Shown piece by piece: positions 1-64,000 of a stretch of 64,000 nucleotides of DNA; positions within the stretch are counted from its first letter, which is position 1, and each line of letters begins with the position of its first letter. Where the stretch lies: positions 310,001-374,000 of the forward strand of contig CAMIZL010000001.1 of NCBI GenBank assembly GCA_946403295.1, read 5' to 3'. This DNA is from an uncultured Clostridia bacterium (GTDB lineage: Bacteria; Bacillota; Clostridia; Lachnospirales; Lachnospiraceae). The notes beneath the pieces were generated by a model. It was given only the letters and a program-made list of their open reading frames with translations, made no database searches and was not told the origin of the DNA. Both the position numbers and the translations under genes were made by a program.

Positions 1-321
1 TTGCGCGATCATACGCTTTATGCTACTCAAACGACAGGAAGGCTTATAAGCGAAGCTTCGGGTCTTTCCGTACATAAATGTCTCGCCGGGCCTTTGGGCG
101 GAGAGCAGCAGCTCTGTTCGCTCATAGAGCACAACGAGATCGATATCGTTTTTTATCTGCGCGATCCGCAGGAACATACAAGACTATTGCCTGATATGCA
201 AAGCGTTCTTACTTTGTGTGACATGCATAACATACCGATTGCAACAAACCTTGCAACCGCCGAGCTCCTTATAAAGGCGCTCGAGAGGGGAGACCTTAAT
301 TGGCGAGAATTGTATCATTGA
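1..321 (+). CDS. mgsA: Methylglyoxal synthase, C-terminal part (5' end outside the window)
   Basis: The family converts dihydroxyacetone phosphate to methylglyoxal in the cytoplasm, a bypass of lower glycolysis. Only 106 residues are visible; full proteins have about 130-150, so the real start lies before base 1 and the TTG at base 1 is only where reading begins. Family signs are YATQTTG near residue 7, GPLGG-QQ at 30-37, RDP at 54-56 and IPIATN near 78-83. Two catalytic positions differ from the E. coli and B. subtilis enzymes: the Asp of GGDQQ (E. coli Asp71) is Glu35, and the His of the PHxPD segment (E. coli His98) aligns with Leu62, while the Asp101 equivalent (Asp65) remains. Fold membership is clear, but normal activity is doubtful. 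The next gene overlaps its last 22 bases. Confidence 0.88.
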   Translation: MRDHTLYATQTTGRLISEASGLSVHKCLAGPLGGEQQLCSLIEHNEIDIVFYLRDPQEHTRLLPDMQSVLTLCDMHNIPIATNLATAELLIKALERGDLNWRELYH

Positions 322-1340
322 TACTAGCTTGTGTCGTGCTTCTTACGGGATGCACCCTTAGGGGAAGTGAATATACTTCCTCTTTTTTTGCTACGGATTA
401 CCGTAACGAAAGAGATAAAAGAGATGCACAGAACACGGAAAAGAACGAAGAAAATATAATAACGGAAGCTCCCCGGGCAGAAGAAGACGATGACGACGAC
501 ATAAGCTTTATGTACGAAGATATCTGTTATTCCACAACGGATACCCCGGTCGAAAAACTTGAAAACGAATCCGAATATATAAGCGCGCTCGCGTTTAATA
601 TCAATACGACTTCCATTCTGTATTCAAAACATATGCACGAAAAGATCTATCCCGCAAGTACGACAAAGTTGATGACGGCTCTTCTCGCAATCAAACATTG
701 CGAGATGGATGATATAGTCACTATAGATGAAGACAATTGCGGTATAACAGTGAGGGGTGCGCAGTTATGCGGATTTGCCGAGGGAGATACCCTTACGATG
801 CGCGATCTTTTGTATTGTCTTCTCGTATATTCCGGAAATGACGCAGCGCTCGCCATAGCAAGGCATGTCGGTCAGACCGAAAGACAGTTCATCCGCATGA
901 TGAACAGCGAAGCAAAGGAACTGGGATGCATAAACACGAGCTTCGTAAATCCTCACGGTCTTCACGATCCAAACCACTATACGACGGCATACGATATGTA
1001 TCTTATCTTTAACGAGTGCCTCCGTTACGATGCTCTCAAAGAGATCTTCAGATCGACGGGATATACCGTTACGATGCATACTTCTTCGGGTATCGAAAAA
1101 ACACTTTACATGGAACCCACAAATCTTTATTTTATGGGTACGTATGACGCCCCTTACGGTATAACCGTTTGCGGAGGAAAAACGGGAGATACCGTTTCGG
1201 CCGGAAAATGCCTCATGCTCTACAGCGAAGATTACGACGGACAAGGCTTTATAACCGAGATTTTCGGCTCTTCGACAAAGGAAAAATTATATACCGAAAT
1301 GAACAGAATATTTAACTATATTTTACAGCCCACGACTTGA
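300..1340 (+). CDS. D-alanyl-D-alanine carboxypeptidase (peptidase S11), lipoprotein
   Basis: Penicillin-binding carboxypeptidase of the DacA/DacF family that trims the terminal D-Ala from peptidoglycan stem peptides outside the membrane. All three active-site motifs are present: S-T-T-K with nucleophile Ser120 and Lys123, S-G-N at 178-180, and K-T-G near residue 293. The N-terminus is a lipoprotein signal with the lipobox LTGC (Cys18), so the protein is probably membrane-anchored. An acidic low-complexity linker with a run of aspartates (about 40-70) separates the anchor from the catalytic domain. The start is a TTG overlapping the mgsA end by 22 bases, implying translational coupling. The usual C-terminal beta domain (PBP5_C) is short or absent at 346 residues. 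Confidence 0.9.
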   Translation: MARIVSLILACVVLLTGCTLRGSEYTSSFFATDYRNERDKRDAQNTEKNEENIITEAPRAEEDDDDDISFMYEDICYSTTDTPVEKLENESEYISALAFNINTTSILYSKHMHEKIYPASTTKLMTALLAIKHCEMDDIVTIDEDNCGITVRGAQLCGFAEGDTLTMRDLLYCLLVYSGNDAALAIARHVGQTERQFIRMMNSEAKELGCINTSFVNPHGLHDPNHYTTAYDMYLIFNECLRYDALKEIFRSTGYTVTMHTSSGIEKTLYMEPTNLYFMGTYDAPYGITVCGGKTGDTVSAGKCLMLYSEDYDGQGFITEIFGSSTKEKLYTEMNRIFNYILQPTT

Positions 1341-1365
1341 ATAAAACGCCCCAAAATAGTATAAT
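1337..1365 (+). promoter_or_regulatory. Sigma-A type promoter for the P-loop protein and division operon
   Basis: TTGAAT (1337-1342), a 17-base spacer, then TATAAT (1360-1365). The -35 box overlaps the stop codon of the carboxypeptidase gene, and the -10 is 33 bases before the next ATG. It probably starts a transcript for the P-loop protein and the following division genes. Confidence 0.6.
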
Positions 1366-1397
1366 TTAACTATCAAAAACCGAAAGGGGCGATCATT

Positions 1398-1823
1398 ATG
1401 ATACAGATAATTGCCGGTGGCAAGGGTAAGGGGAAAACTAAGATTCTTCTCGACAAAGTAAACACGGAGGTTGCACAGTCTAAGGGAAGTATAGTTTATC
1501 TGGATAAGAACACCAAGCACATGTATGATCTCCATAAGAAAGTAAGACTTATCAACGTAAAGGATTATTGTGTTGAAACACATGAAGAATTTCTTGGTTT
1601 TATCTGCGGAATTATCTCTCAGGATCATGATCTTCAAAAAGTTTTTCTTGATTGCTTTTTAAATATTTCATGTATCGAAGGAACAGACATTTCATACGTA
1701 CCTATCATTGAGAAGCTTGATGTTATCTCGAGCAAGTTTGATGTTGATTTTGTTATAAGTATGTCCGTAGATGCGGCAGATATGCCCGAATCGATCAAAG
1801 AAAAGGTGATCGTTGCCTTATAA
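1398..1823 (+). CDS. Small P-loop protein of unknown function (often labelled PilT-like)
   Basis: A 141-residue protein beginning with a Walker A motif, GGKGKGKTK (residues 7-15), which implies nucleotide binding. I see no clear Walker B acidic pair and none of the secretion-ATPase boxes of real PilT, so the common label of twitching motility protein for Lachnospiraceae relatives looks unsafe. The conserved centre includes FLGFICGIISQDHDL. A good ribosome binding site (AAAGGGG) sits 9-10 bases before the ATG. It ends two bases before the start of the HlyD-like gene and heads the division cluster, so a role tied to envelope or division is possible by context only. No membrane segment is visible. 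Confidence 0.7.
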   Translation: MIQIIAGGKGKGKTKILLDKVNTEVAQSKGSIVYLDKNTKHMYDLHKKVRLINVKDYCVETHEEFLGFICGIISQDHDLQKVFLDCFLNISCIEGTDISYVPIIEKLDVISSKFDVDFVISMSVDAADMPESIKEKVIVAL

Positions 1824-1825
1824 AG

Positions 1826-3295
1826 ATGTATAGAGAAGATAACGTTGTCAATTTTAACGGTCGGCAGGGAAGTCCTTCGGGGCACCCTGCCGGGCCTGAC
1901 AGAGAGAATAAACGTCCCGTCAGAAAACAGAAGAAGCATAAAAAGCGCAGCCCTTTCTCGGTGGGTGCGTTTATTTTGTTTGGAATATTTATCTATCTGG
2001 TTGTCAACTTTATCATCATGATAAATCGTGACAAAGTATCTTTCTATGAAGTAAAAGCGGCACAACTGAGCTATGATACGACATTCAAGGGGATAGCGAT
2101 AAGAGACGAGAAGCTCATATATGCCGACTATTCCGGATATGTAAGCTATTTTGTCAGAAACAAGAAAAAATCCGCAAAAAACAGCATAATCTATTGTGTC
2201 GATTCCATGAGCAACACATATAACGCTCTCAAAAAAGATTTCGGAAACGACAAACTCGATAAATCCCAGATCAAAGAAATAAAATCTTCGATAGGCCGTT
2301 ATCTTGAGGGGGACTCGACGACCATAATAGGAAATATCGGAGAGTTTAAAGACCAGCTCGGTTCGATGATCTATGATTTCGTCAACAACAACATGATAGA
2401 GAATCTTAAGGATTATGTCGAGAACGGTATGACCGGAAGTTCTTTCCATGTTTTCAGATCGCCGTTTTCGGGTGTTGTTTCGTTTAAATGCGATACCTTA
2501 AACGGCATAACCGCCGATATGGTCACCGCTGACATGTTCGATAAAGCTCCCGAGATCAAAAATCTCAGAAGTGCCGGACTGATCTCGGCGGCAGATGCTG
2601 TTTATCGCATATGCGAAGACGAAAACTGGACGATTGTATGCAAAGTCACGGAAGATTTCTACGTCGACAATGTCGGAACACGTGAAGCCAAAGTCCTTAT
2701 CGGCAACAAAACGACTCCTGTAACTGTAACAACAACGCCTTATTCGATAGGTAATGACTATTTTGTCGAGATAAAGCTCAACAATTATATGTCAGAATTC
2801 ATCGATGACAGACTTCTTTCCGTAAGATTCATAAACGACAGGGACAAAGGACTTAAGATCCCCGTTTCGAGCATAGTTCAAAAGGATTATTATCTTGTTC
2901 CTCTCGACATGTTTGTCGAAGACAGAGAACATAACGTTATGGTCCTTAAGAAAGAAATTGCCGACCCCAACACCGGCGAGATATATCTTATCAATGTCTA
3001 TCCCACAAAGTATTATTCGGACGGCTATTACGCATATATCGATCCCATATATGTCACTGACGGCGATGTTATAAACAATCCCGATACAGGCAACAGGATA
3101 AGGATATCGACGATCAACAAACTCGACGGCGTATATAATGTCAATAAGGGATATTATCAATTCGTCAGGATCGACAGGATCGAAACGGGAAGCGACTATA
3201 TAATCATCAGTCCCACGACACCGGACGGTATCAGAGAATATGACCACATAGCACTCGATGCTTCCAAGGGCGTCGAATCGATGCTTGTGCAGTAA
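1826..3295 (+). CDS. HlyD-like single-pass membrane protein upstream of yggS-sepF
   Basis: A 489-residue protein with a basic, proline-rich cytoplasmic N-terminus (residues 1-50), one transmembrane helix at about 51-70, and a long extracytoplasmic region with beta-rich segments like those of HlyD/barrel-sandwich adaptor proteins. Members of this family sit directly before yggS-sepF-divIVA in many Clostridia, as here. The function is not established. Position next to the division genes suggests an envelope or division-site role, but no transporter ATPase partner is nearby, so an export adaptor role is not supported locally. The start follows the previous stop by two bases. Its last 27 coding bases begin a tandem repeat array that runs into the 3' flank (see 3269-3418). 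Confidence 0.7.
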   Translation: MYREDNVVNFNGRQGSPSGHPAGPDRENKRPVRKQKKHKKRSPFSVGAFILFGIFIYLVVNFIIMINRDKVSFYEVKAAQLSYDTTFKGIAIRDEKLIYADYSGYVSYFVRNKKKSAKNSIIYCVDSMSNTYNALKKDFGNDKLDKSQIKEIKSSIGRYLEGDSTTIIGNIGEFKDQLGSMIYDFVNNNMIENLKDYVENGMTGSSFHVFRSPFSGVVSFKCDTLNGITADMVTADMFDKAPEIKNLRSAGLISAADAVYRICEDENWTIVCKVTEDFYVDNVGTREAKVLIGNKTTPVTVTTTPYSIGNDYFVEIKLNNYMSEFIDDRLLSVRFINDRDKGLKIPVSSIVQKDYYLVPLDMFVEDREHNVMVLKKEIADPNTGEIYLINVYPTKYYSDGYYAYIDPIYVTDGDVINNPDTGNRIRISTINKLDGVYNVNKGYYQFVRIDRIETGSDYIIISPTTPDGIREYDHIALDASKGVESMLVQ

Positions 3296-3418
3296 AAGGC
3301 TTATAAGGCGTCGTATCGATGCTTGTACAGTAAAAGGCTTATAAGGCGTCGTATCGATACCCGTGGCGCAGTAAAAGGCTTATAAGGCGTCAGATCGAAG
3401 TCTTTACAATAAATCGAC
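3269..3418 (+). repeat. Stop-codon-spanning tandem repeat, four units of 38/38/41/about 33 bp
   Basis: Units start with GGCGTC at 3269, 3307, 3345 and 3386. Each carries the pattern GGCGTCG-ATCGATGC...CAGTAA-AAGGCTTATAA, so every unit repeats the end of the upstream coding sequence with its TAA stop. The first unit is still coding, the others lie in the spacer before yggS. The third unit has a 3-base insertion and the fourth is diverged. No spacers and no flanking terminal inverted repeats are present. Confidence 0.9.
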
Positions 3419-3436
3419 ATAAAAGAGGATAACAAT

Positions 3437-4180
3437 ATGGCAAAAGAGCAGATCGCAAATAATCTTGATGCGATAAGAGAACGCATCAAAGCTGCAGCTT
3501 TAAAAGCAGGCAGAAATCCGGAAGATATCACGCTTATCGCGGTGAGCAAATTAAACCCCGCCGAATCCGTATTGGCTGCGATAGAACACGGTCAGACCGA
3601 TTTCGGTGAAAACTGGGTAAAGGAAATGCTTGAAAAGCAGGCAGAAGTGGAAAAGAGTCTATCGGAAGTCTCTTACGCAACCTCCGGGGAGATCAAATGG
3701 CACTTCATTGGCCATTTACAAACAAATAAAGTCAAACAGCTCATCGGTAAGACAGTCCTTATCCATTCCGTGGACTCGGTAAAACTGGCAACTTTCATAG
3801 ACAACGAATCAAAAAAGAAAGATACGGTAACCGATATACTCCTTGAGATAAACATAGGAGACGAGGAATCAAAATACGGTATAGGTCCGAACGATGCCGT
3901 AAAATTCGCGGACTCCCTAAAAGACCTCAAAAACATAAGAATACGCGGTCTTATGACGGTTGCGCCCATATGTGACGACCCCGAAGCAAACCGCCCGTAT
4001 TTTAAGAAAATGAGGGAATTATTTGTTGACATAAAGTCGAAAAATTACGATAATATCAGCATGGACATCTTATCGATGGGTATGACTCTTGATTTTGAAA
4101 CGGCCATCGAAGAAGGTGCAACACACGTAAGGGTAGGAACAGGGATATTTGGTGCGAGGGATTACGGCACCAAAGCTTGA
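3437..4180 (+). CDS. yggS: YggS-family pyridoxal phosphate homeostasis protein
   Basis: A cytoplasmic PLP-binding protein (PLPBP/YggS/YlmE family) that buffers pyridoxal phosphate and affects amino-acid and 2-oxoacid balance; no enzymatic reaction is firmly assigned to the family. At 247 residues it has the usual single-domain alanine-racemase-like barrel. The PLP lysine is Lys38 in the segment LIAVSKLNP. Further family motifs are FGENWVKE (about 56-63), WHFIGHLQTNK (about 88-98) and the C-terminal LSMGMTLDFE near 213, where the usual family motif reads MS-D---A. The ATG follows an AGAGGATAA-type ribosome binding site. Its neighbours sepF and divIVA make the conserved division cluster of Gram-positives. 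Confidence 0.95.
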   Translation: MAKEQIANNLDAIRERIKAAALKAGRNPEDITLIAVSKLNPAESVLAAIEHGQTDFGENWVKEMLEKQAEVEKSLSEVSYATSGEIKWHFIGHLQTNKVKQLIGKTVLIHSVDSVKLATFIDNESKKKDTVTDILLEINIGDEESKYGIGPNDAVKFADSLKDLKNIRIRGLMTVAPICDDPEANRPYFKKMRELFVDIKSKNYDNISMDILSMGMTLDFETAIEEGATHVRVGTGIFGARDYGTKA

Positions 4181-4190
4181 ATCGAGGTAA

Positions 4191-4790
4191 ATGATGAAGT
4201 TTTTAAGTGAATTGATCCAGAGTGTAAGAAAGCCACTCAGCGACGAAGCGTTTGAACAGTACGAGGAAGAACTCGAAGAGGAGCAGCAGGCCGGTTCCCG
4301 CGGAAGACATCAGGCCTCTTCATACGGCAGTTCTCAGTCCCGTTCCCGTTCACAGGGATACGACGACTATTCTATGCCCCAGGAAGCTCATAAATCTTCC
4401 GAATACGGGACATCGACATATATCGAAGGACGTGAGGATTCCAGAAGGCTTCGTATCGAAAGACCCGACGGAAGTAAGGTAGTTCCCCTTAAGACCACCA
4501 ATCACGGCCTTAAAGTCTGCGTTATGAAATGTAAGACTTTCGATGATTCTCAGGATATCTGCGATGTTATCCTTTCAAATTGCTGTGCGATCGTTACACT
4601 CAGTGATATCGATCTTGCACTTGCACAAAGGATCATGGATTTCGTTTCGGGTTCGGTTTATTCCCTTAACGGCAAGCTTTATCAGATCTATGACTGCATT
4701 TTCTTCATTGCTCCGGGCAATGTTGATGTTTCCGGTGATTACGATGATATCCTCGAGCAGACCGGTTACAATGTTTCCCTTTTAAAATAA
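4191..4790 (+). CDS. sepF: Cell division protein SepF
   Basis: SepF tethers FtsZ to the membrane and shapes the Z-ring in Firmicutes. The 199-residue protein has a short amphipathic N-terminal helix (MKFLSELIQSV) fit for membrane binding, a Ser/Arg/Gln-rich flexible linker (about 35-85), and the C-terminal SepF domain (about 90-190) with the pattern VVPLKTTNHGLKV and the helix ALAQRIMDFVSGSVYSLNG. The ribosome binding site GAGG lies just before ATGATG; either ATG could serve. The gene is 10 bases after yggS and 20 bases before divIVA. The linker is longer than in B. subtilis SepF. Confidence 0.93.
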   Translation: MMKFLSELIQSVRKPLSDEAFEQYEEELEEEQQAGSRGRHQASSYGSSQSRSRSQGYDDYSMPQEAHKSSEYGTSTYIEGREDSRRLRIERPDGSKVVPLKTTNHGLKVCVMKCKTFDDSQDICDVILSNCCAIVTLSDIDLALAQRIMDFVSGSVYSLNGKLYQIYDCIFFIAPGNVDVSGDYDDILEQTGYNVSLLK

Positions 4791-4810
4791 GCGTATAAAA
4801 GGAGATAATC

Positions 4811-5563
4811 ATGCTTACTCCCGTTGAGGTTCAAAGCAAAGTATTTAAGTCGGGCGGACTCGGCTATGATAAAAAGGACGTAGAAAATTTCAGGGCGGAA
4901 GTGCTTCGCTCATATGAAGACATATACAGAGAGAACATGGAACTTAAGGATAAGGTTTCTGTCCTTAACGAAGGTATCCAGTATTACAAAACTATCGAAA
5001 AGACCCTTCAAAAGGCTTTAATGCTCGCCGAAAAGACAGCGGAAGAGACTAGGGCGAACGCCGCTAAAGAAGCCAAGAGGATCGAACAGGAAGCCCGTAC
5101 AAAGGCAAGCATCATCGTTGCCGACGCACGTAACGAGCTTTCGTCTCTTAATCGTCAGACAACGGAACTTATCCGTCAATACGAAAAATACAGAGCCGAG
5201 TTCAAGCATCTCGCAAGCGCTCAGGTTGAGCTTATAAATTCAAAGGCTTACGATCTTGATATCAAACATTTTGATATCAAAGACGACGAACCCGCTCCCT
5301 CGATATCATCGACTGTCGGCAAGGCAGAAGAAGCGGAAGACGAGATCATAAACGTTGATGAAAGAACTGTAGCTCCCGCAGAAGATAAAAAGATCCAAAA
5401 GCCGGTAGCAAAACCCGCTCCCGTACAGAAGAAGGCGATCACACCCCAGGAAGCGGCAGATCTTTCCAAAAGCGATGACGGTATTGAAGAAGACTTTGAC
5501 GCCGGCGATTTTGAAAACGAAGGCGGAGATTTTGATTTTATGGATTTTGAAGATAACGAATGA
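4811..5563 (+). CDS. divIVA: DivIVA-domain cell division/polarity protein
   Basis: DivIVA proteins bind negatively curved membrane at poles and septa and recruit partners. The conserved N-terminal membrane-binding segment is seen (MLTPVEVQSK with F-K-G-x-GYD later, residues 1-25), followed by a long coiled coil (about 25-150) rich in Glu/Lys/Ala and an acidic, proline-containing C-terminal tail (about 160-250) ending in repeated D/E residues. The ribosome binding site AAAGGAGAT precedes the ATG. An intrinsic terminator follows, so sepF-divIVA may form the end of one transcript, with lspA partly separate. Confidence 0.92.
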   Translation: MLTPVEVQSKVFKSGGLGYDKKDVENFRAEVLRSYEDIYRENMELKDKVSVLNEGIQYYKTIEKTLQKALMLAEKTAEETRANAAKEAKRIEQEARTKASIIVADARNELSSLNRQTTELIRQYEKYRAEFKHLASAQVELINSKAYDLDIKHFDIKDDEPAPSISSTVGKAEEAEDEIINVDERTVAPAEDKKIQKPVAKPAPVQKKAITPQEAADLSKSDDGIEEDFDAGDFENEGGDFDFMDFEDNE

Positions 5564-5590
5564 TAAAAATCTTCCGTCATATAAATTTTA

Positions 5591-5616
5591 AGATCCGCTT
5601 ATCGGCGGATCTTTTA
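5591..5616 (+). terminator. Weak intrinsic terminator between divIVA and lspA
   Basis: AGATCCGC (5591-5598) pairs with GCGGATCT (5605-5612) around a six-base loop, followed by a short T run and A's. The stem is only 8 bp, so readthrough into lspA is likely. Confidence 0.6.
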
Positions 5617-5645
5617 AAACAAAAGAACTATTCGGAACAGGTTTT

Positions 5646-6227
5646 ATGAAAGAAAAGATTAAGAAACATTTTCCTCCGTTGATCCTTGTGATCTTACTCA
5701 TAACCCTCGATCAGGTAACAAAGATAATAGCACGCGGTACTCTTTCCGACGGCCCCTTTGTTTTGATCGACGGAGTCTTTGAATTCAGATTATTGTTCAA
5801 TACAGGTGTTGCCTGGGGAATGTTCGATTCGTCCACATATGCGATAAGCGCTTTGGCCGTTTTGATCATGGCTGTCGTTGCGTTTTTCTATTTCAGGATA
5901 CCTGCGGACAATAAGCGTTTTACTATATTACGTATTTTGTTTATCCTTATTTTTTCGGGAGCTGCGGGGAACATCATCGACAGGATATTCTTTTCCGCTG
6001 TTACCGACTTCCTTTATTTCAGTTTGATAGATTTCCCCGTATTTAACGTGGCCGATTGTTATGTGACTGTTTCCGGAATACTTACGGCGATACTTTTACT
6101 TTTCTACTATAAAGACAAAGATCTCGAATTCCTTTCTTTCAAAAAGAAAACAAAAGAAGATGTAGATGAACCACAGTCCTCAAGTGAGGACAAAGATGAC
6201 AGCGGAAAGGACGGTTCTGATGTCTGA
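5646..6227 (+). CDS. lspA: Lipoprotein signal peptidase (signal peptidase II)
   Basis: An aspartyl membrane protease that removes signal peptides from prolipoproteins after diacylglyceryl modification. The 193-residue protein has four predicted membrane helices (about 10-28, 62-84, 93-112, 135-153). The catalytic aspartates, by alignment to E. coli Asp123 and Asp141, are Asp121 in SAVTDF and Asp137 in FNVADCYV; the conserved GNIIDR motif is at 108-113. A charged C-terminal tail of about 35 residues is longer than usual. Several substrates (proteins with lipoboxes) are encoded in this window. Its stop overlaps the rluD start by 8 bases. Confidence 0.97.
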   Translation: MKEKIKKHFPPLILVILLITLDQVTKIIARGTLSDGPFVLIDGVFEFRLLFNTGVAWGMFDSSTYAISALAVLIMAVVAFFYFRIPADNKRFTILRILFILIFSGAAGNIIDRIFFSAVTDFLYFSLIDFPVFNVADCYVTVSGILTAILLLFYYKDKDLEFLSFKKKTKEDVDEPQSSSEDKDDSGKDGSDV

Positions 6228-7134
6228 AAGGCTCACGTTTACAGTTTCAGACGAGAGCGAAGGCTTGAGGATAGATTCATATCTTGCAAGTCTTTGTCCC
6301 GACCTCTCAAGAAGCTATATCAAGAAGCTGATCGACGAAGGAAACGTGCTTCTTAACGACAATCCGGTAAAGGCGAGCCTCAAGGTAAGCGAGGGTGATA
6401 TTGCCGTTATTGATGTACCCGAGCTTAAGATACCGGATATTTTACCGGAAGACATAAAGATTAATGTCAGATACGAAGACGATGATATCCTGATCGTTTA
6501 TAAACCTCAAAACATGGTCGTACATCCCGCACCCGGCAATTACACGGGTACTCTTGTTAACGGACTCCTAAAGTATCTGAGCGGCAAACTTTCGGGCATT
6601 AACGGGGTTTTAAGACCCGGGATCGTTCACAGGATCGATAAAGATACTTCGGGACTTCTGGTTGTCTGTAAAAACGATACGGCACATCGCTATGTTGCCG
6701 AACAACTTAAAGAACATTCGATAACACGTCGTTATTTGGCCGTTTGTTGCGGTAATACCGCGGACGAGGGGACGATCGACAAAAGGATCGCAAGAAACAA
6801 AACGGACAGAAAGAAGATGGCAGTGGATCCGACCGGAAAAGAAGCCGTAACGCACTATAAAACGCTCGAAAGATTTAACGGTTATTCTCTTATCGAATGC
6901 AGGCTTGAAACGGGCAGAACGCACCAGATAAGAGTTCATATGGCATCTGTCGGACATCCGATACTCGGGGACGAAGTCTACGGCGGATACAGGAAAGGGT
7001 TCCCTACATCCGGTCAGACGCTTCATGCATGGATACTCGGTCTTAAAAGACCTTCGGACGGAGAATATGTCGAGATCAAGGAAGAACCGCCCGAATATTT
7101 TCAAAAGATATTGGCAAAACTGAGGTCTATATAG
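6220..7134 (+). CDS. rluD: RluA-family 23S rRNA pseudouridine synthase (RluD-like)
   Basis: Isomerises uridines in large-subunit rRNA to pseudouridine. It has an N-terminal S4 RNA-binding domain (about 1-65, with RIDSYLA and SRSYIKKLI) and a catalytic domain with the signature HRIDKDTSGLLV, whose Asp is the nucleophile; the later motif LETGRTHQIRVHM is also intact. A longer reading from 6166 exists, but the ATG at 6220 has a GGAAAGGA ribosome binding site about 9 bases upstream, overlaps the lspA stop by 8 bases and gives the usual family N-terminus, so I use it (304 residues). The lspA-rluD pair is a standard Gram-positive arrangement. Confidence 0.93.
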   Translation: MSERLTFTVSDESEGLRIDSYLASLCPDLSRSYIKKLIDEGNVLLNDNPVKASLKVSEGDIAVIDVPELKIPDILPEDIKINVRYEDDDILIVYKPQNMVVHPAPGNYTGTLVNGLLKYLSGKLSGINGVLRPGIVHRIDKDTSGLLVVCKNDTAHRYVAEQLKEHSITRRYLAVCCGNTADEGTIDKRIARNKTDRKKMAVDPTGKEAVTHYKTLERFNGYSLIECRLETGRTHQIRVHMASVGHPILGDEVYGGYRKGFPTSGQTLHAWILGLKRPSDGEYVEIKEEPPEYFQKILAKLRSI

Positions 7135-7156
7135 TTTTTTGGGGGAGATTTTATGT

Positions 7157-8425
7157 ATGTTTAAGGAAACCATTTACGATCTGCTCAGCGAAAAGCAAAA
7201 CAACAGAATACTTCTTTACGGCCTTGAAGGGCTCGGAAAGACATATCTGGCCAACAATCTTTTTAAAGAGATACGCGGCGGATTTATCATTATCAATTTC
7301 AGAAGCGACGATACAACGCAGATCATAAATGCCCTAAAAGAAGGAAAAGACATAACGGAAGCTCTTGTTACGGCTTACGGCCTTTCGGAAGTATTGCAGA
7401 CCGTTACGTTTATTTTTGACGAATTCCTTGAGATCGGAGATAAGGACAGCCTTACCGATCTCTTAACGCAGAAGAGAAAAGACTACAAATATAGTGGCCT
7501 GAAGATCATCTATATCACGAGCGACATAGCATGGGCTAAAGATCATCTCGACAGATTTGACGCAACTTTGAAAACGGAAAAGATCTCATTTGCGGAATAT
7601 CTGAGAAAATCGGGCGAGAGTTTTTATGCACAGGTTGTGGATGCCCATATGACGGGTAAAAAAACGATGCCATCCCTGATTCATAACGAACTTATCGATA
7701 TGTATTACGATTATATATCGACGGGCGGATATCCGAGAGCCGTATACGAACTCACAAGAGAAGATCCCATGGTATTTGCCGAGGATCTTGCCGCAGAGCG
7801 ATATAAGACCCTGATCGGCAATATATGCGCAAAAGAACACAACACCGCGTCCATGATCAATAAGATCCAGATCATAAATACGATTCCCGAATGTTCCAAA
7901 AATATTAAATTTGTCCTGTCTAAAACAGGACGACGCCACATTACCAGGGAACAGCTCGAGAATGACATAAAAGATCTTATAAACGACGGAGTGATCATAA
8001 AGACAGAAAGGCTCGGAAGCGATTCATTTAACCTTTCGCTCACCGATGATGCGATATATGCGTATCTACTCCGAAAAGACCGCTATAAGCTGAATCTGAC
8101 GCAGGAGAAGATAAACGATCTCGTTATAGAAAACCATATCAGGAATGTTTTGTACCGCGACGGTATCAAAACACTTTCATGGTCCGGGAAATACCGTTTC
8201 AGGATAAATATTCTGATAGAATCGGGCGGGAAATATTACCCCGTAAAAGTTTCCTGCAATAAATCGGCAAGAACGGTAAATTATGATGAATTTTTATCGG
8301 AATATGGTAAAATATCATCAACAAGGATCCAATTCACTGAAAGCTCATTTAGTGAAACAAACGACACCATATATATGCCGATATACGGGTGCGAATACCT
8401 CAAAACGATTATTCCACAAGTGTAG
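7157..8425 (+). CDS. AAA+ ATPase with C-terminal DUF4143-like region
   Basis: A 422-residue predicted ATPase. Walker A is GLEGLGKT (about residues 22-29) and Walker B is FIFDEF (about 87-92), followed by a winged-helix-like segment (about 250-300) and a C-terminal alpha/beta region (ILIESGGKYYPVKV) resembling the nuclease-like end of DUF4143 ATPases. The family is widespread in anaerobes and has no firm function. A TTG at 7139 is in frame, but ATG 7157 has a strong GGGGGAG ribosome binding site at 7141-7147, so it is preferred. It follows rluD closely and may be co-transcribed. Confidence 0.75.
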   Translation: MFKETIYDLLSEKQNNRILLYGLEGLGKTYLANNLFKEIRGGFIIINFRSDDTTQIINALKEGKDITEALVTAYGLSEVLQTVTFIFDEFLEIGDKDSLTDLLTQKRKDYKYSGLKIIYITSDIAWAKDHLDRFDATLKTEKISFAEYLRKSGESFYAQVVDAHMTGKKTMPSLIHNELIDMYYDYISTGGYPRAVYELTREDPMVFAEDLAAERYKTLIGNICAKEHNTASMINKIQIINTIPECSKNIKFVLSKTGRRHITREQLENDIKDLINDGVIIKTERLGSDSFNLSLTDDAIYAYLLRKDRYKLNLTQEKINDLVIENHIRNVLYRDGIKTLSWSGKYRFRINILIESGGKYYPVKVSCNKSARTVNYDEFLSEYGKISSTRIQFTESSFSETNDTIYMPIYGCEYLKTIIPQV

Positions 8426-8453
8426 AACCTTGAAAAAAGTACATTTCAGGGTA

Positions 8454-8482
8454 TTGACAAATCCTTTCTATTAATATAGAAT
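8454..8482 (+). promoter_or_regulatory. Promoter of the BlaI-like regulator gene
   Basis: TTGACA (8454-8459), a 17-base spacer, and TAGAAT (8477-8482). A near-consensus pair standing just after the end of the AAA+ gene. Confidence 0.75.
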
Positions 8483-8501
8483 AGTAGTCGTTCACCAGAT
8501 G

Positions 8502-8513
8502 CTACAAAAGTAG
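8502..8513 (+). promoter_or_regulatory. Candidate operator, CTAC-AAAA-GTAG
   Basis: A 4+4 inverted repeat 19 bases past the -10 box and before the ribosome binding site of the BlaI-like gene. BlaI/CopY regulators bind TACA/TGTA dyads, often at their own promoters. The match here is partial, so autoregulation is an inference. Confidence 0.35.
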
Positions 8514-8541
8514 AATGAGTGTTCCGGAGGGGATTTTGTCC

Positions 8542-8907
8542 ATGGGAGAGATTCGACTGCATGAGGGCGAGCTCAATGTGATGGAGCTGTTATGGTCAAA
8601 CAAATTGTTGGCCGCAAAAGACATAGCCAAAATTATAAAAGAATATATCGGCTGGGAAAAGAATACCACCTATACAGTCATCAAGCGACTTATCGATAAA
8701 GGCGCGATAGAGAGACAAGATCCGGGGTTCTTTTGCAAAGCACTGATAACCAAAGCACAGGTCAGACAGACCGAAAGTTCGTCGTTACTGGATAAATTAT
8801 TTGACGGTTCGTTCACGGGATTCGTAAGTGAATTCCTTAAGAACAACAAATTGAAAGCTTCCGAATTTTTGGAGCTTGAAAGAATAATAAGTGAATATAA
8901 GCCTTGA
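8542..8907 (+). CDS. BlaI/MecI/CopY-family transcriptional repressor
   Basis: A 121-residue winged-helix regulator. The family signature LNVMELLW near residues 11-18, the recognition region (NTTYTVIKRLIDKGAI, about 41-56) and a C-terminal dimerisation helix are all present. BlaI and MecI are inactivated by proteolysis through a BlaR1/MecR1 sensor, CopY by metal. No BlaR1 sensor, beta-lactamase or copper ATPase gene is adjacent, and the GxCxCx4CxC metal site of CopY is absent. ATG 8542 is chosen over 8515 because GGAGGGG (8526-8532) lies nine bases upstream. It is a single-gene unit with its own promoter and terminator. Confidence 0.88.
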   Translation: MGEIRLHEGELNVMELLWSNKLLAAKDIAKIIKEYIGWEKNTTYTVIKRLIDKGAIERQDPGFFCKALITKAQVRQTESSSLLDKLFDGSFTGFVSEFLKNNKLKASEFLELERIISEYKP

Positions 8908-8947
8908 TGTAACATTTTTGGAGAGGGTTTTGTTTTATGACGCAAGA

Positions 8948-8973
8948 AGCACGGTAGATGGTCCGTGCTTTTT
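8948..8973 (+). terminator. Intrinsic terminator after the BlaI-like gene
   Basis: AGCACGG (8948-8954) pairs with CCGTGCT (8963-8969), followed by a T run. Its 3' arm and T-tract begin a short tandem repeat. Confidence 0.8.
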
Positions 8974-9061
8974 GTGCGTTTTGAGGATTGCAGATCCGTG
9001 ATTTTCATGCGTTTGGGGGATTGTAAATCCATGCTTTTTGAGCGTTTTGGGGTTCAGTGAT
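8963..9061 (+). repeat. Three 33-bp imperfect tandem repeats starting in the terminator 3' arm
   Basis: Units begin CCGTG or CCATG at 8963, 8996 and 9029 and share the pattern CC-TG-TTTT--GCGTTT-G-GG. Each is exactly 33 bases. The first copy contains the T-tract of the terminator. The period matches three helical turns, but no function is evident. Confidence 0.75.
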
Positions 9062-9075
9062 TTATTTTTTTCCCC

Positions 9076-9104
9076 TTGACAGGGCAGTATTTCCGATATA
9101 CAAT
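9076..9104 (+). promoter_or_regulatory. Promoter of the tyrosine recombinase gene
   Basis: TTGACA (9076-9081), a 17-base spacer, TACAAT (9099-9104). A strong sigma-A type promoter with a leader of about 45 bases. Confidence 0.75.
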
Positions 9105-9155
9105 TATTCTATAAATCTAGGTTTAACGAAACTTTATTGATGAAAAGGAGCTCAT

Positions 9156-10220
9156 ATGGAGAACAAAACTTACCACGAGCAAAAAGAAATCGAATACACT
9201 AAAGCTTTGCGTGAATATCTTGCCGAGCTTCCCGGTTTTGTTACGACTTATATGCGTGGTATGAAACAACGTATGCAATCACGTTCGCGTCTTGCATATG
9301 CTGTTGATCTTAAAGTTTTCTTCAGCTGGTTGCATGATTCAAATCCTTTGTTCAAAAACAAAGAAATCCGTGACATTTCCCTGAACGATCTTGAAAGCCT
9401 TGAGCCCTTTGATATTGAGGAATATCTTGACCACCTGCGTCTTTATACGGACGAAACCGGTCGCGAAATCACAAATACCGACACAGCACTCAAACGTAAA
9501 ATGTCTGCTCTTCGCAGCCTTTACGGATATCTCTTTAAAAACAACATGATTAGCGTTAATCCTGTTGTAAAGGTTGATATGCCAAAGCTCCACAAAAAAG
9601 CAATCGTAAGGCTTGACGGCGACGAAGTTTCCGATATGCTCAGCCTCATAGAAAACGGCAATTATAATTGTTCAAACCATATGTTAAAATACCGCGAGAA
9701 GCTTAAAACAAGGGATCTTGCGATCATTACGTTCCTTCTCGGTACGGGACTGCGTGTAACCGAATTTGTGGGAATAAACATAAAAGATCTTGATATGAAG
9801 AACAGCCGTGTAAAGATCACCAGAAAAGGCGGTTATGAGGCGTATGTCTATTTCGGCAGCGAGGTGGCCGACAGTCTTTCCCCTTATCTTGATGAAAGAA
9901 ACGCAATAAGCGATGTTTGCGCCGGACACGAAGATGCGCTCTTCCTTTCAAATCAGAAAAAGCGCATCTGTGTAAAATCCGTAGAAAATCTTGTCAAAAA
10001 ATATGCAAGCCTTGTTACATCAATGAAGCATATTACGCCTCATAAGCTTCGCAGCACGTACGGCACGGCTCTTTATAAGGAAACGGGCGATATTTATCTT
10101 GTTGCCGATGTTCTCGGTCATAAAGACGTCAATACGACCCGAAAGCATTATGCAGAGCTTGAGGATGACCGTCGCCGCAGTGCCAAAGACGCCGTCAGAT
10201 TACGTAAAAAGGACGAATAA
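9156..10220 (+). CDS. Tyrosine recombinase, XerS/XerC-like
   Basis: A site-specific recombinase with an N-terminal SAM-like core-binding domain (about 15-115) and a C-terminal catalytic domain. Catalytic residues are visible: Arg in GTGLRVTE, Lys in TRKGGYEA, His-x-x-Arg in PHKLRSTYG, His in LGHKD and the nucleophile Tyr in TRKHYAE near the end. At 354 residues it matches the length of single-protein Xer recombinases (XerS, about 356) rather than XerC/D (about 300). No phage or integrative-element genes flank it, so a chromosome-dimer resolution role is more likely than integration. I could not identify a dif site. It ends only four bases from the convergent lipoprotein gene. Confidence 0.85.
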   Translation: MENKTYHEQKEIEYTKALREYLAELPGFVTTYMRGMKQRMQSRSRLAYAVDLKVFFSWLHDSNPLFKNKEIRDISLNDLESLEPFDIEEYLDHLRLYTDETGREITNTDTALKRKMSALRSLYGYLFKNNMISVNPVVKVDMPKLHKKAIVRLDGDEVSDMLSLIENGNYNCSNHMLKYREKLKTRDLAIITFLLGTGLRVTEFVGINIKDLDMKNSRVKITRKGGYEAYVYFGSEVADSLSPYLDERNAISDVCAGHEDALFLSNQKKRICVKSVENLVKKYASLVTSMKHITPHKLRSTYGTALYKETGDIYLVADVLGHKDVNTTRKHYAELEDDRRRSAKDAVRLRKKDE

Positions 10221-10224
10221 AGGA

Positions 10225-11298
10225 TCATCTGTCATATCCGATATTATCAGCCAGTTCCGAAAGGAATTCCTCCATTTCGGTACGCGTATAAGTCTTGATC
10301 CCGGCCTCTTTGAATCTCTTTTTCAGCTCATTTGAGTCATCATAGTCCGCATCTGTCGTTATATCATTATACTCGTCGTCCATGATGAAATATTCGTAAT
10401 AATACGAACGTGTCGCGTTTTCGTTCTCGACATAATATTCCCTAATACCGATATGGTCCGTATCGAGGTCGTCCGTAGAGATCGTAACATAATCATTGTC
10501 TCGTCTGTAGGCGTAAATATTTCCAAAAAGACCGATCGTTTCGGACATTCCGTAATAATATGTGTAATTACCGTCCGCATCGATATATGAATGATCGATG
10601 ATATGTACGTTTGCTCCGCTCGATCCTCCCGTTGTGATCTTTCCGTCCGGTTCGATCGTAACATAGCTTCTTGACCAGCCGTCCTGGGTGAATATAATAC
10701 GAAGCTCTCCGTCAAATTCCTTTATGATCATATGCAAACTGAATTCATCGTTAAAAAGAGCCTGCGCATAAAGTTCCTGCACCCCGTCATTGCCGCAGTC
10801 GATGAAGGAATATTCGACATCACCGCTTTGAACGTAAGTAACGAATTCGTCCGAATTTTCGAGTGCCTTTGAAACATCTTCCCATGAATAGAATTTTCCC
10901 GCTTCAAGTACGGATCTTGTATTAAGATACGATGTCCTGTCTGCGTTTCCCAGATATTTTGCTTTAGCTACGCCGTCCATGAATGATTTATATAAGATCA
11001 TGGCCGTGCTTTCTTCCTGTACGGTCTCCCCGTTATCTTCCGCCCCCTCTTCGCTTTCGGCGGATCCGTCCGTGACGGCTGTTTCATCGCTTTTTTGATC
11101 GTTCAAAACGACTTCGGGCGATATTTCCGTGACGATCTGTGTGGGTTCTTCTTTTGTAACGTCCTCAACGCCTTCATTATCCGTTTTGTCGCTTGTGTTG
11201 ATTTCTTTTACTTCGTTTTCGGTCTTATCGTCCCTTCCGCACGAAACAACCGAAAGCGCCATTATAAGCGCCAATATCAAGATCAGTATCTTCCTCAT
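10225..11298 (-). CDS. Lipoprotein of unknown function
   Basis: A 357-residue predicted lipoprotein. The start at 11298 has a strong AAGGAGGAAAG ribosome binding site, and the N-terminus MRKILILILA is a signal peptide with lipobox SVVSC. A Glu/Asp/Thr-rich linker (about 25-100) precedes a globular region with many Tyr, Asp and aromatic residues (DGVQELYAQALF, YSFIDCGNDG). The D-G-x-x-E pattern recalls calcium-binding or repeat-type secreted proteins but I cannot assign a family. It lies 62 bases downstream of the amidase gene and is probably co-transcribed. It ends in a tail-to-tail contact with the recombinase gene with no visible terminator between. Confidence 0.7.
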   Translation of the reverse strand: MRKILILILALIMALSVVSCGRDDKTENEVKEINTSDKTDNEGVEDVTKEEPTQIVTEISPEVVLNDQKSDETAVTDGSAESEEGAEDNGETVQEESTAMILYKSFMDGVAKAKYLGNADRTSYLNTRSVLEAGKFYSWEDVSKALENSDEFVTYVQSGDVEYSFIDCGNDGVQELYAQALFNDEFSLHMIIKEFDGELRIIFTQDGWSRSYVTIEPDGKITTGGSSGANVHIIDHSYIDADGNYTYYYGMSETIGLFGNIYAYRRDNDYVTISTDDLDTDHIGIREYYVENENATRSYYYEYFIMDDEYNDITTDADYDDSNELKKRFKEAGIKTYTRTEMEEFLSELADNIGYDR

Positions 11299-11360
11299 TA
11301 TCTTTCCTCCTTGAAGATCCATCATCGAAGCATGATCCGTGCTTTGGTTTGGGATCATGT

Positions 11361-12830
11361 TTATTTGTTGTAAAGCTTTAATATACTGCCCGCAAGTGTC
11401 TGTGCTGCCGTGATCCTGAACTCATCCGTGATCGAACGATAGCATTCTTCGGGATTACTCAGGAACGAAAGCTCAACAAGTACCGCAGGCACATTATTGT
11501 ACTTCGTTACTGTAAAGTCTGTTGTTAACACTTTCATGTCATTTGTATGTAAATTTTCGATCAGATCGGCCTGCATCATCTCCGCCATGATACAGCTCGT
11601 AACGGTATCATTAAGTGAAGAATTGTTGTTAATCAGGCTGTAATAAACGCTTGTGCCGTTCTTTTCCGGAGAGTTGTTCGCATTATGATGAATTGATACA
11701 AACATGTCGGAATCGAGACGTGCGCCAAGATATGCCCTGTCTCTGAGCGGGATCAAAGTATCGTCGTGTCTTGAGTAAAAGACTTTTATGCCGGCATCTT
11801 CAAGTATCCTGCCTATAAGCTTAACGATAATGAGATTGCAGTCTTTTTCGTCGATTCCGAAATTTTGCGTGCCGGGGTCGCTGTTACCGTGTCCCGCGTC
11901 AAGGATGACGATACGGTCGTAAAGGTCTTTCGCTCTGTTAAATCTGAGTGTGATACAGGAATCATCGATCTCGTCCTTATGAAGAAGACATAAGCCGTTA
12001 AGGTCTGTCTGAGTCACAATGGTAAGAACCGTCAGATCGTCCTCGAGCCGATATTCGTCACGGATCTGCACGACACAGTTTTCACAATCATCCCTAAAGG
12101 TCAGATTATCAAAGAATTTTCTGTGATCCCCTTTAACGCTTATGTATATCTCATTCTTATAGATATCGTCACTGACCGTTATGTCATTTTTACCGACCGG
12201 TCCGGGCATTTTGATCTCAATCTTTCCGCTGTAGTCGGCGATGTCACGCGTAACCTTGTTATCAAGAACGACGCCGTACTTGTAAAGCTCATAAACCTTA
12301 CCGGTCGCAGGTGTTTCAGTGACTTTGGACATCTTTTTGTCGCTGTCCCAAACATATGTATATCCGAGAGTTTCGAAAACAAGACGACCCGGAAGATAGA
12401 AATTTCCCGAGTTACCGTCCTGCTCAATAAACTTGGGGATTGCTCTCGAATATGCAGCCTTTCCGTTCTTATAAACGATCATGCTGTCCGTATAGAATTC
12501 GATCGAACAGTCACCGCGCGTGATCTTTATACGTCCGAGCGACTTGTTGTACGAATATTTTGCATCGGGAACAGCCTTACTTATGACCTTTTTAACGTTT
12601 ATAAAGGCTGTGTCGTCAAATAGGTAAGTCGGTGTCTTCCGAATATTTACTTCCTGACCGTTAAACATGAAACCGGCGATCGTACCGTCGTAATTTGTCT
12701 CCACACCGTCAATTATGAGCGTAACAGGGCCTGTAACGTCCTTTTTTGCCGCCTTTAATTCTCCTGCGGGCAACATAAAGGTAAAAATACAAAAAGACGC
12801 TATAAGCGCTAATATATGTGTTTTCTTCAT
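11361..12830 (-). CDS. N-acetylmuramoyl-L-alanine amidase with copper-amine-oxidase-like N-domain
   Basis: A secreted zinc amidase (Amidase_3) that cleaves the bond between MurNAc and L-Ala in peptidoglycan. A signal peptide (about 1-27) is followed by a stalk-like domain of the copper amine oxidase N-domain type (about 35-170: DGVETNYDG, then ARAIPKFIEQDG, GRLVFETLGY), a beta-rich AMIN-like middle, and a C-terminal catalytic domain from about residue 300. Zinc and catalytic residues are seen in LDAGHGNSDPG (His), the Glu of DEKDCNL, SIHHNAN (His) and VELSFLSN (Glu). The ATG at 12830 with GGAG about ten bases upstream is preferred over 12839. It is followed by a lipoprotein gene in the same direction. 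Confidence 0.92.
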   Translation of the reverse strand: MKKTHILALIASFCIFTFMLPAGELKAAKKDVTGPVTLIIDGVETNYDGTIAGFMFNGQEVNIRKTPTYLFDDTAFINVKKVISKAVPDAKYSYNKSLGRIKITRGDCSIEFYTDSMIVYKNGKAAYSRAIPKFIEQDGNSGNFYLPGRLVFETLGYTYVWDSDKKMSKVTETPATGKVYELYKYGVVLDNKVTRDIADYSGKIEIKMPGPVGKNDITVSDDIYKNEIYISVKGDHRKFFDNLTFRDDCENCVVQIRDEYRLEDDLTVLTIVTQTDLNGLCLLHKDEIDDSCITLRFNRAKDLYDRIVILDAGHGNSDPGTQNFGIDEKDCNLIIVKLIGRILEDAGIKVFYSRHDDTLIPLRDRAYLGARLDSDMFVSIHHNANNSPEKNGTSVYYSLINNNSSLNDTVTSCIMAEMMQADLIENLHTNDMKVLTTDFTVTKYNNVPAVLVELSFLSNPEECYRSITDEFRITAAQTLAGSILKLYNK

Positions 12831-12859
12831 TTGTAACATACTCCGATCTTTGGAATGAA

Positions 12860-13966
12860 TTAAATGATCTGCTCTGTTTCTTCAACAGGAATAGAAATAA
12901 CTCTGTTCTTGCCGTTATGCTTAGCGAAATAAAGGCGCGAATCGGCAATCTTGATCCACTCGTCTTTTGTATATTTGGGATCAAATTGAACAAAGCCACC
13001 GCTGAATGTAATACTGTGGTCACCCGCAAAATCGTATCTGACACTTCTGAAATCCGAAAGGATCTGATTTGATTTTCTGAGAGCTTCGTCGATGTCCATG
13101 TTTCTGAACATGACGCATATCTCTTCTCCACCGTAACGACAGGGAATAATGTCTTTCCTGCCCATATCGAGAATTACCTGCGCAAGAGTCCGCAGGACCA
13201 CATCACCGTTTTGATGACCGTATGTATCGTTAACTCTCTTGAAATTATCGATATCTATCATCAAAAGATAAAGCGGCGATTCGGGCTGATAATTCTTAAT
13301 GAGTTCATCCATGATGGAATCCATACCGCCCCTGTTATAAAGGCCCGTGAGCGGATCGAGACGCATTTTGTTAATGAGTCTCTCTTCGTTCGTACGTCCC
13401 TTTTTAACCGTATGAAGCTGTGAATAGATGAACCTGAGCAAAAGGTTCGAGCAGAAATAAGCAATGATTATTATCGCACTGGCAATAATATAATTTGCGA
13501 TATAAATATCATTATCATCAAAAAGCTTTTGGCCGACAACAAACGAAATAAGCGTCGAAACCATCGAGATGACGGTCATCGTATATGTCAGCCTGTTCTC
13601 CGCAAATACGGCCGAAATAAAGATCGCAAGGCTCGGAAGGCTGAGCACGGCAGCATAAATACCGTGAAGGTTCTGAATTATGATGCATATAAATAGGAGC
13701 ATCGAACAAATCGTATAATTCTTTGCCCGTTGTGATACCTTCTTGGATGTGAGCAGGAAAAACGAGATGACCACCGCGCTGACGTTAAGTATGGTGGGAA
13801 TGTAGATATATCTGAGCTTATATTCTTCGTCGGTGCATTTTACCTGCATTCTGAATTGCGGAACAATAAAGATGAGGATCTCCATGAACAAACAGGCAAG
13901 GCAGAAAAAGACTCCTATCAAAAACAGGGGTTTCCGCCATCTCTTTTGAAAATCATATATGTTCAT
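12860..13966 (-). CDS. Membrane diguanylate cyclase (GGDEF domain)
   Basis: A predicted c-di-GMP synthase of 368 residues with five or six membrane helices (about 15-195) and a C-terminal GGDEF domain (about 210-368). The active-site loop is RYGGEEICVMF, a functional GGEE(F/I) variant; substrate-binding motifs DPLTGLYNRGG and IDIDNFKRVNDTYGH are intact. The allosteric I-site RxxD is not: the region reads R-K-D-I, with Arg kept and Asp shifted by one, so product inhibition may be weak. ATG 13966 has AAGGA 11 bases upstream, while 13990 has none. It is upstream of the amidase, suggesting a link between c-di-GMP and wall remodelling, by context only. Confidence 0.88.
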   Translation of the reverse strand: MNIYDFQKRWRKPLFLIGVFFCLACLFMEILIFIVPQFRMQVKCTDEEYKLRYIYIPTILNVSAVVISFFLLTSKKVSQRAKNYTICSMLLFICIIIQNLHGIYAAVLSLPSLAIFISAVFAENRLTYTMTVISMVSTLISFVVGQKLFDDNDIYIANYIIASAIIIIAYFCSNLLLRFIYSQLHTVKKGRTNEERLINKMRLDPLTGLYNRGGMDSIMDELIKNYQPESPLYLLMIDIDNFKRVNDTYGHQNGDVVLRTLAQVILDMGRKDIIPCRYGGEEICVMFRNMDIDEALRKSNQILSDFRSVRYDFAGDHSITFSGGFVQFDPKYTKDEWIKIADSRLYFAKHNGKNRVISIPVEETEQII

Positions 13967-14005
13967 ATGTATAGAGATCCTTTCGTGCAAAATTCTGTTT
14001 TGTCT

Positions 14006-14986
14006 TTATTTGTTGGTGGTTACAGATGCATTCTTCGAATCAAGTATAAGGTCAAACGCGGCATCGATGGGATCGTCGGCACTGCTGATGTCAATCTTTC
14101 CGCCCGTGATGGTGATATAACCTTTTTGATTACCTTTGTTGCTAACATGGGTATTCTCGGTTTTGATCCCGCTTCCGTTGTCGGCTTTAATGGTTATGTT
14201 ACCGGACTCAACCGTCACGGAATCGTTTCCTTTGATACCGTTATTAGCTGCGTTGACGGTAAGTGTAAGATTCTTGATCTTGATATCGTTTTTGCAACCG
14301 ATGCCGTTGTTGTATGAACCGTTAACGGTAAGTCTGCCCCGACCCTTAAACTTCAGGTCGTCTTTTGAATAGATCGCCGCATTTCCGTACTCGGAATCTT
14401 CGTTCTTGTTCTTCCTTGCGGGTCTTTGGTCGTTAAGCTCATTGTTTGTTCCGTCGGTTGCGGATATAGTTACTTCCTCAGCGTTTTCAACATATATGAG
14501 CGCACCGATTTCGGATGTCATGTTTACGCCTTCAAGATGAATGTCAAGATCAGCATCGGCAGCGTCGATATAGATCATTCTGTTGAAGCAGGTTCCTCGT
14601 ACGTGATATTCGCCGCCTTTTGTAAAGATATATCTTTTTCCGTCCTCTTTAAACTCTCCGCCGTCTTTAGCGGTTATCGAAAGCTCACCGGAATAATCGG
14701 CTGCGTTTGCCGTCTTATCTTCTGTTTTTTCTTCTTTAGCACCGTCTTTAACGGATGAAGTACCGTCGGTATTATCGGACGAATTGTCATCGGCTTTACC
14801 GGACGAATTGTTGTCACCGGCTATACCGGATGAAGGGTTTGCAACGTCAGTTTTATTGTTATCTTCTTTCGATACCGCCGTATCGCCCAATGTCTGCGTC
14901 TGATCGTTCGTTGAGGAGCATCCGACAGCTATCATCGAGGCAAATACAAGTATCAAAAGAAACGAGATCACACGTTTCGGTGTCAT
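14006..14986 (-). CDS. Lipoprotein with DUF4353-type (carbohydrate-binding-like) beta-helix domain
   Basis: A 326-residue lipoprotein. MTPKRVISFLLILVFASM is the signal with lipobox AVGC; a low-complexity Ser/Asn/Asp/Thr linker (about 25-95) leads to a repetitive region typical of DUF4353 proteins: beta strands such as YHVRGTCFNRMIYIDA, then VTISATDGTNNELND, DLKFKGRGRLTVNGSYNNG and NNGIKGNDSVTVESGNITI. These proteins are often labelled carbohydrate-binding, without firm evidence. The ATG at 14986 follows a TAGGAGA ribosome binding site. It looks complete but ends at IDAAFDLILDS, shorter than the longest family members. Confidence 0.75.
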   Translation of the reverse strand: MTPKRVISFLLILVFASMIAVGCSSTNDQTQTLGDTAVSKEDNNKTDVANPSSGIAGDNNSSGKADDNSSDNTDGTSSVKDGAKEEKTEDKTANAADYSGELSITAKDGGEFKEDGKRYIFTKGGEYHVRGTCFNRMIYIDAADADLDIHLEGVNMTSEIGALIYVENAEEVTISATDGTNNELNDQRPARKNKNEDSEYGNAAIYSKDDLKFKGRGRLTVNGSYNNGIGCKNDIKIKNLTLTVNAANNGIKGNDSVTVESGNITIKADNGSGIKTENTHVSNKGNQKGYITITGGKIDISSADDPIDAAFDLILDSKNASVTTNK

Positions 14987-15038
14987 AAAAAATTCTCCTA
15001 ATATCTTAAAGAAATAATATGGTTTCCCACATCTTTTA

Positions 15039-15066
15039 ATTCTACCATATTTCACGGTAAAATCAA
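15039..15066 (-). promoter_or_regulatory. Promoter for the DUF4353 lipoprotein gene
   Basis: On the minus strand TTGATT (15061-15066), a 16-base spacer, TAGAAT (15039-15044). Moderate match. It is divergent from the promoter at 15080-15108. Confidence 0.45.
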
Positions 15067-15079
15067 AGAATTCTTATTC

Positions 15080-15108
15080 TTGACTTAAGATTATTGTCGT
15101 AATAAGAT
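15080..15108 (+). promoter_or_regulatory. Promoter of the TtcA-like gene
   Basis: TTGACT (15080-15085), a 17-base spacer, TAAGAT (15103-15108), 45 bases before the ATG. Confidence 0.5.
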
Positions 15109-15153
15109 TTCAAATGAAAAATATAAAGATCAGAATGTATAAGGGACGAAAAA

Positions 15154-15891
15154 ATGACGATAAGAAGACTTCAAAGCCTTACCAGGAAGGCGGTTGATGA
15201 ATTTAATATGATCGAAGAAGGTGACAGGATCGCCGTCGGTATATCGGGAGGCAAAGATTCTCTCACTCTTCTTTATGCGCTTTCCGGCCTCAGAAGATAT
15301 TATCCCAAACATTTTGAACTTGAAGCGATAACCGTTTCACTAGGATTTGACGGCTTCGATACAAGCAGGATCAAAGAATTATGCGAAACACTGGAAGTAA
15401 ATTATACTGTTGTACAAACACAGATAAAAGATGTTGTATTTGACATAAGAAACGAATCAAATCCCTGCTCTCTTTGTGCAAAGATGAGAAAAGGCGCATT
15501 TAACGACAAAGCAAAGGAGCTCGGTTGCAATAAATCGGCATATGCGCATCATCGAGACGATGTGATAGAAACTGCGCTCATGTCGCTTATCTACGAAGGA
15601 CATTTTTATTGTTTCGCTCCCGTCACATACCTTGACAGAACGGATATAACGCTCATAAGACCGATGCTCTACGTAAACGAAGCCGATATCAAAGGCTTTA
15701 CGAAGAACATGGATCTGCCGGTCCTTAAAAATCCCTGTCCCGCCGACGGAAATACAAAAAGAGAATATGTTAAGGATCTCGTGAGCAAATTAGAGTATGA
15801 AAACAGAGGATTTAAAGACAGGATGTTCCATGCCGTTAAATCCGGGATAAAAACGTTTTCAAATATTACGGAATCAATACAATCTGAATAA
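15154..15891 (+). CDS. TtcA-family tRNA 2-thiocytidine synthetase (PP-loop ATPase)
   Basis: An ATP-pyrophosphatase-type tRNA sulfurtransferase. The PP-loop GISGGKDS is at residues 29-36. Cysteines typical of TtcA iron-sulfur binding are present: NPCSLCAKM (C-x-x-C, about 107-110) and the later [18 protein letters not shown] matches the conserved HxxDD segment. TtcA thiolates C32 of some tRNAs; related 2-thiouridine enzymes (TtuA) have extra zinc fingers that are not seen here, so TtcA is the better assignment. At 245 residues it is shorter than E. coli TtcA (about 310). Its 3' end overlaps the convergent lexA gene by 18 bases. Confidence 0.83.
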
Positions 15892-16497
15892 TCCTATGAC
15901 GATACCGAGGATCTCGCAATCATCGACAATGATGGGATCCATGGTATCATTCTCAGGCTGAAGTCTGATATGATCCTTTTCTTTATAGAATGTTTTTACA
16001 GTGACACTGTCATTGATGAGCGCAACGACCATCTCGCCGTTACGGGCGGTTTTCTGCTGCTTGACAAGGATCTGGTCACCGTCAAAGATACCTTTGTTGA
16101 TCATGCTCTGTCCTTTGACTTTGAGCATGAATGTCTTTGAATTGGGAAGATATTCGATAGGGATCGGGAAATAACCTTCAAGGTTCTCAACCGCAAGGAT
16201 GGGCTGACCTGCGGTAACTGTACCTACAACGGGGATGTTCGCAATTTCCCTGCGCATCGAATTAAATTCTTCGTCCACAAGTTCTATAGTACGCGATTTT
16301 GAACCGTCACGTTTTAAATATCCTTTTTCTTCAAGTGCGGAAAGGTGTGAATGAACCGTAGATGTAGAGCTCAGATTAACAGCATTGCATATCTCACGGA
16401 CCGAAGGCGGAAATCCTCTTTCAATGATAAATCCCTTGATGTAATCAAGTATCTCCTGCTGTTTAATGCCGGGTTTCATAGACTTTTTAGCGCCCAT
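15874..16497 (-). CDS. lexA: LexA repressor
   Basis: SOS repressor that blocks damage-response promoters and self-cleaves when bound to RecA filaments. The 207-residue protein has an N-terminal winged helix (about 12-70, with [20 protein letters not shown]) and a C-terminal S24 latent peptidase. The scissile Ala96-Gly97 lies in VGTVTAGQP, the nucleophile is Ser131 (KGQSM) and the general base Lys168. The start at 16497 has GAGGAGG immediately upstream; the longer reading has no comparable site. The promoter and candidate LexA operators lie at 16628-16675, so autoregulation is likely. The 3' end overlaps the convergent ttcA-like gene by 18 bases. Confidence 0.96.
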
Positions 16498-16525
16498 ACA
16501 TCCTCCTCTTTCGGTCGAAATATAC

Positions 16526-16590
16526 AACTGATCTTATTACATATATATTTCCGGTTTGAAAACTGATCTTATTACATATGTATTTCCGGT
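16526..16590 (-). repeat. Duplicated 30-bp segment in the lexA leader, 35-bp period
   Basis: Copies at 16526-16555 and 16561-16590 match in 29 of 30 bases, each with AACTGATCTTATTACATAT at its left end. They sit between the lexA promoter and its ribosome binding site, so both would be in the mRNA leader. Confidence 0.9.
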
Positions 16591-16627
16591 ATAAAAAACC
16601 TGTAAAATCAAACAATACTACAAATAT

Positions 16628-16675
16628 ATTTTATCATGCGAACAAATTGTTGTCAAACATTTGTTTTATTGTTCG
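16628..16675 (-). promoter_or_regulatory. lexA promoter overlapped by candidate LexA boxes
   Basis: On the minus strand, TTGACA (16651-16656), a 17-base spacer and TAAAAT (16628-16633) form a near-consensus promoter. The dyad AAACATTTGTTT (16655-16666) overlaps the -35 box and resembles GAAC-n4-GTTC. CGAACAA (16639-16645), in the spacer, is an exact inverted match to TTGTTCG (16669-16675). Such overlap fits LexA autorepression. Confidence 0.65.
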
Positions 16676-16730
16676 ATCACATGGCACACGTTACAATGTT
16701 TATCTCTCATCCCAAAACATCAAACCTCTA

Positions 16731-17075
16731 TCACTCGTCGAGATAAACGTTTTCAGCATCTTTCCAAATTCTTTCAAGTTCATAGAACGATCTTTGGTCA
16801 TTCATAAATACATGGATGACTATATCGCCGTAATCAAGAAGTATCCATCCGCTGTTCTTCTGGCCTTCGACTCTCTTGGGCGAAATGCCGAGCTTTGTAA
16901 GCTCGTCTATGATATTATCGGTGATCGCTTCAACCTGAGGCTGGTTATAGCCATGAGTGATCACGAAATAATCGCAAATGACGCAAAGCTTTTGGATGTC
17001 AAGAATCTTGATATCCTCGCCTTTTTTATCGTCGATCGCTTTTTTTATGATTTTCAAAATATCTAAATTGTTCAT
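16731..17075 (-). CDS. rsfS: Ribosomal silencing factor RsfS (Iojap/YbeB)
   Basis: RsfS binds uL14 on the large subunit and blocks subunit joining under starvation. The 114-residue length is typical. Conserved family segments are ICDYFVITHGYNQPQVEAI (about 33-51), SGWILLDYGDIVIHVF (about 74-89) and RSFYELERIW near the C-terminus. It lies downstream of yqeK, the usual order in Firmicutes. An AAAGAGGAGAT ribosome binding site precedes the ATG. Confidence 0.95.
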   Translation of the reverse strand: MNNLDILKIIKKAIDDKKGEDIKILDIQKLCVICDYFVITHGYNQPQVEAITDNIIDELTKLGISPKRVEGQKNSGWILLDYGDIVIHVFMNDQRSFYELERIWKDAENVYLDE

Positions 17076-17131
17076 CCCAAATCTCCTCTTTGGAAACAGT
17101 TTTATCGTAAGTTTTCCGAGTCAGATGATCA

Positions 17132-17734
17132 TCAACGACCCGAAGTTTTTCGTAAGTAATAATCATAGGTCAGCTTTGTATCGGGACAGACATATCCTTT
17201 TTGGACCTTTGTAATATAATCATATACGCAAAAAGATATCTCGCATACCGCTTTATCCAAATCCTCATATGCAAGGGGACGCAAAATATCGAGCGGCACC
17301 GCGCTGTCCTGATCCCTCATGGGCTCGATAAAATCGGCGCAAAAAACGATCTTTTCAAGCAGGGTCATATCAGGCCGTCCGGTAGTATGATAATATATCG
17401 CATCAAATATTTCTTTGTCATCGATCCCGAAGTATTCTTTTGCAAAATATGCACCCACTTTTGAATGAATGAGTGCGTTTCCGAGCGACCATTCTTCTTC
17501 GGGAATGCTTATATTATATTTTACGGCATATTTTTCGTTTTCAATGCGTGAAAACCCCTTTGCACAGTCATGCAGATAACCCGCAAGATAAGCCCGCCTT
17601 GGATCATATCCGTAACGCAAAGCCATTCTTCTCGATTCGATGGCAACGCCTCTGATATGAAGCGCCCTGTGAGCCGATAGGTTCTTACGCATATATTCGT
17701 CTGCCCTGATTATCAAATCCGAATAATTGTCCAT
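17132..17734 (-). CDS. yqeK: YqeK-family HD-domain diadenosine tetraphosphatase
   Basis: Symmetrical bis(5'-nucleosyl)-tetraphosphatase of the HD superfamily, hydrolysing Ap4A to ADP. HD metal ligands are visible as the His of RALHIRGV (about 28), HD in GYLHDCAKGF (about 59-60), and later IHSKVGAYFA and YYHTTGRPDM. I take the ATG at 17734, one base after the obg stop, which implies translational coupling; an in-frame TTG at 17752 would overlap obg and cannot be excluded. In most Firmicutes nadD stands between obg and yqeK; here it is missing. Length (200) is normal. Confidence 0.92.
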   Translation of the reverse strand: MDNYSDLIIRADEYMRKNLSAHRALHIRGVAIESRRMALRYGYDPRRAYLAGYLHDCAKGFSRIENEKYAVKYNISIPEEEWSLGNALIHSKVGAYFAKEYFGIDDKEIFDAIYYHTTGRPDMTLLEKIVFCADFIEPMRDQDSAVPLDILRPLAYEDLDKAVCEISFCVYDYITKVQKGYVCPDTKLTYDYYLRKTSGR

Positions 17735-17735
17735 A

Positions 17736-19019
17736 TCATTTATAGTATTCAAAATCCCAACCGTAGATCCTTACGGTATCACCGTCTTTAATACCGAGTT
17801 CTTCGAGCTCTTTAAGAATATCGTTTTCCTTCATGAATTTCTGGAAGAAATCAAATCCTTTTTCAGAAGAAAGATTCGTATATCCGAGCATTCTCTCGAT
17901 CCTGGGTCCTTCGATCTTATAAACCTTTTCCTCCTCATCATAAGAAACGGTAAAAGGAAGACCTGCCGACGAATCCTCTTCATAAACGAAGTCGGGTTCA
18001 TAAGTTACTATATCTTCTCCCATTTCGTCGAGTATAACACTCACACGGGACATAAGCTTATCAATACCCTCACCGCTGACAGCAGATATACCGAATATTT
18101 CGTTATCGGGGAAATGCTCTTTTACGTTTGCAAGAACCGTGTCTTTATCCTCTTCGGGAAGCGCATCAAGCTTGTTTACCGCGATCACGAAAGGCTTTTT
18201 GATAAGATCTGAGCTATAAGCGGAAAGCTCGTTTCTGATCTTTTCAATTGCTTCAACAGGGTCTGTGTCGTCGGGAGATGCAGCGTCTACCATATGTATA
18301 AGGAGCCTGGTTCTCTCGATATGTTTAAGGAATTTGATCCCGAGGCCAACGCCTTCAGAAGCGCCTTCGATAAGTCCCGGTATATCCGCAATGACAAAAG
18401 GCTTTGACACGCCTTTTTCAACAACACCAAGGATCGGATTAAGCGTTGTAAAAGGATAATCCGCTATTTTGGGCTGTGCATTCGAAACACGTGAAAGAAG
18501 CGTTGATTTACCGGCATTGGGGAAGCCGACAAGGCCGACATCAGCGATAACCTTAAGTTCAAGGATGACATTAAGCTCACGCGCCGACTGTCCGGGTTGG
18601 GCATATTTGGGAGCCTGCATCGTCGATGTGGCATAATGCATATTTCCCTTGCCGCCGCGTCCGCCTGTTAAAACAACCTGTCTTAAATTATCGCGTGACA
18701 TATCGGCAACGATCTTTCCGGTGGTTTCTTCCCTTACAACGGTACCCTCGGGAACCTTAAGGATAAGATCCTCGCCGTCTTTGCCGTTGCAGCGTTTTCC
18801 GCCGCCGTCGGCACCGTTTTTTGCGCAGAATTTATGAGAATAACGATAATCATTGAGCGTGGAAAGTCCTTTGTCCACTTCAAAAACTATGTCTCCTCCT
18901 CTACCGCCGTCACCGCCGTCGGGACCGCCGTCAGGAACAAATTTCTCACGACGGAAACTTACATGACCATCGCCGCCTTTGCCTGATTTAATGAATATCT
19001 TCGCAGTATCTAAAAACAT
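17736..19019 (-). CDS. obg: GTPase Obg/CgtA
   Basis: Essential ribosome-associated GTPase acting in large-subunit assembly and stress control. The 427-residue protein has the glycine-rich Obg fold (1-158, with KSGKGGDGHVSFRREKF), a G domain with G1 GFPNAGKS (165-172), G3 DIPGLIEGA and G4 NKLD, and a C-terminal OCT domain (about 345-427). ATG 19019 follows a GAAAGGGAT ribosome binding site and gives the standard N-terminus MFLDTAKIF; the longer reading adds an unlikely extension. A hairpin terminator or attenuator lies between rpmA and obg. Confidence 0.96.
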   Translation of the reverse strand: MFLDTAKIFIKSGKGGDGHVSFRREKFVPDGGPDGGDGGRGGDIVFEVDKGLSTLNDYRYSHKFCAKNGADGGGKRCNGKDGEDLILKVPEGTVVREETTGKIVADMSRDNLRQVVLTGGRGGKGNMHYATSTMQAPKYAQPGQSARELNVILELKVIADVGLVGFPNAGKSTLLSRVSNAQPKIADYPFTTLNPILGVVEKGVSKPFVIADIPGLIEGASEGVGLGIKFLKHIERTRLLIHMVDAASPDDTDPVEAIEKIRNELSAYSSDLIKKPFVIAVNKLDALPEEDKDTVLANVKEHFPDNEIFGISAVSGEGIDKLMSRVSVILDEMGEDIVTYEPDFVYEEDSSAGLPFTVSYDEEEKVYKIEGPRIERMLGYTNLSSEKGFDFFQKFMKENDILKELEELGIKDGDTVRIYGWDFEYYK

Positions 19020-19150
19020 TTTATCCCTTTCGTAAATGAAGTGTCGTACATAACAAAAAACCAACAATAATTCATCGATCGATATTTTGTCGGTCAGGTA
19101 TTCCGATCACATTACGGACACCCGGTTTATCCTAGCGAAATTAAATAAAT

Positions 19151-19176
19151 AGGGCTTATATATTCATATAAGCCCT
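19151..19176 (-). terminator. Intrinsic terminator/attenuator between rpmA and obg
   Basis: AGGGCTTATAT (19151-19161) pairs with ATATAAGCCCT (19166-19176), an 11-bp stem with a 4-base loop, followed on the minus strand by an A/T-rich tract. It would lower expression of obg relative to the ribosomal protein genes. Confidence 0.7.
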
Positions 19177-19197
19177 GAAACTTGAACAATCTGATGT

Positions 19198-19479
19198 TTA
19201 AGCGATGGGATAAACGCTGGCCTGCTTTTTATCTCTGCCTTTTCTCTCGAATCTTAATGTACCGTCAACGAGAGCAAATAATGAATCATCATTGCCTCTG
19301 CCTACATTAATACCGGGATGAATCTTTGTTCCACGCTGCTTAAAAAGGATGTTGCCTGCCTTAACGAACTGACCGTCAGCACGCTTAGGTCCAAGGCGCT
19401 TAGACTCGGAATCTCTTCCGTTCTTTGTCGAGCCCACACCTTTTTTATGAGCGAAAAATTGTAATGTCATCTTCAACAT
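19198..19479 (-). CDS. rpmA: Ribosomal protein L27 with cleavable N-terminal extension
   Basis: Large-subunit protein bL27, whose N-terminus reaches the peptidyl-transferase centre. The 93-residue protein starts [14 protein letters not shown]: a Firmicutes-type extension ending in LQFF before the conserved [16 protein letters not shown]. In Staphylococcus the protease Prp cuts after this Phe, exposing the A-H-K-K end needed for function. The prp gene is immediately upstream here, so the same maturation is expected. A GGAGGTGTAAG ribosome binding site precedes the ATG. Confidence 0.97.
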
Positions 19480-19541
19480 GACTTACACCTCCACATAATA
19501 AGTGCTCTCTGCTTGAAGATCCGCATAATATCCTCCAAATA

Positions 19542-19868
19542 TTATGTCCAATCTACGAGCTTAACATATTTGCTGCCTTCATCATTAATTATTGCGTCGA
19601 TACCGAGTTTAAGACTTTTCAAAAGAAGCTTGGCTTCTTCCGAAGGATCGTCTTTAAGTACAAATCTGATGTACCCATTCTTTTCTTCGCTCTCAAGATC
19701 ATATTTCGATGATGTAAAGCGAGAAACCGAATTAACGCAATTGATCACAAGTGCCGAAACTGCTGCACAAATAATGTCTTTGCCAAATGCGGCAAAACCT
19801 GCATGACCGGTACAGATGAAACCTACCGGATCATTATTGTGATCATACTTAAACGATACTTTAATCAT
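19542..19868 (-). CDS. prp: Prp, cysteine protease that matures L27
   Basis: Small cysteine protease (YsxB/Prp family) encoded between rplU and rpmA. The 108-residue protein carries the catalytic His in CTGHAGFA (about residue 22) and the catalytic Cys in DIICAAVSAL (about residue 34), the conserved pair of the family. Its substrate is the N-terminal extension of L27, and that extension (LQFF-AHKK) is present in the neighbouring gene. Confidence 0.93.
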   Translation of the reverse strand: MIKVSFKYDHNNDPVGFICTGHAGFAAFGKDIICAAVSALVINCVNSVSRFTSSKYDLESEEKNGYIRFVLKDDPSEEAKLLLKSLKLGIDAIINDEGSKYVKLVDWT

Positions 19869-19905
19869 ACAAAATCAAAAGTCACGCATTTCTGATACGT
19901 ATCGA

Positions 19906-20214
19906 TTACGCATTGATCTTGTCGATCTTAACCTGCGTGAAAGCCTGTCTGTGACCATTCTTCTTATGGTAACCGGACTTGTTCTTGTATCTGTAAACAA
20001 TAACCTTCTTAGCCTTACCTTCAGCAACAACACTTGCACTTACTGTTGCACCCTTTACAGTAGGATCACCAACAACAAGACTACCGTTGTTAAGAGCAAG
20101 AACCTGATCAAAAGTAACTGTTTCTCCGGCTTCAAGCCCGAGCTTTTCAACTCTGATGATGTCACCTTCAGCTACTTTGTACTGCTTACCGCCTGTTGCA
20201 ATAATAGCGTACAT
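19906..20214 (-). CDS. rplU: Ribosomal protein L21
   Basis: Large-subunit protein bL21, 102 residues from the ATG at 20214 (MYAIIATGGKQYKV), which has a TAGGAGGTG ribosome binding site; the longer reading from 20274 crosses the leader RNA and is rejected. Conserved features are GGKQYKVAEGD near the start and the basic C-terminal half with KSGYHKKNGHRQAFTQVKI. It heads the rplU-prp-rpmA-obg string behind a strong promoter and a structured leader. Confidence 0.97.
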   Translation of the reverse strand: MYAIIATGGKQYKVAEGDIIRVEKLGLEAGETVTFDQVLALNNGSLVVGDPTVKGATVSASVVAEGKAKKVIVYRYKNKSGYHKKNGHRQAFTQVKIDKINA

Positions 20215-20300
20215 AAGACACCTCCTATCATCATTACTCGCCAGCTGTGGCAGCCTGTCCGACGGACATGACATTTAGAGCCTCGCTGTGCGGCACACAA
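20215..20300 (-). ncRNA. Probable L21 leader (cis-regulatory RNA)
   Basis: The interval between the rplU promoter and its start is compactly structured: TGTCCG/CGGACA forms a hairpin, and a GC-rich stretch with CTGCCACAGCTGGCGAG follows, just before the ribosome binding site. Structured L21 leaders are known in Bacillus and other Firmicutes. I recognise position and structure, not a verified match to the consensus. Confidence 0.5.
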
Positions 20301-20305
20301 AATGT

Positions 20306-20334
20306 ATTTTACTTTCAATTATAATTCTTGTCAA
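20306..20334 (-). promoter_or_regulatory. Promoter of the rplU operon
   Basis: On the minus strand TTGACA (20329-20334), a 17-base A/T-rich spacer, TAAAAT (20306-20311). Near-consensus, as expected for ribosomal protein genes. Confidence 0.8.
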
Positions 20335-20400
20335 GAGAGATCTTAAATATTTACATAATATTATTTATCGCTGTCGAGTTGGGACGGTATTCGTTTATCG

Positions 20401-20524
20401 ATCGAGTAGGCTGACTCCTACTCGATGCGACGGGACATCTCGCGTACAAGACCGCTCGATGTCCGTTCACTCAGCCGTCTGTTCACAAACAAGCTTGCAA
20501 CAGACGGCCTTCGCTTATCGCACA
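20401..20524 (-). repeat. 124-bp multi-hairpin dispersed element, copy 1
   Basis: The minus strand of this segment matches 58606-58729 (plus) in 123 of 124 bases; the one difference is at 20451. Read on the minus strand it folds into three hairpins: a 10-bp stem with CAAGCTTG in the loop, a middle helix GGACATC-GA-GC / GC-GA-GATGTCC with tandem G.A pairs, and a 10-bp ATCGAGTAGG stem. It starts a few bases after the T-tract of the LPKTG gene terminator at 20529-20558. Open frames within it share a protein segment only because the DNA repeats; I do not regard them as genes. Confidence 0.92.
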
Positions 20525-20528
20525 TAAA

Positions 20529-20558
20529 AGAAGAGCCATGCATGTGCATGGCTCTTCT
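20529..20558 (-). terminator. Intrinsic terminator of the first LPKTG gene
   Basis: A 14-bp perfect stem (20529-20542 with 20545-20558) and a 2-base loop, followed on the minus strand by TTTTATGTGCG. The end of the T-tract touches the dispersed element. Confidence 0.85.
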
Positions 20559-20589
20559 TACTTGAAATCAGTTTAGAAAAAACTAATCA

Positions 20590-21207
20590 TTAAGCTTCTT
20601 TTCTAGCCTTCTTTGTAGCTACAACGCCGCCACCGATAAGGAGTGATCCGATGCCGTAGAATACTGCTGCAGAAAGAACGCCTGTCTTAGGAAGAGCTGC
20701 GCCTGCGGCTGCACCTGCACCGTAAGCCTTGATAACGCCACCGTCTTTGTCAAGCCACTTAGCGCCAACTACTTCAACATCAACGCCGCCCCAAGGTCCT
20801 AAGCAGATCTGAGCGTATGTATCAGCTGTCTTGAAGAGTGAGAAAGGTCCATCCTTCTTAAGAACTGTTGTGTATGTTCCGTCGCCGTTGTCAGCCCAAT
20901 CCATTCCGTCATGCTGATCCCAGTTTGCGGACTCTGCATTGATGATAACAGATGTGTCGGGTGTTGAAGCAGCCTTTAATGTGATCTCAAGGCCATAGAT
21001 TGTAGCGATATCATCACAAATTGTTCCTGCTTCTACGCCTTCCTGAGCATTGAAAGCTGTGATCTTGTAGCTGTCATACTGTGAATCGTAGTAGATCCAT
21101 GTGCAGTCCTTGGGAAGAGTGATCGTAGCAGCCTGAGCGCTAACGCCTGCAACTGCAACTACACAAAGTGCTGCTGCGAAAAGAACTGATAAAACTTTCT
21201 TTAACAT
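20590..21207 (-). CDS. LPKTG cell-wall-anchored surface protein (paralogue A)
   Basis: A 205-residue exported protein with signal peptide MLKKVLSVLFAAALCVVA ending near ASVSAQA-type residues (AGVSAQA), a beta-rich middle domain (about 30-165), a short Gly/Ala linker, and a C-terminal sorting signal LPKTG followed by a hydrophobic helix and a basic tail (KKARKEA). A sortase would join it to peptidoglycan; one is encoded at 24423. The middle has aromatic-rich segments (DCTWIYYDSQYD, GPWGGVDVEVVGAKWLD) that look like a small binding domain, but no family is certain. A near twin lies upstream. Its own promoter and terminator are seen. Confidence 0.85.
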   Translation of the reverse strand: MLKKVLSVLFAAALCVVAVAGVSAQAATITLPKDCTWIYYDSQYDSYKITAFNAQEGVEAGTICDDIATIYGLEITLKAASTPDTSVIINAESANWDQHDGMDWADNGDGTYTTVLKKDGPFSLFKTADTYAQICLGPWGGVDVEVVGAKWLDKDGGVIKAYGAGAAAGAALPKTGVLSAAVFYGIGSLLIGGGVVATKKARKEA

Positions 21208-21258
21208 AAAAAATACCCTCCTATGATTTACGGGGCTATGACCCCTGATGTAATTCAA

Positions 21259-21287
21259 ATTTTAACAAATTATTAACGAAGTATCAA
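21259..21287 (-). promoter_or_regulatory. Promoter of LPKTG paralogue A
   Basis: On the minus strand TTGATA (21282-21287), a 17-base spacer, TAAAAT (21259-21264), about 50 bases before the ATG. Confidence 0.6.
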
Positions 21288-21335
21288 GAAAAATAATTAA
21301 TTAGATAAATTAAAAAGATTTAAAAAAGTCAAAAA

Positions 21336-21366
21336 TTGAGAGCCATGATTTTCTCATGGCTCTCAA
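21336..21366 (-). terminator. Intrinsic terminator of LPKTG paralogue B
   Basis: A 13-bp stem (21336-21348 with 21354-21366) with a 5-base loop and a T run on the minus strand. Confidence 0.85.
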
Positions 21367-21398
21367 ACCTAGATTTCCGTAGGTAAAATGACAATTTA

Positions 21399-21998
21399 TC
21401 AGTCTTCTTTTCTTGCCTTCTTTGTAGCAACAACGCCGCCACCGATAAGAAGTGAACCAAGGCCGTAGAATACAGCTGCCGAAAGAACGCCGGTCTTAGG
21501 AAGAGAACCGCTCTTGCCATAGGACTGAAGAACATTGCCGTCCTTGTCAAGCCATTCAGCACCGATAATTGTGAACTCAGGACCACCGTTGTTCTGGATG
21601 CAGATCTGTGCATAAGAATCGGTTGTCTTGAAAAGTGTACCGGTTGCATTGCTGTATGTAGTTACATAATTGTCACCCGATGCATCGAAAGTTACATCAA
21701 CAGGGCTCCAGCCTTCAGCTTCACCGTTGTTAACAAATGCAACATTGCTGGGAGCTTCAGCGCAAGATACGGTTACACGAAGAGCATAGATATCTTCAAG
21801 AGCGGGGCATGTTCCTGCGGGAACGCCTTCACCCTCGTTGAGAGCTGTGATCTTGTTGTTGTTCCACTGTGAATCAAAGTAGATCCATGTACAATCCTTG
21901 GGAAGAACAACACCGTTGTCTGCCTGAGCAGAAACACCTGCAACCGCAACTACACAAAGTGCTGCTGCAAAAAGAACTGATAAAACTTTCTTTAACAT
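21399..21998 (-). CDS. LPKTG cell-wall-anchored surface protein (paralogue B)
   Basis: A 199-residue twin of the next gene. The first 26 residues (signal peptide) are identical and the last 40 nearly so (LPKTGVLSAAVFYGLGSLLI), while the middle binding-like domain has diverged but still aligns: LPKDCTWIYFDSQW, FKTTDSYAQICIQNNGG, IIGAEWLDKDGNV. A tandem duplication followed by change in the exposed part, or gene conversion of the ends, would give this pattern. A GGAGGG ribosome binding site precedes the ATG, and it has its own promoter (22049-22077). Confidence 0.85.
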   Translation of the reverse strand: MLKKVLSVLFAAALCVVAVAGVSAQADNGVVLPKDCTWIYFDSQWNNNKITALNEGEGVPAGTCPALEDIYALRVTVSCAEAPSNVAFVNNGEAEGWSPVDVTFDASGDNYVTTYSNATGTLFKTTDSYAQICIQNNGGPEFTIIGAEWLDKDGNVLQSYGKSGSLPKTGVLSAAVFYGLGSLLIGGGVVATKKARKED

Positions 21999-22048
21999 AA
22001 AACACCCTCCTATGATTTTGTGGGGATTTCTTCCCCAAATGTGAGCTA

Positions 22049-22077
22049 ATTATAGCATGTAACTAACTACACGGCAA
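22049..22077 (-). promoter_or_regulatory. Promoter of LPKTG paralogue B
   Basis: On the minus strand TTGCCG (22072-22077), a 17-base spacer and a perfect TATAAT (22049-22054). Confidence 0.6.
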
Positions 22078-22154
22078 GCGTAATTTCAAAAAAACGATAC
22101 TCAATTTGTGCTATTTTTTTGAGGTTGTTTTTTACGTTATTTTCAAAAAAATTA

Positions 22155-22175
22155 CCGGGGCCAATTCGGTCCCGG
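22155..22175 (-). terminator. Intrinsic terminator after scpB
   Basis: CCGGGGCC (22155-22162) pairs with GGTCCCGG (22168-22175) with one G.T, loop of five, followed on the minus strand by TAATTTTTTT. Confidence 0.8.
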
Positions 22176-22190
22176 CTTGCTGTTATATAG

Positions 22191-22787
22191 TCACAAAAAT
22201 TTAAGCTGCATCTCGTCTTCCGCTTCAGACTTGAATTCTTCTATTGTTTCAGGCTTGATCAGCGGCAATTCGTCGAGGGATGATATTCCGAAATTTCGAA
22301 GGAATTCTTCCGTCGTTCCAAACATACACGGTCTTCCCGGAGCATTTTTCCTTCCGACTTCGCATATCAGGTTGTATTCCATAAGCTTATTGACGGAATG
22401 ATCCGAATTGACACCCCTGATATTCTCTATTTCCTGCTTTGTAATAGGCTGTTTATAAGCAATAATTGACAATGTTTCAAGAAGGACATCCGTAAGAACT
22501 ATCTTCTTCGGAACATTCGTGATCTTGATTATCGATTCGTACATGGACGGTTTTGTACACATCTGGAACGAACCGTCAAGCTCAAGTATCTGAACGCCAA
22601 AGCTTTCATCCTCATATCGTTCGCGAAGATTGTTAATCACATTCATAACGGTCTCTTCGTCGTATCCGAGCGCCTGCGCGATCCTGCTCACTTCCACCGA
22701 TTCACCCATTGTGAACAGGATAGCCTCGACATGAGCGAGTAACAGCTTTGTCTCACTGTCGAGATTTTTGATTTCTTCATTAGTCAT
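22191..22787 (-). CDS. scpB: SMC-ScpA-ScpB condensin subunit ScpB
   Basis: Kleisin-associated winged-helix protein of the bacterial condensin that organises and segregates chromosomes. The 198-residue length is usual. Two winged-helix domains are visible: the first around LLAHVEAILFTMGESVEVSRIAQAL, the second with LLETLSIIAYKQPITKQEIENIRGVNSD, a strong family signature, then GRPCMFGTTEEFLRNFGI. It is 16 bases downstream of scpA, forming the standard scpA-scpB pair. Confidence 0.96.
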   Translation of the reverse strand: MTNEEIKNLDSETKLLLAHVEAILFTMGESVEVSRIAQALGYDEETVMNVINNLRERYEDESFGVQILELDGSFQMCTKPSMYESIIKITNVPKKIVLTDVLLETLSIIAYKQPITKQEIENIRGVNSDHSVNKLMEYNLICEVGRKNAPGRPCMFGTTEEFLRNFGISSLDELPLIKPETIEEFKSEAEDEMQLKFL

Positions 22788-22802
22788 TTTTATACCAACC
22801 TT

Positions 22803-23585
22803 TTATGTTAACGCCAGATCTTCGATCGGCGCAATGTCGTTTGCGAGATAATCAATGGTTATGTCGCAGAACAGATCGTCCTGCACTATCTTGATCCTCT
22901 CCATTCGTATCAATTCAAGGATCGCAAGAAAGCTTACTATCATCTCCATTTTTGTATTCAATTTCTCCATATATGTCCTGAAACTGAATTTTCTGTTTTT
23001 AAGACCGTATGCCTGAAGCTCATAGATCGTCTTTCGTATGTCCGTATCCTCTTTGACGATCTTTCCGAATTTGCTCCTTACGGGATCGATCCTGTCCTCT
23101 TTCTTTTTGACAAGATCGTTAAAGATATCCTTCAACCTTGTGAGCGTGACATCTTCAAGCAATTCTTTGACATCTATCTCTTCTTTATAATTTAATACCT
23201 CATCCGGAATCGTCGAAGGTTTAAACAGATATTTCGAGGCATCGATCTGCTTGTCCTTGAGTTGCCCGGATATGTATTTGTACATCTTGTATTCAAGAAG
23301 TCTTTCAACGAGTTCCGCTCTCGGATCTATCTCTTCGCCTTCCTCGTTAACTTCGGGTACGGGTAACATCATCTTCGACTTGATCCTTATGAGAGTCGCC
23401 GCCTCAACGATGAAATCACTCATGTAGTCCATATCGTCCGTTTCCATCGAATCGACATAATCGAGGTATTGCTGTGTTATCTCGGCGATAGGTATATCAT
23501 ATATATTGATCTTATTCTTTTCTATGAGCGCCAAAAGCAGGTCAAGAGGCCCTTCAAATGCTTCAAGTTTAAAATCAAGATTCAT
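22803..23585 (-). CDS. scpA: SMC-ScpA-ScpB condensin subunit ScpA (kleisin)
   Basis: Kleisin subunit bridging the SMC heads. Family motifs: the N-terminal FEGPLDLLLALIEKNKINIYDIPI (residues about 10-33 here described by its start FEGPLDLLL), DFIVEAATLIRIKSKMMLP (about 57-75), and a C-terminal winged helix (about 180-250). The 260-residue length is typical. Its start overlaps the end of the phosphoesterase gene by 11 bases. Confidence 0.96.
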   Translation of the reverse strand: MNLDFKLEAFEGPLDLLLALIEKNKINIYDIPIAEITQQYLDYVDSMETDDMDYMSDFIVEAATLIRIKSKMMLPVPEVNEEGEEIDPRAELVERLLEYKMYKYISGQLKDKQIDASKYLFKPSTIPDEVLNYKEEIDVKELLEDVTLTRLKDIFNDLVKKKEDRIDPVRSKFGKIVKEDTDIRKTIYELQAYGLKNRKFSFRTYMEKLNTKMEMIVSFLAILELIRMERIKIVQDDLFCDITIDYLANDIAPIEDLALT

Positions 23586-24426
23586 CAGGCCTCTCCTTTC
23601 CTATATTGATAACACATATCTCGGGGTCGTTACAGAACCTGAAGGGGATCGCGTGCCAACCAACTCCCGAAGTAACAAGATGCTTGATGCCGAAAACGTC
23701 GTAAAGTCCTCTCGTTCTTCGGGGAAAAAGTCTGTGACGCGGCGAGATAAGGCCTCCGGCAAAAGGGATCCTGATTATTCCGCCGTGCAAATGACCGCTT
23801 ATGATGATATCCGGCTCGAGGCATGTATAATAATCTACAAACGTCGGATCGTGCGCCACGAGGATATGCACCTTATTATCGGATGTGAATTTCCCAACAA
23901 GTTCTTCTGCATTAAAATACGTCTCGATATTCGAGATCTTATCACGGTACATCTTTCGGGGTATGAGTAACCCCTTCATCTCGATCTCGCCATACGTGAC
24001 CGTCTCGTTATTGACTGTTTCGACGTGAGATCCGATCTCGCCGGCATAAGCGTTATATTCTTCTTCGCTTATGAGCGAAAGTTTCTGCTCATGATTACCG
24101 AAAACATAATATGTCTTGATTCCGGCACCGCGCAGTCCGTCAAAGAACACTTTCGCGTAACCGATATCTTCCGGTCTGCTGTTTATGACATCTCCCGCAA
24201 CTACTACAAAATCGGGTTTTTCGTTTGAAATCTTTTCTATAAGTCTTCTGTTCTTTTTGCCGAATCCCGTGCAATGCAGATCGGACACAACAACAATTCT
24301 GCACGAGGCAGATTTACCGGGAACAACGATCTCATAGTGCTTCACCCTGAGGATGCGGGTTTCGATAAATGCCACGATCATGGCGATCACGGCAAGGCAA
24401 ACCAAAACATAAAAGACTATCATCAT
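23575..24426 (-). CDS. Membrane-anchored calcineurin-like metallophosphoesterase
   Basis: A 283-residue phosphoesterase of the YkuE/YaeI type. An N-terminal membrane helix (about 3-22) is followed by the metal-binding motifs SDLHCTG (D-x-H), VVAGDVI (GD), VFGNHEQ (GNH), LVAHDP and SGHLHGG. The end segment GVGWHAIPFRFCNDPEI is typical for the group. Substrate unknown; some relatives act on lipids or UDP-diacylglucosamine. It sits between the sortase and scpA and overlaps both by a few bases, so it is co-translated with them. Confidence 0.88.
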   Translation of the reverse strand: MMIVFYVLVCLAVIAMIVAFIETRILRVKHYEIVVPGKSASCRIVVVSDLHCTGFGKKNRRLIEKISNEKPDFVVVAGDVINSRPEDIGYAKVFFDGLRGAGIKTYYVFGNHEQKLSLISEEEYNAYAGEIGSHVETVNNETVTYGEIEMKGLLIPRKMYRDKISNIETYFNAEELVGKFTSDNKVHILVAHDPTFVDYYTCLEPDIIISGHLHGGIIRIPFAGGLISPRHRLFPRRTRGLYDVFGIKHLVTSGVGWHAIPFRFCNDPEICVINIGKERPDES

Positions 24427-25277
24427 CTGACCTGCTTAATGAGAACGGGCGGTGTGGTGCATTTTGCTCTAACGATGTATCGGCGCTGTCCGTTCTCGCA
24501 ACATGTAACCAGTGTTAAAAATTTACCCTTTTCTTCAAGCTCACCGACAACTTCGACATCGGTCGGTTCGCATTTAAATGATTTTGTGACATTATATGTG
24601 AATTCCTGTCCGAGGAGGTCAGTAAGCTTGATCTCATCGCCCTTCCTGAGGTCCTTGATGTCACCGAAATAACGTCCGTAGAATCCTCCGTTGTGGCCGG
24701 CAAGCGCACAATTTCCTTCCTTACCGATGCCTGCGGATTCTTCGAAGTGACCTATCGAAACGCCTATGTTGGCATATTCAACGCCTTCAACTATCGCATA
24801 GCACAGATCGATCTTGTCGCACGAGATAACACCCACACAGGTCTGGCCTTCAAGTCTGCTGGCGATCTCTGCGGGATCGAGTTCTTCCGCAAGTTCCCCT
24901 TCTCCCATAATGATCGTTGAGGTTTCACCATTATCGGGATCGGTTACGTCAGCAGGAAATTCATCAAAGATCGGCGCATCGATGACAAATGCAGTCTCCT
25001 CAACGGTCTGTTCGGTTGCAAAATTATCTGCCGAAACGGCATCGACACTGTCTGAGGCCTCCTCTTTAACGGGAGCGTTATCGGAAGAAGCTTCGGCTTT
25101 GCCGTTTGCCAGTGCTTCCTGGTTCTTTTGTATCAATTCATTGATATAATCGATCTTCTCGTCGTTTGATATAGAATTTTTTGCTTGATAGAATATCGGG
25201 ATGCAAAAGATAGCGATTCCACCGAGTATCAATATGACACCCGCAATCGTCGCGATCAATTTCTTCTTATTCTTCAT
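24423..25277 (-). CDS. Sortase (class D-like)
   Basis: A cysteine transpeptidase that cuts LPxTG-type signals and attaches proteins to the wall. The 284-residue protein has an N-terminal membrane helix (8-30), a long acidic Ser/Ala-rich linker (about 40-140) and a sortase barrel (about 145-275). Catalytic residues are His195 (LAGHN), Cys259 (TLVTC) and Arg266 or nearby (GQRRYIVRA). Likely substrates are the two LPKTG proteins at 20590 and 21399. It overlaps the small membrane protein gene upstream by an ATGA junction. The extended linker is longer than usual. Confidence 0.88.
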   Translation of the reverse strand: MKNKKKLIATIAGVILILGGIAIFCIPIFYQAKNSISNDEKIDYINELIQKNQEALANGKAEASSDNAPVKEEASDSVDAVSADNFATEQTVEETAFVIDAPIFDEFPADVTDPDNGETSTIIMGEGELAEELDPAEIASRLEGQTCVGVISCDKIDLCYAIVEGVEYANIGVSIGHFEESAGIGKEGNCALAGHNGGFYGRYFGDIKDLRKGDEIKLTDLLGQEFTYNVTKSFKCEPTDVEVVGELEEKGKFLTLVTCCENGQRRYIVRAKCTTPPVLIKQVR

Positions 25278-25453
25278 TGCTTTACTTCTCCTTTTTCGAG
25301 CAGTTCTTTTTGATATTCTTCACGTAGAGATACGGGTTTTGGCTTATTGTCGCTGACATCCTTCAGATAAGTAAAAAGAAGGATCAAAAACGTGAGTGCC
25401 GACAATACAAGGATTATGAGAGCAATCGGAGGTTTCTTCTTTTTCTTTTCCAT
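25274..25453 (-). CDS. Small membrane protein coupled to the sortase (59 aa)
   Basis: A 59-residue open frame read directly from the minus strand: MEKKKKKPPIALIILVLSAL begins it, with five lysines, one membrane helix (about 9-30) and a charged tail ending in EKGEVKQ. The TGA overlaps the sortase ATG (ATGA), which implies coupled translation, and a GGAAATG-proximal purine stretch (AAAGGATTGCGG) serves as ribosome binding site. I know no family for it. A sortase accessory or leader role is guessed from coupling only. Confidence 0.65.
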   Translation of the reverse strand: MEKKKKKPPIALIILVLSALTFLILLFTYLKDVSDNKPKPVSLREEYQKELLEKGEVKQ

Positions 25454-25466
25454 TTCCGCAATCCTT

Positions 25467-27011
25467 TCATATCTTTAAAATGAAGAGATAGGCGCCTTCT
25501 CTTTTGGAGATCTCAAGGCACTTTATCATTGTAACGTTGTTTTTCGCGATCTGCTTCTTAAAAAGTGACGAGTTTCGTGTATAAACAAACATAAACGATC
25601 CTTTTTCGAGCAACTTTTGCGAACGTCCGAAAAACGCGGCATATACATTTTCAAGTTCTTTAACGGTTTTCTTTTCGGTCTCGAAAGGAAGGTCCGTGAT
25701 CAGCTCATTAAAACGTTCCTTGTGCTCAAGCGAAAGAAAATCCTTGTTAATGATCTTTGACTTATCATTAAGCCCCGCTTTTTTGAGATTCTTCTCGGCA
25801 GCGGCACACGCAGCCGGGAAAATATCCGATCCGAACAGGAATTCAGCGGGAAGCGCTTTCTCTCTTTCGATAAGCAGCGTACCGGCTCCGCAGAACGGAT
25901 CGAGCACTTTCGCATCGGGGATCATGTATTCCCTGCACAGATTTGCGATAAGCGCCGCCAGATACGGTTTCAGACCGGCTGCAATATCGGTAGTCTTATA
26001 CGTAAATCTTTCATCGCGCGGAAGATAGAATTTTACAAGCGGTTTTAACGCTCCCGTCTTTCTTGCAACAAACCTTATTCCTATATCAAAATCGTTTCTG
26101 ATGTTTATGAGGTTATATGCGCTCTCTTCCTCAACGATCTCACTGAGCGTCTTCTGGATCTGTAATTCCTTTTCTTTATCGGGCTCACCTTTTATATCAA
26201 GCCTGAACGAAACAGGAAGCTTCATCTCACCCTTTTTTATCTTCATCCTTTCAAGGACATAAGGCGTAAGGATCTCTTTGACATATTTTCGCGCCAAATC
26301 GCTGTCGTTTCCGATATCTCCAAAAATTTCCTCATCGTAAGGAGGCGCAAAAAGCATCTCTTCATAGGTTCTTATACCTTTAACGGCATCAATGTCATCA
26401 CAATTTGTCATGACCCCGGCATTAAAGAGCTTCTTCGGGAAACCTTTGATCGCGTTTAGGGTTACCTCTCTGAAATTCCTGTTAGTCGTAAGAATGATCT
26501 CGCTTTTTAACTTCTGCCCCGTAAAGGACCTTTTTCCCCCTACGGTTCTCAAGAGTCCGAGAAGCAGCCTCGCTTCCTTTACATAATGTTTATGTGATTC
26601 GCTCTTCTCATCCTTAAGCAGCTCAAGAAGCACGTTCATTCTGTCATATAGCTTATCTGTTCCCGGAATGTGCGGTAGCATTGAAAGCGCTTTGACGAAA
26701 TGCTCTTTGTTGTATTCGACCGTCTCGTTAAGATAAGCATCAACTATCGCCTCTCCTGCTTTTTCACCCACCAAAGCCGCGATACAAAAAGCACCGAATT
26801 GGCGAACCTTGACGTCATCATGCATAAGTATCAAAGAAACATCTTCGTCACGCAGATCGTACAAGGAAACACGATCGTCTTTCTTATCAATGACCGATTC
26901 TTCATCCTTTAACACAAACTTAAGCTCAAGGAGAAGCTCCTTAAGCTTATCGTTTTCCTGCGAAGCAAGTGCCGCATGTATGCTTTTTTCGATCGTTTCC
27001 TGCGAAGCCAT
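25467..27011 (-). CDS. UPF0020-type RNA methyltransferase with N-terminal helical repeat domain
   Basis: A 514-residue SAM-dependent methylase of the Trm14/RlmL group. The C-terminal half has the SAM motif LDPFCGAGTLLIE and the catalytic motif TDLPFE (an N/D-L-P-F form of the N-P-P-Y motif of amino methylases). A THUMP-like middle (about 230-330) precedes it. The first 200 residues are alpha-helical, in HEAT-like repeats, which is not standard for RlmL. Likely target is guanine N2 in tRNA or rRNA. The ATG overlaps the stop of the upstream gene by one base (TAATG). Confidence 0.8.
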   Translation of the reverse strand: MASQETIEKSIHAALASQENDKLKELLLELKFVLKDEESVIDKKDDRVSLYDLRDEDVSLILMHDDVKVRQFGAFCIAALVGEKAGEAIVDAYLNETVEYNKEHFVKALSMLPHIPGTDKLYDRMNVLLELLKDEKSESHKHYVKEARLLLGLLRTVGGKRSFTGQKLKSEIILTTNRNFREVTLNAIKGFPKKLFNAGVMTNCDDIDAVKGIRTYEEMLFAPPYDEEIFGDIGNDSDLARKYVKEILTPYVLERMKIKKGEMKLPVSFRLDIKGEPDKEKELQIQKTLSEIVEEESAYNLINIRNDFDIGIRFVARKTGALKPLVKFYLPRDERFTYKTTDIAAGLKPYLAALIANLCREYMIPDAKVLDPFCGAGTLLIEREKALPAEFLFGSDIFPAACAAAEKNLKKAGLNDKSKIINKDFLSLEHKERFNELITDLPFETEKKTVKELENVYAAFFGRSQKLLEKGSFMFVYTRNSSLFKKQIAKNNVTMIKCLEISKREGAYLFILKI

Positions 27012-27496
27012 TAATTATCTATCCTGATCCTACTGAAATTTGCATTATAAGCAACGTACATGCCGCCTTCTTCGGCCGGGTCACCGCAAACATTTCCCTT
27101 TATCAGAGATTTACAGCTGAGACCGTCGACATTGACCTTAACACTGCCGGGCACTTTGATCTTAACATCCGAAAAGAAACTTACGATGCTCACGAACGAG
27201 TCATCCGAAAGGTTACATTTCGAAAGATCGGCATTTGCACGCGCGAACAAAGTGTATATGCACACTCCGTCAAGTTTTTCCTTATTCTCTATCTTTTTAT
27301 TTGAAAATATCGCTATGTATTTTCTGACGCGTCCTTTTGAATTAAAACGTTCGAAGCTCTTCTCTTTGACCTTCTCGATCAATTTGAGGATCGCAACGAC
27401 TGCAAGTACAAAAAGAATGAATTTCTTAAAGAAACCGCATCCGGATTTGCCCTGTTTCGAAACTGCTGTCTCGTTGATGTTTGTATTATTTTCCAT
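27011..27496 (-). CDS. Membrane protein with LiaF-like C-terminal beta domain
   Basis: A 161-residue protein with a Cys/Gly-rich N-terminus (SGCGFFKKF), one membrane helix (about 25-43) and a C-terminal stretch with SFFSDVKIKVPGSVKVNVDG, reminiscent of the beta-helix of LiaF or cell-wall-active-antibiotic response proteins, which normally carry several membrane helices. Resemblance is weak, so treat as hypothetical. ATG 27496 has a GGGAGAG ribosome binding site. It is translationally coupled to the methylase gene. Confidence 0.6.
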   Translation of the reverse strand: MENNTNINETAVSKQGKSGCGFFKKFILFVLAVVAILKLIEKVKEKSFERFNSKGRVRKYIAIFSNKKIENKEKLDGVCIYTLFARANADLSKCNLSDDSFVSIVSFFSDVKIKVPGSVKVNVDGLSCKSLIKGNVCGDPAEEGGMYVAYNANFSRIRIDN

Positions 27497-27623
27497 ATGC
27501 TCTCCCAAATTTTGTGCTGATGATATGACCAAGATAAGTTTATCACTTTGGGGTTTTATAAGCAACCCGGATTTTTGTAAGTTGAATTTTCATCGGCTTA
27601 TAAGCGCGGTAAACTGAATAACA

Positions 27624-27671
27624 GCCTCAGGGGTGCGGTCGTGATTTTATTACACGAGGCAGCCCTGAGGC
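27624..27671 (-). terminator. Long hairpin after the DUF1015 gene
   Basis: GCCTCAGGG (27624-27632) pairs with CCCTGAGGC (27663-27671) and an inner CGTG/CACG helix is possible. On the minus strand only a weak U-rich tract follows. It could end the long operon from rpsU/phoH. Confidence 0.45.
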
Positions 27672-27721
27672 GTCGCTTAGTCTGACATTTGAAAATTTTC
27701 CCGGTAGGGTAAGGAAGAAGT

Positions 27722-28960
27722 TTAAATTTGATGTATAAACAATCCACTGCGAAGCTTCGGCTCAAACCAGGTGGACTTGGGAGGCATTAGTCTGCCGGCA
27801 TCCGATACTGCGAAGAGTTCGCGGATCGATGTGGGATACATCGCGAATGCGATCTTCATGTCGTGATGTACTCTTCTTTCGAGCTCCTTGAGACCTCTGA
27901 TACCTCCGATAAAGTCGATCCTCTTGTCCTTTCTGGGATCGTTTATGGAAAGTACGGGGCCGAGAAGGTAATCCTGAAGGATCGAAACATCAAGCGATGC
28001 TACGGGATCGGAAAGCTTCTTTAAGCTTTCGTTTGCCTCAAGTTTATACCATGTGTCTTCAACAAACATTCCGAAAGTGCACTTCTCTTCGGGAGTGTAA
28101 GGTCCGTCTACTTTTGTAACTTTAAAATTCTTTGAGATCTCCGAGATAAAGCTTTCAACGCTATAACCGTTAAGATCTTTAACAACACGGTTATAAGGCA
28201 TGATCATGAGCTGATCTTCGGGGAAAAGTACGGAAAGAAAGAAATTGAATTCTTCGTTTCCTCTGAACATACCCGACTCAGCTCTGCGTTTAAAGCCGAC
28301 ACGTACAGCGGATGCTGCTCTGTGATGTCCGTCGGCGATGTAGATACTGTTTATATGACTGAATTCATTTTCGATAGTGTTGATATCCTGCTTCTGATCG
28401 ATCTTCCAAACGTTATGGCGGATACCGTCATCAGCGGTAAAAGAATAAATGGGCTCTGTGGATGTCTTATAGTGCTCAACCACGTTGCTGATGATCTCAT
28501 CCGATCTGTATGCAAGGAAGATCGGGCCGGTCTGTGCATTACATGTATCAACGTGATTGATACGGTCGATCTCCTTCTCCTCACGAGTGTTTTCATGCTT
28601 TTTGATCACATTGCCCGCATAATCGTCAATAGAAGCACATGCAACGATACCTGTCTGATGTCTTCCGTTCATGATGAGCTCATAAATATAGTAGCATCTG
28701 TCGGTATCGGTAATAAATGTTCCGTCTGCTATACGTGCCTCAAGCAATTCTTTAGCTTTACGGTATACAATGGGATCGTATGTATCGACAGAATCGGGGA
28801 ACTGGGTTTCGGCTCTGTCTATGCGAAGAAATGTAAGTTCATCTTCAGCGACCTTAACCTTGGCTTCCTCTCTGTCGTATACGTCATAAGGTAACGCCGC
28901 GACTCTGTGCGCTACATTCTCGTTGGGTCTTAAGCACTCGAAAGGCTTTATCGTTGCCAT
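27722..28960 (-). CDS. DUF1015 family protein
   Basis: A 412-residue member of the DUF1015 family, widespread in anaerobes and of unknown function. Family segments seen: KPFECLRPNENVAHRVAALPYDVYDREEA near the start (quoted here by its core ALPYDVYDREEA), YYIYELIMNGRHQTGIV, and the signature IADGHHRAASAVR (about 207-219), where the His pair and Asp suggest an active site. In several Clostridia it neighbours 3-phosphoglycerate dehydrogenase and phosphoserine aminotransferase; neither is visible here. Cytoplasmic, no signal peptide. Confidence 0.9.
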   Translation of the reverse strand: MATIKPFECLRPNENVAHRVAALPYDVYDREEAKVKVAEDELTFLRIDRAETQFPDSVDTYDPIVYRKAKELLEARIADGTFITDTDRCYYIYELIMNGRHQTGIVACASIDDYAGNVIKKHENTREEKEIDRINHVDTCNAQTGPIFLAYRSDEIISNVVEHYKTSTEPIYSFTADDGIRHNVWKIDQKQDINTIENEFSHINSIYIADGHHRAASAVRVGFKRRAESGMFRGNEEFNFFLSVLFPEDQLMIMPYNRVVKDLNGYSVESFISEISKNFKVTKVDGPYTPEEKCTFGMFVEDTWYKLEANESLKKLSDPVASLDVSILQDYLLGPVLSINDPRKDKRIDFIGGIRGLKELERRVHHDMKIAFAMYPTSIRELFAVSDAGRLMPPKSTWFEPKLRSGLFIHQI

Positions 28961-29095
28961 TTTTTTTACTCCTCAAAAGAAATAGAAGCTTTTTTATCAA
29001 AAAACCATCTTTGACATATTACTACACGATTTCCGATTTAGCAAGTAAAAGGTTTTCGTAATTTACATCTTTTATACGTCGCGACGGTCAACAAT

Positions 29096-30400
29096 TCATT
29101 CTACGGTATCATAGATCATCTTATAAGCACCGACTTTTTCGGCTCCGATCGTAAATGCACCGCGCAAACGTTTCTTCGCTTCGGCCAGCTTGCTCGCGTC
29201 ATTTGCGTAAAGTGTTGCGAGAGGTTCTCCCTTTAAAACACGGTCGGAAGTCTTTTTATTAATGATTATGCCCACGCCGGGATCTATCACATCATCCTTT
29301 TTTTCGCGTCCGCCGCCGAGGAGCAGGGAGGCTATGCCTACTTCGTCCGCGCGTATATCGGAAACATAGCCGTCAATATCGGACAAAAGGTCTTCCTTTA
29401 TCTTTCCGAGCTCAAAAAGCGAAGTGTCATAAACATATCTGTCATCTCCGCCCTGTGCTTTTACGAATTTTGCGAATGTTTCGAGCGCTTTACCCGAGGT
29501 GATGGTTTCTTCAAGTTTCTCGCGGGCTTCTTCGGGCGAAGAAGCTTTTCCTGCGCCGTAAACCATATATGAAGCGAGCTTATAAACCACTTCCATAAGC
29601 TTTTCATCACCCTTACCCTTAAGAGCGTTTATGGCTTCGATCACTTCAAGAGAGTTTCCGACCGCGATGCCGAGGGGATCGTTCATATCGGTGATGACTG
29701 CAAATGTCTTTCTGCCGGCATTGTTTCCGATGTCAACCATCCTGCGGGCAAGTTCTTTTGCACTGTCGACAGTCTTCATGAACGCTCCGGAGCCCGTCTT
29801 GACGTCAAGAACGATCACATCGGCTCCCGCAGCAAGTTTTTTGCTCATAATGCTTGCCGCTATAAGCGGAATGCTTGAAACCGTGGCTGTGACGTCACGG
29901 AGTGCATAAAGCTTCTTGTCGGCGGGAGCAAGATTTGCGGTCTGTCCCGCAACGGCAAGTCCGAGTGTATTTACATTGTTAAAAAACGTCTCTTTCGAAA
30001 GCGATGTGTTAAATCCGGGAATGCTTTCAAGCTTATCTATGGTTCCGCCCGTATGTCCGAGTCCTCTTCCCGACATCTTGGCAACGGGGATCCCAAGACT
30101 TGCGACCATCGGTCCGATTATAAGCGTTGTTTTATCTCCGACGCCTCCCGAGCTGTGTTTATCAACATGAACGCCCTTTATTACCGAGAGGTCGAGCATT
30201 TCTCCGCTCTTTGCCATGAGAAGCGTAAGTTCTGTGGTCTCCCGAACATCCATTCCGTTGATGGCAATTGCCATAAGAAGCGCGCTCGCCTGATAATCGG
30301 GTATCGAACCGTCTGTATATCCTTTAACAAAAAAAGCTATCTCTTCGTTTGTAAGTTTTTCGCCAAGCCTCTTTTTGTCGATTATGTCATACATTCTCAT
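29096..30400 (-). CDS. pdp: Pyrimidine-nucleoside phosphorylase
   Basis: Phosphorolysis of uridine, thymidine and deoxyuridine in salvage. The 434-residue protein matches Bacillus Pdp in length. The thymidine/pyrimidine phosphorylase signature SGRGLGHTGGTIDKLE is at about 108-123, and the phosphate-binding KHSSGGVGDKTT at about 81-92. N-terminal helical domain (1-70), alpha/beta domain and C-terminal domain are in the normal order. No deoC or cdd partner is adjacent; it sits in a mixed operon behind miaB. Confidence 0.95.
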   Translation of the reverse strand: MRMYDIIDKKRLGEKLTNEEIAFFVKGYTDGSIPDYQASALLMAIAINGMDVRETTELTLLMAKSGEMLDLSVIKGVHVDKHSSGGVGDKTTLIIGPMVASLGIPVAKMSGRGLGHTGGTIDKLESIPGFNTSLSKETFFNNVNTLGLAVAGQTANLAPADKKLYALRDVTATVSSIPLIAASIMSKKLAAGADVIVLDVKTGSGAFMKTVDSAKELARRMVDIGNNAGRKTFAVITDMNDPLGIAVGNSLEVIEAINALKGKGDEKLMEVVYKLASYMVYGAGKASSPEEAREKLEETITSGKALETFAKFVKAQGGDDRYVYDTSLFELGKIKEDLLSDIDGYVSDIRADEVGIASLLLGGGREKKDDVIDPGVGIIINKKTSDRVLKGEPLATLYANDASKLAEAKKRLRGAFTIGAEKVGAYKMIYDTVE

Positions 30401-30452
30401 AGCAAATACCTCCTGAATTTTATTCTCAATACGATCTATTCAATCCTAACAC

Positions 30453-31961
30453 CTATATCTGCCTTCCGATATAGTAAAAATCCTTACATTCGTCGATCTG
30501 TACCTTTATTATCTCTCCGATCAGTCTTTTTCTGCCGACGAAGTGAACAAGAAGGTTGTTTCCGAGACGTCCCGTGAGAGCTGTTGTCCCGTCGGGGGTC
30601 GAAATACTCTCTACAGTGTTTCCGGAGGAGTTATCCGAAAGTTCATGGCCAACCGTTTCGACAAGAACTTCCTGCACGGTGCCTACAAGGCGGGCTGCAT
30701 TTGCAGCGCTGCAGCGGGAAACAACCTTAAGGAGTCTGTCAAAGCGCTCCTTGACAACATCCTCGGGAACCTGGTCTTCAAATGTGGCAGCGGGTGTGCC
30801 TGTGCGTTTTGAATATATAAACGTAAATGCGCTGTCAAACGAAACGGTCTCGCAAACATCAAGAGTCTCTTTAAAGTCCTCTTCCGTTTCGCCGGGAAAT
30901 CCTACGATAATATCCGTTGTTATCGCGATATCGGGCATCGCGTCACGAAGTTTTTTTACAAGAAGAAGGTAATCTTCCTTTGTGTAGTGGCGGTTCATGC
31001 GTTTAAGAAGTCTGCTGCTGCCGCTTTGAAGAGGCAGATGTATATGTTTGCATACATTTTCATGACGCGCCATGACCTCGATAAGTTCATCCGAAAGATC
31101 CTTGGGATGGGACGTCATAAAACGTATCCTTTTGATCCCCTGTACAGAAGCGATCTTATCAAGAAGCATTGCAAACGTAATGTCTTCTTCAAGCCCTTTT
31201 CCGTAGGAATTTACGTTTTGACCGAGGAGCATGATCTCTTTAACGCCCTTTGCGGCAAGATCCTGTGCCTCACGGATTATGTCGCAGCTCCTTCTGCTCC
31301 TTTCGCGCCCTCTTACATAGGGAACGATGCAATAGGTGCAAAAATTGTCGCATCCGTACATGATATTGAGTCCTGCACGGAAGGTGCTGTCGTATTTAAC
31401 GGGCAGATCCTCAACGATCCCGGTTGCTTCTTTTTGAACGTCTATCACGCGTGTCTTAAGTGACGGATCCTTCTCTTTGGCTTTGCGGTTCATCAAAAGC
31501 GTATAAAGAAGCTCGGCTATCTTATAACTGTTATGTGTTCCGAAGATGATATCGATAAAGCCGTAGCTTTTCTGCATCTTTTCAACTTCATCGGGCTCCT
31601 GCATCATACAACCGCAAATTCCGATCACCATCGAAGGATTCTTCTCTTTTTTGAGCTTTCCGACATAACCGATCCTGCCGTATACACGCGTGCTCGCGTT
31701 TTCACGAACGGTGCAGGTATTATAAAGGACAAGATCGGCTTTTTCGCTGTCAATGAGCGTATATCCGATGCTTTCGAGAACGCCGGCAAGCTTCTCCGAA
31801 TCACGGAAATTCATCTGACACCCGAATGTTGAAATATGATAGGTCGGTTTCTTTCCGTCGGCAAAAAGCCCCATCCCGTCGATCAGTTTTTTGCATTCCT
31901 CTATGAAATACATTTGGCGCTCCGGTTCGTTTACGGGCGCCCCATTATATATATCCGTCAT
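30453..31961 (-). CDS. miaB: tRNA-2-methylthio-N6-isopentenyladenosine synthase MiaB
   Basis: Radical-SAM methylthiotransferase modifying A37 of tRNAs that read U-starting codons. The 502-residue protein has the N-terminal UPF0004 domain with three cluster cysteines (STFGCQMN, NTCTVRE, GICGCMMQ), the radical-SAM motif YGCDNFCTYCIVPYVRG (C-x3-C-x2-C), and a C-terminal TRAM domain. The N-terminus carries about 40 residues before the domain, as in Firmicutes MiaB (YmcB). Confidence 0.96.
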   Translation of the reverse strand: MTDIYNGAPVNEPERQMYFIEECKKLIDGMGLFADGKKPTYHISTFGCQMNFRDSEKLAGVLESIGYTLIDSEKADLVLYNTCTVRENASTRVYGRIGYVGKLKKEKNPSMVIGICGCMMQEPDEVEKMQKSYGFIDIIFGTHNSYKIAELLYTLLMNRKAKEKDPSLKTRVIDVQKEATGIVEDLPVKYDSTFRAGLNIMYGCDNFCTYCIVPYVRGRERSRRSCDIIREAQDLAAKGVKEIMLLGQNVNSYGKGLEEDITFAMLLDKIASVQGIKRIRFMTSHPKDLSDELIEVMARHENVCKHIHLPLQSGSSRLLKRMNRHYTKEDYLLLVKKLRDAMPDIAITTDIIVGFPGETEEDFKETLDVCETVSFDSAFTFIYSKRTGTPAATFEDQVPEDVVKERFDRLLKVVSRCSAANAARLVGTVQEVLVETVGHELSDNSSGNTVESISTPDGTTALTGRLGNNLLVHFVGRKRLIGEIIKVQIDECKDFYYIGRQI

Positions 31962-31988
31962 TTTCCGATTCCTTTTTTAAATAATATT

Positions 31989-33638
31989 TCAGCTCTTTTT
32001 TATCAGTTTTTTTATGATCTCCTCGTATACTTTGAGGCCGTCAACCGCAGCGGATGTTATACCGCCCGCGTATCCGGCTCCTTCGCCGCAGGGATACATC
32101 CCTATAAGGCCTATGGCGCAAAGCGTTTCGCTGTCTCTTACGATCCTGACGGGCGACGAAGTTCGGCTCTCGACCGCAAGCATGATACCTTCTTTTCCGG
32201 CAAACCCTTTTATCTTGCCGTCAAAATTAATAAGCGCTTCTTTTAACGGCTCCGTTATGAGTTTCGGAAGGATCTTATAAAGATCGTACGGCGCATATGC
32301 ACCGCGGGTATTCGGCTTCCTGCCCGAAAGCGAATCGGTCCCTTTGCCTTCGAGATAATCGGTTATATAGCATACGGGGATCTTGCCGGAGCAGGCGTCA
32401 AACGCTTTCTTTTCAAGATCTTCCTGAAATCTTATGCCCTCCGTGATATCATCTGTCGAAAGATCGTTTTCCCTGATTTCAACAATGATCGCGCTGTTTG
32501 CCGTATCTTCGTCACGTTTGCTGTAACTCATTCCGTTTACGCAAAGCCTTCCCTCCTCAGAGGAAGCATTTACGACCACACCTCCCGGACACATACAGAA
32601 CGAATAAACTCCGCGTCCCTCGTTTGTTTTATAAGTGAGTTTATAATCGGCGGGTGGATATTTTTCAAATCCATCACCGTACATCGCTCTTGATATGAGT
32701 TCCTGGGGATGTTCGACCCTGACCCCCATCGCAAATGCTTTTCTTTCCATTTCGACACCTTTGGAAAGAAGCATCCTGACCGTATCGCGGGCGCTGTGTC
32801 CGGTAGCCAGTACCAACGTGTCACACTCGATCCTTTCGTTATCGTTTACGATCGCAGCCGTTATATGTCCGTCTTTTTCTTCAAATCCCGTAAATGTGCT
32901 GTTAAAACGTATCTCTCCGCCAAGCTCTTTTACCTTTTCACGAATTGCTTTGACGATCAATGTGAGCCTGTCCGTTCCGATATGCGGTTTATTGATGTAC
33001 CTGATGGAAGGATCGGCTCCGAATTCGACAAAAATATCAAATATGTGATGTATCCTGCCAAAATTATCGTGGATCATCGTATTTAGTTTCCCGTCGGAAA
33101 AAGTACCCGCACCTCCTTCACCGAACTGGACATTCGAAGAAGGGCAAAGCTTTCCGGTTTCGAAAAACTTCTTTACATCAGCCGTTCTTGTGTCAACGTC
33201 TTTTCCGCGTTCGATCACTATCGGCTTCAGACCCGCGCACGCGAGCTTATATGCGCATATCATCCCTGCCGGACCGAAACCGACTATGACCGGTCTTTTT
33301 ATGTTACTTTGACAGGCAGAATAAAAACCTTCTATGACCGGTCTTTTTATGTCACGCTCACCTGTCTTTAAAGCAATGACGGGATCTTCGTAAACAACGG
33401 GATCTACCTTTGAGACATTCTTAAGCTTACATTTCCTAAGGATCTTGTCTTCCTGCAAAACCTCGACATCGACGCCGTAAACATAGCGGATATCTTCCTT
33501 TTTTCTTGCATCGAGCGACAATTTCCTAAGCACCGCGCTTTTAAGTCCGTTGATATCGACACCAAGCTTCTTTGCGGCAATGCTTTTGATATCTTCAATA
33601 TTAATTTTTTCTTTTTCAGTAAAAGATATCCGAATCAA
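31989..33638 (-). CDS. FAD-dependent dehydrogenase, COG2509 type
   Basis: A roughly 549-residue flavoprotein of unknown substrate. After an N-terminal domain (1-120) comes the dinucleotide-binding motif GFGPAGMICAYKLA and then the group hallmark NVQFGEGGAGTFSDGKLNT; VLATGHSARDT and a C-terminal FAD motif (GLIGMYPCGEGAGYAGGI) follow. I place the start at TTG 33638 because GGAGG lies five bases upstream; ATG 33656 has only a weak site. Either way it overlaps the upstream flavoprotein gene, so the two are translationally coupled. Confidence 0.85.
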   Translation of the reverse strand: MIRISFTEKEKINIEDIKSIAAKKLGVDINGLKSAVLRKLSLDARKKEDIRYVYGVDVEVLQEDKILRKCKLKNVSKVDPVVYEDPVIALKTGERDIKRPVIEGFYSACQSNIKRPVIVGFGPAGMICAYKLACAGLKPIVIERGKDVDTRTADVKKFFETGKLCPSSNVQFGEGGAGTFSDGKLNTMIHDNFGRIHHIFDIFVEFGADPSIRYINKPHIGTDRLTLIVKAIREKVKELGGEIRFNSTFTGFEEKDGHITAAIVNDNERIECDTLVLATGHSARDTVRMLLSKGVEMERKAFAMGVRVEHPQELISRAMYGDGFEKYPPADYKLTYKTNEGRGVYSFCMCPGGVVVNASSEEGRLCVNGMSYSKRDEDTANSAIIVEIRENDLSTDDITEGIRFQEDLEKKAFDACSGKIPVCYITDYLEGKGTDSLSGRKPNTRGAYAPYDLYKILPKLITEPLKEALINFDGKIKGFAGKEGIMLAVESRTSSPVRIVRDSETLCAIGLIGMYPCGEGAGYAGGITSAAVDGLKVYEEIIKKLIKKS

Positions 33639-34860
33639 TTGTACCTCCGGCAGCATAGGTTCCGGCTCTCAGTCCGGTGATCCATGCAAAAGTCAGATTG
33701 TTTCCTCCGCAGACGAAATCGGCATCGAGGGTTTCGCCCGTGATATAAAGTTCTTTGACACGCTTATGTTCAAACGTATACGGATTTACCTCATCAAGCC
33801 TTACACCGCCGCTTGTGACCTGTGCGTTTTCAAATCCCATCGTTCCCGTAACATGAAGAGTTATACCGCAAAGCATATCTATAACATGGCCTGCGATCTT
33901 AAATCCTTCATCTACGGAAGGTCGTTTCTCGGGATCTATATGCATATGCAGCATAACGGCATAAACAAGCTTTCTGTTTGCAATGCCCGTAAGGAGGTCT
34001 TCTATCGTATAACCGCCCTCGATAAGCCTCTCCCAGATGCTTTTAAGCATTATTTCCCTGTCTCGCTGGCTCAGCACCGCAACGCGCACGCTGACGTTCT
34101 TTCCCTCGTCAAGTGCTCTCGCGGCAATCCCCGAGCAATTCATGATCGGAATTCCGCTTATGCCTTTTTTGTTGAAGATTATCTCTCCGTGTTCACTGAA
34201 CACTTCATTTCCGCCGACGATCAAATGTATGTCGGCATAGTGCCTTACACCATCGATTACTTTTGCCTGCTTAAAATCGGTCGTAAGACCGACAAGTGCG
34301 GGGAAAAGCTTAGTAGGCTTAACTCCGAGCTGTCCCAGAAGTTTAAAGGCAGAACCGTCCGTCCCAAGATCGGGTCTTGCTTTTCCGCCGGCGCTCATGA
34401 TCAGTTTTTTACAGGAAAACATGTCATTGATGATGAACCTGTCATTTTCCTTCCTGATCGTGCTTACTTCACAATCACATGTAATATCGCATCCCGTAAC
34501 GAGTGCCACTTTCACAAGTGTGTCCCTGACGGTAGAGGCCTGAAGAGAAACGGGATAATAATATCCGCCTTTTTCATGGATAAAGATACCGATCGATTCA
34601 AAGAATCTGATCAAAGTATCAAAAGGAATACTCTTAAAGATCTTTGCCGCGGTCTCTTTGTCGTAGCCGTTAACGATATTTTCGACATCATCCCTGTCCG
34701 AGAATATGTTGCATTTTCCGTTTCCCGTAACGGTGATCTTCTTACCCGGTTTTGAAAGCCTTTCGAGGATCAGAACATCCGAACCGTTACGCGCGGCACA
34801 AATACCCGCGGTAAGACCGGATGCTCCCGCACCTACGATGATTATGTCATAATCCTGCAT
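33616..34860 (-). CDS. BaiN/HI0933-family NAD(P)/FAD-dependent oxidoreductase
   Basis: A 414-residue flavoprotein. The N-terminal Rossmann motif is VGAGASGLTAGICAARNG (about 9-26), followed by the family signature GRKITVTGNGKCN in the form PGKKITVTGNGKCNIFS. The C-terminal FAD segment GETLDADFVCGGNNLTFAWITG is intact. Family members include BaiN, a flavoprotein reported to reduce bile-acid intermediates in Clostridium scindens, but most members are of unknown role, so the substrate is open. Followed by a second, different flavoprotein with an overlapping start. Confidence 0.9.
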   Translation of the reverse strand: MQDYDIIIVGAGASGLTAGICAARNGSDVLILERLSKPGKKITVTGNGKCNIFSDRDDVENIVNGYDKETAAKIFKSIPFDTLIRFFESIGIFIHEKGGYYYPVSLQASTVRDTLVKVALVTGCDITCDCEVSTIRKENDRFIINDMFSCKKLIMSAGGKARPDLGTDGSAFKLLGQLGVKPTKLFPALVGLTTDFKQAKVIDGVRHYADIHLIVGGNEVFSEHGEIIFNKKGISGIPIMNCSGIAARALDEGKNVSVRVAVLSQRDREIMLKSIWERLIEGGYTIEDLLTGIANRKLVYAVMLHMHIDPEKRPSVDEGFKIAGHVIDMLCGITLHVTGTMGFENAQVTSGGVRLDEVNPYTFEHKRVKELYITGETLDADFVCGGNNLTFAWITGLRAGTYAAGGTIDSDIFY

Positions 34861-34952
34861 TTTTCTCCCTCCCGAAAATTGATGTACAGAACAACTTCAC
34901 CCTGTTATTCTGTCGAGCCCTATTATATAAAAACGAAATCTTCGTAATCATA

Positions 34953-36575
34953 TCATTTTAATAATCCGAGCTTTGTAAAAAGCTTACACAATCTGCTTCC
35001 CATCGGAAGCTTTAGGATCTCTTCTCTGATAAGTCCCTTTAGTACTATGAGTACAACAAAATAAACGGGTACACATATAACGATCGAAACAACGGAAGCG
35101 ATCGAAACGTTTATGTTTATGTACACAAGTACCTGATATAAACATCTGCCGATAAGGCCCATGATAAGAGCGCTCAAGATCGGGATCATAAACGTTCTTT
35201 TAAGTTCCTGCCTGTAACCGATCTCTTTTCTTATCGATCTGTAATTGAGGATACAAACAACGAGCGCGTATAAAATATTACAGATCATGAGGGCATATTC
35301 GTTAAGCTGCGTAAACCAAAGGAGCACGGCAAGAAGCGGTATGTGTATCGCAAGCGAAAGCGCCGAATGTATCACGGGGACCGACAATCTGTTTATACCC
35401 TGCAATACGCCGTTTGTAAGCGTCGAATACGCAAATACGATCACCGCAATTCCTCCGAAATAAAGGAGTCCGGCGGCGAGTTCTCCGTCGGCATCAAAGA
35501 AAAGCTTCATGATCGGACCGGCAAAAAACGAAAGTCCGACAGCGGCCGGGATCGCGATCATCATATTAAGCTTGACCGTGCCCGATATCTTTTCCCTGAT
35601 CCCATCGATATCCCGTACCGCAAATGCATTTGAAAGCACCGGAACGACAGACACTCCGAATGCCGAAGCTACAGCTACGGGCAGGTTATAAAGCCACTTG
35701 TATTTATTGGCATATGCTTCAAAAAGAACGGCTCTTCCCGATTCTTCTATCCCTTTCGAGCCGAGTATCCTGCCAAACATAAAATCATCGGTTATACCGC
35801 TTAGCTGATAGATCGTCTGGCTGAGGATGATCGGGATCATCGTGATTATGAGTATCCACAAAAGCTTTCCGTAGGGAGTGACGTTGTCGTCGGAAACGAC
35901 CGCATCTTCCTCGTCTTCTCTTTTGTTCTTTCTAAATACCAAAACAAGTATGAGAAAAACAAGCCCTGCGAGCGCTCCCGCCAAAGTACCCGCAGTTCCT
36001 CCCGCGGCACCGCGTGCGGGACGCGAAACGTCGGAAACGATATTAATGAACCATACGGCACAAACTACGCTCACAACGGCATTTACGATCTGCTCTACGA
36101 TCTGGGAAACGGCGGTCGGAACCATATTTCGAAGTCCCTGGAAGAATCCTCTTATAACACCCATGCACGAAAAAACAAAGATCGTGGGTGAAAGGACCTT
36201 TAAAGGAATCGCAGCGGAGGGGTACCCCATCCATCCCGCGATCGTGTCGGCAAAGAAAAACAGAATAAGCGAGGCAAGTAATCCCACCATAGAGGAAAAT
36301 ACAAGCCCCACTTTAAAAACTCTCTTACCGTCTTTAAAACGTCCTTTTGCATTTCCCGAAGAAATGATCTTCGAGATGGCAACAGGTATGCTGTATGTGG
36401 AAACAAGCAACGCGATGTTATATACTTCATACGCGGTGCTGTAATATCCCATACCCTCGCTTCCGACAATGTTTGTGAGCGGAATGCGGTAAAGCATACC
36501 TATAAATCGTGTTACGATCCCCGCAACTGCGAGGATCAGTCCCTGTGTAAGGTAATTGTTCTTTTTAGTCCCCAT
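34953..36575 (-). CDS. MOP-superfamily lipid/oligosaccharide flippase (SpoVB/MurJ/Wzx-like)
   Basis: A 540-residue protein with about 14 predicted membrane helices. The N-terminus (TQGLILAVAGIVTRFIGML, then RIPLTNIVGSEGMGYYSTAY) is typical of the SpoVB/MurJ-like group of Gram-positives, which move lipid-linked wall precursors or exopolysaccharide units across the membrane. I cannot tell whether it flips lipid II. An AAGGGTG ribosome binding site precedes the ATG. It follows the DUF3048 gene by 9 bases. Confidence 0.88.
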   Translation of the reverse strand: MGTKKNNYLTQGLILAVAGIVTRFIGMLYRIPLTNIVGSEGMGYYSTAYEVYNIALLVSTYSIPVAISKIISSGNAKGRFKDGKRVFKVGLVFSSMVGLLASLILFFFADTIAGWMGYPSAAIPLKVLSPTIFVFSCMGVIRGFFQGLRNMVPTAVSQIVEQIVNAVVSVVCAVWFINIVSDVSRPARGAAGGTAGTLAGALAGLVFLILVLVFRKNKREDEEDAVVSDDNVTPYGKLLWILIITMIPIILSQTIYQLSGITDDFMFGRILGSKGIEESGRAVLFEAYANKYKWLYNLPVAVASAFGVSVVPVLSNAFAVRDIDGIREKISGTVKLNMMIAIPAAVGLSFFAGPIMKLFFDADGELAAGLLYFGGIAVIVFAYSTLTNGVLQGINRLSVPVIHSALSLAIHIPLLAVLLWFTQLNEYALMICNILYALVVCILNYRSIRKEIGYRQELKRTFMIPILSALIMGLIGRCLYQVLVYININVSIASVVSIVICVPVYFVVLIVLKGLIREEILKLPMGSRLCKLFTKLGLLK

Positions 36576-36584
36576 TTTACACCC

Positions 36585-37796
36585 TTATTCGATCACGAGT
36601 TTGTCTGACCTGTGATTCGGGAAGACAGAGATAAATGTACGTCCGGGATTTATACTGAGTACTTCACCGTTTTCGTCGTAATAACTCATGAATTTATTTT
36701 TTTCGTTCTTTTTCCAGGTTATCGGCACCGACTTACCACCCGTTATATAATAACCGTTGCCGGACGCATCCTCAAGTTCCATGTCCTGATATCCGTTCTC
36801 GTCTTTATTCCATTCCTTGACGAGCTGAATGATTATATTGTCAAACATGAGAGGCGTTTGTGTGTTCTTATCGATATGTACATCGTCAAACTGGTATCTA
36901 GTATATTGTTTTGTCGATGCATCATAGACAAAATACGGGCTCATGTATGTCGAATAATCAAGTCTTATAAGGAACGCATCGGAACCCGATAAGGGCGCTT
37001 TAAACTCTTCATTGAACACAAAATGATTCGGCTTAAAATCCTCTTTGTGATCGGTCCTGATCTTCATCGCCTCTATGCCGTTTATTATACCTTCGAGCGA
37101 AGCGAAAGCATTATGAGGTGCTTTTATGTCCTTGTCCCTGTAAAATACCGTATCACCTACCCAATACGTTCCCTCCAGGTGATCGAGCTTAAGTTTCTTG
37201 ATCTTCTTTTCGGCATATGTCGTCTCACCGAAATGTATAAAGATCGCATCATATTCGTCGGCGAAACTGGCAAAATAATGTCTCGCGCTCCTGCACGAAC
37301 CGATCCTGTCTTTACAGCCCGACTCATCGTTAAGACCTTCAAAGACACCCATAAGTCTGGTGATGCCGCCTTCGGCGAGTGCTTCATAAAGTATTTTTGC
37401 ATCTCCTATTCCGCTTTGGGGATTTGCGACACCGATGTTGTTGAACATTATCGCATATGGTCTCTTTGCGGCAGTTTCCTCGGGAACCCAGGTTCCGTCG
37501 AGAACGCTTATGACCTCTCCCTCATGCGTGATCTCTTCCGGTATAGGAGTTACCTCGGGAGTGGTTTCGGGAAGAACGGGTGTCGGAGTCGCGGGTTCAG
37601 GGGTCGGCTGAGCGGTCGGCGTCAAAGGGGCCGCTGTAGGCTCGGGAATGATCGATCCGCCTGTTCCGTCGTTTCCTCCGCCCGGAAGAAAGATACAAAG
37701 ACAAACAACGGCACCGATCAAAACGGCACAGCCTATGATACAAACAACCAGGTGACTCTTAATAAGATCAAGGATCTTGGCAAAGAACTCTTTCAT
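36585..37796 (-). CDS. DUF3048 (YerB-like) membrane-anchored protein
   Basis: A 403-residue exported protein with one membrane helix (about 14-38), a Pro/Thr-rich linker with repeated P-T-P patterns (about 50-90), and a DUF3048 domain: PYAIMFNNIGVANPQSGI (about 112-129), YEALAEGGITRLMGVFE and DRIGSCRSARHYFASFA. The YerB family is secreted and of unknown function. Start and the ybeY stop overlap as ATGA. The Pro/Thr linker suggests a wall-spanning spacer. Confidence 0.9.
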   Translation of the reverse strand: MKEFFAKILDLIKSHLVVCIIGCAVLIGAVVCLCIFLPGGGNDGTGGSIIPEPTAAPLTPTAQPTPEPATPTPVLPETTPEVTPIPEEITHEGEVISVLDGTWVPEETAAKRPYAIMFNNIGVANPQSGIGDAKILYEALAEGGITRLMGVFEGLNDESGCKDRIGSCRSARHYFASFADEYDAIFIHFGETTYAEKKIKKLKLDHLEGTYWVGDTVFYRDKDIKAPHNAFASLEGIINGIEAMKIRTDHKEDFKPNHFVFNEEFKAPLSGSDAFLIRLDYSTYMSPYFVYDASTKQYTRYQFDDVHIDKNTQTPLMFDNIIIQLVKEWNKDENGYQDMELEDASGNGYYITGGKSVPITWKKNEKNKFMSYYDENGEVLSINPGRTFISVFPNHRSDKLVIE

Positions 37797-38299
37797 CTGA
37801 AAATACCCGCACTTTCAAGGATTTCTTTCTGTATCTTTTCCATAACCGCTCTGTCTTCTTCCTCGATATGATCATAACCGAGAAGGTGGAGCAGACTGTG
37901 TACGATCAGAAAATCAAATTCGCGAAGAGGACCGTGTCCGTATTCTTCTGCTTGTGAAAAAACTCTTTGAGCACATATTATAATGTCTCCCAGCATGATA
38001 GCACCCGTTTCGGGATCGAGATATGCACCGGGATCTCTCTCTACATAAGAGAAATTGAGCGGTTCGTCATAATCGACCATGGGAAACGAAAGACAATCGG
38101 TCGTCGAATCGATATTTCTGAAACGCTTATTAAGATCGGCGACAAAATCTTCATCGGCAATATAAACCTCTATCTGTGCTTCGTAAGGCATGTTCAGGTG
38201 CAAAAGGGCAGCTTCGAGGATCTTTCTCGCCTGTATTCTCGGTTTGAAAGGAAATCTGACAGAGGTTTCAAGATTAATCGTTAATTTGATAGAGATCAC
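37793..38299 (-). CDS. ybeY: Endoribonuclease/rRNA maturation factor YbeY
   Basis: Zinc-dependent RNase for 16S rRNA 3' maturation and ribosome quality control. The zinc motif is HSLLHLLGYDH (H-x3-H-x5-H) at about residues 136-146. NKRFRNIDSTTDCLSFP (about 58-74) matches the conserved substrate-binding segment. The start is a GTG overlapping the upstream gene by 26 bases; GGAG touches the GTG directly, so spacing is unusual and the exact start is uncertain. The order phoH-HD protein-ybeY is conserved in Firmicutes. Confidence 0.94.
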   Translation of the reverse strand: MISIKLTINLETSVRFPFKPRIQARKILEAALLHLNMPYEAQIEVYIADEDFVADLNKRFRNIDSTTDCLSFPMVDYDEPLNFSYVERDPGAYLDPETGAIMLGDIIICAQRVFSQAEEYGHGPLREFDFLIVHSLLHLLGYDHIEEEDRAVMEKIQKEILESAGIFR

Positions 38300-39737
38300 C
38301 TCCGGCCACAGTCAAATAATCTTTGATAATATTGACTTCCTCAGCGGAGAATCCCGAATATCTGAGGAAATTCTGGGAATTACGAACCTTGATGGTGTTC
38401 CTTACGATACCGGCCCACGAAAGGTCGACATCATCACCGGAATTCTTAAGCTCGTTCATCTTTCTTAAAACATAATCATAGGTATTTATCATGTCATTGA
38501 CAAGCATTACGATACCTGTTTCACGCATAACGGGGAAATCGACCTTCTTAACCGACATGTGGTAAAGGGGTCTGATCAGATAATCGGGAACATAATACTT
38601 TGACGAAAGGATCTCGAGATAATCATGTCCGAGAACCTTACCCGCATCATGGAGGATACCGAGCGCATATGCAAGATCACTGTCGCACGATATCTCTTCC
38701 GCAGCACCCGCGGCAAGCTTTGAAAGCATAAGGCTGTGTTCGTAAACAGATTCGTTATCGAGCTTAAGCCTGACGAGGTAAAGGAAATCGTTGCTGCAGA
38801 CATCCGCGACAGAGAGAACGCTCTTCTTGTCGGTAACAAGGGAAAGCTTCTCCTGAAGCTCATCATTTTCTTTATATACACGCGAAAGGCGTTCTTCGAG
38901 CTTCTCGTAATCCTCTCTCTTAACAAACATATCGCTGTCGTATGCAACCTCTGCTTCGTTCGATCTCTCAAAGAGCATTACGGACTCGGATGATTCGTCA
39001 TCGGTCGAAGGAACAACTTCTTCGGGTATCGAAAACCTGAGAGCCGAAGTACCTTTTGTAAATCCGCCCGACAGTAACATTACAAGGAATCTTACACCGA
39101 TAAGCGAAGCAACACCGCAAAGAAGAACTATGAGATGATAAACACTGAAAATATCCTTCGCAGCGAAATCACATTCGATAATGAGAACTATCGCGTAGAA
39201 TACAATTACGATGAGCGCTGAATAAATACTGTTCTTTAACGTAAATACGCTTCTTGCGAGAAGTGTTACGGCAAAAACGAAAAGTACGGTCCCTATTGAA
39301 GGAACGACGGCGAACGCCGAGAAAAATACGGAATAAACGTACAAAAGAAATAATGTAAGCGATGAAACCGTGAAATTAAAACATCCCGACAAAAGTGTAA
39401 GCAGAATGAGCATCGAACAGGACGCTATCTCAACACTGCCGCAATGCAGGATGAAAAGACATATTGAGGGAATAAGCGCGAGTACAAGTCTTGAAGTACG
39501 GGCGCCGAGTATGTTCTCTTTATTGACATCAATATAGTATACGAGTAAGAATCCGAAACTCAAAACAAATGCACAACCGTATATGCCTGTCCTTACATCG
39601 ATAATGTCCGGACCGGATACATACATTCCCACGAGAGTTGCACATACAAGTGAAACAATAAGGAGAAAAGAAATATGTTTTAGCCTATTTGTGATCACGG
39701 AACGTTCTTTGTCCTTTTGATCTGTTCTTTGCGGCAT
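38274..39737 (-). CDS. Membrane HD-domain protein in the PgpH position, short form
   Basis: A 487-residue protein with about eight membrane helices (about 20-240), a linker with a coiled coil (about 295-330) and a C-terminal HD domain. HD residues are visible in YEHSLMLSK (His) and LGILHDAGKV (HD). In Firmicutes the gene between phoH and ybeY encodes PgpH, a c-di-AMP phosphodiesterase of about 700 residues with a large extracellular 7TMR-HDED domain. That extracellular domain is absent here and the HD motif is shorter, so the protein may be a degraded or divergent PgpH. ATG 39737 follows AGAGGGA. It overlaps phoH by 53 bases. Confidence 0.75.
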   Translation of the reverse strand: MPQRTDQKDKERSVITNRLKHISFLLIVSLVCATLVGMYVSGPDIIDVRTGIYGCAFVLSFGFLLVYYIDVNKENILGARTSRLVLALIPSICLFILHCGSVEIASCSMLILLTLLSGCFNFTVSSLTLFLLYVYSVFFSAFAVVPSIGTVLFVFAVTLLARSVFTLKNSIYSALIVIVFYAIVLIIECDFAAKDIFSVYHLIVLLCGVASLIGVRFLVMLLSGGFTKGTSALRFSIPEEVVPSTDDESSESVMLFERSNEAEVAYDSDMFVKREDYEKLEERLSRVYKENDELQEKLSLVTDKKSVLSVADVCSNDFLYLVRLKLDNESVYEHSLMLSKLAAGAAEEISCDSDLAYALGILHDAGKVLGHDYLEILSSKYYVPDYLIRPLYHMSVKKVDFPVMRETGIVMLVNDMINTYDYVLRKMNELKNSGDDVDLSWAGIVRNTIKVRNSQNFLRYSGFSAEEVNIIKDYLTVAGGDLYQIND

Positions 39738-40698
39738 CGTTTTCCCTCTTTTCGTATTTCTCATAAGCTTCAACAATCTTTTGAACAAGCGGATGTCTTA
39801 CAACATCGCGGCTGGTAAGCTGTGCAAAGCCTATTCCTTCTATATCCCTCAATACCTTCATGGCGATATCAAGGCCGCTCGTTGCGGGCGGAGCAAGATC
39901 TTTCTGGGTCGGGTCGCCCGTGATTATTGCCTTCGAGCCGAAACCGATCCTGGTTAAAAACATCTTCATCTGGGCGGGAGTGGTGTTCTGTGCTTCATCA
40001 AGAATGATAAAAGCATTGTCGAGCGTTCTTCCTCGCATATAAGCAAGAGGAGCCACCTCGATAAGACCTTTGTCGGCGTTGCGCTGATAGCTTTCCGCGC
40101 CCATTATCTGGTAAAGTGCATCATAAAGCGGTCTCAGATAAGGATCGATCTTGCTTTGAAGATCACCGGGGAGGAAACCGAGTTTTTCACCGGCTTCGAT
40201 CGCAGGTCTTGTAAGGATTATCCTTGAGACGTCACCTTTTTTGAATGCCGTGATAGCCATAGCCATCGCAAGATATGTCTTACCCGTACCTGCGGGACCG
40301 AGTCCGAAGACTATCATGTTATCACGTATCTTATCAATATATTCTTTCTGACCGACTGTCTTGGGCTTGATCGGTTTACCCGCAAGCGTAAAACAGATAA
40401 GTTCCTTGTCTATCTCTGTAACGAGCGTTTCTTTGTCTTCCATGAGAAGCGCAAGCGTATAAGAAACTTTTTGCTCGTCGATCACATTGCCGTTTTCGGA
40501 AAGCGCGGAAAGTTGTTCAAGCGCTCTCTCTGCCTTAACGACGTTTTGCTCACACCCGATTATCTTAACGCTTTCGCCTCTGACAACAACATCAACATTA
40601 AGTGCCTTTTCGATCACTTTGAGATGTGCGTCGAATTGTCCGAAAACGTTCGACATGTGAGCACCGGGTATATTTATGATCTTTTCGATCGATTCCAT
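39685..40698 (-). CDS. phoH: PhoH-family ATPase
   Basis: Cytoplasmic ATPase of the PhoH/YbeZ family, linked to RNA metabolism and ribosome maturation with YbeY. The 337-residue protein has an N-terminal KH-like domain (about 1-90), Walker A GPAGTGKTY (about 133-141) and Walker B FIILDEAQNT, both with full family context. The start at 40698 has GGGGAG ten bases upstream; the longer reading crosses the promoter. It begins the long operon down to the DUF1015 gene. Confidence 0.95.
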   Translation of the reverse strand: MESIEKIINIPGAHMSNVFGQFDAHLKVIEKALNVDVVVRGESVKIIGCEQNVVKAERALEQLSALSENGNVIDEQKVSYTLALLMEDKETLVTEIDKELICFTLAGKPIKPKTVGQKEYIDKIRDNMIVFGLGPAGTGKTYLAMAMAITAFKKGDVSRIILTRPAIEAGEKLGFLPGDLQSKIDPYLRPLYDALYQIMGAESYQRNADKGLIEVAPLAYMRGRTLDNAFIILDEAQNTTPAQMKMFLTRIGFGSKAIITGDPTQKDLAPPATSGLDIAMKVLRDIEGIGFAQLTSRDVVRHPLVQKIVEAYEKYEKRENDAAKNRSKGQRTFRDHK

Positions 40699-40771
40699 AC
40701 AGACTAAACTCCCCAAAAGAAGATATACAAACACAAAGATTTTTATTGCTTTATCTTCATGTATCGTTAAT

Positions 40772-40800
40772 ATTATATAACTTAAGACGTTAAATATCAA
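40772..40800 (-). promoter_or_regulatory. Promoter of the phoH operon
   Basis: On the minus strand TTGATA (40795-40800), a 17-base spacer, TATAAT (40772-40777). Confidence 0.65.
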
Positions 40801-40818
40801 TATTTTGGGCAAAGTAAA

Positions 40819-40840
40819 GGCATGGTCCTCAGACCATGCC
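40819..40840 (-). terminator. Intrinsic terminator after rpsU
   Basis: GGCATGGTC (40819-40827) pairs with GACCATGCC (40832-40840), 4-base loop, followed on the minus strand by TTTACTTTG. It separates rpsU from phoH. Confidence 0.75.
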
Positions 40841-40856
40841 CTGATCACAAAATGGC

Positions 40857-41033
40857 TTACTTAAATTTTCTCTTACGTGCAGCCTCAGACTTCTTCTTAC
40901 GTCTAACGCTGGGCTTCTCGTAATGCTCTCTCTTGCGAATCTCCTGCTGGATGCCGGCCTTCGCGCAATTTCTCTTAAATCTGCGAAGAGCACTGTCCAG
41001 TGTCTCGTTTTCTTTTACTATTACATTCGACAT
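40857..41033 (-). CDS. rpsU: Ribosomal protein S21
   Basis: Small-subunit protein bS21, 58 residues, read directly from the minus strand: it starts [20 protein letters not shown] and ends with the basic run [13 protein letters not shown]. All family features (ESLDxALRRFKR-type motif, [14 protein letters not shown]) are present. It has its own promoter (41108-41135) and terminator (40819-40840). Confidence 0.97.
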
Positions 41034-41107
41034 AGCCTCACACCTAACCTCCCTCCGGTTATGAAATTGTGCATAAAAGTGATGGCTATTCCTAAAAGCA
41101 CAGAAAC

Positions 41108-41135
41108 ATTATATCACATAAATCTCATGCGTCAA
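41108..41135 (-). promoter_or_regulatory. Promoter of rpsU
   Basis: On the minus strand TTGACG (41130-41135), a 16-base spacer, TATAAT (41108-41113). Confidence 0.65.
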
Positions 41136-41198
41136 GTAAAAATGCTATTCCATCACAACTACGCTATAGGGAGAACGCTCATTATCAGGCATTTACGC

Positions 41199-43208
41199 TC
41201 AGATATTAAACGAACTGATAAATTTTCCGATCTTCGAAGAGGAGTCTGCAACTGTTGCCGCTGCCTTGTCTACGCTTCTGCTGTCCTCTGCCACACTCTG
41301 TGCGCTAGTAGCTGCGGTAAGGACCGTTGCGGTCACTTCTTCCGTGCTTGCCGACTGATTCTCGGCTATCGATGCGACCGAAGTCGCTATATTGTTAACA
41401 AATCCGATCTTCGAGAACATATCGTTGAATTTATCGGTTGCACAGTCAAGTGACTCAAATATCTCTTTGAAGGTTTCACCCGTATCGCTTACCGCAACAC
41501 TTGAATTCTCGATATCCGAAACACTTGTTTCCGACTGTTCCGAAAGAATGGAGATCTGTTTGGTGATCTCATTTAATATTCCTGCGATCTCAGTTGTAGC
41601 GCTTGCACTGTCATTTGCAAGTGTACCGATCTCGGTAGCAACAACGGCAAAACCTCTGCCCGCTTCTCCCGCTCTGGCCGCTTCAATCGATGCATTAAGA
41701 GAAAGCAGATTTGTCTGTGACGAGATCGAATTGATCATCTCAACAATGGAATTGATCTTTTGTGCAGCACTGTCTACGGAACGGACTACCTTGTTCATGT
41801 TCGTCATGGATAAGGAGATCGTGTCCATATTGGACTGAACCTTCGTCATGTCTTCCTGACCCTTTTGAGCCTTAACAAGTAATTCGTTCATGATCGTCTT
41901 GGTCGAATTGCCCTGATCCATCATTTCGGAAACGGCTTTTGCAAGATCTGTCGAAAGCATTGCAAGCTCTGTGACCGATGTTGCGATCTGTTCCATGGCG
42001 ATATGGATCTGATCCATTGAGGAGCTTTGCGCGTCGGCATGAACGCTCATGTTACCCGCTACATCTCTGCTTTTTTCGGCTTCCCGGGACAGGCTGTCCG
42101 TAAGGCCCTTCATTTCACCGAGCATCTCGCGCATGCGCGAAACATAGTCATACATGCATTTGTTCATGACGCCGATCTCGTTGTTACCGCACTTATCTAT
42201 CTTGACCGTAAAATCTCCTTCTGTTATCCCGGTAATTGTATTTGTAAGCTTTTTAACGGGTGTGGTGATCTTAAATCCGACAAGGAAGAAGATGATCACG
42301 GTACTTAAGATAAGCATAACAATAACGATAACCAACGTATATATGCTCAGATCACTGAGTTTTTTGAGCAGATCGTACTCTCTGACATACGAAACAAGTA
42401 CCCAGTCGGTATTGGGAACACGTACGGTACTGACAATATAATTGTCATTATCGTTTCCCTTAAGGTTCACGACATTGTCTGTATTTTTTGAAGATACCAT
42501 GGAATAGATGCTTTGAAGGAAAGCATCGTCTTTATGGTCTGTAACATCGCTTCCGATATATCCTTCGTTCGGTGAGGCAACTATGCAGCTGTCGGCCAAG
42601 AGCATACATTTACCGGTATCGGCGGGAGTATATCCGACAACTTTCTCAGAGATATTGTCGAGGAAGATATCTGCCGAAAGTACGGCTTTACGGCCGTCTT
42701 TAAAATCTACCTTTCTTACACAGCTCACGACGATTTTCATCGTATCAAGATCGAGATATGGCGCAATAAGAACAACGGAGTCACTGTCTTTACCGGCGAT
42801 ATACCAGCCTCTTGTCGTTGTGTCGTAATCTTCCGGCGGGATCCATTCATCGCCGTCGATAAACTCTTTATTCTCAAAACCCAGATATATGTCATAGACC
42901 ATATCGTCGAACACAATCATACCGGGCTGAAGAGCATCGTGGATCTCATCGTTGTCTGCATAATCATGGATCTCAAGCATACTTCCGAGTGCATTATAGT
43001 AACTGATGATCTCACCCATCGTACTGCCGATATTGTTCGCATAAGCGGTAGATTCCTGATAGAGACGTTCTCTTCCGTCTTCAGTGATGAGATTTTTGGA
43101 ATTGATAAAAAGAATCGCAGCAATGATTATGATAAATGCCGCAATCATGGGTACAAGGAAACAAAGCAGCTGAACACTGATCTTTTTATGTTCGTTTTTG
43201 TTTTTCAT
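41199..43208 (-). CDS. Methyl-accepting chemotaxis protein with dCache-type sensor
   Basis: A 669-residue transmembrane chemoreceptor. First helix about 14-35, extracellular sensor about 36-285 with dCache-like features ([31 protein letters not shown]-like segment, [12 protein letters not shown]), second helix about 287-312, HAMP (about 313-365) and a cytoplasmic signalling domain with the conserved hairpin tip [20 protein letters not shown]. The sensor tyrosine/aspartate pattern resembles small-molecule-binding dCache domains, but the ligand is unknown. No che genes are nearby. An AAAGGAGTG ribosome binding site precedes the ATG. It stands where tlyA usually follows dxs. Confidence 0.94.
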
Positions 43209-43234
43209 CGATCAACACTCCTTTCAATATGTTG

Positions 43235-45100
43235 CTATTTCAAAAACTCACGTATCCTTATATATAAACTGTCCGGATCAAAAGATATATGATCGCGTAT
43301 ATCGTTCGGGCTTCCGTGTGAAAGAAATTCGTCCGGAAGCGACAGGTTAAGGTATTTACCTTTATAACCCGCTTCAAGCAATATATCCGCTACCGATTCA
43401 CCAAAGCCGCCGCGTCTGACGTTTTCTTCGCATGTTATGATCGATCCCGACGTTTTTGCGGCTGTCAGTAATGTATCTTTATCTATGGGGCTCACAAAAC
43501 GAGCATTTACAAGCCCTGCACTGATCCCTTCTTCTTTTTCGAGACGTTCGAGTATCTCGTTCATTACCTTGACCATCCTTCCGACGGCAAAAACGGTAAC
43601 ACCGGATATTTCGCGTATGATCTCGGACTTACAGAATTCAACGGGAGCGGCAAATTCCTCAAGTTTTTGCGTGGCCTTGTGTCTCGGATACCTTATCGCA
43701 ACCGGTCCGTCATGTTTAAGCGCAAATTCAAGGAATTTCTTTAATTCGGCTCCGTTCTTGGGTGCCATGACCGTAAGACCCGGTATTGAGGAAAGATATG
43801 AAAGATCGAATATACCCTGATGGGTGTCACCGTCTCTTCCTACGATTCCCGCCCTGTCTATCGCAAATACAACCGGAAGGTTGTTAAGAGCCACATCATG
43901 AAGGATCTGGTCATACGATCGCTGAAGGAAAGTCGAATAAATGGCTACAACGGGACGCATCCCGACCTTAGCCATACCCGCAGCGAACGTTACCGCATGT
44001 TCTTCAGAGATACCGACATCGAAGAATCTTCCGGGGAAATAATCCCTGAATCTCGAAAGTCCTGTTCCGTCCGACATTGCGGCGCATATCGCAACGACCT
44101 TTTCGTTCTTTTGTGCCTCTTCTATCACGGCATCGGCAAAAACGTCGGTATATGTCGTTACACCGTTATTGTTCTTTTTCCGACCCGTTTTCTTAACAAA
44201 AGGTTCTACTCCGTGGAACATCCTCGGATTAACTTCCGCAGGTCTGTATCCTTTGCCCTTTTTTGTTATGACATGTACAAGCACGGGGTTTTTACTCTTC
44301 CCCGCCGCTTCAAACGCCTCGAGCATAAGCGGAATGTTATGCCCGTCTATGGGACCGATATATGTGATCCCCATGTTTTCAAAGAACATGCCTTTTACAA
44401 AAAGGCTCTTAATCGAATTCTTTGAATTTCTGATCTTGTCAACGAGACCGTCACCTATCACAGGTATCGAAGAAAGCCCTTTTTCAACGGTAGTCTTCAC
44501 GGAATTATATCCCGAGCCCGTACGAAGTTTACCCAGATACGCGGCCATGCCTCCGACATTCTCCGAAATGGACATCTTGTTGTCGTTTAAAACAATGATC
44601 ATATTGGATTTAAAGCGACCGGCGTTGTTGAGTGCCTCATATGCCATGCCTCCGCTTAGGGCACCGTCGCCTATCAAAGCAACGACCCTGTAATCCTCAC
44701 CCATAAGATCCCTGGCTTTAACCATTCCGTCCGCAACGGATATCGAAGTCGAGCTGTGACCCGTATTAAATGCATCGCAATCGCTTTCCGAAGTTTTCGG
44801 AAAACCCGAAAGTCCTCCGAACGAACGCAGGGACTCGAATTTATCCTTGCGTCCCGTAAGGATCTTATGCGTATATGACTGATGTCCCACGTCAAAGATC
44901 AGCTTGTCTTTGGGCAGATCAAGGAACAGATGGAGCGCCATCGTCAGTTCAACGACACCGAGATTCGAAGCAAGGTGTCCGCCCGTAACGCTGACATTAT
45001 TGACCAGAAAGCTTCTGATCTCTTTTGCCAGTTCTTTATAATCGGCCGGATCGACCTTTTTAATGTCTCCGGCTTCGTTTATCGTATCCAGGATACTCAT
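43235..45100 (-). CDS. dxs: 1-Deoxy-D-xylulose-5-phosphate synthase
   Basis: Thiamine-diphosphate enzyme condensing pyruvate and glyceraldehyde 3-phosphate, first step of the MEP isoprenoid pathway. The 621-residue length is normal. Signatures: FDVGHQSYTHKILTGR (about 70-85), ThDP-binding GDGALSGGMAYEALNNAG (about 151-168), and the transketolase-type pyrimidine domain with GISEEHAVTFAAGMA (about 365-380, catalytic Glu) and DRAGIVGRDGDTHQG. It lies 22 bases downstream of the ispA gene, which provides the next steps of isoprenoid assembly. Confidence 0.97.
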   Translation of the reverse strand: MSILDTINEAGDIKKVDPADYKELAKEIRSFLVNNVSVTGGHLASNLGVVELTMALHLFLDLPKDKLIFDVGHQSYTHKILTGRKDKFESLRSFGGLSGFPKTSESDCDAFNTGHSSTSISVADGMVKARDLMGEDYRVVALIGDGALSGGMAYEALNNAGRFKSNMIIVLNDNKMSISENVGGMAAYLGKLRTGSGYNSVKTTVEKGLSSIPVIGDGLVDKIRNSKNSIKSLFVKGMFFENMGITYIGPIDGHNIPLMLEAFEAAGKSKNPVLVHVITKKGKGYRPAEVNPRMFHGVEPFVKKTGRKKNNNGVTTYTDVFADAVIEEAQKNEKVVAICAAMSDGTGLSRFRDYFPGRFFDVGISEEHAVTFAAGMAKVGMRPVVAIYSTFLQRSYDQILHDVALNNLPVVFAIDRAGIVGRDGDTHQGIFDLSYLSSIPGLTVMAPKNGAELKKFLEFALKHDGPVAIRYPRHKATQKLEEFAAPVEFCKSEIIREISGVTVFAVGRMVKVMNEILERLEKEEGISAGLVNARFVSPIDKDTLLTAAKTSGSIITCEENVRRGGFGESVADILLEAGYKGKYLNLSLPDEFLSHGSPNDIRDHISFDPDSLYIRIREFLK

Positions 45101-45122
45101 AACTATATACCTACCAAACTAC

Positions 45123-46028
45123 TTATATTGAAAACAATCTCCCGAAAAGCGTTTCAAAAGCACTCTTGTCTCCGGGCAGTTTTAAAAGCTTCATCATCAT
45201 CTCATCGTAGAGCTCTTTGATCTTTTCCCTCGCCGCATCGAGACCGAATATTGAAACAAATGTCGATTTATTGTTCTTTTCGTCGCTTCCGGTATCTTTT
45301 CCCGTTTCGGCAAAGGAAGCCGTCACGTCAAGGATATCATCCCTGATCTGAAAAGCGAGTCCCATAAGTCTTCCGATATCGTCGAGAAGCGAAACCGCTG
45401 TCTCATCAGCACCCGCAAGTATCGCGCCGCAGCACAGAGCCGACTGAAAAAGCCTTGAAGTCTTAAGCTCGCACATTGTGGCAAGCATATTCTCATCGGG
45501 TCGCGCATTGTCCTTAAATCCTTCGACATCAAGCACCTGCCCGCCGATCATACCGAACGCGCCCGCATTTTTATATAAGATCGAAGCCGCACGCATAAAA
45601 TTGCGCATGTTGTCCATATAGTAATCGGGCTTGTTCTTTTCAAGGTTCTCACCGGCGCTCGTTATGATCTCCGCAGAATAATTGAGCAAAGCATCGCCCG
45701 TAAGTATCCCCATCGCATGACCGTAACGTTTATGTGTCGTTAACGCACCTCGCCTGTATTCGTCATTATCCATGGCGGGAAGATCGTCATGAACGAGGGA
45801 ATAACCGTGTATGCACTCAAGCGCGCACGCAAAAGGATATGCCGTATATTCTTCAAGCTCTTTGTCATCGGAGAAAAGCCTGAAACTCTCGATAAGCATT
45901 ATGGCACGAAGCCTTTTTCCGCCGCCGAGGATACTGTAACGCATCGCCGAACTCAAAAGTCCGTATCCTTCGTCTTCTTTCGGAAGACATTCCTCGAGGA
46001 GTTCTTCAATTTTTTTCAGATCGATCAC
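45123..46028 (-). CDS. ispA: Short-chain polyprenyl diphosphate synthase (IspA-type)
   Basis: Makes farnesyl (or geranylgeranyl) diphosphate from IPP and DMAPP. The first aspartate-rich motif is DDLPAMDND (about 80-88), the second is DDILD (about 233-237); GGGKRLRAIM is the IPP-binding segment. The start is GTG overlapping the xseB TGA (GTGA), with GGGGAGGAG five bases upstream. Residues before the first motif (residue -4/-5 region HGYSLVHD) fit a farnesyl-type enzyme. Confidence 0.94.
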   Translation of the reverse strand: MIDLKKIEELLEECLPKEDEGYGLLSSAMRYSILGGGKRLRAIMLIESFRLFSDDKELEEYTAYPFACALECIHGYSLVHDDLPAMDNDEYRRGALTTHKRYGHAMGILTGDALLNYSAEIITSAGENLEKNKPDYYMDNMRNFMRAASILYKNAGAFGMIGGQVLDVEGFKDNARPDENMLATMCELKTSRLFQSALCCGAILAGADETAVSLLDDIGRLMGLAFQIRDDILDVTASFAETGKDTGSDEKNNKSTFVSIFGLDAAREKIKELYDEMMMKLLKLPGDKSAFETLFGRLFSI

Positions 46029-46237
46029 TGTTTCTCCTCCCCGAGTATCTTAAGCTCCTTCTCGACTCTGTCGATCTTCTCGGAACATTCTTTGATAAGA
46101 GTGACTCCTTTTTTATATTTGTCAAAAGAGTCTTCGAGACTTATTGCCTGATCTTCCATCTCATCTATAAGTTGCTCGATCTCCTCAAAATATGTATTGA
46201 TATTTTTTTCTTCTTTCTTTTCTTTTGCCTGAGCCAT
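46025..46237 (-). CDS. xseB: Exonuclease VII small subunit
   Basis: Small regulatory subunit of exodeoxyribonuclease VII, 70 residues, mainly helical. Conserved pattern: NTYFEEIEQLIDEMEDQAI, then LEDSFDKYKKGVTLIKECSEKI (given here by its core SFDKYKKGVTLIKEC). It is placed between xseA and ispA, the usual order. The start has a GAAAAGGAAAG ribosome binding site. Confidence 0.93.
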   Translation of the reverse strand: MAQAKEKKEEKNINTYFEEIEQLIDEMEDQAISLEDSFDKYKKGVTLIKECSEKIDRVEKELKILGEEKQ

Positions 46238-46254
46238 GATCTTTCCTTTTCTTT

Positions 46255-47457
46255 CTATTGTTCCGTTACGGTAGCGTTTACAGTGCCGTCGCTTACCCTG
46301 AGCGAGATGTTCTGTCCTGTTTTAAACTGGTCGACTCTCGAAAGATTCTTTCCCTTCTCATCCGTAACATATGAGAAACCTTTTTCAAGCATGTTGAGAG
46401 GCGACCGCGCCTTCATCAGCTCAGTGTCCCTTTCGAGCCTCATATGAGTTGCATTCCTGTGTGCGGCAAACAATTGTTCAAGCCTCGTTTTTACGCTGTC
46501 AAGCCTGATATGCATATTGTCTATCATCCTCGAAGGGGCATGTGCCGCTACTTTTGCCTTTAAAGCTTCATTTTTATGTCTGACGATCGTAATGCGGTCG
46601 TTCATTATACGGAAAAACCTTATCTTTTCATCCTCAAGAGCTTCATCAAACTGCGACAGATCAAAAACCGCAAGCTGTGCGGCAGCTGTCGGTGTCGGGA
46701 CTCTTACATCCGCAACGAGATCGATAAGCGTTGTGTCCGTCTCATGACCGATCGCGCTTATGACAGGTACCTTACAATCCGCAACGGCCCTTACGATCCT
46801 TTCGTCGTTAAAACAAAACAGATCTTCGTACGATCCGCCGCCCCTTGCAATTATTATCACATCGGGCTTCTCACCGATAAGACGTTTTAAAGCCCTGCAA
46901 ACCGACTCCGGTGCGTCGGCTCCCTGAACGGTTGCGGGCGAAAGGACGAGTTCGGCATAGGGGTTTCTAGAACGCGATATCCTTAATATATCCTGAAGTG
47001 CCGCAGCCGTACGTGCCGTGATTATTCCGATCTTTTTCGAAAACTGCGGTATCGGTTTCTTTTTTTCGGGATCAAAAAAGCCTTCCTCCGAAAGCTTTGC
47101 CTTAAGTCTTTCGAATTCTTCGTATAACGCGCCGAGGCCTTCCTGTTCGATCCTGTCTGCGTACATCATATATTTTCCGTCGCGCTCATAAACACCGATC
47201 GGTCCCGAAACGATAACGCTCATCCCGTCTTTTAAGACAAAAGAAAGACCGGCACGCCTGCCGGCAAACATAGCACAGGCAAGCTGTCCGCCCTTGTCTT
47301 TGAGCGTAAAATATATATGTCCCGCGTCGGAATATTTACAATTCGATACTTCGCCGTTAATGCTTATGTATCTGAGCGCAGTGTTTGTCTCAAAGATCCT
47401 TTTTATATAAGAATTTACCTGTGAGACCGTGTATATTTTTATATTAGTGTTTGTCAT
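46255..47457 (-). CDS. xseA: Exonuclease VII large subunit
   Basis: Catalytic subunit of exonuclease VII, which degrades single-stranded DNA in repair. The 400-residue protein has an N-terminal OB fold (about 1-105: VSQVNSYIKRIFETN, INGEVSNCKYSDAGHIYFTLKD), the catalytic domain with GIITARTAAALQDILRI and the motif IIIARGGGSYEDLFCFNDE, and a helical C-terminal region binding XseB. It overlaps the nusB 3' end by 14 bases. Confidence 0.97.
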   Translation of the reverse strand: MTNTNIKIYTVSQVNSYIKRIFETNTALRYISINGEVSNCKYSDAGHIYFTLKDKGGQLACAMFAGRRAGLSFVLKDGMSVIVSGPIGVYERDGKYMMYADRIEQEGLGALYEEFERLKAKLSEEGFFDPEKKKPIPQFSKKIGIITARTAAALQDILRISRSRNPYAELVLSPATVQGADAPESVCRALKRLIGEKPDVIIIARGGGSYEDLFCFNDERIVRAVADCKVPVISAIGHETDTTLIDLVADVRVPTPTAAAQLAVFDLSQFDEALEDEKIRFFRIMNDRITIVRHKNEALKAKVAAHAPSRMIDNMHIRLDSVKTRLEQLFAAHRNATHMRLERDTELMKARSPLNMLEKGFSYVTDEKGKNLSRVDQFKTGQNISLRVSDGTVNATVTEQ

Positions 47458-47872
47458 TTTCCTGTTTTTCTTTTATAAGACTTGAGAGTATACCGTTGAC
47501 AAATCCGTAGGACGATTCGTTACATCCGTATTCCTTGGCAAGTTCGACAGCCTCGTTAACGGCCACTTTGTCGGGGACTTCGTCATCGTAAGAGATCTCA
47601 AACGCCGCAAGACGCAGTATGTTAAGGTCCATCCTTCCGATACGCGACAATTTCCATCCCTTAGCGACTCTCGAAATGATACTGTCGATGGTCCCGAGCT
47701 TCTCAACGATCTTAGAATAACGATCCAGTATCTCCTTCGAGGCGGATTCATCGTCAATATCCGCAAACAGTGAAAGATATAGCATGTTCTGCTCGCCGAT
47801 CTCTTCTTTGTCGTGGAATTCACGCATATATAACATCTTAATAAGATGGTTCCTTAATTCTCTTCTTGTCAT
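47444..47872 (-). CDS. nusB: Transcription antitermination factor NusB
   Basis: Component of the antitermination complex on rRNA operons, acting with S10 and boxA RNA. The 142-residue all-helical protein carries RRELRNHLIKMLYMREF at the start and the C-terminal signature IGRMDLNILRLAAFEISYDD and PDKVAVNEAVELAKEYG. ATG 47872 has GAGGTG five bases upstream; the longer form from 47884 is not needed. Order asp23-nusB-xseA-xseB-ispA is usual in Clostridia. Confidence 0.95.
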   Translation of the reverse strand: MTRRELRNHLIKMLYMREFHDKEEIGEQNMLYLSLFADIDDESASKEILDRYSKIVEKLGTIDSIISRVAKGWKLSRIGRMDLNILRLAAFEISYDDEVPDKVAVNEAVELAKEYGCNESSYGFVNGILSSLIKEKQENDKH

Positions 47873-47927
47873 GGTGCACCTCAAAAATTACAGAGTAAAT
47901 GTTGTACAGTATAGTCCGGTCAAACGT

Positions 47928-48073
47928 CTCCAATGCGGATCTGATCAAGTAATGGTGAAACTACTCAAATGCTGATCTGATCAAGCAATGATCTAAACGA
48001 CTCAATACGGATCTGATCAAGCAATGATCCAAACGACTCAATGTTACAATGGATCAGACAATGATCTCAACGA
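47928..48073 (-). repeat. Stop-codon-spanning tandem repeat after asp23, four units of 36/37/36/37 bp
   Basis: Units on the plus strand are 47928-47963, 47964-48000, 48001-48036 and 48037-48073, each with CTCAA at the left and a GATCTGATCAAGCAATGATC-type core. Read on the minus strand, the first unit (48073 to 48037) contains the last 20 bases of the asp23 frame including its TGA. The remaining three units fill the spacer to nusB. Confidence 0.9.
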
Positions 48074-48413
48074 CATGGATATTAACGGCAACAACTTTCA
48101 GGCCGGTCATATTCTCGATCGCATTCTTTACTTTTTCCTGGATCTGTGAAGTAACGTCAACGATACGGAATCCGTATTTGATATTGATAAAAAGCTCAAC
48201 CGTGACTTCATCTTCTTCAATCGCGATCTTAACGCCCTTTGAGCTGTTTTTGATACCGAGCTTGCCGACGATCTCATTGGTGATATTACCTGCCATCGAA
48301 TCAACGCCATCAACTTCCGAAGCGGCAAGTCCGCTTATGGTCGCCACTACGTCATCCGAAATCTTTATCTGGCTTTCCGATACAAAATCCTTTTCATTTT
48401 CCATTGTGTTCAT
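48054..48413 (-). CDS. Asp23/Gls24 family envelope stress protein
   Basis: A 119-residue protein of the Asp23/Gls24/YqhY family. The core SQIKISDDVVATISGLAASEVDGV (described here by its start SQIKISDDVVATI) and GIKNSSKGVKIAIEEDEVTV are typical, and the end EKVKNAIENMTGLKVVAVNIHV is the family's second signature. YqhY members sit before nusB and are linked to fatty-acid synthesis control in Bacillus. The start at 48413 has AAAGGAG nine bases upstream. The final codons are part of a tandem repeat. Confidence 0.93.
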   Translation of the reverse strand: MNTMENEKDFVSESQIKISDDVVATISGLAASEVDGVDSMAGNITNEIVGKLGIKNSSKGVKIAIEEDEVTVELFINIKYGFRIVDVTSQIQEKVKNAIENMTGLKVVAVNIHVVEIIV

Positions 48414-48594
48414 CTATAGAATCTCCTTTATTTCTGACACTGTCTGTTGACATTTTAGCATGGATAAGAGTTTTTGAAAAGCATAAGAATCATATCTTGA
48501 ACAAAAGATTTATGTTTTTCACTTTTCGATACGGCAAATTAGACTTCAAATATATAAAAATACGATAAAAAAATCACGAAAATATACAGCTTAC

Positions 48595-48623
48595 TTGAAT
48601 ATCTTTTTTATTTGTGCTATACT
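48595..48623 (+). promoter_or_regulatory. Promoter of the 81-residue protein gene
   Basis: TTGAAT (48595-48600), a 17-base spacer, TATACT (48618-48623). Confidence 0.6.
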
Positions 48624-48672
48624 AATCATAAGCAGAAGCGATTGAAAAGAAGTCAATCGGAAAGGAGGTCGA

Positions 48673-48918
48673 ATGAGCAAAAACTTCACGCAAATAACAG
48701 ATTTAAAACCCGAATTCGAACTCCTTATCAAAATGCTTGACCGGATAGAGATTGACAAATGTGAAGATGCCTTCAACAGTCTGTTTGAACGTTCTCTTCC
48801 CTATTATATCGATGAACAGATCAGTTACGCATATGATCTTTTTCTCATTTACGATCTCGACAATTCCGCAGCGATCCTTAAAAACCTTATCAGGCATTTG
48901 AATTTTTATTGTCAATAA
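48673..48918 (+). CDS. Small hypothetical protein (81 aa)
   Basis: An 81-residue cytoplasmic protein without recognisable domains. It is acidic in the first half, helical, and rich in Leu/Ile/Asp/Tyr (KPEFELLIKMLDRIEID, YYIDEQISYAYDLFLIYDLD). Evidence for a real gene is a perfect AAAGGAGGT ribosome binding site at 48661-48669, a promoter at 48595 and a strong terminator directly after. It is a one-gene unit between asp23 and efp on the opposite strand. Function unknown. Confidence 0.75.
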   Translation: MSKNFTQITDLKPEFELLIKMLDRIEIDKCEDAFNSLFERSLPYYIDEQISYAYDLFLIYDLDNSAAILKNLIRHLNFYCQ

Positions 48919-48963
48919 CGTTGATTAATGACGACTCAAAATGTTATAAAATCCCCCAAACAC

Positions 48964-48991
48964 AAAAAAGACTCGCGAACGAGTCTTTTTT
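48964..48991. terminator. Bidirectional terminator between the small ORF and efp
   Basis: A 12-bp stem (48964-48975 with 48980-48991) and a CGAA loop, with A's on one side and T's on the other, so it works for both converging genes. Confidence 0.9.
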
Positions 48992-49006
48992 GTATGTAAA
49001 TACAGA

Positions 49007-49564
49007 TCAGATTCTCTTTAAGTACTCTCCGCTTCTGGTGTCGATCTGAATCCTGTCGCCACGCTCAACAAAGAGAGGAACCATAACCTGAGCACCTGTC
49101 TCAACAATAGCGGGCTTGCTTGCACCTGTAGCGGTGTCACCCTTGAAACCGGGCTCTGTCTCAGTGATCTCAAGCTCTGCAAACATAGGAGGTTCTACCG
49201 AGAAAACCTTGCCCTGGTATGAGAGCATCTTAACCATGTCGTTTTCTTTAACGAATTTAAGAGCATCGCCAACTTCATCGGCATTAAGAGCGATCTGCTC
49301 ATAATTCTCTGTGTTCATGAAGTTGTACATATCGCCGTCAGCATAGAGATACTGCATATCGCTCTTCTCAATGTGTGCGGGCGGATACTTATCCGTAGGA
49401 CGGAAGGTTGTTTCCGTAACACCACCGTTGATGATGTCTCTGAGCTTTGTTCTAACGAAAGCTGCACCCTTACCGGGCTTAACATGCTGGAATTCGATAA
49501 CCTGACAAACCTTGCCGTCAATTTCAAGTGTCATGCCGTTTCTAAATTCACCTGCTGAAATCAT
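49007..49564 (-). CDS. efp: Elongation factor P
   Basis: Rescues ribosomes stalled at polyproline stretches. The 185-residue protein has the three beta-barrel domains: KOW-like N-terminal domain, OB domain and C-terminal OB domain ending [15 protein letters not shown]. The modification lysine is in [10 protein letters not shown] (Lys32), in the same context as Bacillus EF-P. No epmA/epmB genes are nearby. A GGAGG ribosome binding site precedes the ATG. Confidence 0.97.
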
Positions 49565-49658
49565 ATAAATCCTCCTGACAATTTATAAAGCGGCAATGTG
49601 TTCCGCTTCTTTGACTGTTTACAACTCAATTCAAAGTCACAGCAAAACAGACACGGAT

Positions 49659-49687
49659 ATTTTATAATATTCTTTTATGTTTAGCAA
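49659..49687 (-). promoter_or_regulatory. Promoter of efp
   Basis: On the minus strand TTGCTA (49682-49687), a 17-base spacer, TAAAAT (49659-49664). Confidence 0.5.
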
Positions 49688-49728
49688 TAAAAATTTTTAT
49701 CTCAAAACGATTATTTTATTTCAAACGA

Positions 49729-51069
49729 TCATTTCTTTGTCTTGGCTTTCACGGATGTAAATTTGCCGACAAAAACGCCGTTTTTGACCGCTCGAACCTT
49801 AAAGGAATAATCCGTACCGGCTTTTAATTTCTTTATTGTGTAGTTTGTCTTCTTTGTTGTACCGATAAGCTTGTTGTTCGAATCGTAGATCTCGTAGAAC
49901 TCGGCATCTTCAGCCTTGCCCCATGTGAGCTTCATCGAATTCTTCTTGATGCTCTTTGCCTTAAGCTTGGTAACCGAAGGAACCGCATAACCGTAATCGG
50001 TCGCCTTATCGAGCATTTCGCAGATAACACTTCCGCGGATAAGGATACGGGACTTCTTGTTGATCTCCTCGTTAGTGAAGTCCATGATCCTGTCGCCCCA
50101 TGACATCCATACAGGGTTGGCCGTGTAGGCTTCCTCGAAATTCTCTTCCGAAGGATCGTCAAGACAGATCTCGGTCAGATAATTGAGAACCTCAAAACCT
50201 TCGTTGTTGATGTTGAGAGCAATCTCGGTATCGGTAAGATCGGTACTGAAATCTACCGAACAGTAAAGCTGGCCGTCGGCATTGAAATATGGATCAGAAA
50301 GTGTGGGAGCCGGGAAGTTCTTAGGGAGCTTGAAGTCCTTGGCATTTCCCTTCTTGCCTACCGACACTTCGTTTGACCATGCGGTCCACATAAACCTGTG
50401 ACCCACAAGTTCACCATCTTCATTGATATCATCCCAAGGGGTATATTCAACGAAATAACGATATCTGGTATTGATGGTATGATTCTTAAGATCGATAACA
50501 TCTACATCATCATTACTCTCGAAGATCCCTTCCATAACGCCGGGATTATTGTTCATATCGTTCACTCTTAAGAACGCCATATAAGCGAAATTGTCTTTAT
50601 AACCCCATCCGAAATACTCTTTAACGGGAAGTCCTGTGGGAATGTTCTCCTGATCCCACATCTCACAGGTATCCCAGGTTTCGGGAACGTAAAGCCAGTC
50701 ACCGCCGTCAACGCTGATATCAAACTGAACGCCGACATCAAAACCTTCAAGTCTGTACTTCATATCGAAATCATTATATTCCTCTGACTGTGTATATGAA
50801 TCGAGCAGTGAAACATTCTCACGAGTCATACGAAGAATATCTTCGTTCTGTCTGATATAAACGTCCAGTACGCCCTGATCCTTCTTTTCAAAATTAACGA
50901 GATCGTACACGGGATCGTTGGGAACATAATTCTCAATACCGTTCGGGAAGAACTCTTCCATTAAGAGATCTTTAAATTCAGAAGCACTTACCGTGTTGTT
51001 AAACGATATCGCACAGAACATAAGAACTGCAGCCGATACAGAAGCTAAAAATATACCCACCCTTTTCAT
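49729..51069 (-). CDS. Secreted protein with C-terminal fibronectin type III domain
   Basis: A 446-residue exported protein. The signal peptide is about 1-29 (MKRVGIFLASVSAAVL with cleavage near VSA). The central region (about 35-350) is acidic and rich in aromatic residues and has no family I recognise. The C-terminal ~90 residues form an FN3 domain: VTKLKAKSIKKNSMKLTW, AEFYEIYDSNNKLIGTT, LKAGTDYSFKVRAVKNG. FN3 modules in secreted bacterial proteins often act as spacers in extracellular enzymes or adhesins. It may be the host cell's surface protein; no wall-anchor signal is seen. Confidence 0.75.
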   Translation of the reverse strand: MKRVGIFLASVSAAVLMFCAISFNNTVSASEFKDLLMEEFFPNGIENYVPNDPVYDLVNFEKKDQGVLDVYIRQNEDILRMTRENVSLLDSYTQSEEYNDFDMKYRLEGFDVGVQFDISVDGGDWLYVPETWDTCEMWDQENIPTGLPVKEYFGWGYKDNFAYMAFLRVNDMNNNPGVMEGIFESNDDVDVIDLKNHTINTRYRYFVEYTPWDDINEDGELVGHRFMWTAWSNEVSVGKKGNAKDFKLPKNFPAPTLSDPYFNADGQLYCSVDFSTDLTDTEIALNINNEGFEVLNYLTEICLDDPSEENFEEAYTANPVWMSWGDRIMDFTNEEINKKSRILIRGSVICEMLDKATDYGYAVPSVTKLKAKSIKKNSMKLTWGKAEDAEFYEIYDSNNKLIGTTKKTNYTIKKLKAGTDYSFKVRAVKNGVFVGKFTSVKAKTKK

Positions 51070-51157
51070 AACCTTCTCCTTTCAAGAAAGAATTTATTAG
51101 ATTTAATAATTTTACTACGAATTATTAGACAATTCAATGACAAGGGGGATAAATTAC

Positions 51158-51186
51158 AAAAAAGTCGGTCACTGACCGACTTTTTT
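51158..51186. terminator. Intrinsic terminator at the yqeG 3' end
   Basis: A 13-bp stem (51158-51170 with 51174-51186), AAAAAAGTCGGTC with its complement, loop of three. T runs on both strands make it usable in both directions. Confidence 0.85.
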
Positions 51187-51189
51187 GAA

Positions 51190-51822
51190 TCAGATATATC
51201 TGCTGTTGAACAAACGATCGATACGTGCGATATGCTCGGATACGGAAAAATGTTTTTCTTTCCTTCTTCTGCTGCGCGATGCCTTATGTTCGGGCTTACG
51301 GTTTCTGGGCATCTCGGAGACTTTTTCCTTTAAGCTGTGCTTATAGAACATCATGACAGGTTTTTCAAGGAATCTTTTTAATCTGACCTGCAAATCTTCC
51401 TTCTTATCGATGGGATTAACGAGTATCGTACGGATACCGGCAAGCTTTCCTCCGTATATATCGGTAAAAAGCTGATCGCCGATGACAAGTGTCGACTTCG
51501 TAGATGTTCTGGTCATCATGGTAGCCACATAATAATTCTTTGAATAAGGCTTTCCGGCTTTAAAGATATATTTAACGTTAACGTCCTTATTAAATCTCTC
51601 AACTCTGGGTTTCTTGTTATTTGAAAGAAGACAGATATCAAATCCTATTCCCTTGAGTCTTTCAAATAATTTTATCGCTCTTTCGTCGGCGTCCGCACCG
51701 TGAGGAACAAGCGTATTGTCGATATCAAAAATAAGCCCTCTGTAGCCCGCTTCGAAGTATGCTTCGTAGTCGATGCTGTAAGCGCTTTCAACCCATTCAT
51801 CCGGAAAAAATCTTTCTAACAT
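51190..51822 (-). CDS. YqeG-family HAD phosphatase
   Basis: A HAD-superfamily IIIA phosphatase. Motif I is IFDIDNTLV (nucleophile and second Asp, about 35-43), motif II has SNN (LLSNNKK), and motif IV is GDQLFTDIYGG with two Asp. The YqeG family is fused with, or located near, shikimate or ribosome-related genes in Firmicutes; the B. subtilis relative is a phosphatidylglycerophosphatase candidate by analogy to PGP phosphatase of mitochondria/chloroplasts. The basic tail (RNRKPEHKASRSRRRKEK) is unusual. Confidence 0.85.
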   Translation of the reverse strand: MLERFFPDEWVESAYSIDYEAYFEAGYRGLIFDIDNTLVPHGADADERAIKLFERLKGIGFDICLLSNNKKPRVERFNKDVNVKYIFKAGKPYSKNYYVATMMTRTSTKSTLVIGDQLFTDIYGGKLAGIRTILVNPIDKKEDLQVRLKRFLEKPVMMFYKHSLKEKVSEMPRNRKPEHKASRSRRRKEKHFSVSEHIARIDRLFNSRYI

Positions 51823-51920
51823 ATAAAAATTCCTTTATGAGTTAATCTGATACCTGCTGTTATCCTCTTCATAATATTACCGAATCGTGAATAAATCAAA
51901 TTAAAAATCTATAAAATCAA

Positions 51921-51951
51921 AGGCAGGAGTGCTTTCGCACTCCTGCCTTTT
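51921..51951. terminator. Intrinsic terminator of the EF-G-like gene
   Basis: AGGCAGGAGTGC (51921-51932) pairs with GCACTCCTGCCT (51937-51948) with a TTTC loop, followed by T's on the plus strand and a T-rich tract on the minus strand. Confidence 0.85.
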
Positions 51952-51961
51952 AAGATCAATA

Positions 51962-54067
51962 TCATTCTTCTTCGTCTTCGGTCATCGTCTTCTTTGCTTC
52001 CTCGATAACCTTTGCCTGAACATCCGAAGGTGCCTGCTCGTAACGATCGATCGTATATTCGTACTCGCCGATACCGCCTGTCATCGAACGAAGGTCTGTT
52101 GAGTATCCGTAAAGCTCCGAAAGAGGAACATCGGCAACGATCTCCTGCTTTCCGCCCGCTATAGGATTCATACCGAGAACTCTGCCGCGACGCTTGTTAA
52201 GATCGCCCATGATATCACCGGTGAACTTATCGGGAACGGTAACCTTCATGGAAGTGATGGGCTCAAGAAGGCAAGGATTGCAGTTTTCCTTGGGATCTGT
52301 GAAAGCTGCCTTGAATGCAAGCTTGGCTGCCATCTTGAATGCCTGCTCGGACGAATCTACGGGGTGATACGAACCGTAGAAAAGTGTCGTACGAACACCG
52401 ACAACGGGATATCCCGCAAGAGGTCCGCGAAGTACCGACTCAGCGATACCCTTCTCAACTGCGGGGAAGAAGTTCTTCGGAACTACACCGCCGACAACTT
52501 CTTCGTCGAATGTATATGCCTTCTCCATGTCACCCGAAGGCTGGAAACGGATATGAACATCACCGTACTGGCCGTGTCCGCCGGACTGCTTCTTGTGCTT
52601 ACCTTGTTTCTCAACCATCTTTCTGATGGTCTCACGGTAAGGAACACGAGGCTTCTCGGTCTCAACCTCAACCTTGTATCTGCCTGCGAGCTTGCTGACA
52701 GCAACATCGATCTGCTGATCGCCGATACCGTAAACAAGTGTCTGATGATTTTCCTTGTCGAGAACAAGTCTCATTGTCTTGTCTTCTTCGAGAAGCTTCG
52801 ACATAGCCTGTGCGAACTTGTCTTCATCACCCTTGTTCTTAACTTCGATACGCTGATATGCGTAAGGGATCGAGTATTGAGCCTTATCAAATACTACGGG
52901 GCAGGCCTTTGTTGAAAGTGTTTCACCCGTAACGGTATTTGAAAGCTTACCGATGGCTCCGATATCGCCGGGATAAAGCTCTTTGACTTCGATCGCTTCC
53001 TTACCGCGAAGGATGTAAAGTCTTGAAAGCTTTTCTTCTGTATCCTTGTCGGCGTTATATATTACTGTATCGTTTGTGAGCTTGCCCGAGCAAACCTTGA
53101 TGAACGAATACTTACCGATGAAAGGATCGATGATGGTCTTGAATACCTTGGCCGTCATGGGCTTATTGATGTCGTAGTTAGCCTCAAACTCACTGTCGTC
53201 CTTAACGTTCTTACCAACGATCTTGTGGTTAAGAGGTGAAGGGAAATAGCTCTTGATGTCGTTGAGAAGCATAAGCGTACCCTGCTGATTGATGGGTGCT
53301 CCGGCAAGAACGGGAACCACGTCGCCGCAGAATACTGCGCCGTGAAGAGCCTTGTTGATCTCGTCAAGTGTGAACTCTTCGCCGTCGAAGTATTTCATCA
53401 TGAGATCATCGTCTGTTTCTGCAACTGCTTCTATAAGATCCAATCGGCACTTGTCAACGGTCTCTCTTACCGAATCAGGAATATCGCATTCTGTATATTC
53501 GCTGCCCTTGGTGAATTTACGTCCACCCATCTTTACGACATTGACAAATCCGATATATTTTTCGTTTTCAATAATAGGTGTATGGAAAGGAGCGATCTTC
53601 TTTCCGAATGTTTCTACAAGCTGATCGACAACATTTGCGAAATTGGCATTGGGATCATCCATGGCTGTAACGAAGAACATTCTGGGAAGTTTCTTCTTTT
53701 CGCACATTTCCCAAGCTTTGATTGTACCTACTTCAACACCGGACTTGGCATTGACAACGATAACTGCCGCACCTGCCGCATCAAGTGCTTCTTCTACTTC
53801 ACCCACAAAGTCAAAATATCCGGGTGTGTCAAGGAAGTTGATCTTTACTCCGTCATGCTCGATGGGAATAAGGCTCGTGCTGATAGAGAATTGTCTCTTT
53901 TGCTCTTCCTTGTCAAAGTCACTGATAGTTGTTCCGTCTTCAACCCTGCCCTGTCTGTTTACGATACCTTTGTAATAAGCCATGGCTTCGACCAGGGTTG
54001 TCTTGCCACAGCTACCGTGCCCCAACACAGCAACGTTACGGATATCTTCGCTCTTGTAAGTGTTCAT
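51962..54067 (-). CDS. Elongation factor G-like GTPase (second EF-G type)
   Basis: A 701-residue translation GTPase of the EF-G2 type. G1 is GHGSCGKTT (standard EF-G has a His-x-Asp-Ala form), G3 is DTPGYFDF and the domains II to V follow in order, including the conserved HGQYGDVHIRFQPSG and the C-terminal GYSTDLRSMTGG motif. Altered G1 and the lack of rpsL/rpsG/tuf neighbours separate it from the main EF-G; such paralogues are common in Clostridia and may act in ribosome recycling or stress. The ATG at 54067 has GGAGGAA seven bases upstream. Confidence 0.88.
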   Translation of the reverse strand: MNTYKSEDIRNVAVLGHGSCGKTTLVEAMAYYKGIVNRQGRVEDGTTISDFDKEEQKRQFSISTSLIPIEHDGVKINFLDTPGYFDFVGEVEEALDAAGAAVIVVNAKSGVEVGTIKAWEMCEKKKLPRMFFVTAMDDPNANFANVVDQLVETFGKKIAPFHTPIIENEKYIGFVNVVKMGGRKFTKGSEYTECDIPDSVRETVDKCRLDLIEAVAETDDDLMMKYFDGEEFTLDEINKALHGAVFCGDVVPVLAGAPINQQGTLMLLNDIKSYFPSPLNHKIVGKNVKDDSEFEANYDINKPMTAKVFKTIIDPFIGKYSFIKVCSGKLTNDTVIYNADKDTEEKLSRLYILRGKEAIEVKELYPGDIGAIGKLSNTVTGETLSTKACPVVFDKAQYSIPYAYQRIEVKNKGDEDKFAQAMSKLLEEDKTMRLVLDKENHQTLVYGIGDQQIDVAVSKLAGRYKVEVETEKPRVPYRETIRKMVEKQGKHKKQSGGHGQYGDVHIRFQPSGDMEKAYTFDEEVVGGVVPKNFFPAVEKGIAESVLRGPLAGYPVVGVRTTLFYGSYHPVDSSEQAFKMAAKLAFKAAFTDPKENCNPCLLEPITSMKVTVPDKFTGDIMGDLNKRRGRVLGMNPIAGGKQEIVADVPLSELYGYSTDLRSMTGGIGEYEYTIDRYEQAPSDVQAKVIEEAKKTMTEDEEE

Positions 54068-54229
54068 AAGTGTTCCTCCAATACAAATTGTATGCAATTT
54101 TCAAACAATTGAGAAAATTTCTCTTTGAAAACTGCCAATAACAATATTACTAAAAAATCGTTAATTACACAATGTTTTTTTGAGCAAAATGTAATAAAAA
54201 ATCAATGATTTCGAAAAAAAAGATAAAAA

Positions 54230-54266
54230 ATACCCTCCTTACCGTTTTGTCCGGTAAAGAGGGTAT
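54230..54266 (-). terminator. Intrinsic terminator of the acyl-CoA synthetase gene
   Basis: Stem ATACCCTC/GAGGGTAT (54230-54237 with 54259-54266) and inner TTACCG/CGGTAA (54239-54244 with 54252-54257), loop of seven, followed on the minus strand by TTTTTTATCTTTTTTTT. Confidence 0.85.
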
Positions 54267-54308
54267 GCGGATAGGTTCTCTGTTAACTGTAATCTCGTTA
54301 TTTTGATA

Positions 54309-56615
54309 TCATTTATTATCTTCGTTTCTGAGCGCAACTCTTCTGATCTTACCGCTTATAGTCTTAGGAAGCTCATCAACGAATTCAACGATTCTGGGGT
54401 ACTTGTAAGGAGCCGTGTTGGTCTTTACATAGTTCTGGATCTCCTTCTTAAGCTCGTCACTGCCTTCCTTGCCTTTGACAAGAACGATCGTAGCCTTTAC
54501 TACCTGGCCTCTTACAGGATCGGGAGCAGCCGTAACGGCACATTCAAGAACATAAGGGAGCTCCATGATGACGCTCTCGATCTCGAACGGTCCGATACGA
54601 TAACCCGATGACTTGATAAGGTCGTCGGTTCTGCCGACATACCAGAAGTATCCGTCCTCATCTCGGTATGCCGTATCGCCTGTATGGTAAGCTCCGTCGT
54701 ACCAAGCCTCTTTAGTCTTCTCATCGTCACGATAGTAACCTCTGAAGAGACCGCAGGGAACATGCTTGTCTGTACGAACAACGATCTCACCGACTTCACC
54801 GACCTGAGTGCTTGTTCCGTCGGGATGGATGATGTCAACGTCGTACATAGGCGAAGGGCGGCCCATGGAACCGGGCTTAACCTTTGCTCCCACAAGATTG
54901 GCGATCGTTAACGTCGTCTCTGTCTGGCCGAAACCTTCTTTAAGGCTTATACCGGTAGCTTTAAGGAACTGATCGTATACTTCGCTGTTAAGTGCCTCGC
55001 CTGCAACGGTAGCATATTCGATAGTCGAAAGATCGAACTTCGAAAGATCCTCTTTGATAAGGAATCTGTACATTGTGGGCGGTGCACAGAATGTTGTTAT
55101 TCCGTATTTCTTGAACATAGGAAGGATGTCAAGCGCATTGAAACGCTTGAAGTCATAAACGAACACAGCAGCCTCACAAAGCCATGCACCGTACAATTTG
55201 CCCCAAAGAGCCTTACCCCAGCCGGTATCGGAGATGGTCAGATGCAGTCCATCACGCTTGATATTGTGCCAATATCTTGCGGTGATGTAGTGTCCGAGAG
55301 CATATTTATAACTGTGTGTTGCGATCTTGGGATATCCTGTGGTACCCGACGTGAAGAACATAAGCATCAAGTCGTCACCGCATGCTGCCGCAAGTCCCTC
55401 GGGTCTCTCGAACTTATCGGGGAATTCCATGATCTTCGAGTCAAAGTCTTCCCAACCCTCACGTGTCGCATTTACAAGGATCTTCTTCTGAACTGTGGGC
55501 GATGTGGGAAGCGCTGCCTCAACACTGTCGGGAACATTGTCTTCGGGTGTTGCAACAATTGCACTCACACCGGCCGCATTAAATCTGTACTCAAAGTCAT
55601 GCTTTACAAGCTGGCTCGTTGCGGGGATCGCAATAGCACCGATCTTATGAAGGGCGATTATCGATATCCAGAACTGGTAATGACGCTTAAGCACGAGCAT
55701 TACTCTGTCACCCTTCTGGATTCCGATGCTTCTGAAATAGTTAGCCGCACGTGATGAAAGATCCGAAATATCCTTAAATGTAAATTTCTTGTCAGACTTG
55801 TCGTCGGCAACCCATACCATTGCAACCTTGTCGGGCTCTTTCTTTGCAAGCTCGTCAACAACATCGTAAGCAAAGTTGAACGATTTCTCGTGCTTAAACC
55901 TGATCTCTTTCAAGAGACCGTTGCCGTCGATCTTTGTCTTCGCATACTTTTCGCCGACGATACCTGTCTCGGGCTCGTCCATAATGATCTCTTCCGGAGC
56001 CCAGTTTGTCTGACGGGAATCGATATCGGAATGCTCAACCTCCCCGTCGGGCTTCATGATGACAGTGAAGAACTCACAATCCTGTCCGCCGATAGCAAGC
56101 TCTCCGTGAGGAGTGTTGCTGTCAAAGTAAATAACATCACCGGGATAAAGCGTCTCAATTCTGTTACCGAACTGATGCTTCATCATTCCCTTTGTGATGA
56201 TCGTTACTTCATGTCCGTCGTGAACATGGAGTGACATGGGCTTTTCAAGTGCCGCGGAATCAAAAGGCAGTCTACAGCAGAAAGGTTCTCCCATCTTATG
56301 CTTGAAATTGGGTGCCATATTAAGGTATGCACACGCCTCGTTTCTCGCGATCGGAACGCCCTTTCCTTTTCTTACGAGCGAATATGTTACCAGATTGGGG
56401 CTTGATCCCTGTAGGATATCTGCGATATCAACCTTGAATTTTTCAGCTGCTTTATAAATAAATGAAAATGTAAAATCTATCTTGCCTTCCTCAAGAGCCA
56501 TGTAATCCTCAATGCTCATGTTTGTGGCTTCCGCCATCTCATGAATCGAAATGGCCGATAACTCCCTCATTTCTTTGACACGCTGTGCAACTTCCTTAAG
56601 ATCTTCCTTAACCAT
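54309..56615 (-). CDS. XRE-cupin-AMP-forming acyl-CoA synthetase fusion
   Basis: A 768-residue fusion. Residues about 8-70 form an XRE helix-turn-helix, 95-190 a cupin (SLHVHDGHEVTIIT with H-x-H and the Pro-Gly-x-V-x-x-F pattern), and 230-768 an AMP-binding ligase of the MACS-like type: P-loop FFTSGTTGYPK, GFGQTETT, hinge YHTGDTAYRDEDGYF, GRTDDLIKSSGYRIGPFE and the catalytic Lys in PKTISGKIRR. It probably makes an acyl-CoA from a short or branched carboxylate and ATP. A T-box leader stands upstream, so expression likely follows tRNA charging, while the cupin could add a small-molecule signal. GAAAGGAGAAAAG is the ribosome binding site. XRE-cupin regulators are usually separate from the ligase. 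Confidence 0.88.
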   Translation of the reverse strand: MVKEDLKEVAQRVKEMRELSAISIHEMAEATNMSIEDYMALEEGKIDFTFSFIYKAAEKFKVDIADILQGSSPNLVTYSLVRKGKGVPIARNEACAYLNMAPNFKHKMGEPFCCRLPFDSAALEKPMSLHVHDGHEVTIITKGMMKHQFGNRIETLYPGDVIYFDSNTPHGELAIGGQDCEFFTVIMKPDGEVEHSDIDSRQTNWAPEEIIMDEPETGIVGEKYAKTKIDGNGLLKEIRFKHEKSFNFAYDVVDELAKKEPDKVAMVWVADDKSDKKFTFKDISDLSSRAANYFRSIGIQKGDRVMLVLKRHYQFWISIIALHKIGAIAIPATSQLVKHDFEYRFNAAGVSAIVATPEDNVPDSVEAALPTSPTVQKKILVNATREGWEDFDSKIMEFPDKFERPEGLAAACGDDLMLMFFTSGTTGYPKIATHSYKYALGHYITARYWHNIKRDGLHLTISDTGWGKALWGKLYGAWLCEAAVFVYDFKRFNALDILPMFKKYGITTFCAPPTMYRFLIKEDLSKFDLSTIEYATVAGEALNSEVYDQFLKATGISLKEGFGQTETTLTIANLVGAKVKPGSMGRPSPMYDVDIIHPDGTSTQVGEVGEIVVRTDKHVPCGLFRGYYRDDEKTKEAWYDGAYHTGDTAYRDEDGYFWYVGRTDDLIKSSGYRIGPFEIESVIMELPYVLECAVTAAPDPVRGQVVKATIVLVKGKEGSDELKKEIQNYVKTNTAPYKYPRIVEFVDELPKTISGKIRRVALRNEDNK

Positions 56616-56639
56616 TTCTTTTCTCCTTTCGATTTATTT

Positions 56640-56878
56640 GGGTTGTCTCCCATGTCTTTTGGTCGCATTTCATGCGACTACTTCGTTTGGTCGCCTGATA
56701 CATCTCGCAAGCAAAGCTTGCTCGATGTACGTGCACTCGACTCTCGGTCACGCAGGCTGCGCCTGCTATGCTGCTTCAGTAAATTTTTTGTGTTCGAAGA
56801 TAAAAAACAATCTTCAAAACAAAAATTTTACTTCGCATCAATGCTCGCTACGCGAGCACCGAGAGTGCTCGTTTAACA
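56640..56878 (-). repeat. Multi-hairpin element, divergent relative of the 124-bp repeat
   Basis: The 240 bases between the T-box terminator and the synthetase start are non-coding and full of short hairpins (GCAGGC/GCCTGC, GCTCGC/GCGAGC, GAAGAT/ATCTTC). On the minus strand the part around 56700-56740 reads GAGTGCACGTACATCGAGC...GCGAGATGT and aligns with GAGTGAACGGACATCGAGC...GCGAGATGT of the 124-bp element. Both keep the tandem G.A helix; the pair just outside ACATC/GATGT is U-A here and G-C in the other copies. The element follows the T-box terminator T-tract directly. Confidence 0.7.
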
Positions 56879-56880
56879 CA

Positions 56881-57164
56881 AAAAAAGAAAGTCCGTCTCA
56901 ATTACTTGAGACGGACTGTAATCCGCGGTACCACTCAACTTGTATATGAAAGATCATATACCCCTCACAGGCTCCATCAAGCCCTGTGCACTAACGTAGC
57001 ATTCACGGAAGACATCTACTTGGGAGAACGATCCCTTTCGGGCCTTCGGCTCAGAAGTGATAGAAAAAATGAACATCTCGATCTGCTCTCACCAATGCAG
57101 TTCTCTCTGTACAGACTACAATCAAGTTTTCGTCTTCGTCACGGCCTTTGTCTGTGTTAAATTA
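56881..57164 (-). ncRNA. T-box riboswitch leader, probable Ile (AUC) specifier
   Basis: On the minus strand all parts are in order: stem I with GACGAAGA and CAGAGAG/GGTG-like distal parts, a specifier region CTATCACTTCTGAGCC, the T-box motif GTGGTACCGCGG (56923-56935 on the plus strand) and a terminator of a 12-bp stem (56890-56901 with 56906-56917) followed by TTTCTTTTTTT. Placing the GAAG/CTTC helix under the specifier loop leaves ATC followed by A, so Ile is the best reading. The T-box TGGT would pair with a tRNA having A73, which tRNA-Ile has. It controls the synthetase fusion downstream. Confidence 0.88.
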
Positions 57165-57170
57165 CTTGAG

Positions 57171-57199
57171 ACTATATCACTTGTAAAAACGCTTGTCAA
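57171..57199 (-). promoter_or_regulatory. Promoter of the T-box leader
   Basis: On the minus strand TTGACA (57194-57199), a 17-base spacer, TATAGT (57171-57176). Transcription would start near 57164, just before stem I. Confidence 0.75.
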
Positions 57200-57255
57200 A
57201 CACTTTTTAAAAATTTTTAAAGAATTTTTTTATAAAATTTCATATAATTACTACT

Positions 57256-57283
57256 TTGCAAACACGAATATTTGTGATAAAAT
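57256..57283 (+). promoter_or_regulatory. Promoter of the GGDEF-PAS gene
   Basis: TTGCAA (57256-57261), a 16-base spacer, TAAAAT (57278-57283), 79 bases before the ATG; divergent from the T-box promoter. Confidence 0.5.
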
Positions 57284-57361
57284 TCTTTCGCAAAACGAAA
57301 CTTTTGATATCTGAGGGGTATCAAAATCAGCAATTTCATAGTACATCGGGGGAATCGTATT

Positions 57362-58561
57362 ATGTATATTTCATCTCAGGGGAAGCGATTTTCTAAGATC
57401 GCTAACATAGTGGTAGTTTTACTGATCACCCTTACCGTATTGATCCTGAGCATCTATTTTGCCATAGCGCTCTACGATCATGAAGCTTCAGGGCTTTTAT
57501 TCGCGGCAATCGCGCTGATCGTCTCAGTGCTCATCCTGTTTGGTTTCATAATCTATAATCTTATGAAACATGCCAAGAACGAACTCACTGTTGAACAGAT
57601 AAGAAAACTTGCTTATCTCGATACGCTTACCGGTCTTGAGAACAGAACAGCATACAAAGAGTACATCGAACACCTTAACGAAAAACTCAAAGAGAAAGAC
57701 ATCAAGCCTTACCTATCCATCATCATGCTCGATGTCAACGGCCTCAAGAAGACAAACGATATTTACGGTCATCTCGCCGGTGACGAGCTTATTATCGGTT
57801 CTTCGGAGTGTATCAAAAGAGTTTTCAGTTCTTCGGGACGTTGTTTCAGGACGGGCGGCGACGAATTCGTCGTTATTGCCTATATGAATCACGATCAATT
57901 CGTTAAAAAATCAGACGAGCTCAAAAAGACACTTTCGAACTGGAAGGGCGAGTATATCAACGGCATTTCGATCTCCATGGGTAAAGCCGATATGGCCGAA
58001 TATCCCGATCACGATGCAGATCAGCTCATGGTGGAAGCCGACAAGCTCATGTATAAGAACAAACAGAATTATTATACAAGCCAGCTTATGGTCGACGAAA
58101 ACGATCCGAAATCCACTCGCAAGCTTCGCTTCTGCGACGAATTCTCACTCACCAAATACACGATGCCCGTTATCAGACAGATGGCGGAAGTTATCCCGGG
58201 CGGTTTCTTTATATACCGCGAGAACGAACAGAGAGAACTTATATATCAGAACACAAAGGTACTTGAGATCTACGGATGCAGATCCGTTGACGAGTTCCAG
58301 GAGCTCACCGACAACAGCTTTGAAAAGATGGTGATCCCCGAAGACTTCGAAAGGATCCAGAATCTCATCGACGACCAGATCGATTCTGAAAAAGGCGACG
58401 CCATGGACCATGTCATCTATCGTATCAGGAGACGTGACGGTCAGATCAGATGGATCGACGATTATGGTCACTACAGCCATTCACCCGACTACGGCGATAT
58501 CTACTATGTGTTCATCAATGACATAACGGAACTCATGATCCAAAGATCGACGGCAAACTAA
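57362..58561 (+). CDS. Membrane diguanylate cyclase with C-terminal PAS domain
   Basis: A 399-residue signalling protein with two N-terminal helices (about 12-34 and 42-66), a GGDEF domain (about 80-240) and a C-terminal PAS domain (about 265-395). The active-site loop RTGGDEFVV and LDTLTGLENRTAY, LDVNGLKKTNDIYGH are intact, so cyclase activity is expected. No RxxD I-site is visible before GGDEF (residues read SSSGRCFRTGG). PAS after GGDEF is the reverse of the usual order. GGGGGAA precedes the ATG by about nine bases. A strong terminator and dispersed element follow. Confidence 0.9.
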   Translation: MYISSQGKRFSKIANIVVVLLITLTVLILSIYFAIALYDHEASGLLFAAIALIVSVLILFGFIIYNLMKHAKNELTVEQIRKLAYLDTLTGLENRTAYKEYIEHLNEKLKEKDIKPYLSIIMLDVNGLKKTNDIYGHLAGDELIIGSSECIKRVFSSSGRCFRTGGDEFVVIAYMNHDQFVKKSDELKKTLSNWKGEYINGISISMGKADMAEYPDHDADQLMVEADKLMYKNKQNYYTSQLMVDENDPKSTRKLRFCDEFSLTKYTMPVIRQMAEVIPGGFFIYRENEQRELIYQNTKVLEIYGCRSVDEFQELTDNSFEKMVIPEDFERIQNLIDDQIDSEKGDAMDHVIYRIRRRDGQIRWIDDYGHYSHSPDYGDIYYVFINDITELMIQRSTAN

Positions 58562-58568
58562 AAAGACA

Positions 58569-58605
58569 CGGGAACTTCCATTGACCGGAAGTTCCCGTAT
58601 TTTTT
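58569..58605 (+). terminator. Intrinsic terminator of the GGDEF-PAS gene
   Basis: ACGGGAACTTCC (58569-58580) pairs with GGAAGTTCCCGT (58588-58599), loop of seven, followed by ATTTTTT. Confidence 0.9.
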
Positions 58606-58729
58606 GTGCGATAAGCGAAGGCCGTCTGTTGCAAGCTTGTTTGTGAACAGACGGCTGAGTGAACGGACATCGAGCGGACTTGTACGCGAGATGTCCCGTC
58701 GCATCGAGTAGGAGTCAGCCTACTCGATT
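58606..58729 (+). repeat. 124-bp multi-hairpin dispersed element, copy 2
   Basis: The plus strand is 123/124 identical to the minus strand of 20401-20524. Three hairpins: 58622-58631 with 58647-58656 (loop contains CAAGCTTG), 58666-58676 with 58687-58697 (GGACATC helix interrupted by tandem G.A pairs), and 58704-58713 with 58720-58729. It starts in the last T of the terminator of the upstream GGDEF-PAS gene and ends 6 bases before the stop of the converging transpeptidase gene. Confidence 0.92.
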
Positions 58730-58735
58730 TACTTA

Positions 58736-59863
58736 TCATTGATGTCCCTGAACGAACGGAACAAGATGAGGTATCTCTTCTACCGTCCAGTTGTCGGTAT
58801 AAGGTATCTCGCCCGCCGTTATCTCGGCTCTTTTTGAGGGAGCTTTTGCTTTGCCCTCAAGCAGTTTTTCCCTTATCTCTTTTGTCTGCGTGTCGGACGA
58901 AGAACCCTTTCTTATCTCGACCTTGGTGCCCGGCGCCATATTGTAGTATATAAATCTTGCATCAGGCACCGAAAGTCTTATACAGCCGTGTGATACGTTC
59001 TTTCCGAGGTTGTTCCATGTCGATGTGATATAATCGGACGCATTTTTCGAATCATACAGGATAGAATGAAAATATATCCTTCCCGTGATAAGACTCCAGT
59101 ATTGTCCGAAATTCTCAGTATTTACAAATCTCGAAAACCTGACTCTGTAATCCTTCATCTCAAAAGTTCCGACAGGGGATTGGGTTTTGTCGGCTCCCGT
59201 TGAACAGAGCATATACCTGACAGGTACGGTATACTCTCCTTTTTCGTCCATGCTGTAGACCATGACCACCTGATATTTGAGATCGACGATTATCTTATAT
59301 GTGTCCGGAGTTGAAAAAGCTTCGGGATATTCGTATATACCGTTGTCACCGACAAGTTCCTCAAAACTCATGTGTGTGGTCGGAGCCAGATCGTCCCATG
59401 TTCTTTCTTTGTTTCTAAGCTCATCTATATAAATATTTTTCTTGATCCTTAATCTCTCAAGTTCGGCAGCTTCTTTCTTCTCCATCTCTTCAAGGATGGC
59501 CGCCTCTTCTTTTCTTATGTCTTCCGCCTGCTTTTTGGCATCTTCGAGTGTGGTTCCGAGCGACGCGAGATAATCATTGATCTTTGAATTATATTCCTTC
59601 TTTTCGAGAACTTCTTCTTTTAAGGTTTCTTTCTTTACCTGTATCGTAACGGTCTCGTCCTTGATCGCGGCGGAAGCCACAGCCGTCCCGAGAAGAGCCG
59701 GATGCTCGACGTGCACGGGTTCTGTTTTGATACTGTCCGATCCCGATGTTGCGTTAAAGATTCCGAGCGCACGAAGATCCGTTGTATCGGTTTTTTGGAA
59801 ATTGCAACCCGAAAGCACGATACAACATATAAAGATCAGCGCTATAATCCTCTTCTTCAACAT
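58736..59863 (-). CDS. L,D-transpeptidase lipoprotein (YkuD domain)
   Basis: A 375-residue wall-crosslinking enzyme. The N-terminus MLKKRIIALIFICCIVLSGC is a lipoprotein signal (lipobox LSGC, Cys20). A coiled coil rich in Glu/Lys (about 85-160) separates it from a YkuD domain (about 185-320) with the catalytic motif HGCIRLSVPDARFI (Cys nucleophile) and an upstream His in RIYFHSILYD. It would form 3-3 crosslinks or attach proteins to peptidoglycan. The long coil places the catalytic domain away from the membrane. Confidence 0.92.
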   Translation of the reverse strand: MLKKRIIALIFICCIVLSGCNFQKTDTTDLRALGIFNATSGSDSIKTEPVHVEHPALLGTAVASAAIKDETVTIQVKKETLKEEVLEKKEYNSKINDYLASLGTTLEDAKKQAEDIRKEEAAILEEMEKKEAAELERLRIKKNIYIDELRNKERTWDDLAPTTHMSFEELVGDNGIYEYPEAFSTPDTYKIIVDLKYQVVMVYSMDEKGEYTVPVRYMLCSTGADKTQSPVGTFEMKDYRVRFSRFVNTENFGQYWSLITGRIYFHSILYDSKNASDYITSTWNNLGKNVSHGCIRLSVPDARFIYYNMAPGTKVEIRKGSSSDTQTKEIREKLLEGKAKAPSKRAEITAGEIPYTDNWTVEEIPHLVPFVQGHQ

Positions 59864-59886
59864 ATCCCCACCTTTCCGTCATCCGA

Positions 59887-61494
59887 CTAATATTTGTCGA
59901 TACGGATATTGTCAAAATAATAATTTATGATCTGTTTATAATCAAAGCCGTTCTTAGCGAGTCCGTTTGCTCCGGACTGCGACATGCCGATCCCGTGACC
60001 GTGTCCCATTCCGAAGAACGAAACACTTCCGTTCGGGACAGATGCGACTGGATAATTCATCATGTTATCCGCGCCTATGGCAATAAGCTGATCGGACGAA
60101 TCGATCCTCGTAACGGCGGAATTTCCCGATATCGCATATATCGCACCGTTACCAAGGGTTTCCATGCCGTTTTTGTCGGTAACAAAAGGCATCTGCGCAT
60201 ATTGCCAGCCAAGGACTACTTTATATTTCGCGGACGGCAGATCAAAAACGCTTTGCGCCTGTTGTATCGACAATGCTTTTGTTGAGGTACTGCCTGTGAC
60301 CTTAAGGGAACTTACCCTCCCGGTCTGCGTGACAACGGATTCTTTTATGCTCTTAATACTTCCGACATCAAATCCGTTTTCCCTCATAAGACTCGCCGCT
60401 TCATCTAATGTATATGTAATGACCCACGGCGCTTTCTCGGGACTGAGTTCGAGAAGATCGGGCTTTGAACTGTATATGGCGCTTTTAATGCCCCATACAT
60501 CGATACCGCCTTCTGTCGATCCTCCGCTTGTCGAGAAATAAAAAGTCTCGACAAGATCGTCGCCGTTATATATGACCTCTCCGACCGTTGCCCTGACCGC
60601 TTCAATCGCTTCAGCCGATTCGCCGCCTACGCCTCTGTAGACCTGAGAAGCCGTTGTATCGGTCAGTTCATACGGAGACGAAAGCGTTCCTTTACATGTA
60701 AATGACGATTTATATAGCGCATAGCTTCTTGCACAAACGGCCTGAGCCTTTAGCGCCTCGGGGGCGTAGCTCTTACTCATCTCGCAGGTGACAACGCCGC
60801 ACAGGTACGCTTCAATGCTTATGATATTGACGGCCGTGAGCCCTGAGCCCGTTCTTACTATTTCGATCCTACCCCTGTACGATCTCGATCCGAGAGACAA
60901 AACCTTTCCTTTTTGGTCGTTCTTGGCCGAAACGGCTTTTATTTGAGGAAAAGGACTGTATTTTTTCGACTGCGTTCCTTCTACAACGTCAATGAGGAAG
61001 GAGTTCTTACCGAAAGATACTTTTATGAGCCGGTCTCTTTTGCCCGCCGTGCTCTTGTCAGATCTTTCATAAAGCTGCCATGTCTGTGGTCCCTTAAGTA
61101 CAGGAACCGCGCCCGTAGTATTATTCTGTCCGATCGCCTTTTTTGCTTCGTCATAGGACTTATATACGGTACTTTTTACGATATACGACGCGTTATCGGG
61201 TTCAAACGAAAATCCGCCGCTGCCGTAAAAGACTTCCCCCGCGATAAACTCGCTCCCTGTCGCGTATCCGAGCATGATCCTGTTGTTATACACAGTGATC
61301 ACGTCTTTATCTTTGTACTGCGCCACAAGCCCGACTCTTATGTCCGTCATGGCCCGTGCTTTATCAGAAGGCGCACAGATCAAGCATCCCGCGAGGATGA
61401 TCATAAGCGTCAGCACTTTAAAGATCGGTGATAAACATAGCGTCCCCGAAGGAGAAAAACCTGTATTCGTTTTTAACGGCTTCTTTGTAGGCAT
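59887..61494 (-). CDS. SpoIID/LytB-domain protein
   Basis: An exported protein of about 535 residues with a SpoIID domain (about 215-510): [50 protein letters not shown], and the C-terminal [19 protein letters not shown]. SpoIID domains are lytic transglycosylases acting on denuded glycan in sporulation, but LytB-type versions occur in non-sporulating bacteria, so sporulation is not shown. ATG 61494 has GGAAGAGAG and overlaps the end of queA by 77 bases; a GTG at 61416 is the alternative. Confidence 0.88.
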
Positions 61495-62464
61495 TAAGTA
61501 TATTCTCTCTTCCGCAAAGCGCCGCAACCAACATGATGAGCGTTGATTCCGGCAGGTGGAAATTGGTTATCAGTGAATCAACAATATTAAATTTGTATCC
61601 GGGATAGATGAATATGTCCGTATCCGAACTGCCGGCAACCACACGATCGGTTCCGTGCGACGCGGCTTCAAGCGTTCTGCAGCTTGTTGTCCCGACGCAT
61701 ATGATACGACTTCCCCTGTCCTTGGCTGCGTTTATCATATCGGCGGCTTCCCTGCTCACCTCATACGACTCCGTATGCATATGATGATCGAGGATGTTTT
61801 CTTCTTTTACGGGTCTGAACGTTCCGAGACCCACATGAAGAGTCACTCTAACGATGTCGACTCCCATCTCTTTGATCTTCTCAAGGAGTTCTTCCGTAAA
61901 ATGAAGTCCCGCGGTAGGTGCCGCCGCGGATCCGTCATGTTTCGCATATACAGTCTGATAGCGGTTTTTGTCTTTGAGCTCGTGAGTTATGTAAGGTGGC
62001 AGCGGCATTGTGCCGAGCTTATCAAGTACCTCTTCAAACACGCCGTCGAAACTGAATGATATGATCCTGTTGCCGTCCGGAAGGACCTCCTTTATCTCAC
62101 CTTTCAGGATCGTTTCGTCACTTCCGAACACGACCACGGCTCCCACACGAAGCTTGCGGCCGGGCCGTACGATACATTCCCAGTCCGTAGCCGTGATCCT
62201 TTTTAACAAAAGTACTTCACACGCTCCCGTATGACCTTCTCTGTGTCCGATCAGTCTCGCGGGAATGACCTTTGTATCGTTTATCACCAGACAATCGCCC
62301 TTTCTGAGGAACGATCCTATCTCGTAAAAATGCTTATGAAGCATATGTCCGTCGTTCTTATCGAGGACGAGTAATCTTGAAGACGATCTGTCCTCAAGCG
62401 GATCCTGCGCTATAAGTCTCTCAGGCAGGTCATAATAATAATCGCTTTTCTTTAATGAAACCAT
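61418..62464 (-). CDS. queA: S-adenosylmethionine:tRNA ribosyltransferase-isomerase QueA
   Basis: Transfers the ribosyl part of SAM to preQ1-modified tRNA in queuosine synthesis. The 348-residue protein matches the family: [18 protein letters not shown] near the start, [15 protein letters not shown], the substrate region [17 protein letters not shown] and the C-terminal [23 protein letters not shown] 62464 is preferred over a GTG at 62473. No tgt or yajC gene is seen in the window; its usual partner may be elsewhere. Confidence 0.96.
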
Positions 62465-62636
62465 TTTTATCACACTCTTTTAACTCTAAGAAACGCTCTT
62501 TTTTCGCGGATTTCGCGGGTCAAATTTATCGGTCTGTCTCTTGAGCGTTACCATAATATATTAAATCCGAAGCGAATTTTCTTCAAGATGAAAGTATTAA
62601 TTTTTGTTTATAAATTTGAAAGATCAGCCTTTTTTC

Positions 62637-62664
62637 TTGTTTTGTTAAAAAAATTGTATATAAT
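62637..62664 (+). promoter_or_regulatory. Promoter of the acyl-CoA dehydratase activator-like gene
   Basis: TTGTTT (62637-62642), a 16-base spacer, TATAAT (62659-62664). It is divergent from queA; the 254-base intergenic stretch otherwise shows nothing I can name. Confidence 0.5.
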
Positions 62665-62718
62665 TTAGTAGTGCAAAAAATATCGGATTCATAACGAATC
62701 GGGAAAATAGGGACAGGT

Positions 62719-64000
62719 ATGTATAAATTAGGTATTGATATCGGATCGACTACCGTAAAAGTAGCGCTCCTTGACGAAAAGGATTCCATAATCGAAAGCG
62801 ATTACGAAAGGCACTATGCCAATATTCGTGAGACGCTCCTTTCAATAATCACAAAGATCACTTCAAGAATACCCGAAGATACTGTTGTATCTCCCATGAT
62901 CACAGGGTCGGGCGGACTTTGTATTGCAGACATAATGAAGATACCCTTCATTCAGGAGGTTATCGCGGTTTCGACTTCTCTTTCGGCACTTCCGGTCGTT
63001 CCTGACGTGGCTATAGAGCTCGGCGGCGAGGATGCAAAGATCATCTATTTCGGAAGCACCATTGAACAGCGTATGAACGGTATATGTGCCGGAGGTACCG
63101 GTTCATTTATCGATCAGATGGCTACTCTCTTAAAGACCGATGCCATGGGTCTTAACGAATATGCCAAGGATTATAAAGCGATCTATCCCATAGCCGCCCG
63201 TTGCGGTGTATTTGCTAAGAGCGATATTCAGCCCCTTATCAACGAAGGGGCCACCAAAGAAGATCTTTCCGCTTCCATCTTCCAGGCTGTTGTGAATCAG
63301 ACCATAAGCGGTCTTGCCTGCGGTAAGCCCATAAAAGGTAAAGTGGCATTTCTCGGGGGACCTCTTCACTTCCTTTCCGAACTGCTCGCTTCATTCATAA
63401 GAACTCTCAAGCTCACCGACGAATATATCATCGCGCCGGAGAATTCTCATCTTTTCGCTGCCAAAGGTGCGGCCATGAACAGCTGTCTGCTCCCCGGCGG
63501 AAGGAAAAAGCCCGACGAAGAGATAGTCAAGATGAGCCTCGGTCATATCAAAGAGACTCTTTCTCATGATCTCAACATTACATTCGAAGTAAACAGACTC
63601 GATCCTCTCTTTGAAGATCAGAAAGCATACGATCTTTTCACTGAAAGACACGATCAGCATTGTGTTGTTAAGCGCGAGCTCGCAACATATAAAGGCGATG
63701 CGTTCCTCGGCATCGATGCGGGTTCGACCACAACTAAAGCAGCCCTCGTGTCCGACCGTGGAGAGCTTCTTTATTCGTTCTACAGCAATAACAACGCTTC
63801 GCCCCTCAAGACATCGATAAGAGCGATCAAAGAGATCTACAGCCTTCTTCCCGAAGGTGTAAGGATCGTTCGTTCATGCTCCACGGGATACGGGGAAGCT
63901 CTCATAAAATCAGCGCTTATGCTTGACGAGGGCGAGGTTGAGACCGTCGCTCACTACAGAGCGGCTTCGTTCTTCGACAAGAACGTGGATTGTATCCTCG
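62719..64000 (+). CDS. 2-Hydroxyacyl-CoA dehydratase activator-type protein (3' end outside the window)
   Basis: The first 427 codons of a longer gene. It has two ASKHA-type ATPase domains: the first begins KLGIDIGSTTVKVALL (residues 3-18) and the second LGIDAGSTTTKAALV (about 332-346). The first also contains the cysteine motifs NGICAGGTGSF and ARCGVFAKSDIQ, which in HgdC-type activators hold a bridging [4Fe-4S] cluster at a dimer interface. Fusion proteins of this type in Clostridia run to over 1,400 residues and carry a C-terminal dehydratase-like part, so far more lies outside. Role: ATP-driven one-electron reduction of a dehydratase or related enzyme, substrate unknown. The ATG at 62719 is supported by AGGGA about five bases upstream. 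Confidence 0.88.
   Translation, partial: MYKLGIDIGSTTVKVALLDEKDSIIESDYERHYANIRETLLSIITKITSRIPEDTVVSPMITGSGGLCIADIMKIPFIQEVIAVSTSLSALPVVPDVAIELGGEDAKIIYFGSTIEQRMNGICAGGTGSFIDQMATLLKTDAMGLNEYAKDYKAIYPIAARCGVFAKSDIQPLINEGATKEDLSASIFQAVVNQTISGLACGKPIKGKVAFLGGPLHFLSELLASFIRTLKLTDEYIIAPENSHLFAAKGAAMNSCLLPGGRKKPDEEIVKMSLGHIKETLSHDLNITFEVNRLDPLFEDQKAYDLFTERHDQHCVVKRELATYKGDAFLGIDAGSTTTKAALVSDRGELLYSFYSNNNASPLKTSIRAIKEIYSLLPEGVRIVRSCSTGYGEALIKSALMLDEGEVETVAHYRAASFFDKNVDCIL

What the first reader, a model, noticed from the sequence alone, without database searches (positions are those of the whole stretch)
58606..58729. Element copies always begin at the T-tract of an intrinsic terminator and point the same way
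At 58606 the element starts in the last T of the GGDEF-PAS terminator. At 20524 it begins four bases after the LPKTG terminator stem. At 56878 the divergent form begins straight after the T-box terminator. In each case the strand with the G.A helix is the same strand as the terminated transcript. Three out of three in different gene contexts argues for an element that is part of, or is targeted to, transcript 3' ends: a post-terminator RNA, a readthrough-dependent stabiliser, or a terminator-seeking MITE.
Basis: partly seen in the sequence, partly recalled or inferred. Interest (0 to 1): 0.85.

Follow-up and report, generated by a model that had tools for sequence, protein, structure and literature searches.

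The report
Terminator-targeting mobile structured RNA element
Gut and rumen Lachnospiraceae carry many copies of a tiny, tightly folded genetic element that sits right behind the stop signals of genes; its tail looks like the tail of a known self-splicing jumping intron, so it may be a miniature hitch-hiker on that intron.

Summary
The 123-nt element occurs in 19 of 24 genomes of the genus. In 125 of 137 5'-complete copies it starts directly behind a hairpin plus T-run, against 126 of 1370 random windows and 7 of 136 at the other end; other T-run ends are terminator-like in 148 of 758, copies preceded by TTTTT in 75 of 81. At 6 of 10 sites aligned, relatives have the homologous terminator without the element, so it is a mobile insert, not part of the terminator. 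It is too short for an ORF and shows no inverted ends. It has two hairpins with compensatory changes (17 of 38 predicted pairs) and a nearly invariant 3' hairpin ending CCTACTCGAT. Group IIC introns, retroelements that also insert after terminators, end the same way in 13 of 20 copies read, including the fragments in this genome. Best reading: a non-autonomous RNA-based satellite using group IIC-type targeting. That the intron machinery moves it is inferred; several genomes with young copies show no intron, seven of 20 introns end slightly differently, the 5' consensus fails in other genera, and catalytic domains are absent.

The parts
   Evidence: sequence; one search rule (gene name not checked by me)
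58606..58728 (+). full-length element copy, GTGCG...CCTACTCGAT
   Evidence: 136 bits
58621..58655 (+). hairpin 1 (compensatory changes; site of an extra ~88-nt hairpin in the long form)
58608..58612 (+). possible 5' side of closing stem P0 (GCGAT), pairing with 58698-58702 (GTCGC); well supported in other lineages, weak here
   Evidence: 27% of cross-lineage pairs score as high for this lineage; RNAalifold of the genus pairs these bases otherwise
58698..58702 (+). possible 3' side of closing stem P0
   Evidence: same reservation
58703..58728 (+). hairpin 3, nearly invariant 26-mer, domain VI-like, ends like many group IIC introns
20401..20523 (-). second full-length element copy
   Evidence: 133 bits
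   Evidence: gene name not checked by me
56673..56879 (-). divergent, longer form starting GTGTTAAACG; hairpin 2 kept, hairpin 3 sequence not kept
   Evidence: (23 bits, E 0.011)
56880..57151 (-). T-box leader (56904-57151, 83 bits, below Rfam cut-off) with its terminator hairpin 56890-56917 and T-run 56880-56886

Best explanation
The element is a mobile, non-autonomous structured RNA element of about 123 nt that inserts, in one orientation, at the T-tract side of intrinsic terminators. Shown: terminator association, presence/absence at orthologous terminators, a conserved fold (hairpins 1 and 2 with compensatory changes, an almost invariant hairpin 3), and a 3' end identical or nearly identical to that of group IIC introns. 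Inferred: its plus-strand RNA is recognised as intron-like because of the domain VI-like hairpin 3, and is put into hairpin-plus-T DNA by the group IIC intron protein (with or without intron RNA) acting in trans, then copied to DNA. It would be a satellite of group IIC introns, as SINEs are of LINEs. Insertion leaves the terminator intact, so it costs the host little; repeated insertion at the same stem pushes older copies downstream, where they decay.
For: Terminator and orientation statistics. Homologous terminators without the element in two or more relatives at 6 of 10 aligned sites: L004, L007, L008, L010, L016, L018. 3' decamer CCTACTCGAT in 108 of 114 3'-complete copies and at the 3' end of 13 of 20 group IIC intron copies read, among them L041 and the three G000 fragments at C44, C63 and C11; in G019 copies L105, L177, L180, L182 and L184 the match to L041 runs over 16 nt, CCGCCTCCTACTCGAT, though no L041-type intron was found in G019 itself. 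The Rfam domain V/VI consensus ends alike, cCUACCCcAu. 5' GTGCG in 116 of 120 copies, as in L041. First base after the element is T in 81 of 114, after those introns in 17 of 20. G-U cells 64 against A-C 14 and P0 complementarity that follows lineage (0 of 2000 permutations reach it) favour plus-strand RNA. Introns and elements share sites: contig ends L081/L074 read as an intron inside an element after GTGCGA, introns directly before an element (L292, L302) or an intron start directly after one (L279).
Against: No domain V or I-IV; no Rfam match of group II type at E<=10 in two copies tried. The branch-site A of domain VI is paired with U in hairpin 3. Seven of 20 introns end otherwise: CCTACTTGAT in three of four copies of Butyrivibrio FCS014 and in G001, although G001 elements end CCTACTCGAT; CCTACTCTAT in MC2021; CTCCTATCGAT twice in G223, whose elements end CCCTATCCGAT; L065 could not be read and L438-type details rest on one copy. 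5' GUGYG is lost in other genera (GTTGCACAAG in Butyrivibrio, GTTATAC in G209), so the 5' match may be chance. By eye, element and intron start a few bases apart behind the stem. Co-occurrence is loose: G003, G010, G019, G023 have many copies but no L041-type intron hit and G008 only a weak one, while G004, G011 and G018 have intron hits and one or no element match; complete genome G254 has copies but no group II protein over the cut-off; of 11 isolates with copies 5 are over the cut-off, 6 not (two partial, one at 171 bits, two weak, one none). Truncations are mostly at the 3' side (29), not the pattern of reverse transcription breaking off. The G-U excess is partly built in, because the predicting program accepts G-U and not A-C.
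Confidence: 0.42

Rival explanations
1. DNA-based satellite: a MITE-like element whose single-strand DNA hairpins are recognised by a transposase of the IS200/IS605 (Y1) or another type and joined behind hairpin-plus-T targets.
For: A hairpin at the 3' end and a hairpin target; one orientation; no visible duplication; many copies.
Against: No Y1 transposase in the own genome (0 matches; not tested in relatives, and draft gaps that hid the intron could hide one). No inverted ends by inspection. G-U over A-C excess and the lineage-matched P0 stem point to RNA. No exact hairpin-3 26-mer in viral contigs; no match of one Butyrivibrio-type stretch in plasmids or of the window copy in phages.
Confidence: 0.27
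2. Template switching at the replication fork: the nascent strand stalled at a terminator hairpin re-primes through its T-tract on another copy and copies it, without any dedicated enzyme.
For: Copies start after T; 5' end fixed while 3' ends vary (29 3'-truncated copies); tandem decayed copies.
Against: Complete copies share one 3' decamer (108 of 114; selected by a model that favours it); hairpin 3 is the best conserved part, across genera; 3' truncation is also expected if deletions that remove the terminator are selected against.
Confidence: 0.16
3. Host RNA element: a conserved 3'-end structure that stabilises or regulates transcripts reading through terminators.
For: Conserved fold on the strand of the upstream transcript; some truncated copies abut ribosome-binding sites (L109, L116, L122-L124).
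Against: Absent at orthologous terminators; near-identical copies at many sites of one genome; decayed tandem copies.
Confidence: 0.1

Closest known systems
Group II introns of class C (IIC)
   Same: Insertion at or right after intrinsic terminators (PMC4424553 and PMC8919778, passages seen); 3' end CCTACTCGAT in 13 of 20 copies read; GUGCG start as in L041 in this genus.
   Different: 123 nt instead of about 1.9 kb; no protein, no domains I-V found; branch A paired.
ORF-less bacterial group II introns
   Same: Would depend on a protein in trans; PMC4424553 (passages) says they are rare and nearly always live in genomes with related introns.
   Different: Those keep the ribozyme (recalled); this keeps at most a domain VI-like end.
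Group III introns of Euglena chloroplasts
   Same: Size (about 90-120 nt, sometimes only domains I and VI; PMC4424553, passages).
   Different: The element is not shown to be spliced, does not interrupt genes in the copies seen, and is dispersed after terminators in bacteria.
BOX, RUP and SPRITE repeats of pneumococcus (PMC3049150, passages; PMC10969869, passages)
   Same: Short, structured, intergenic, clustered and inserted into one another; SPRITE resembles terminators.
   Different: BOX and RUP have inverted ends and target duplications, SPRITE AAAA/TTTT ends; the passages seen do not report insertion behind terminators in one orientation.

Membership tests
Group II intron, class C | insertion immediately behind intrinsic terminators, same strand | tested here: met
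   125 of 137; 61 of 62 contexts in named records
Group II intron, class C | catalytic domain V | tested here: not met
   no RF00029 match at E<=10 for the L001 and L177 stretches; intron L041 matches at 48 bits
Group II intron, class C | domains I-IV | tested here: not met
   no match; L041 matches RF02001 and RF01998
Group II intron, class C | intron-encoded reverse transcriptase/maturase | tested here: not met
   element is 123 nt; the protein (464 aa from the first ATG) is in intron L041
Group II intron, class C | 5' GUGYG and 3' AY ends (recalled consensus) | tested here: inconclusive
   GTGCG 116 of 120 and ...GAT in all 114 3'-complete copies of the genus; 5' consensus not kept in Butyrivibrio, G209, G034
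Group II intron, class C | domain VI with bulged A 7 nt from the 3' end (recalled) | tested here: inconclusive
   A at that place and a stem like that of L041, but the A is paired with U in the predicted fold
MITE | terminal inverted repeats | tested here: not met
   ends GTGCGATAAGCG and reverse complement ATCGAGTAGGCT, by inspection
MITE | target site duplication | tested here: inconclusive
   no empty site alignable on both sides of the joint (0 of 155 joined flanks at the settings)
IS200/IS605-mobilised hairpin element | Y1 transposase present in the genome | tested here: not met
   PF01797 0 matches in own genome, a draft; not tested in relatives

The most novel reading that the evidence does not exclude
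A bacterial counterpart of SINEs and of spliceosomal introns: a mini-intron of ~123 nt that has given up the whole group II catalytic core, keeps only recognition ends, and is spliced out and reverse-spliced behind terminators by the core and protein of a full group IIC intron acting in trans.
Probability: 0.23. Interest if true: 0.95.

Novelty: new variant of a known kind. Interest (0 to 1): 0.73.

Why it matters
No retro-satellite (a SINE-like parasite of a retroelement) is known to me in bacteria (recalled). If the link holds, Butyrivibrio and its kin would offer a living intermediate between self-splicing introns and introns whose catalysis is supplied in trans, in cultured isolates. Even without the link, an element family without a credible Rfam match, found behind terminators in nine of ten copies, is a clean system for asking what recognises a terminator hairpin in DNA, and it marks transcript ends across Lachnospiraceae genomes.

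Tried and rejected
Reverse transcriptase in the own genome: none by PF00078; intron fragments lie at six contig ends (a seventh, weak match is internal), so I read the absence as an assembly gap. An A-tailed minus-strand RNA primed by the T-tract (LINE-like) was considered and put aside because wobble pairs favour plus-strand RNA. A closing stem with the downstream flank was an accident of this one copy; P0 replaces it. The composite in L147/L167 first looked like a mobile unit; both share the same downstream locus, so it is one site. The looser terminator rule was dropped for its high background. Precise empty joints: none. Rfam on two element copies: nothing credible. Library searches for print on such an element: no papers; none described it by the titles and abstract starts listed; passages read of four papers. 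In one search three further loci (L441, L446, L447) were not read to a 3' end.

Full report
What is there. The window copy at 58606-58728 (+) and the one at 20401-20523 (-) are members of a 123-nt family; 56879 and downwards (-) is a divergent longer relative. The own genome has 52 matches, including a long form with an extra hairpin of about 88 nt in hairpin 1 (L022-L029, L037, L038). 19 of 24 genomes of the genus have matches. A model built from 40 copies finds it in 9 of 299 genomes drawn from the family, two of them in the genus (strict filters, so a lower bound). None in viral contigs.

Terminators. Of 137 copies with 5' end and enough upstream DNA, 125 are terminator-like (hairpin of -8 kcal/mol or better, ending within 12 nt, three or more T in the last eight), against 126 of 1370 random windows and 7 of 136 on the opposite strand at the 3' end; stricter rule 112 of 137, 42 of 1370, 1 of 136. 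T-tracts alone do not explain it: 75 of 81 copies preceded by TTTTT against 148 of 758 other T-run ends. Nine of the 12 misses gain a hairpin when longer upstream windows are allowed, under a rule with high background. In named records 61 of 62 contexts with a recognised 5' end, 40 of 41 for lineages other than the window's type. In a further genus, G223, the starts of the copies printed likewise follow hairpins and T-runs by eye.

Mobility. At ten own-genome sites aligned with relatives, six show the homologous terminator hairpin without the element in at least two relatives (L004, L007, L008, L010, L016, L018); at the other four the intergenic stretch has changed too much or carries another terminator. 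At the L010 site other relatives carry a complete (L225) or a truncated copy (L260). Gain and loss cannot be told apart at each single site. The downstream sides are too diverged to read the exact joint. Downstream neighbours such as CTCGAT|TGCGATAAG or |CGATAAACG are starts of further copies, often truncated, which fits new copies entering next to the stem. 109 copies are full, 29 lack the 3' part, and 6 were flagged as lacking the 5' part, of which L013 is the copy split by an intron, L009 a partial tandem repeat, L154 has an internal deletion and L173 and L176 lie near contig starts. In a 3'-ascertained set a few 5'-truncated copies exist (L345, L350, L358, L364, L388, L404). The asymmetry may come from copying or from selection to keep the terminator; I cannot separate these.

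Fold. RNAalifold on 40 copies: 38 pairs, 17 with changes on both sides, all before hairpin 3; hairpin 3 is nearly invariant. Wobble cells are 64 G-U and 14 A-C, which favours plus-strand RNA, with the reservation that the program counts G-U and not A-C as a pair. In 13 lineage representatives the first 14 nt pair with the 14 nt before hairpin 3 better within than between lineages (mean 12.7 against 9.8; 0 of 2000 permutations). This stem P0 is clear in G223, L341, Butyrivibrio XPD2002, L331 and L376 (at most 4.5% of cross pairs reach it), middling in G209, G000, G254, L390 and G178, and not seen in G034, G010 and G007; in the window's own genus RNAalifold pairs the 5' bases otherwise.

Link with group IIC introns. 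A full intron sits in G004 (L041:885-2822; RF02001, RF01998, RF00029), with a reverse transcriptase (464 aa from its first ATG). G000 has its ends at six contig ends, three 5' and three 3', so about three copies were lost in assembly; the three 5' ends follow terminators by eye. Of 20 group IIC-type intron 3' ends that I could read, 13 end CCTACTCGAT (L041, L074, L077, L079, L293, L296, L435, L436, L437, L439, L440, L452, L455), four CCTACTTGAT (L063, L445, L451, L454), one CCTACTCTAT (L438) and two CTCCTATCGAT (L292, L302); L065 was unclear, L042 (another class) ends CCTACTCGAC, and L043, L441, L446, L447 gave no end. The decamer is that of 108 of 114 3'-complete elements. It is close to the general group II consensus, so it shows group II likeness rather than descent from one intron. 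Domain VI of L041 and hairpin 3 share GAG..AGG/CCU-A-CUC-GAU, but the element has a U facing the branch-site A. The base after the intron is T in 17 of these 20 (not in L439, L292, L302), after the element in 81 of 114. Against: points listed under Best explanation.

Literature. PMC4424553 and PMC8919778 (passages) state that class C introns insert at or immediately after terminators, and PMC4424553 that ORF-less introns are rare in bacteria. The 2007 PNAS paper on this was not held. No paper describing this element was found in searches of the open library; subscription papers are largely missing there.

Verdict. Observation confirmed and strengthened; a mobile terminator-targeting structured element (I would put 0.95 on that); moved by group IIC machinery (0.42).

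Noticed in passing
L122:1501-1536 (G000:C6:64136), L123, L124, L100: A remnant of hairpin 2 sits between a terminator and the ribosome-binding site of a gene starting MRLDKYLKVSRLIKRR (S4-domain by eye) at the same place in three species, with a similar one in G022; an old shared copy, perhaps used as a leader.
   Followed up: partly
L116, L117, L109: 3'-truncated copies end right before the ribosome-binding sites of genes whose starts read like dihydrofolate reductase (G013, G005) and ispE (G005) (names by eye).
   Followed up: no
L279:1501-1665: Element in G062 followed directly by the first bases of a group IIC intron, GTGCGCCTAGCGGCGCATG; no Rfam group II match in that locus at the gathering cut-off.
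   Followed up: partly
window 56904-57151 (-): Clear T-box leader that Rfam's gathering cut-off misses (83 against 93 bits).
   Followed up: no
L113, L120, L118, L127, L115, L112: Relatives of the divergent form, with variable hairpin 1, near T-box-like sequences in several genomes, in tandem in G016 and G020.
   Followed up: partly
L345, L358, L364, L388: 5'-truncated copies in which hairpin 3 lies shortly behind what looks like a stop codon and is followed by T's, perhaps having taken over as the terminator (by eye).
   Followed up: partly
L445, L451, L454 (Butyrivibrio FCS014), L063 (G001): Group IIC introns ending CCTACTTGAT, one base off the ending of the elements.
   Followed up: no
L064:1918-2004: c-di-GMP-I riboswitch (66.8 bits).
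   Followed up: no
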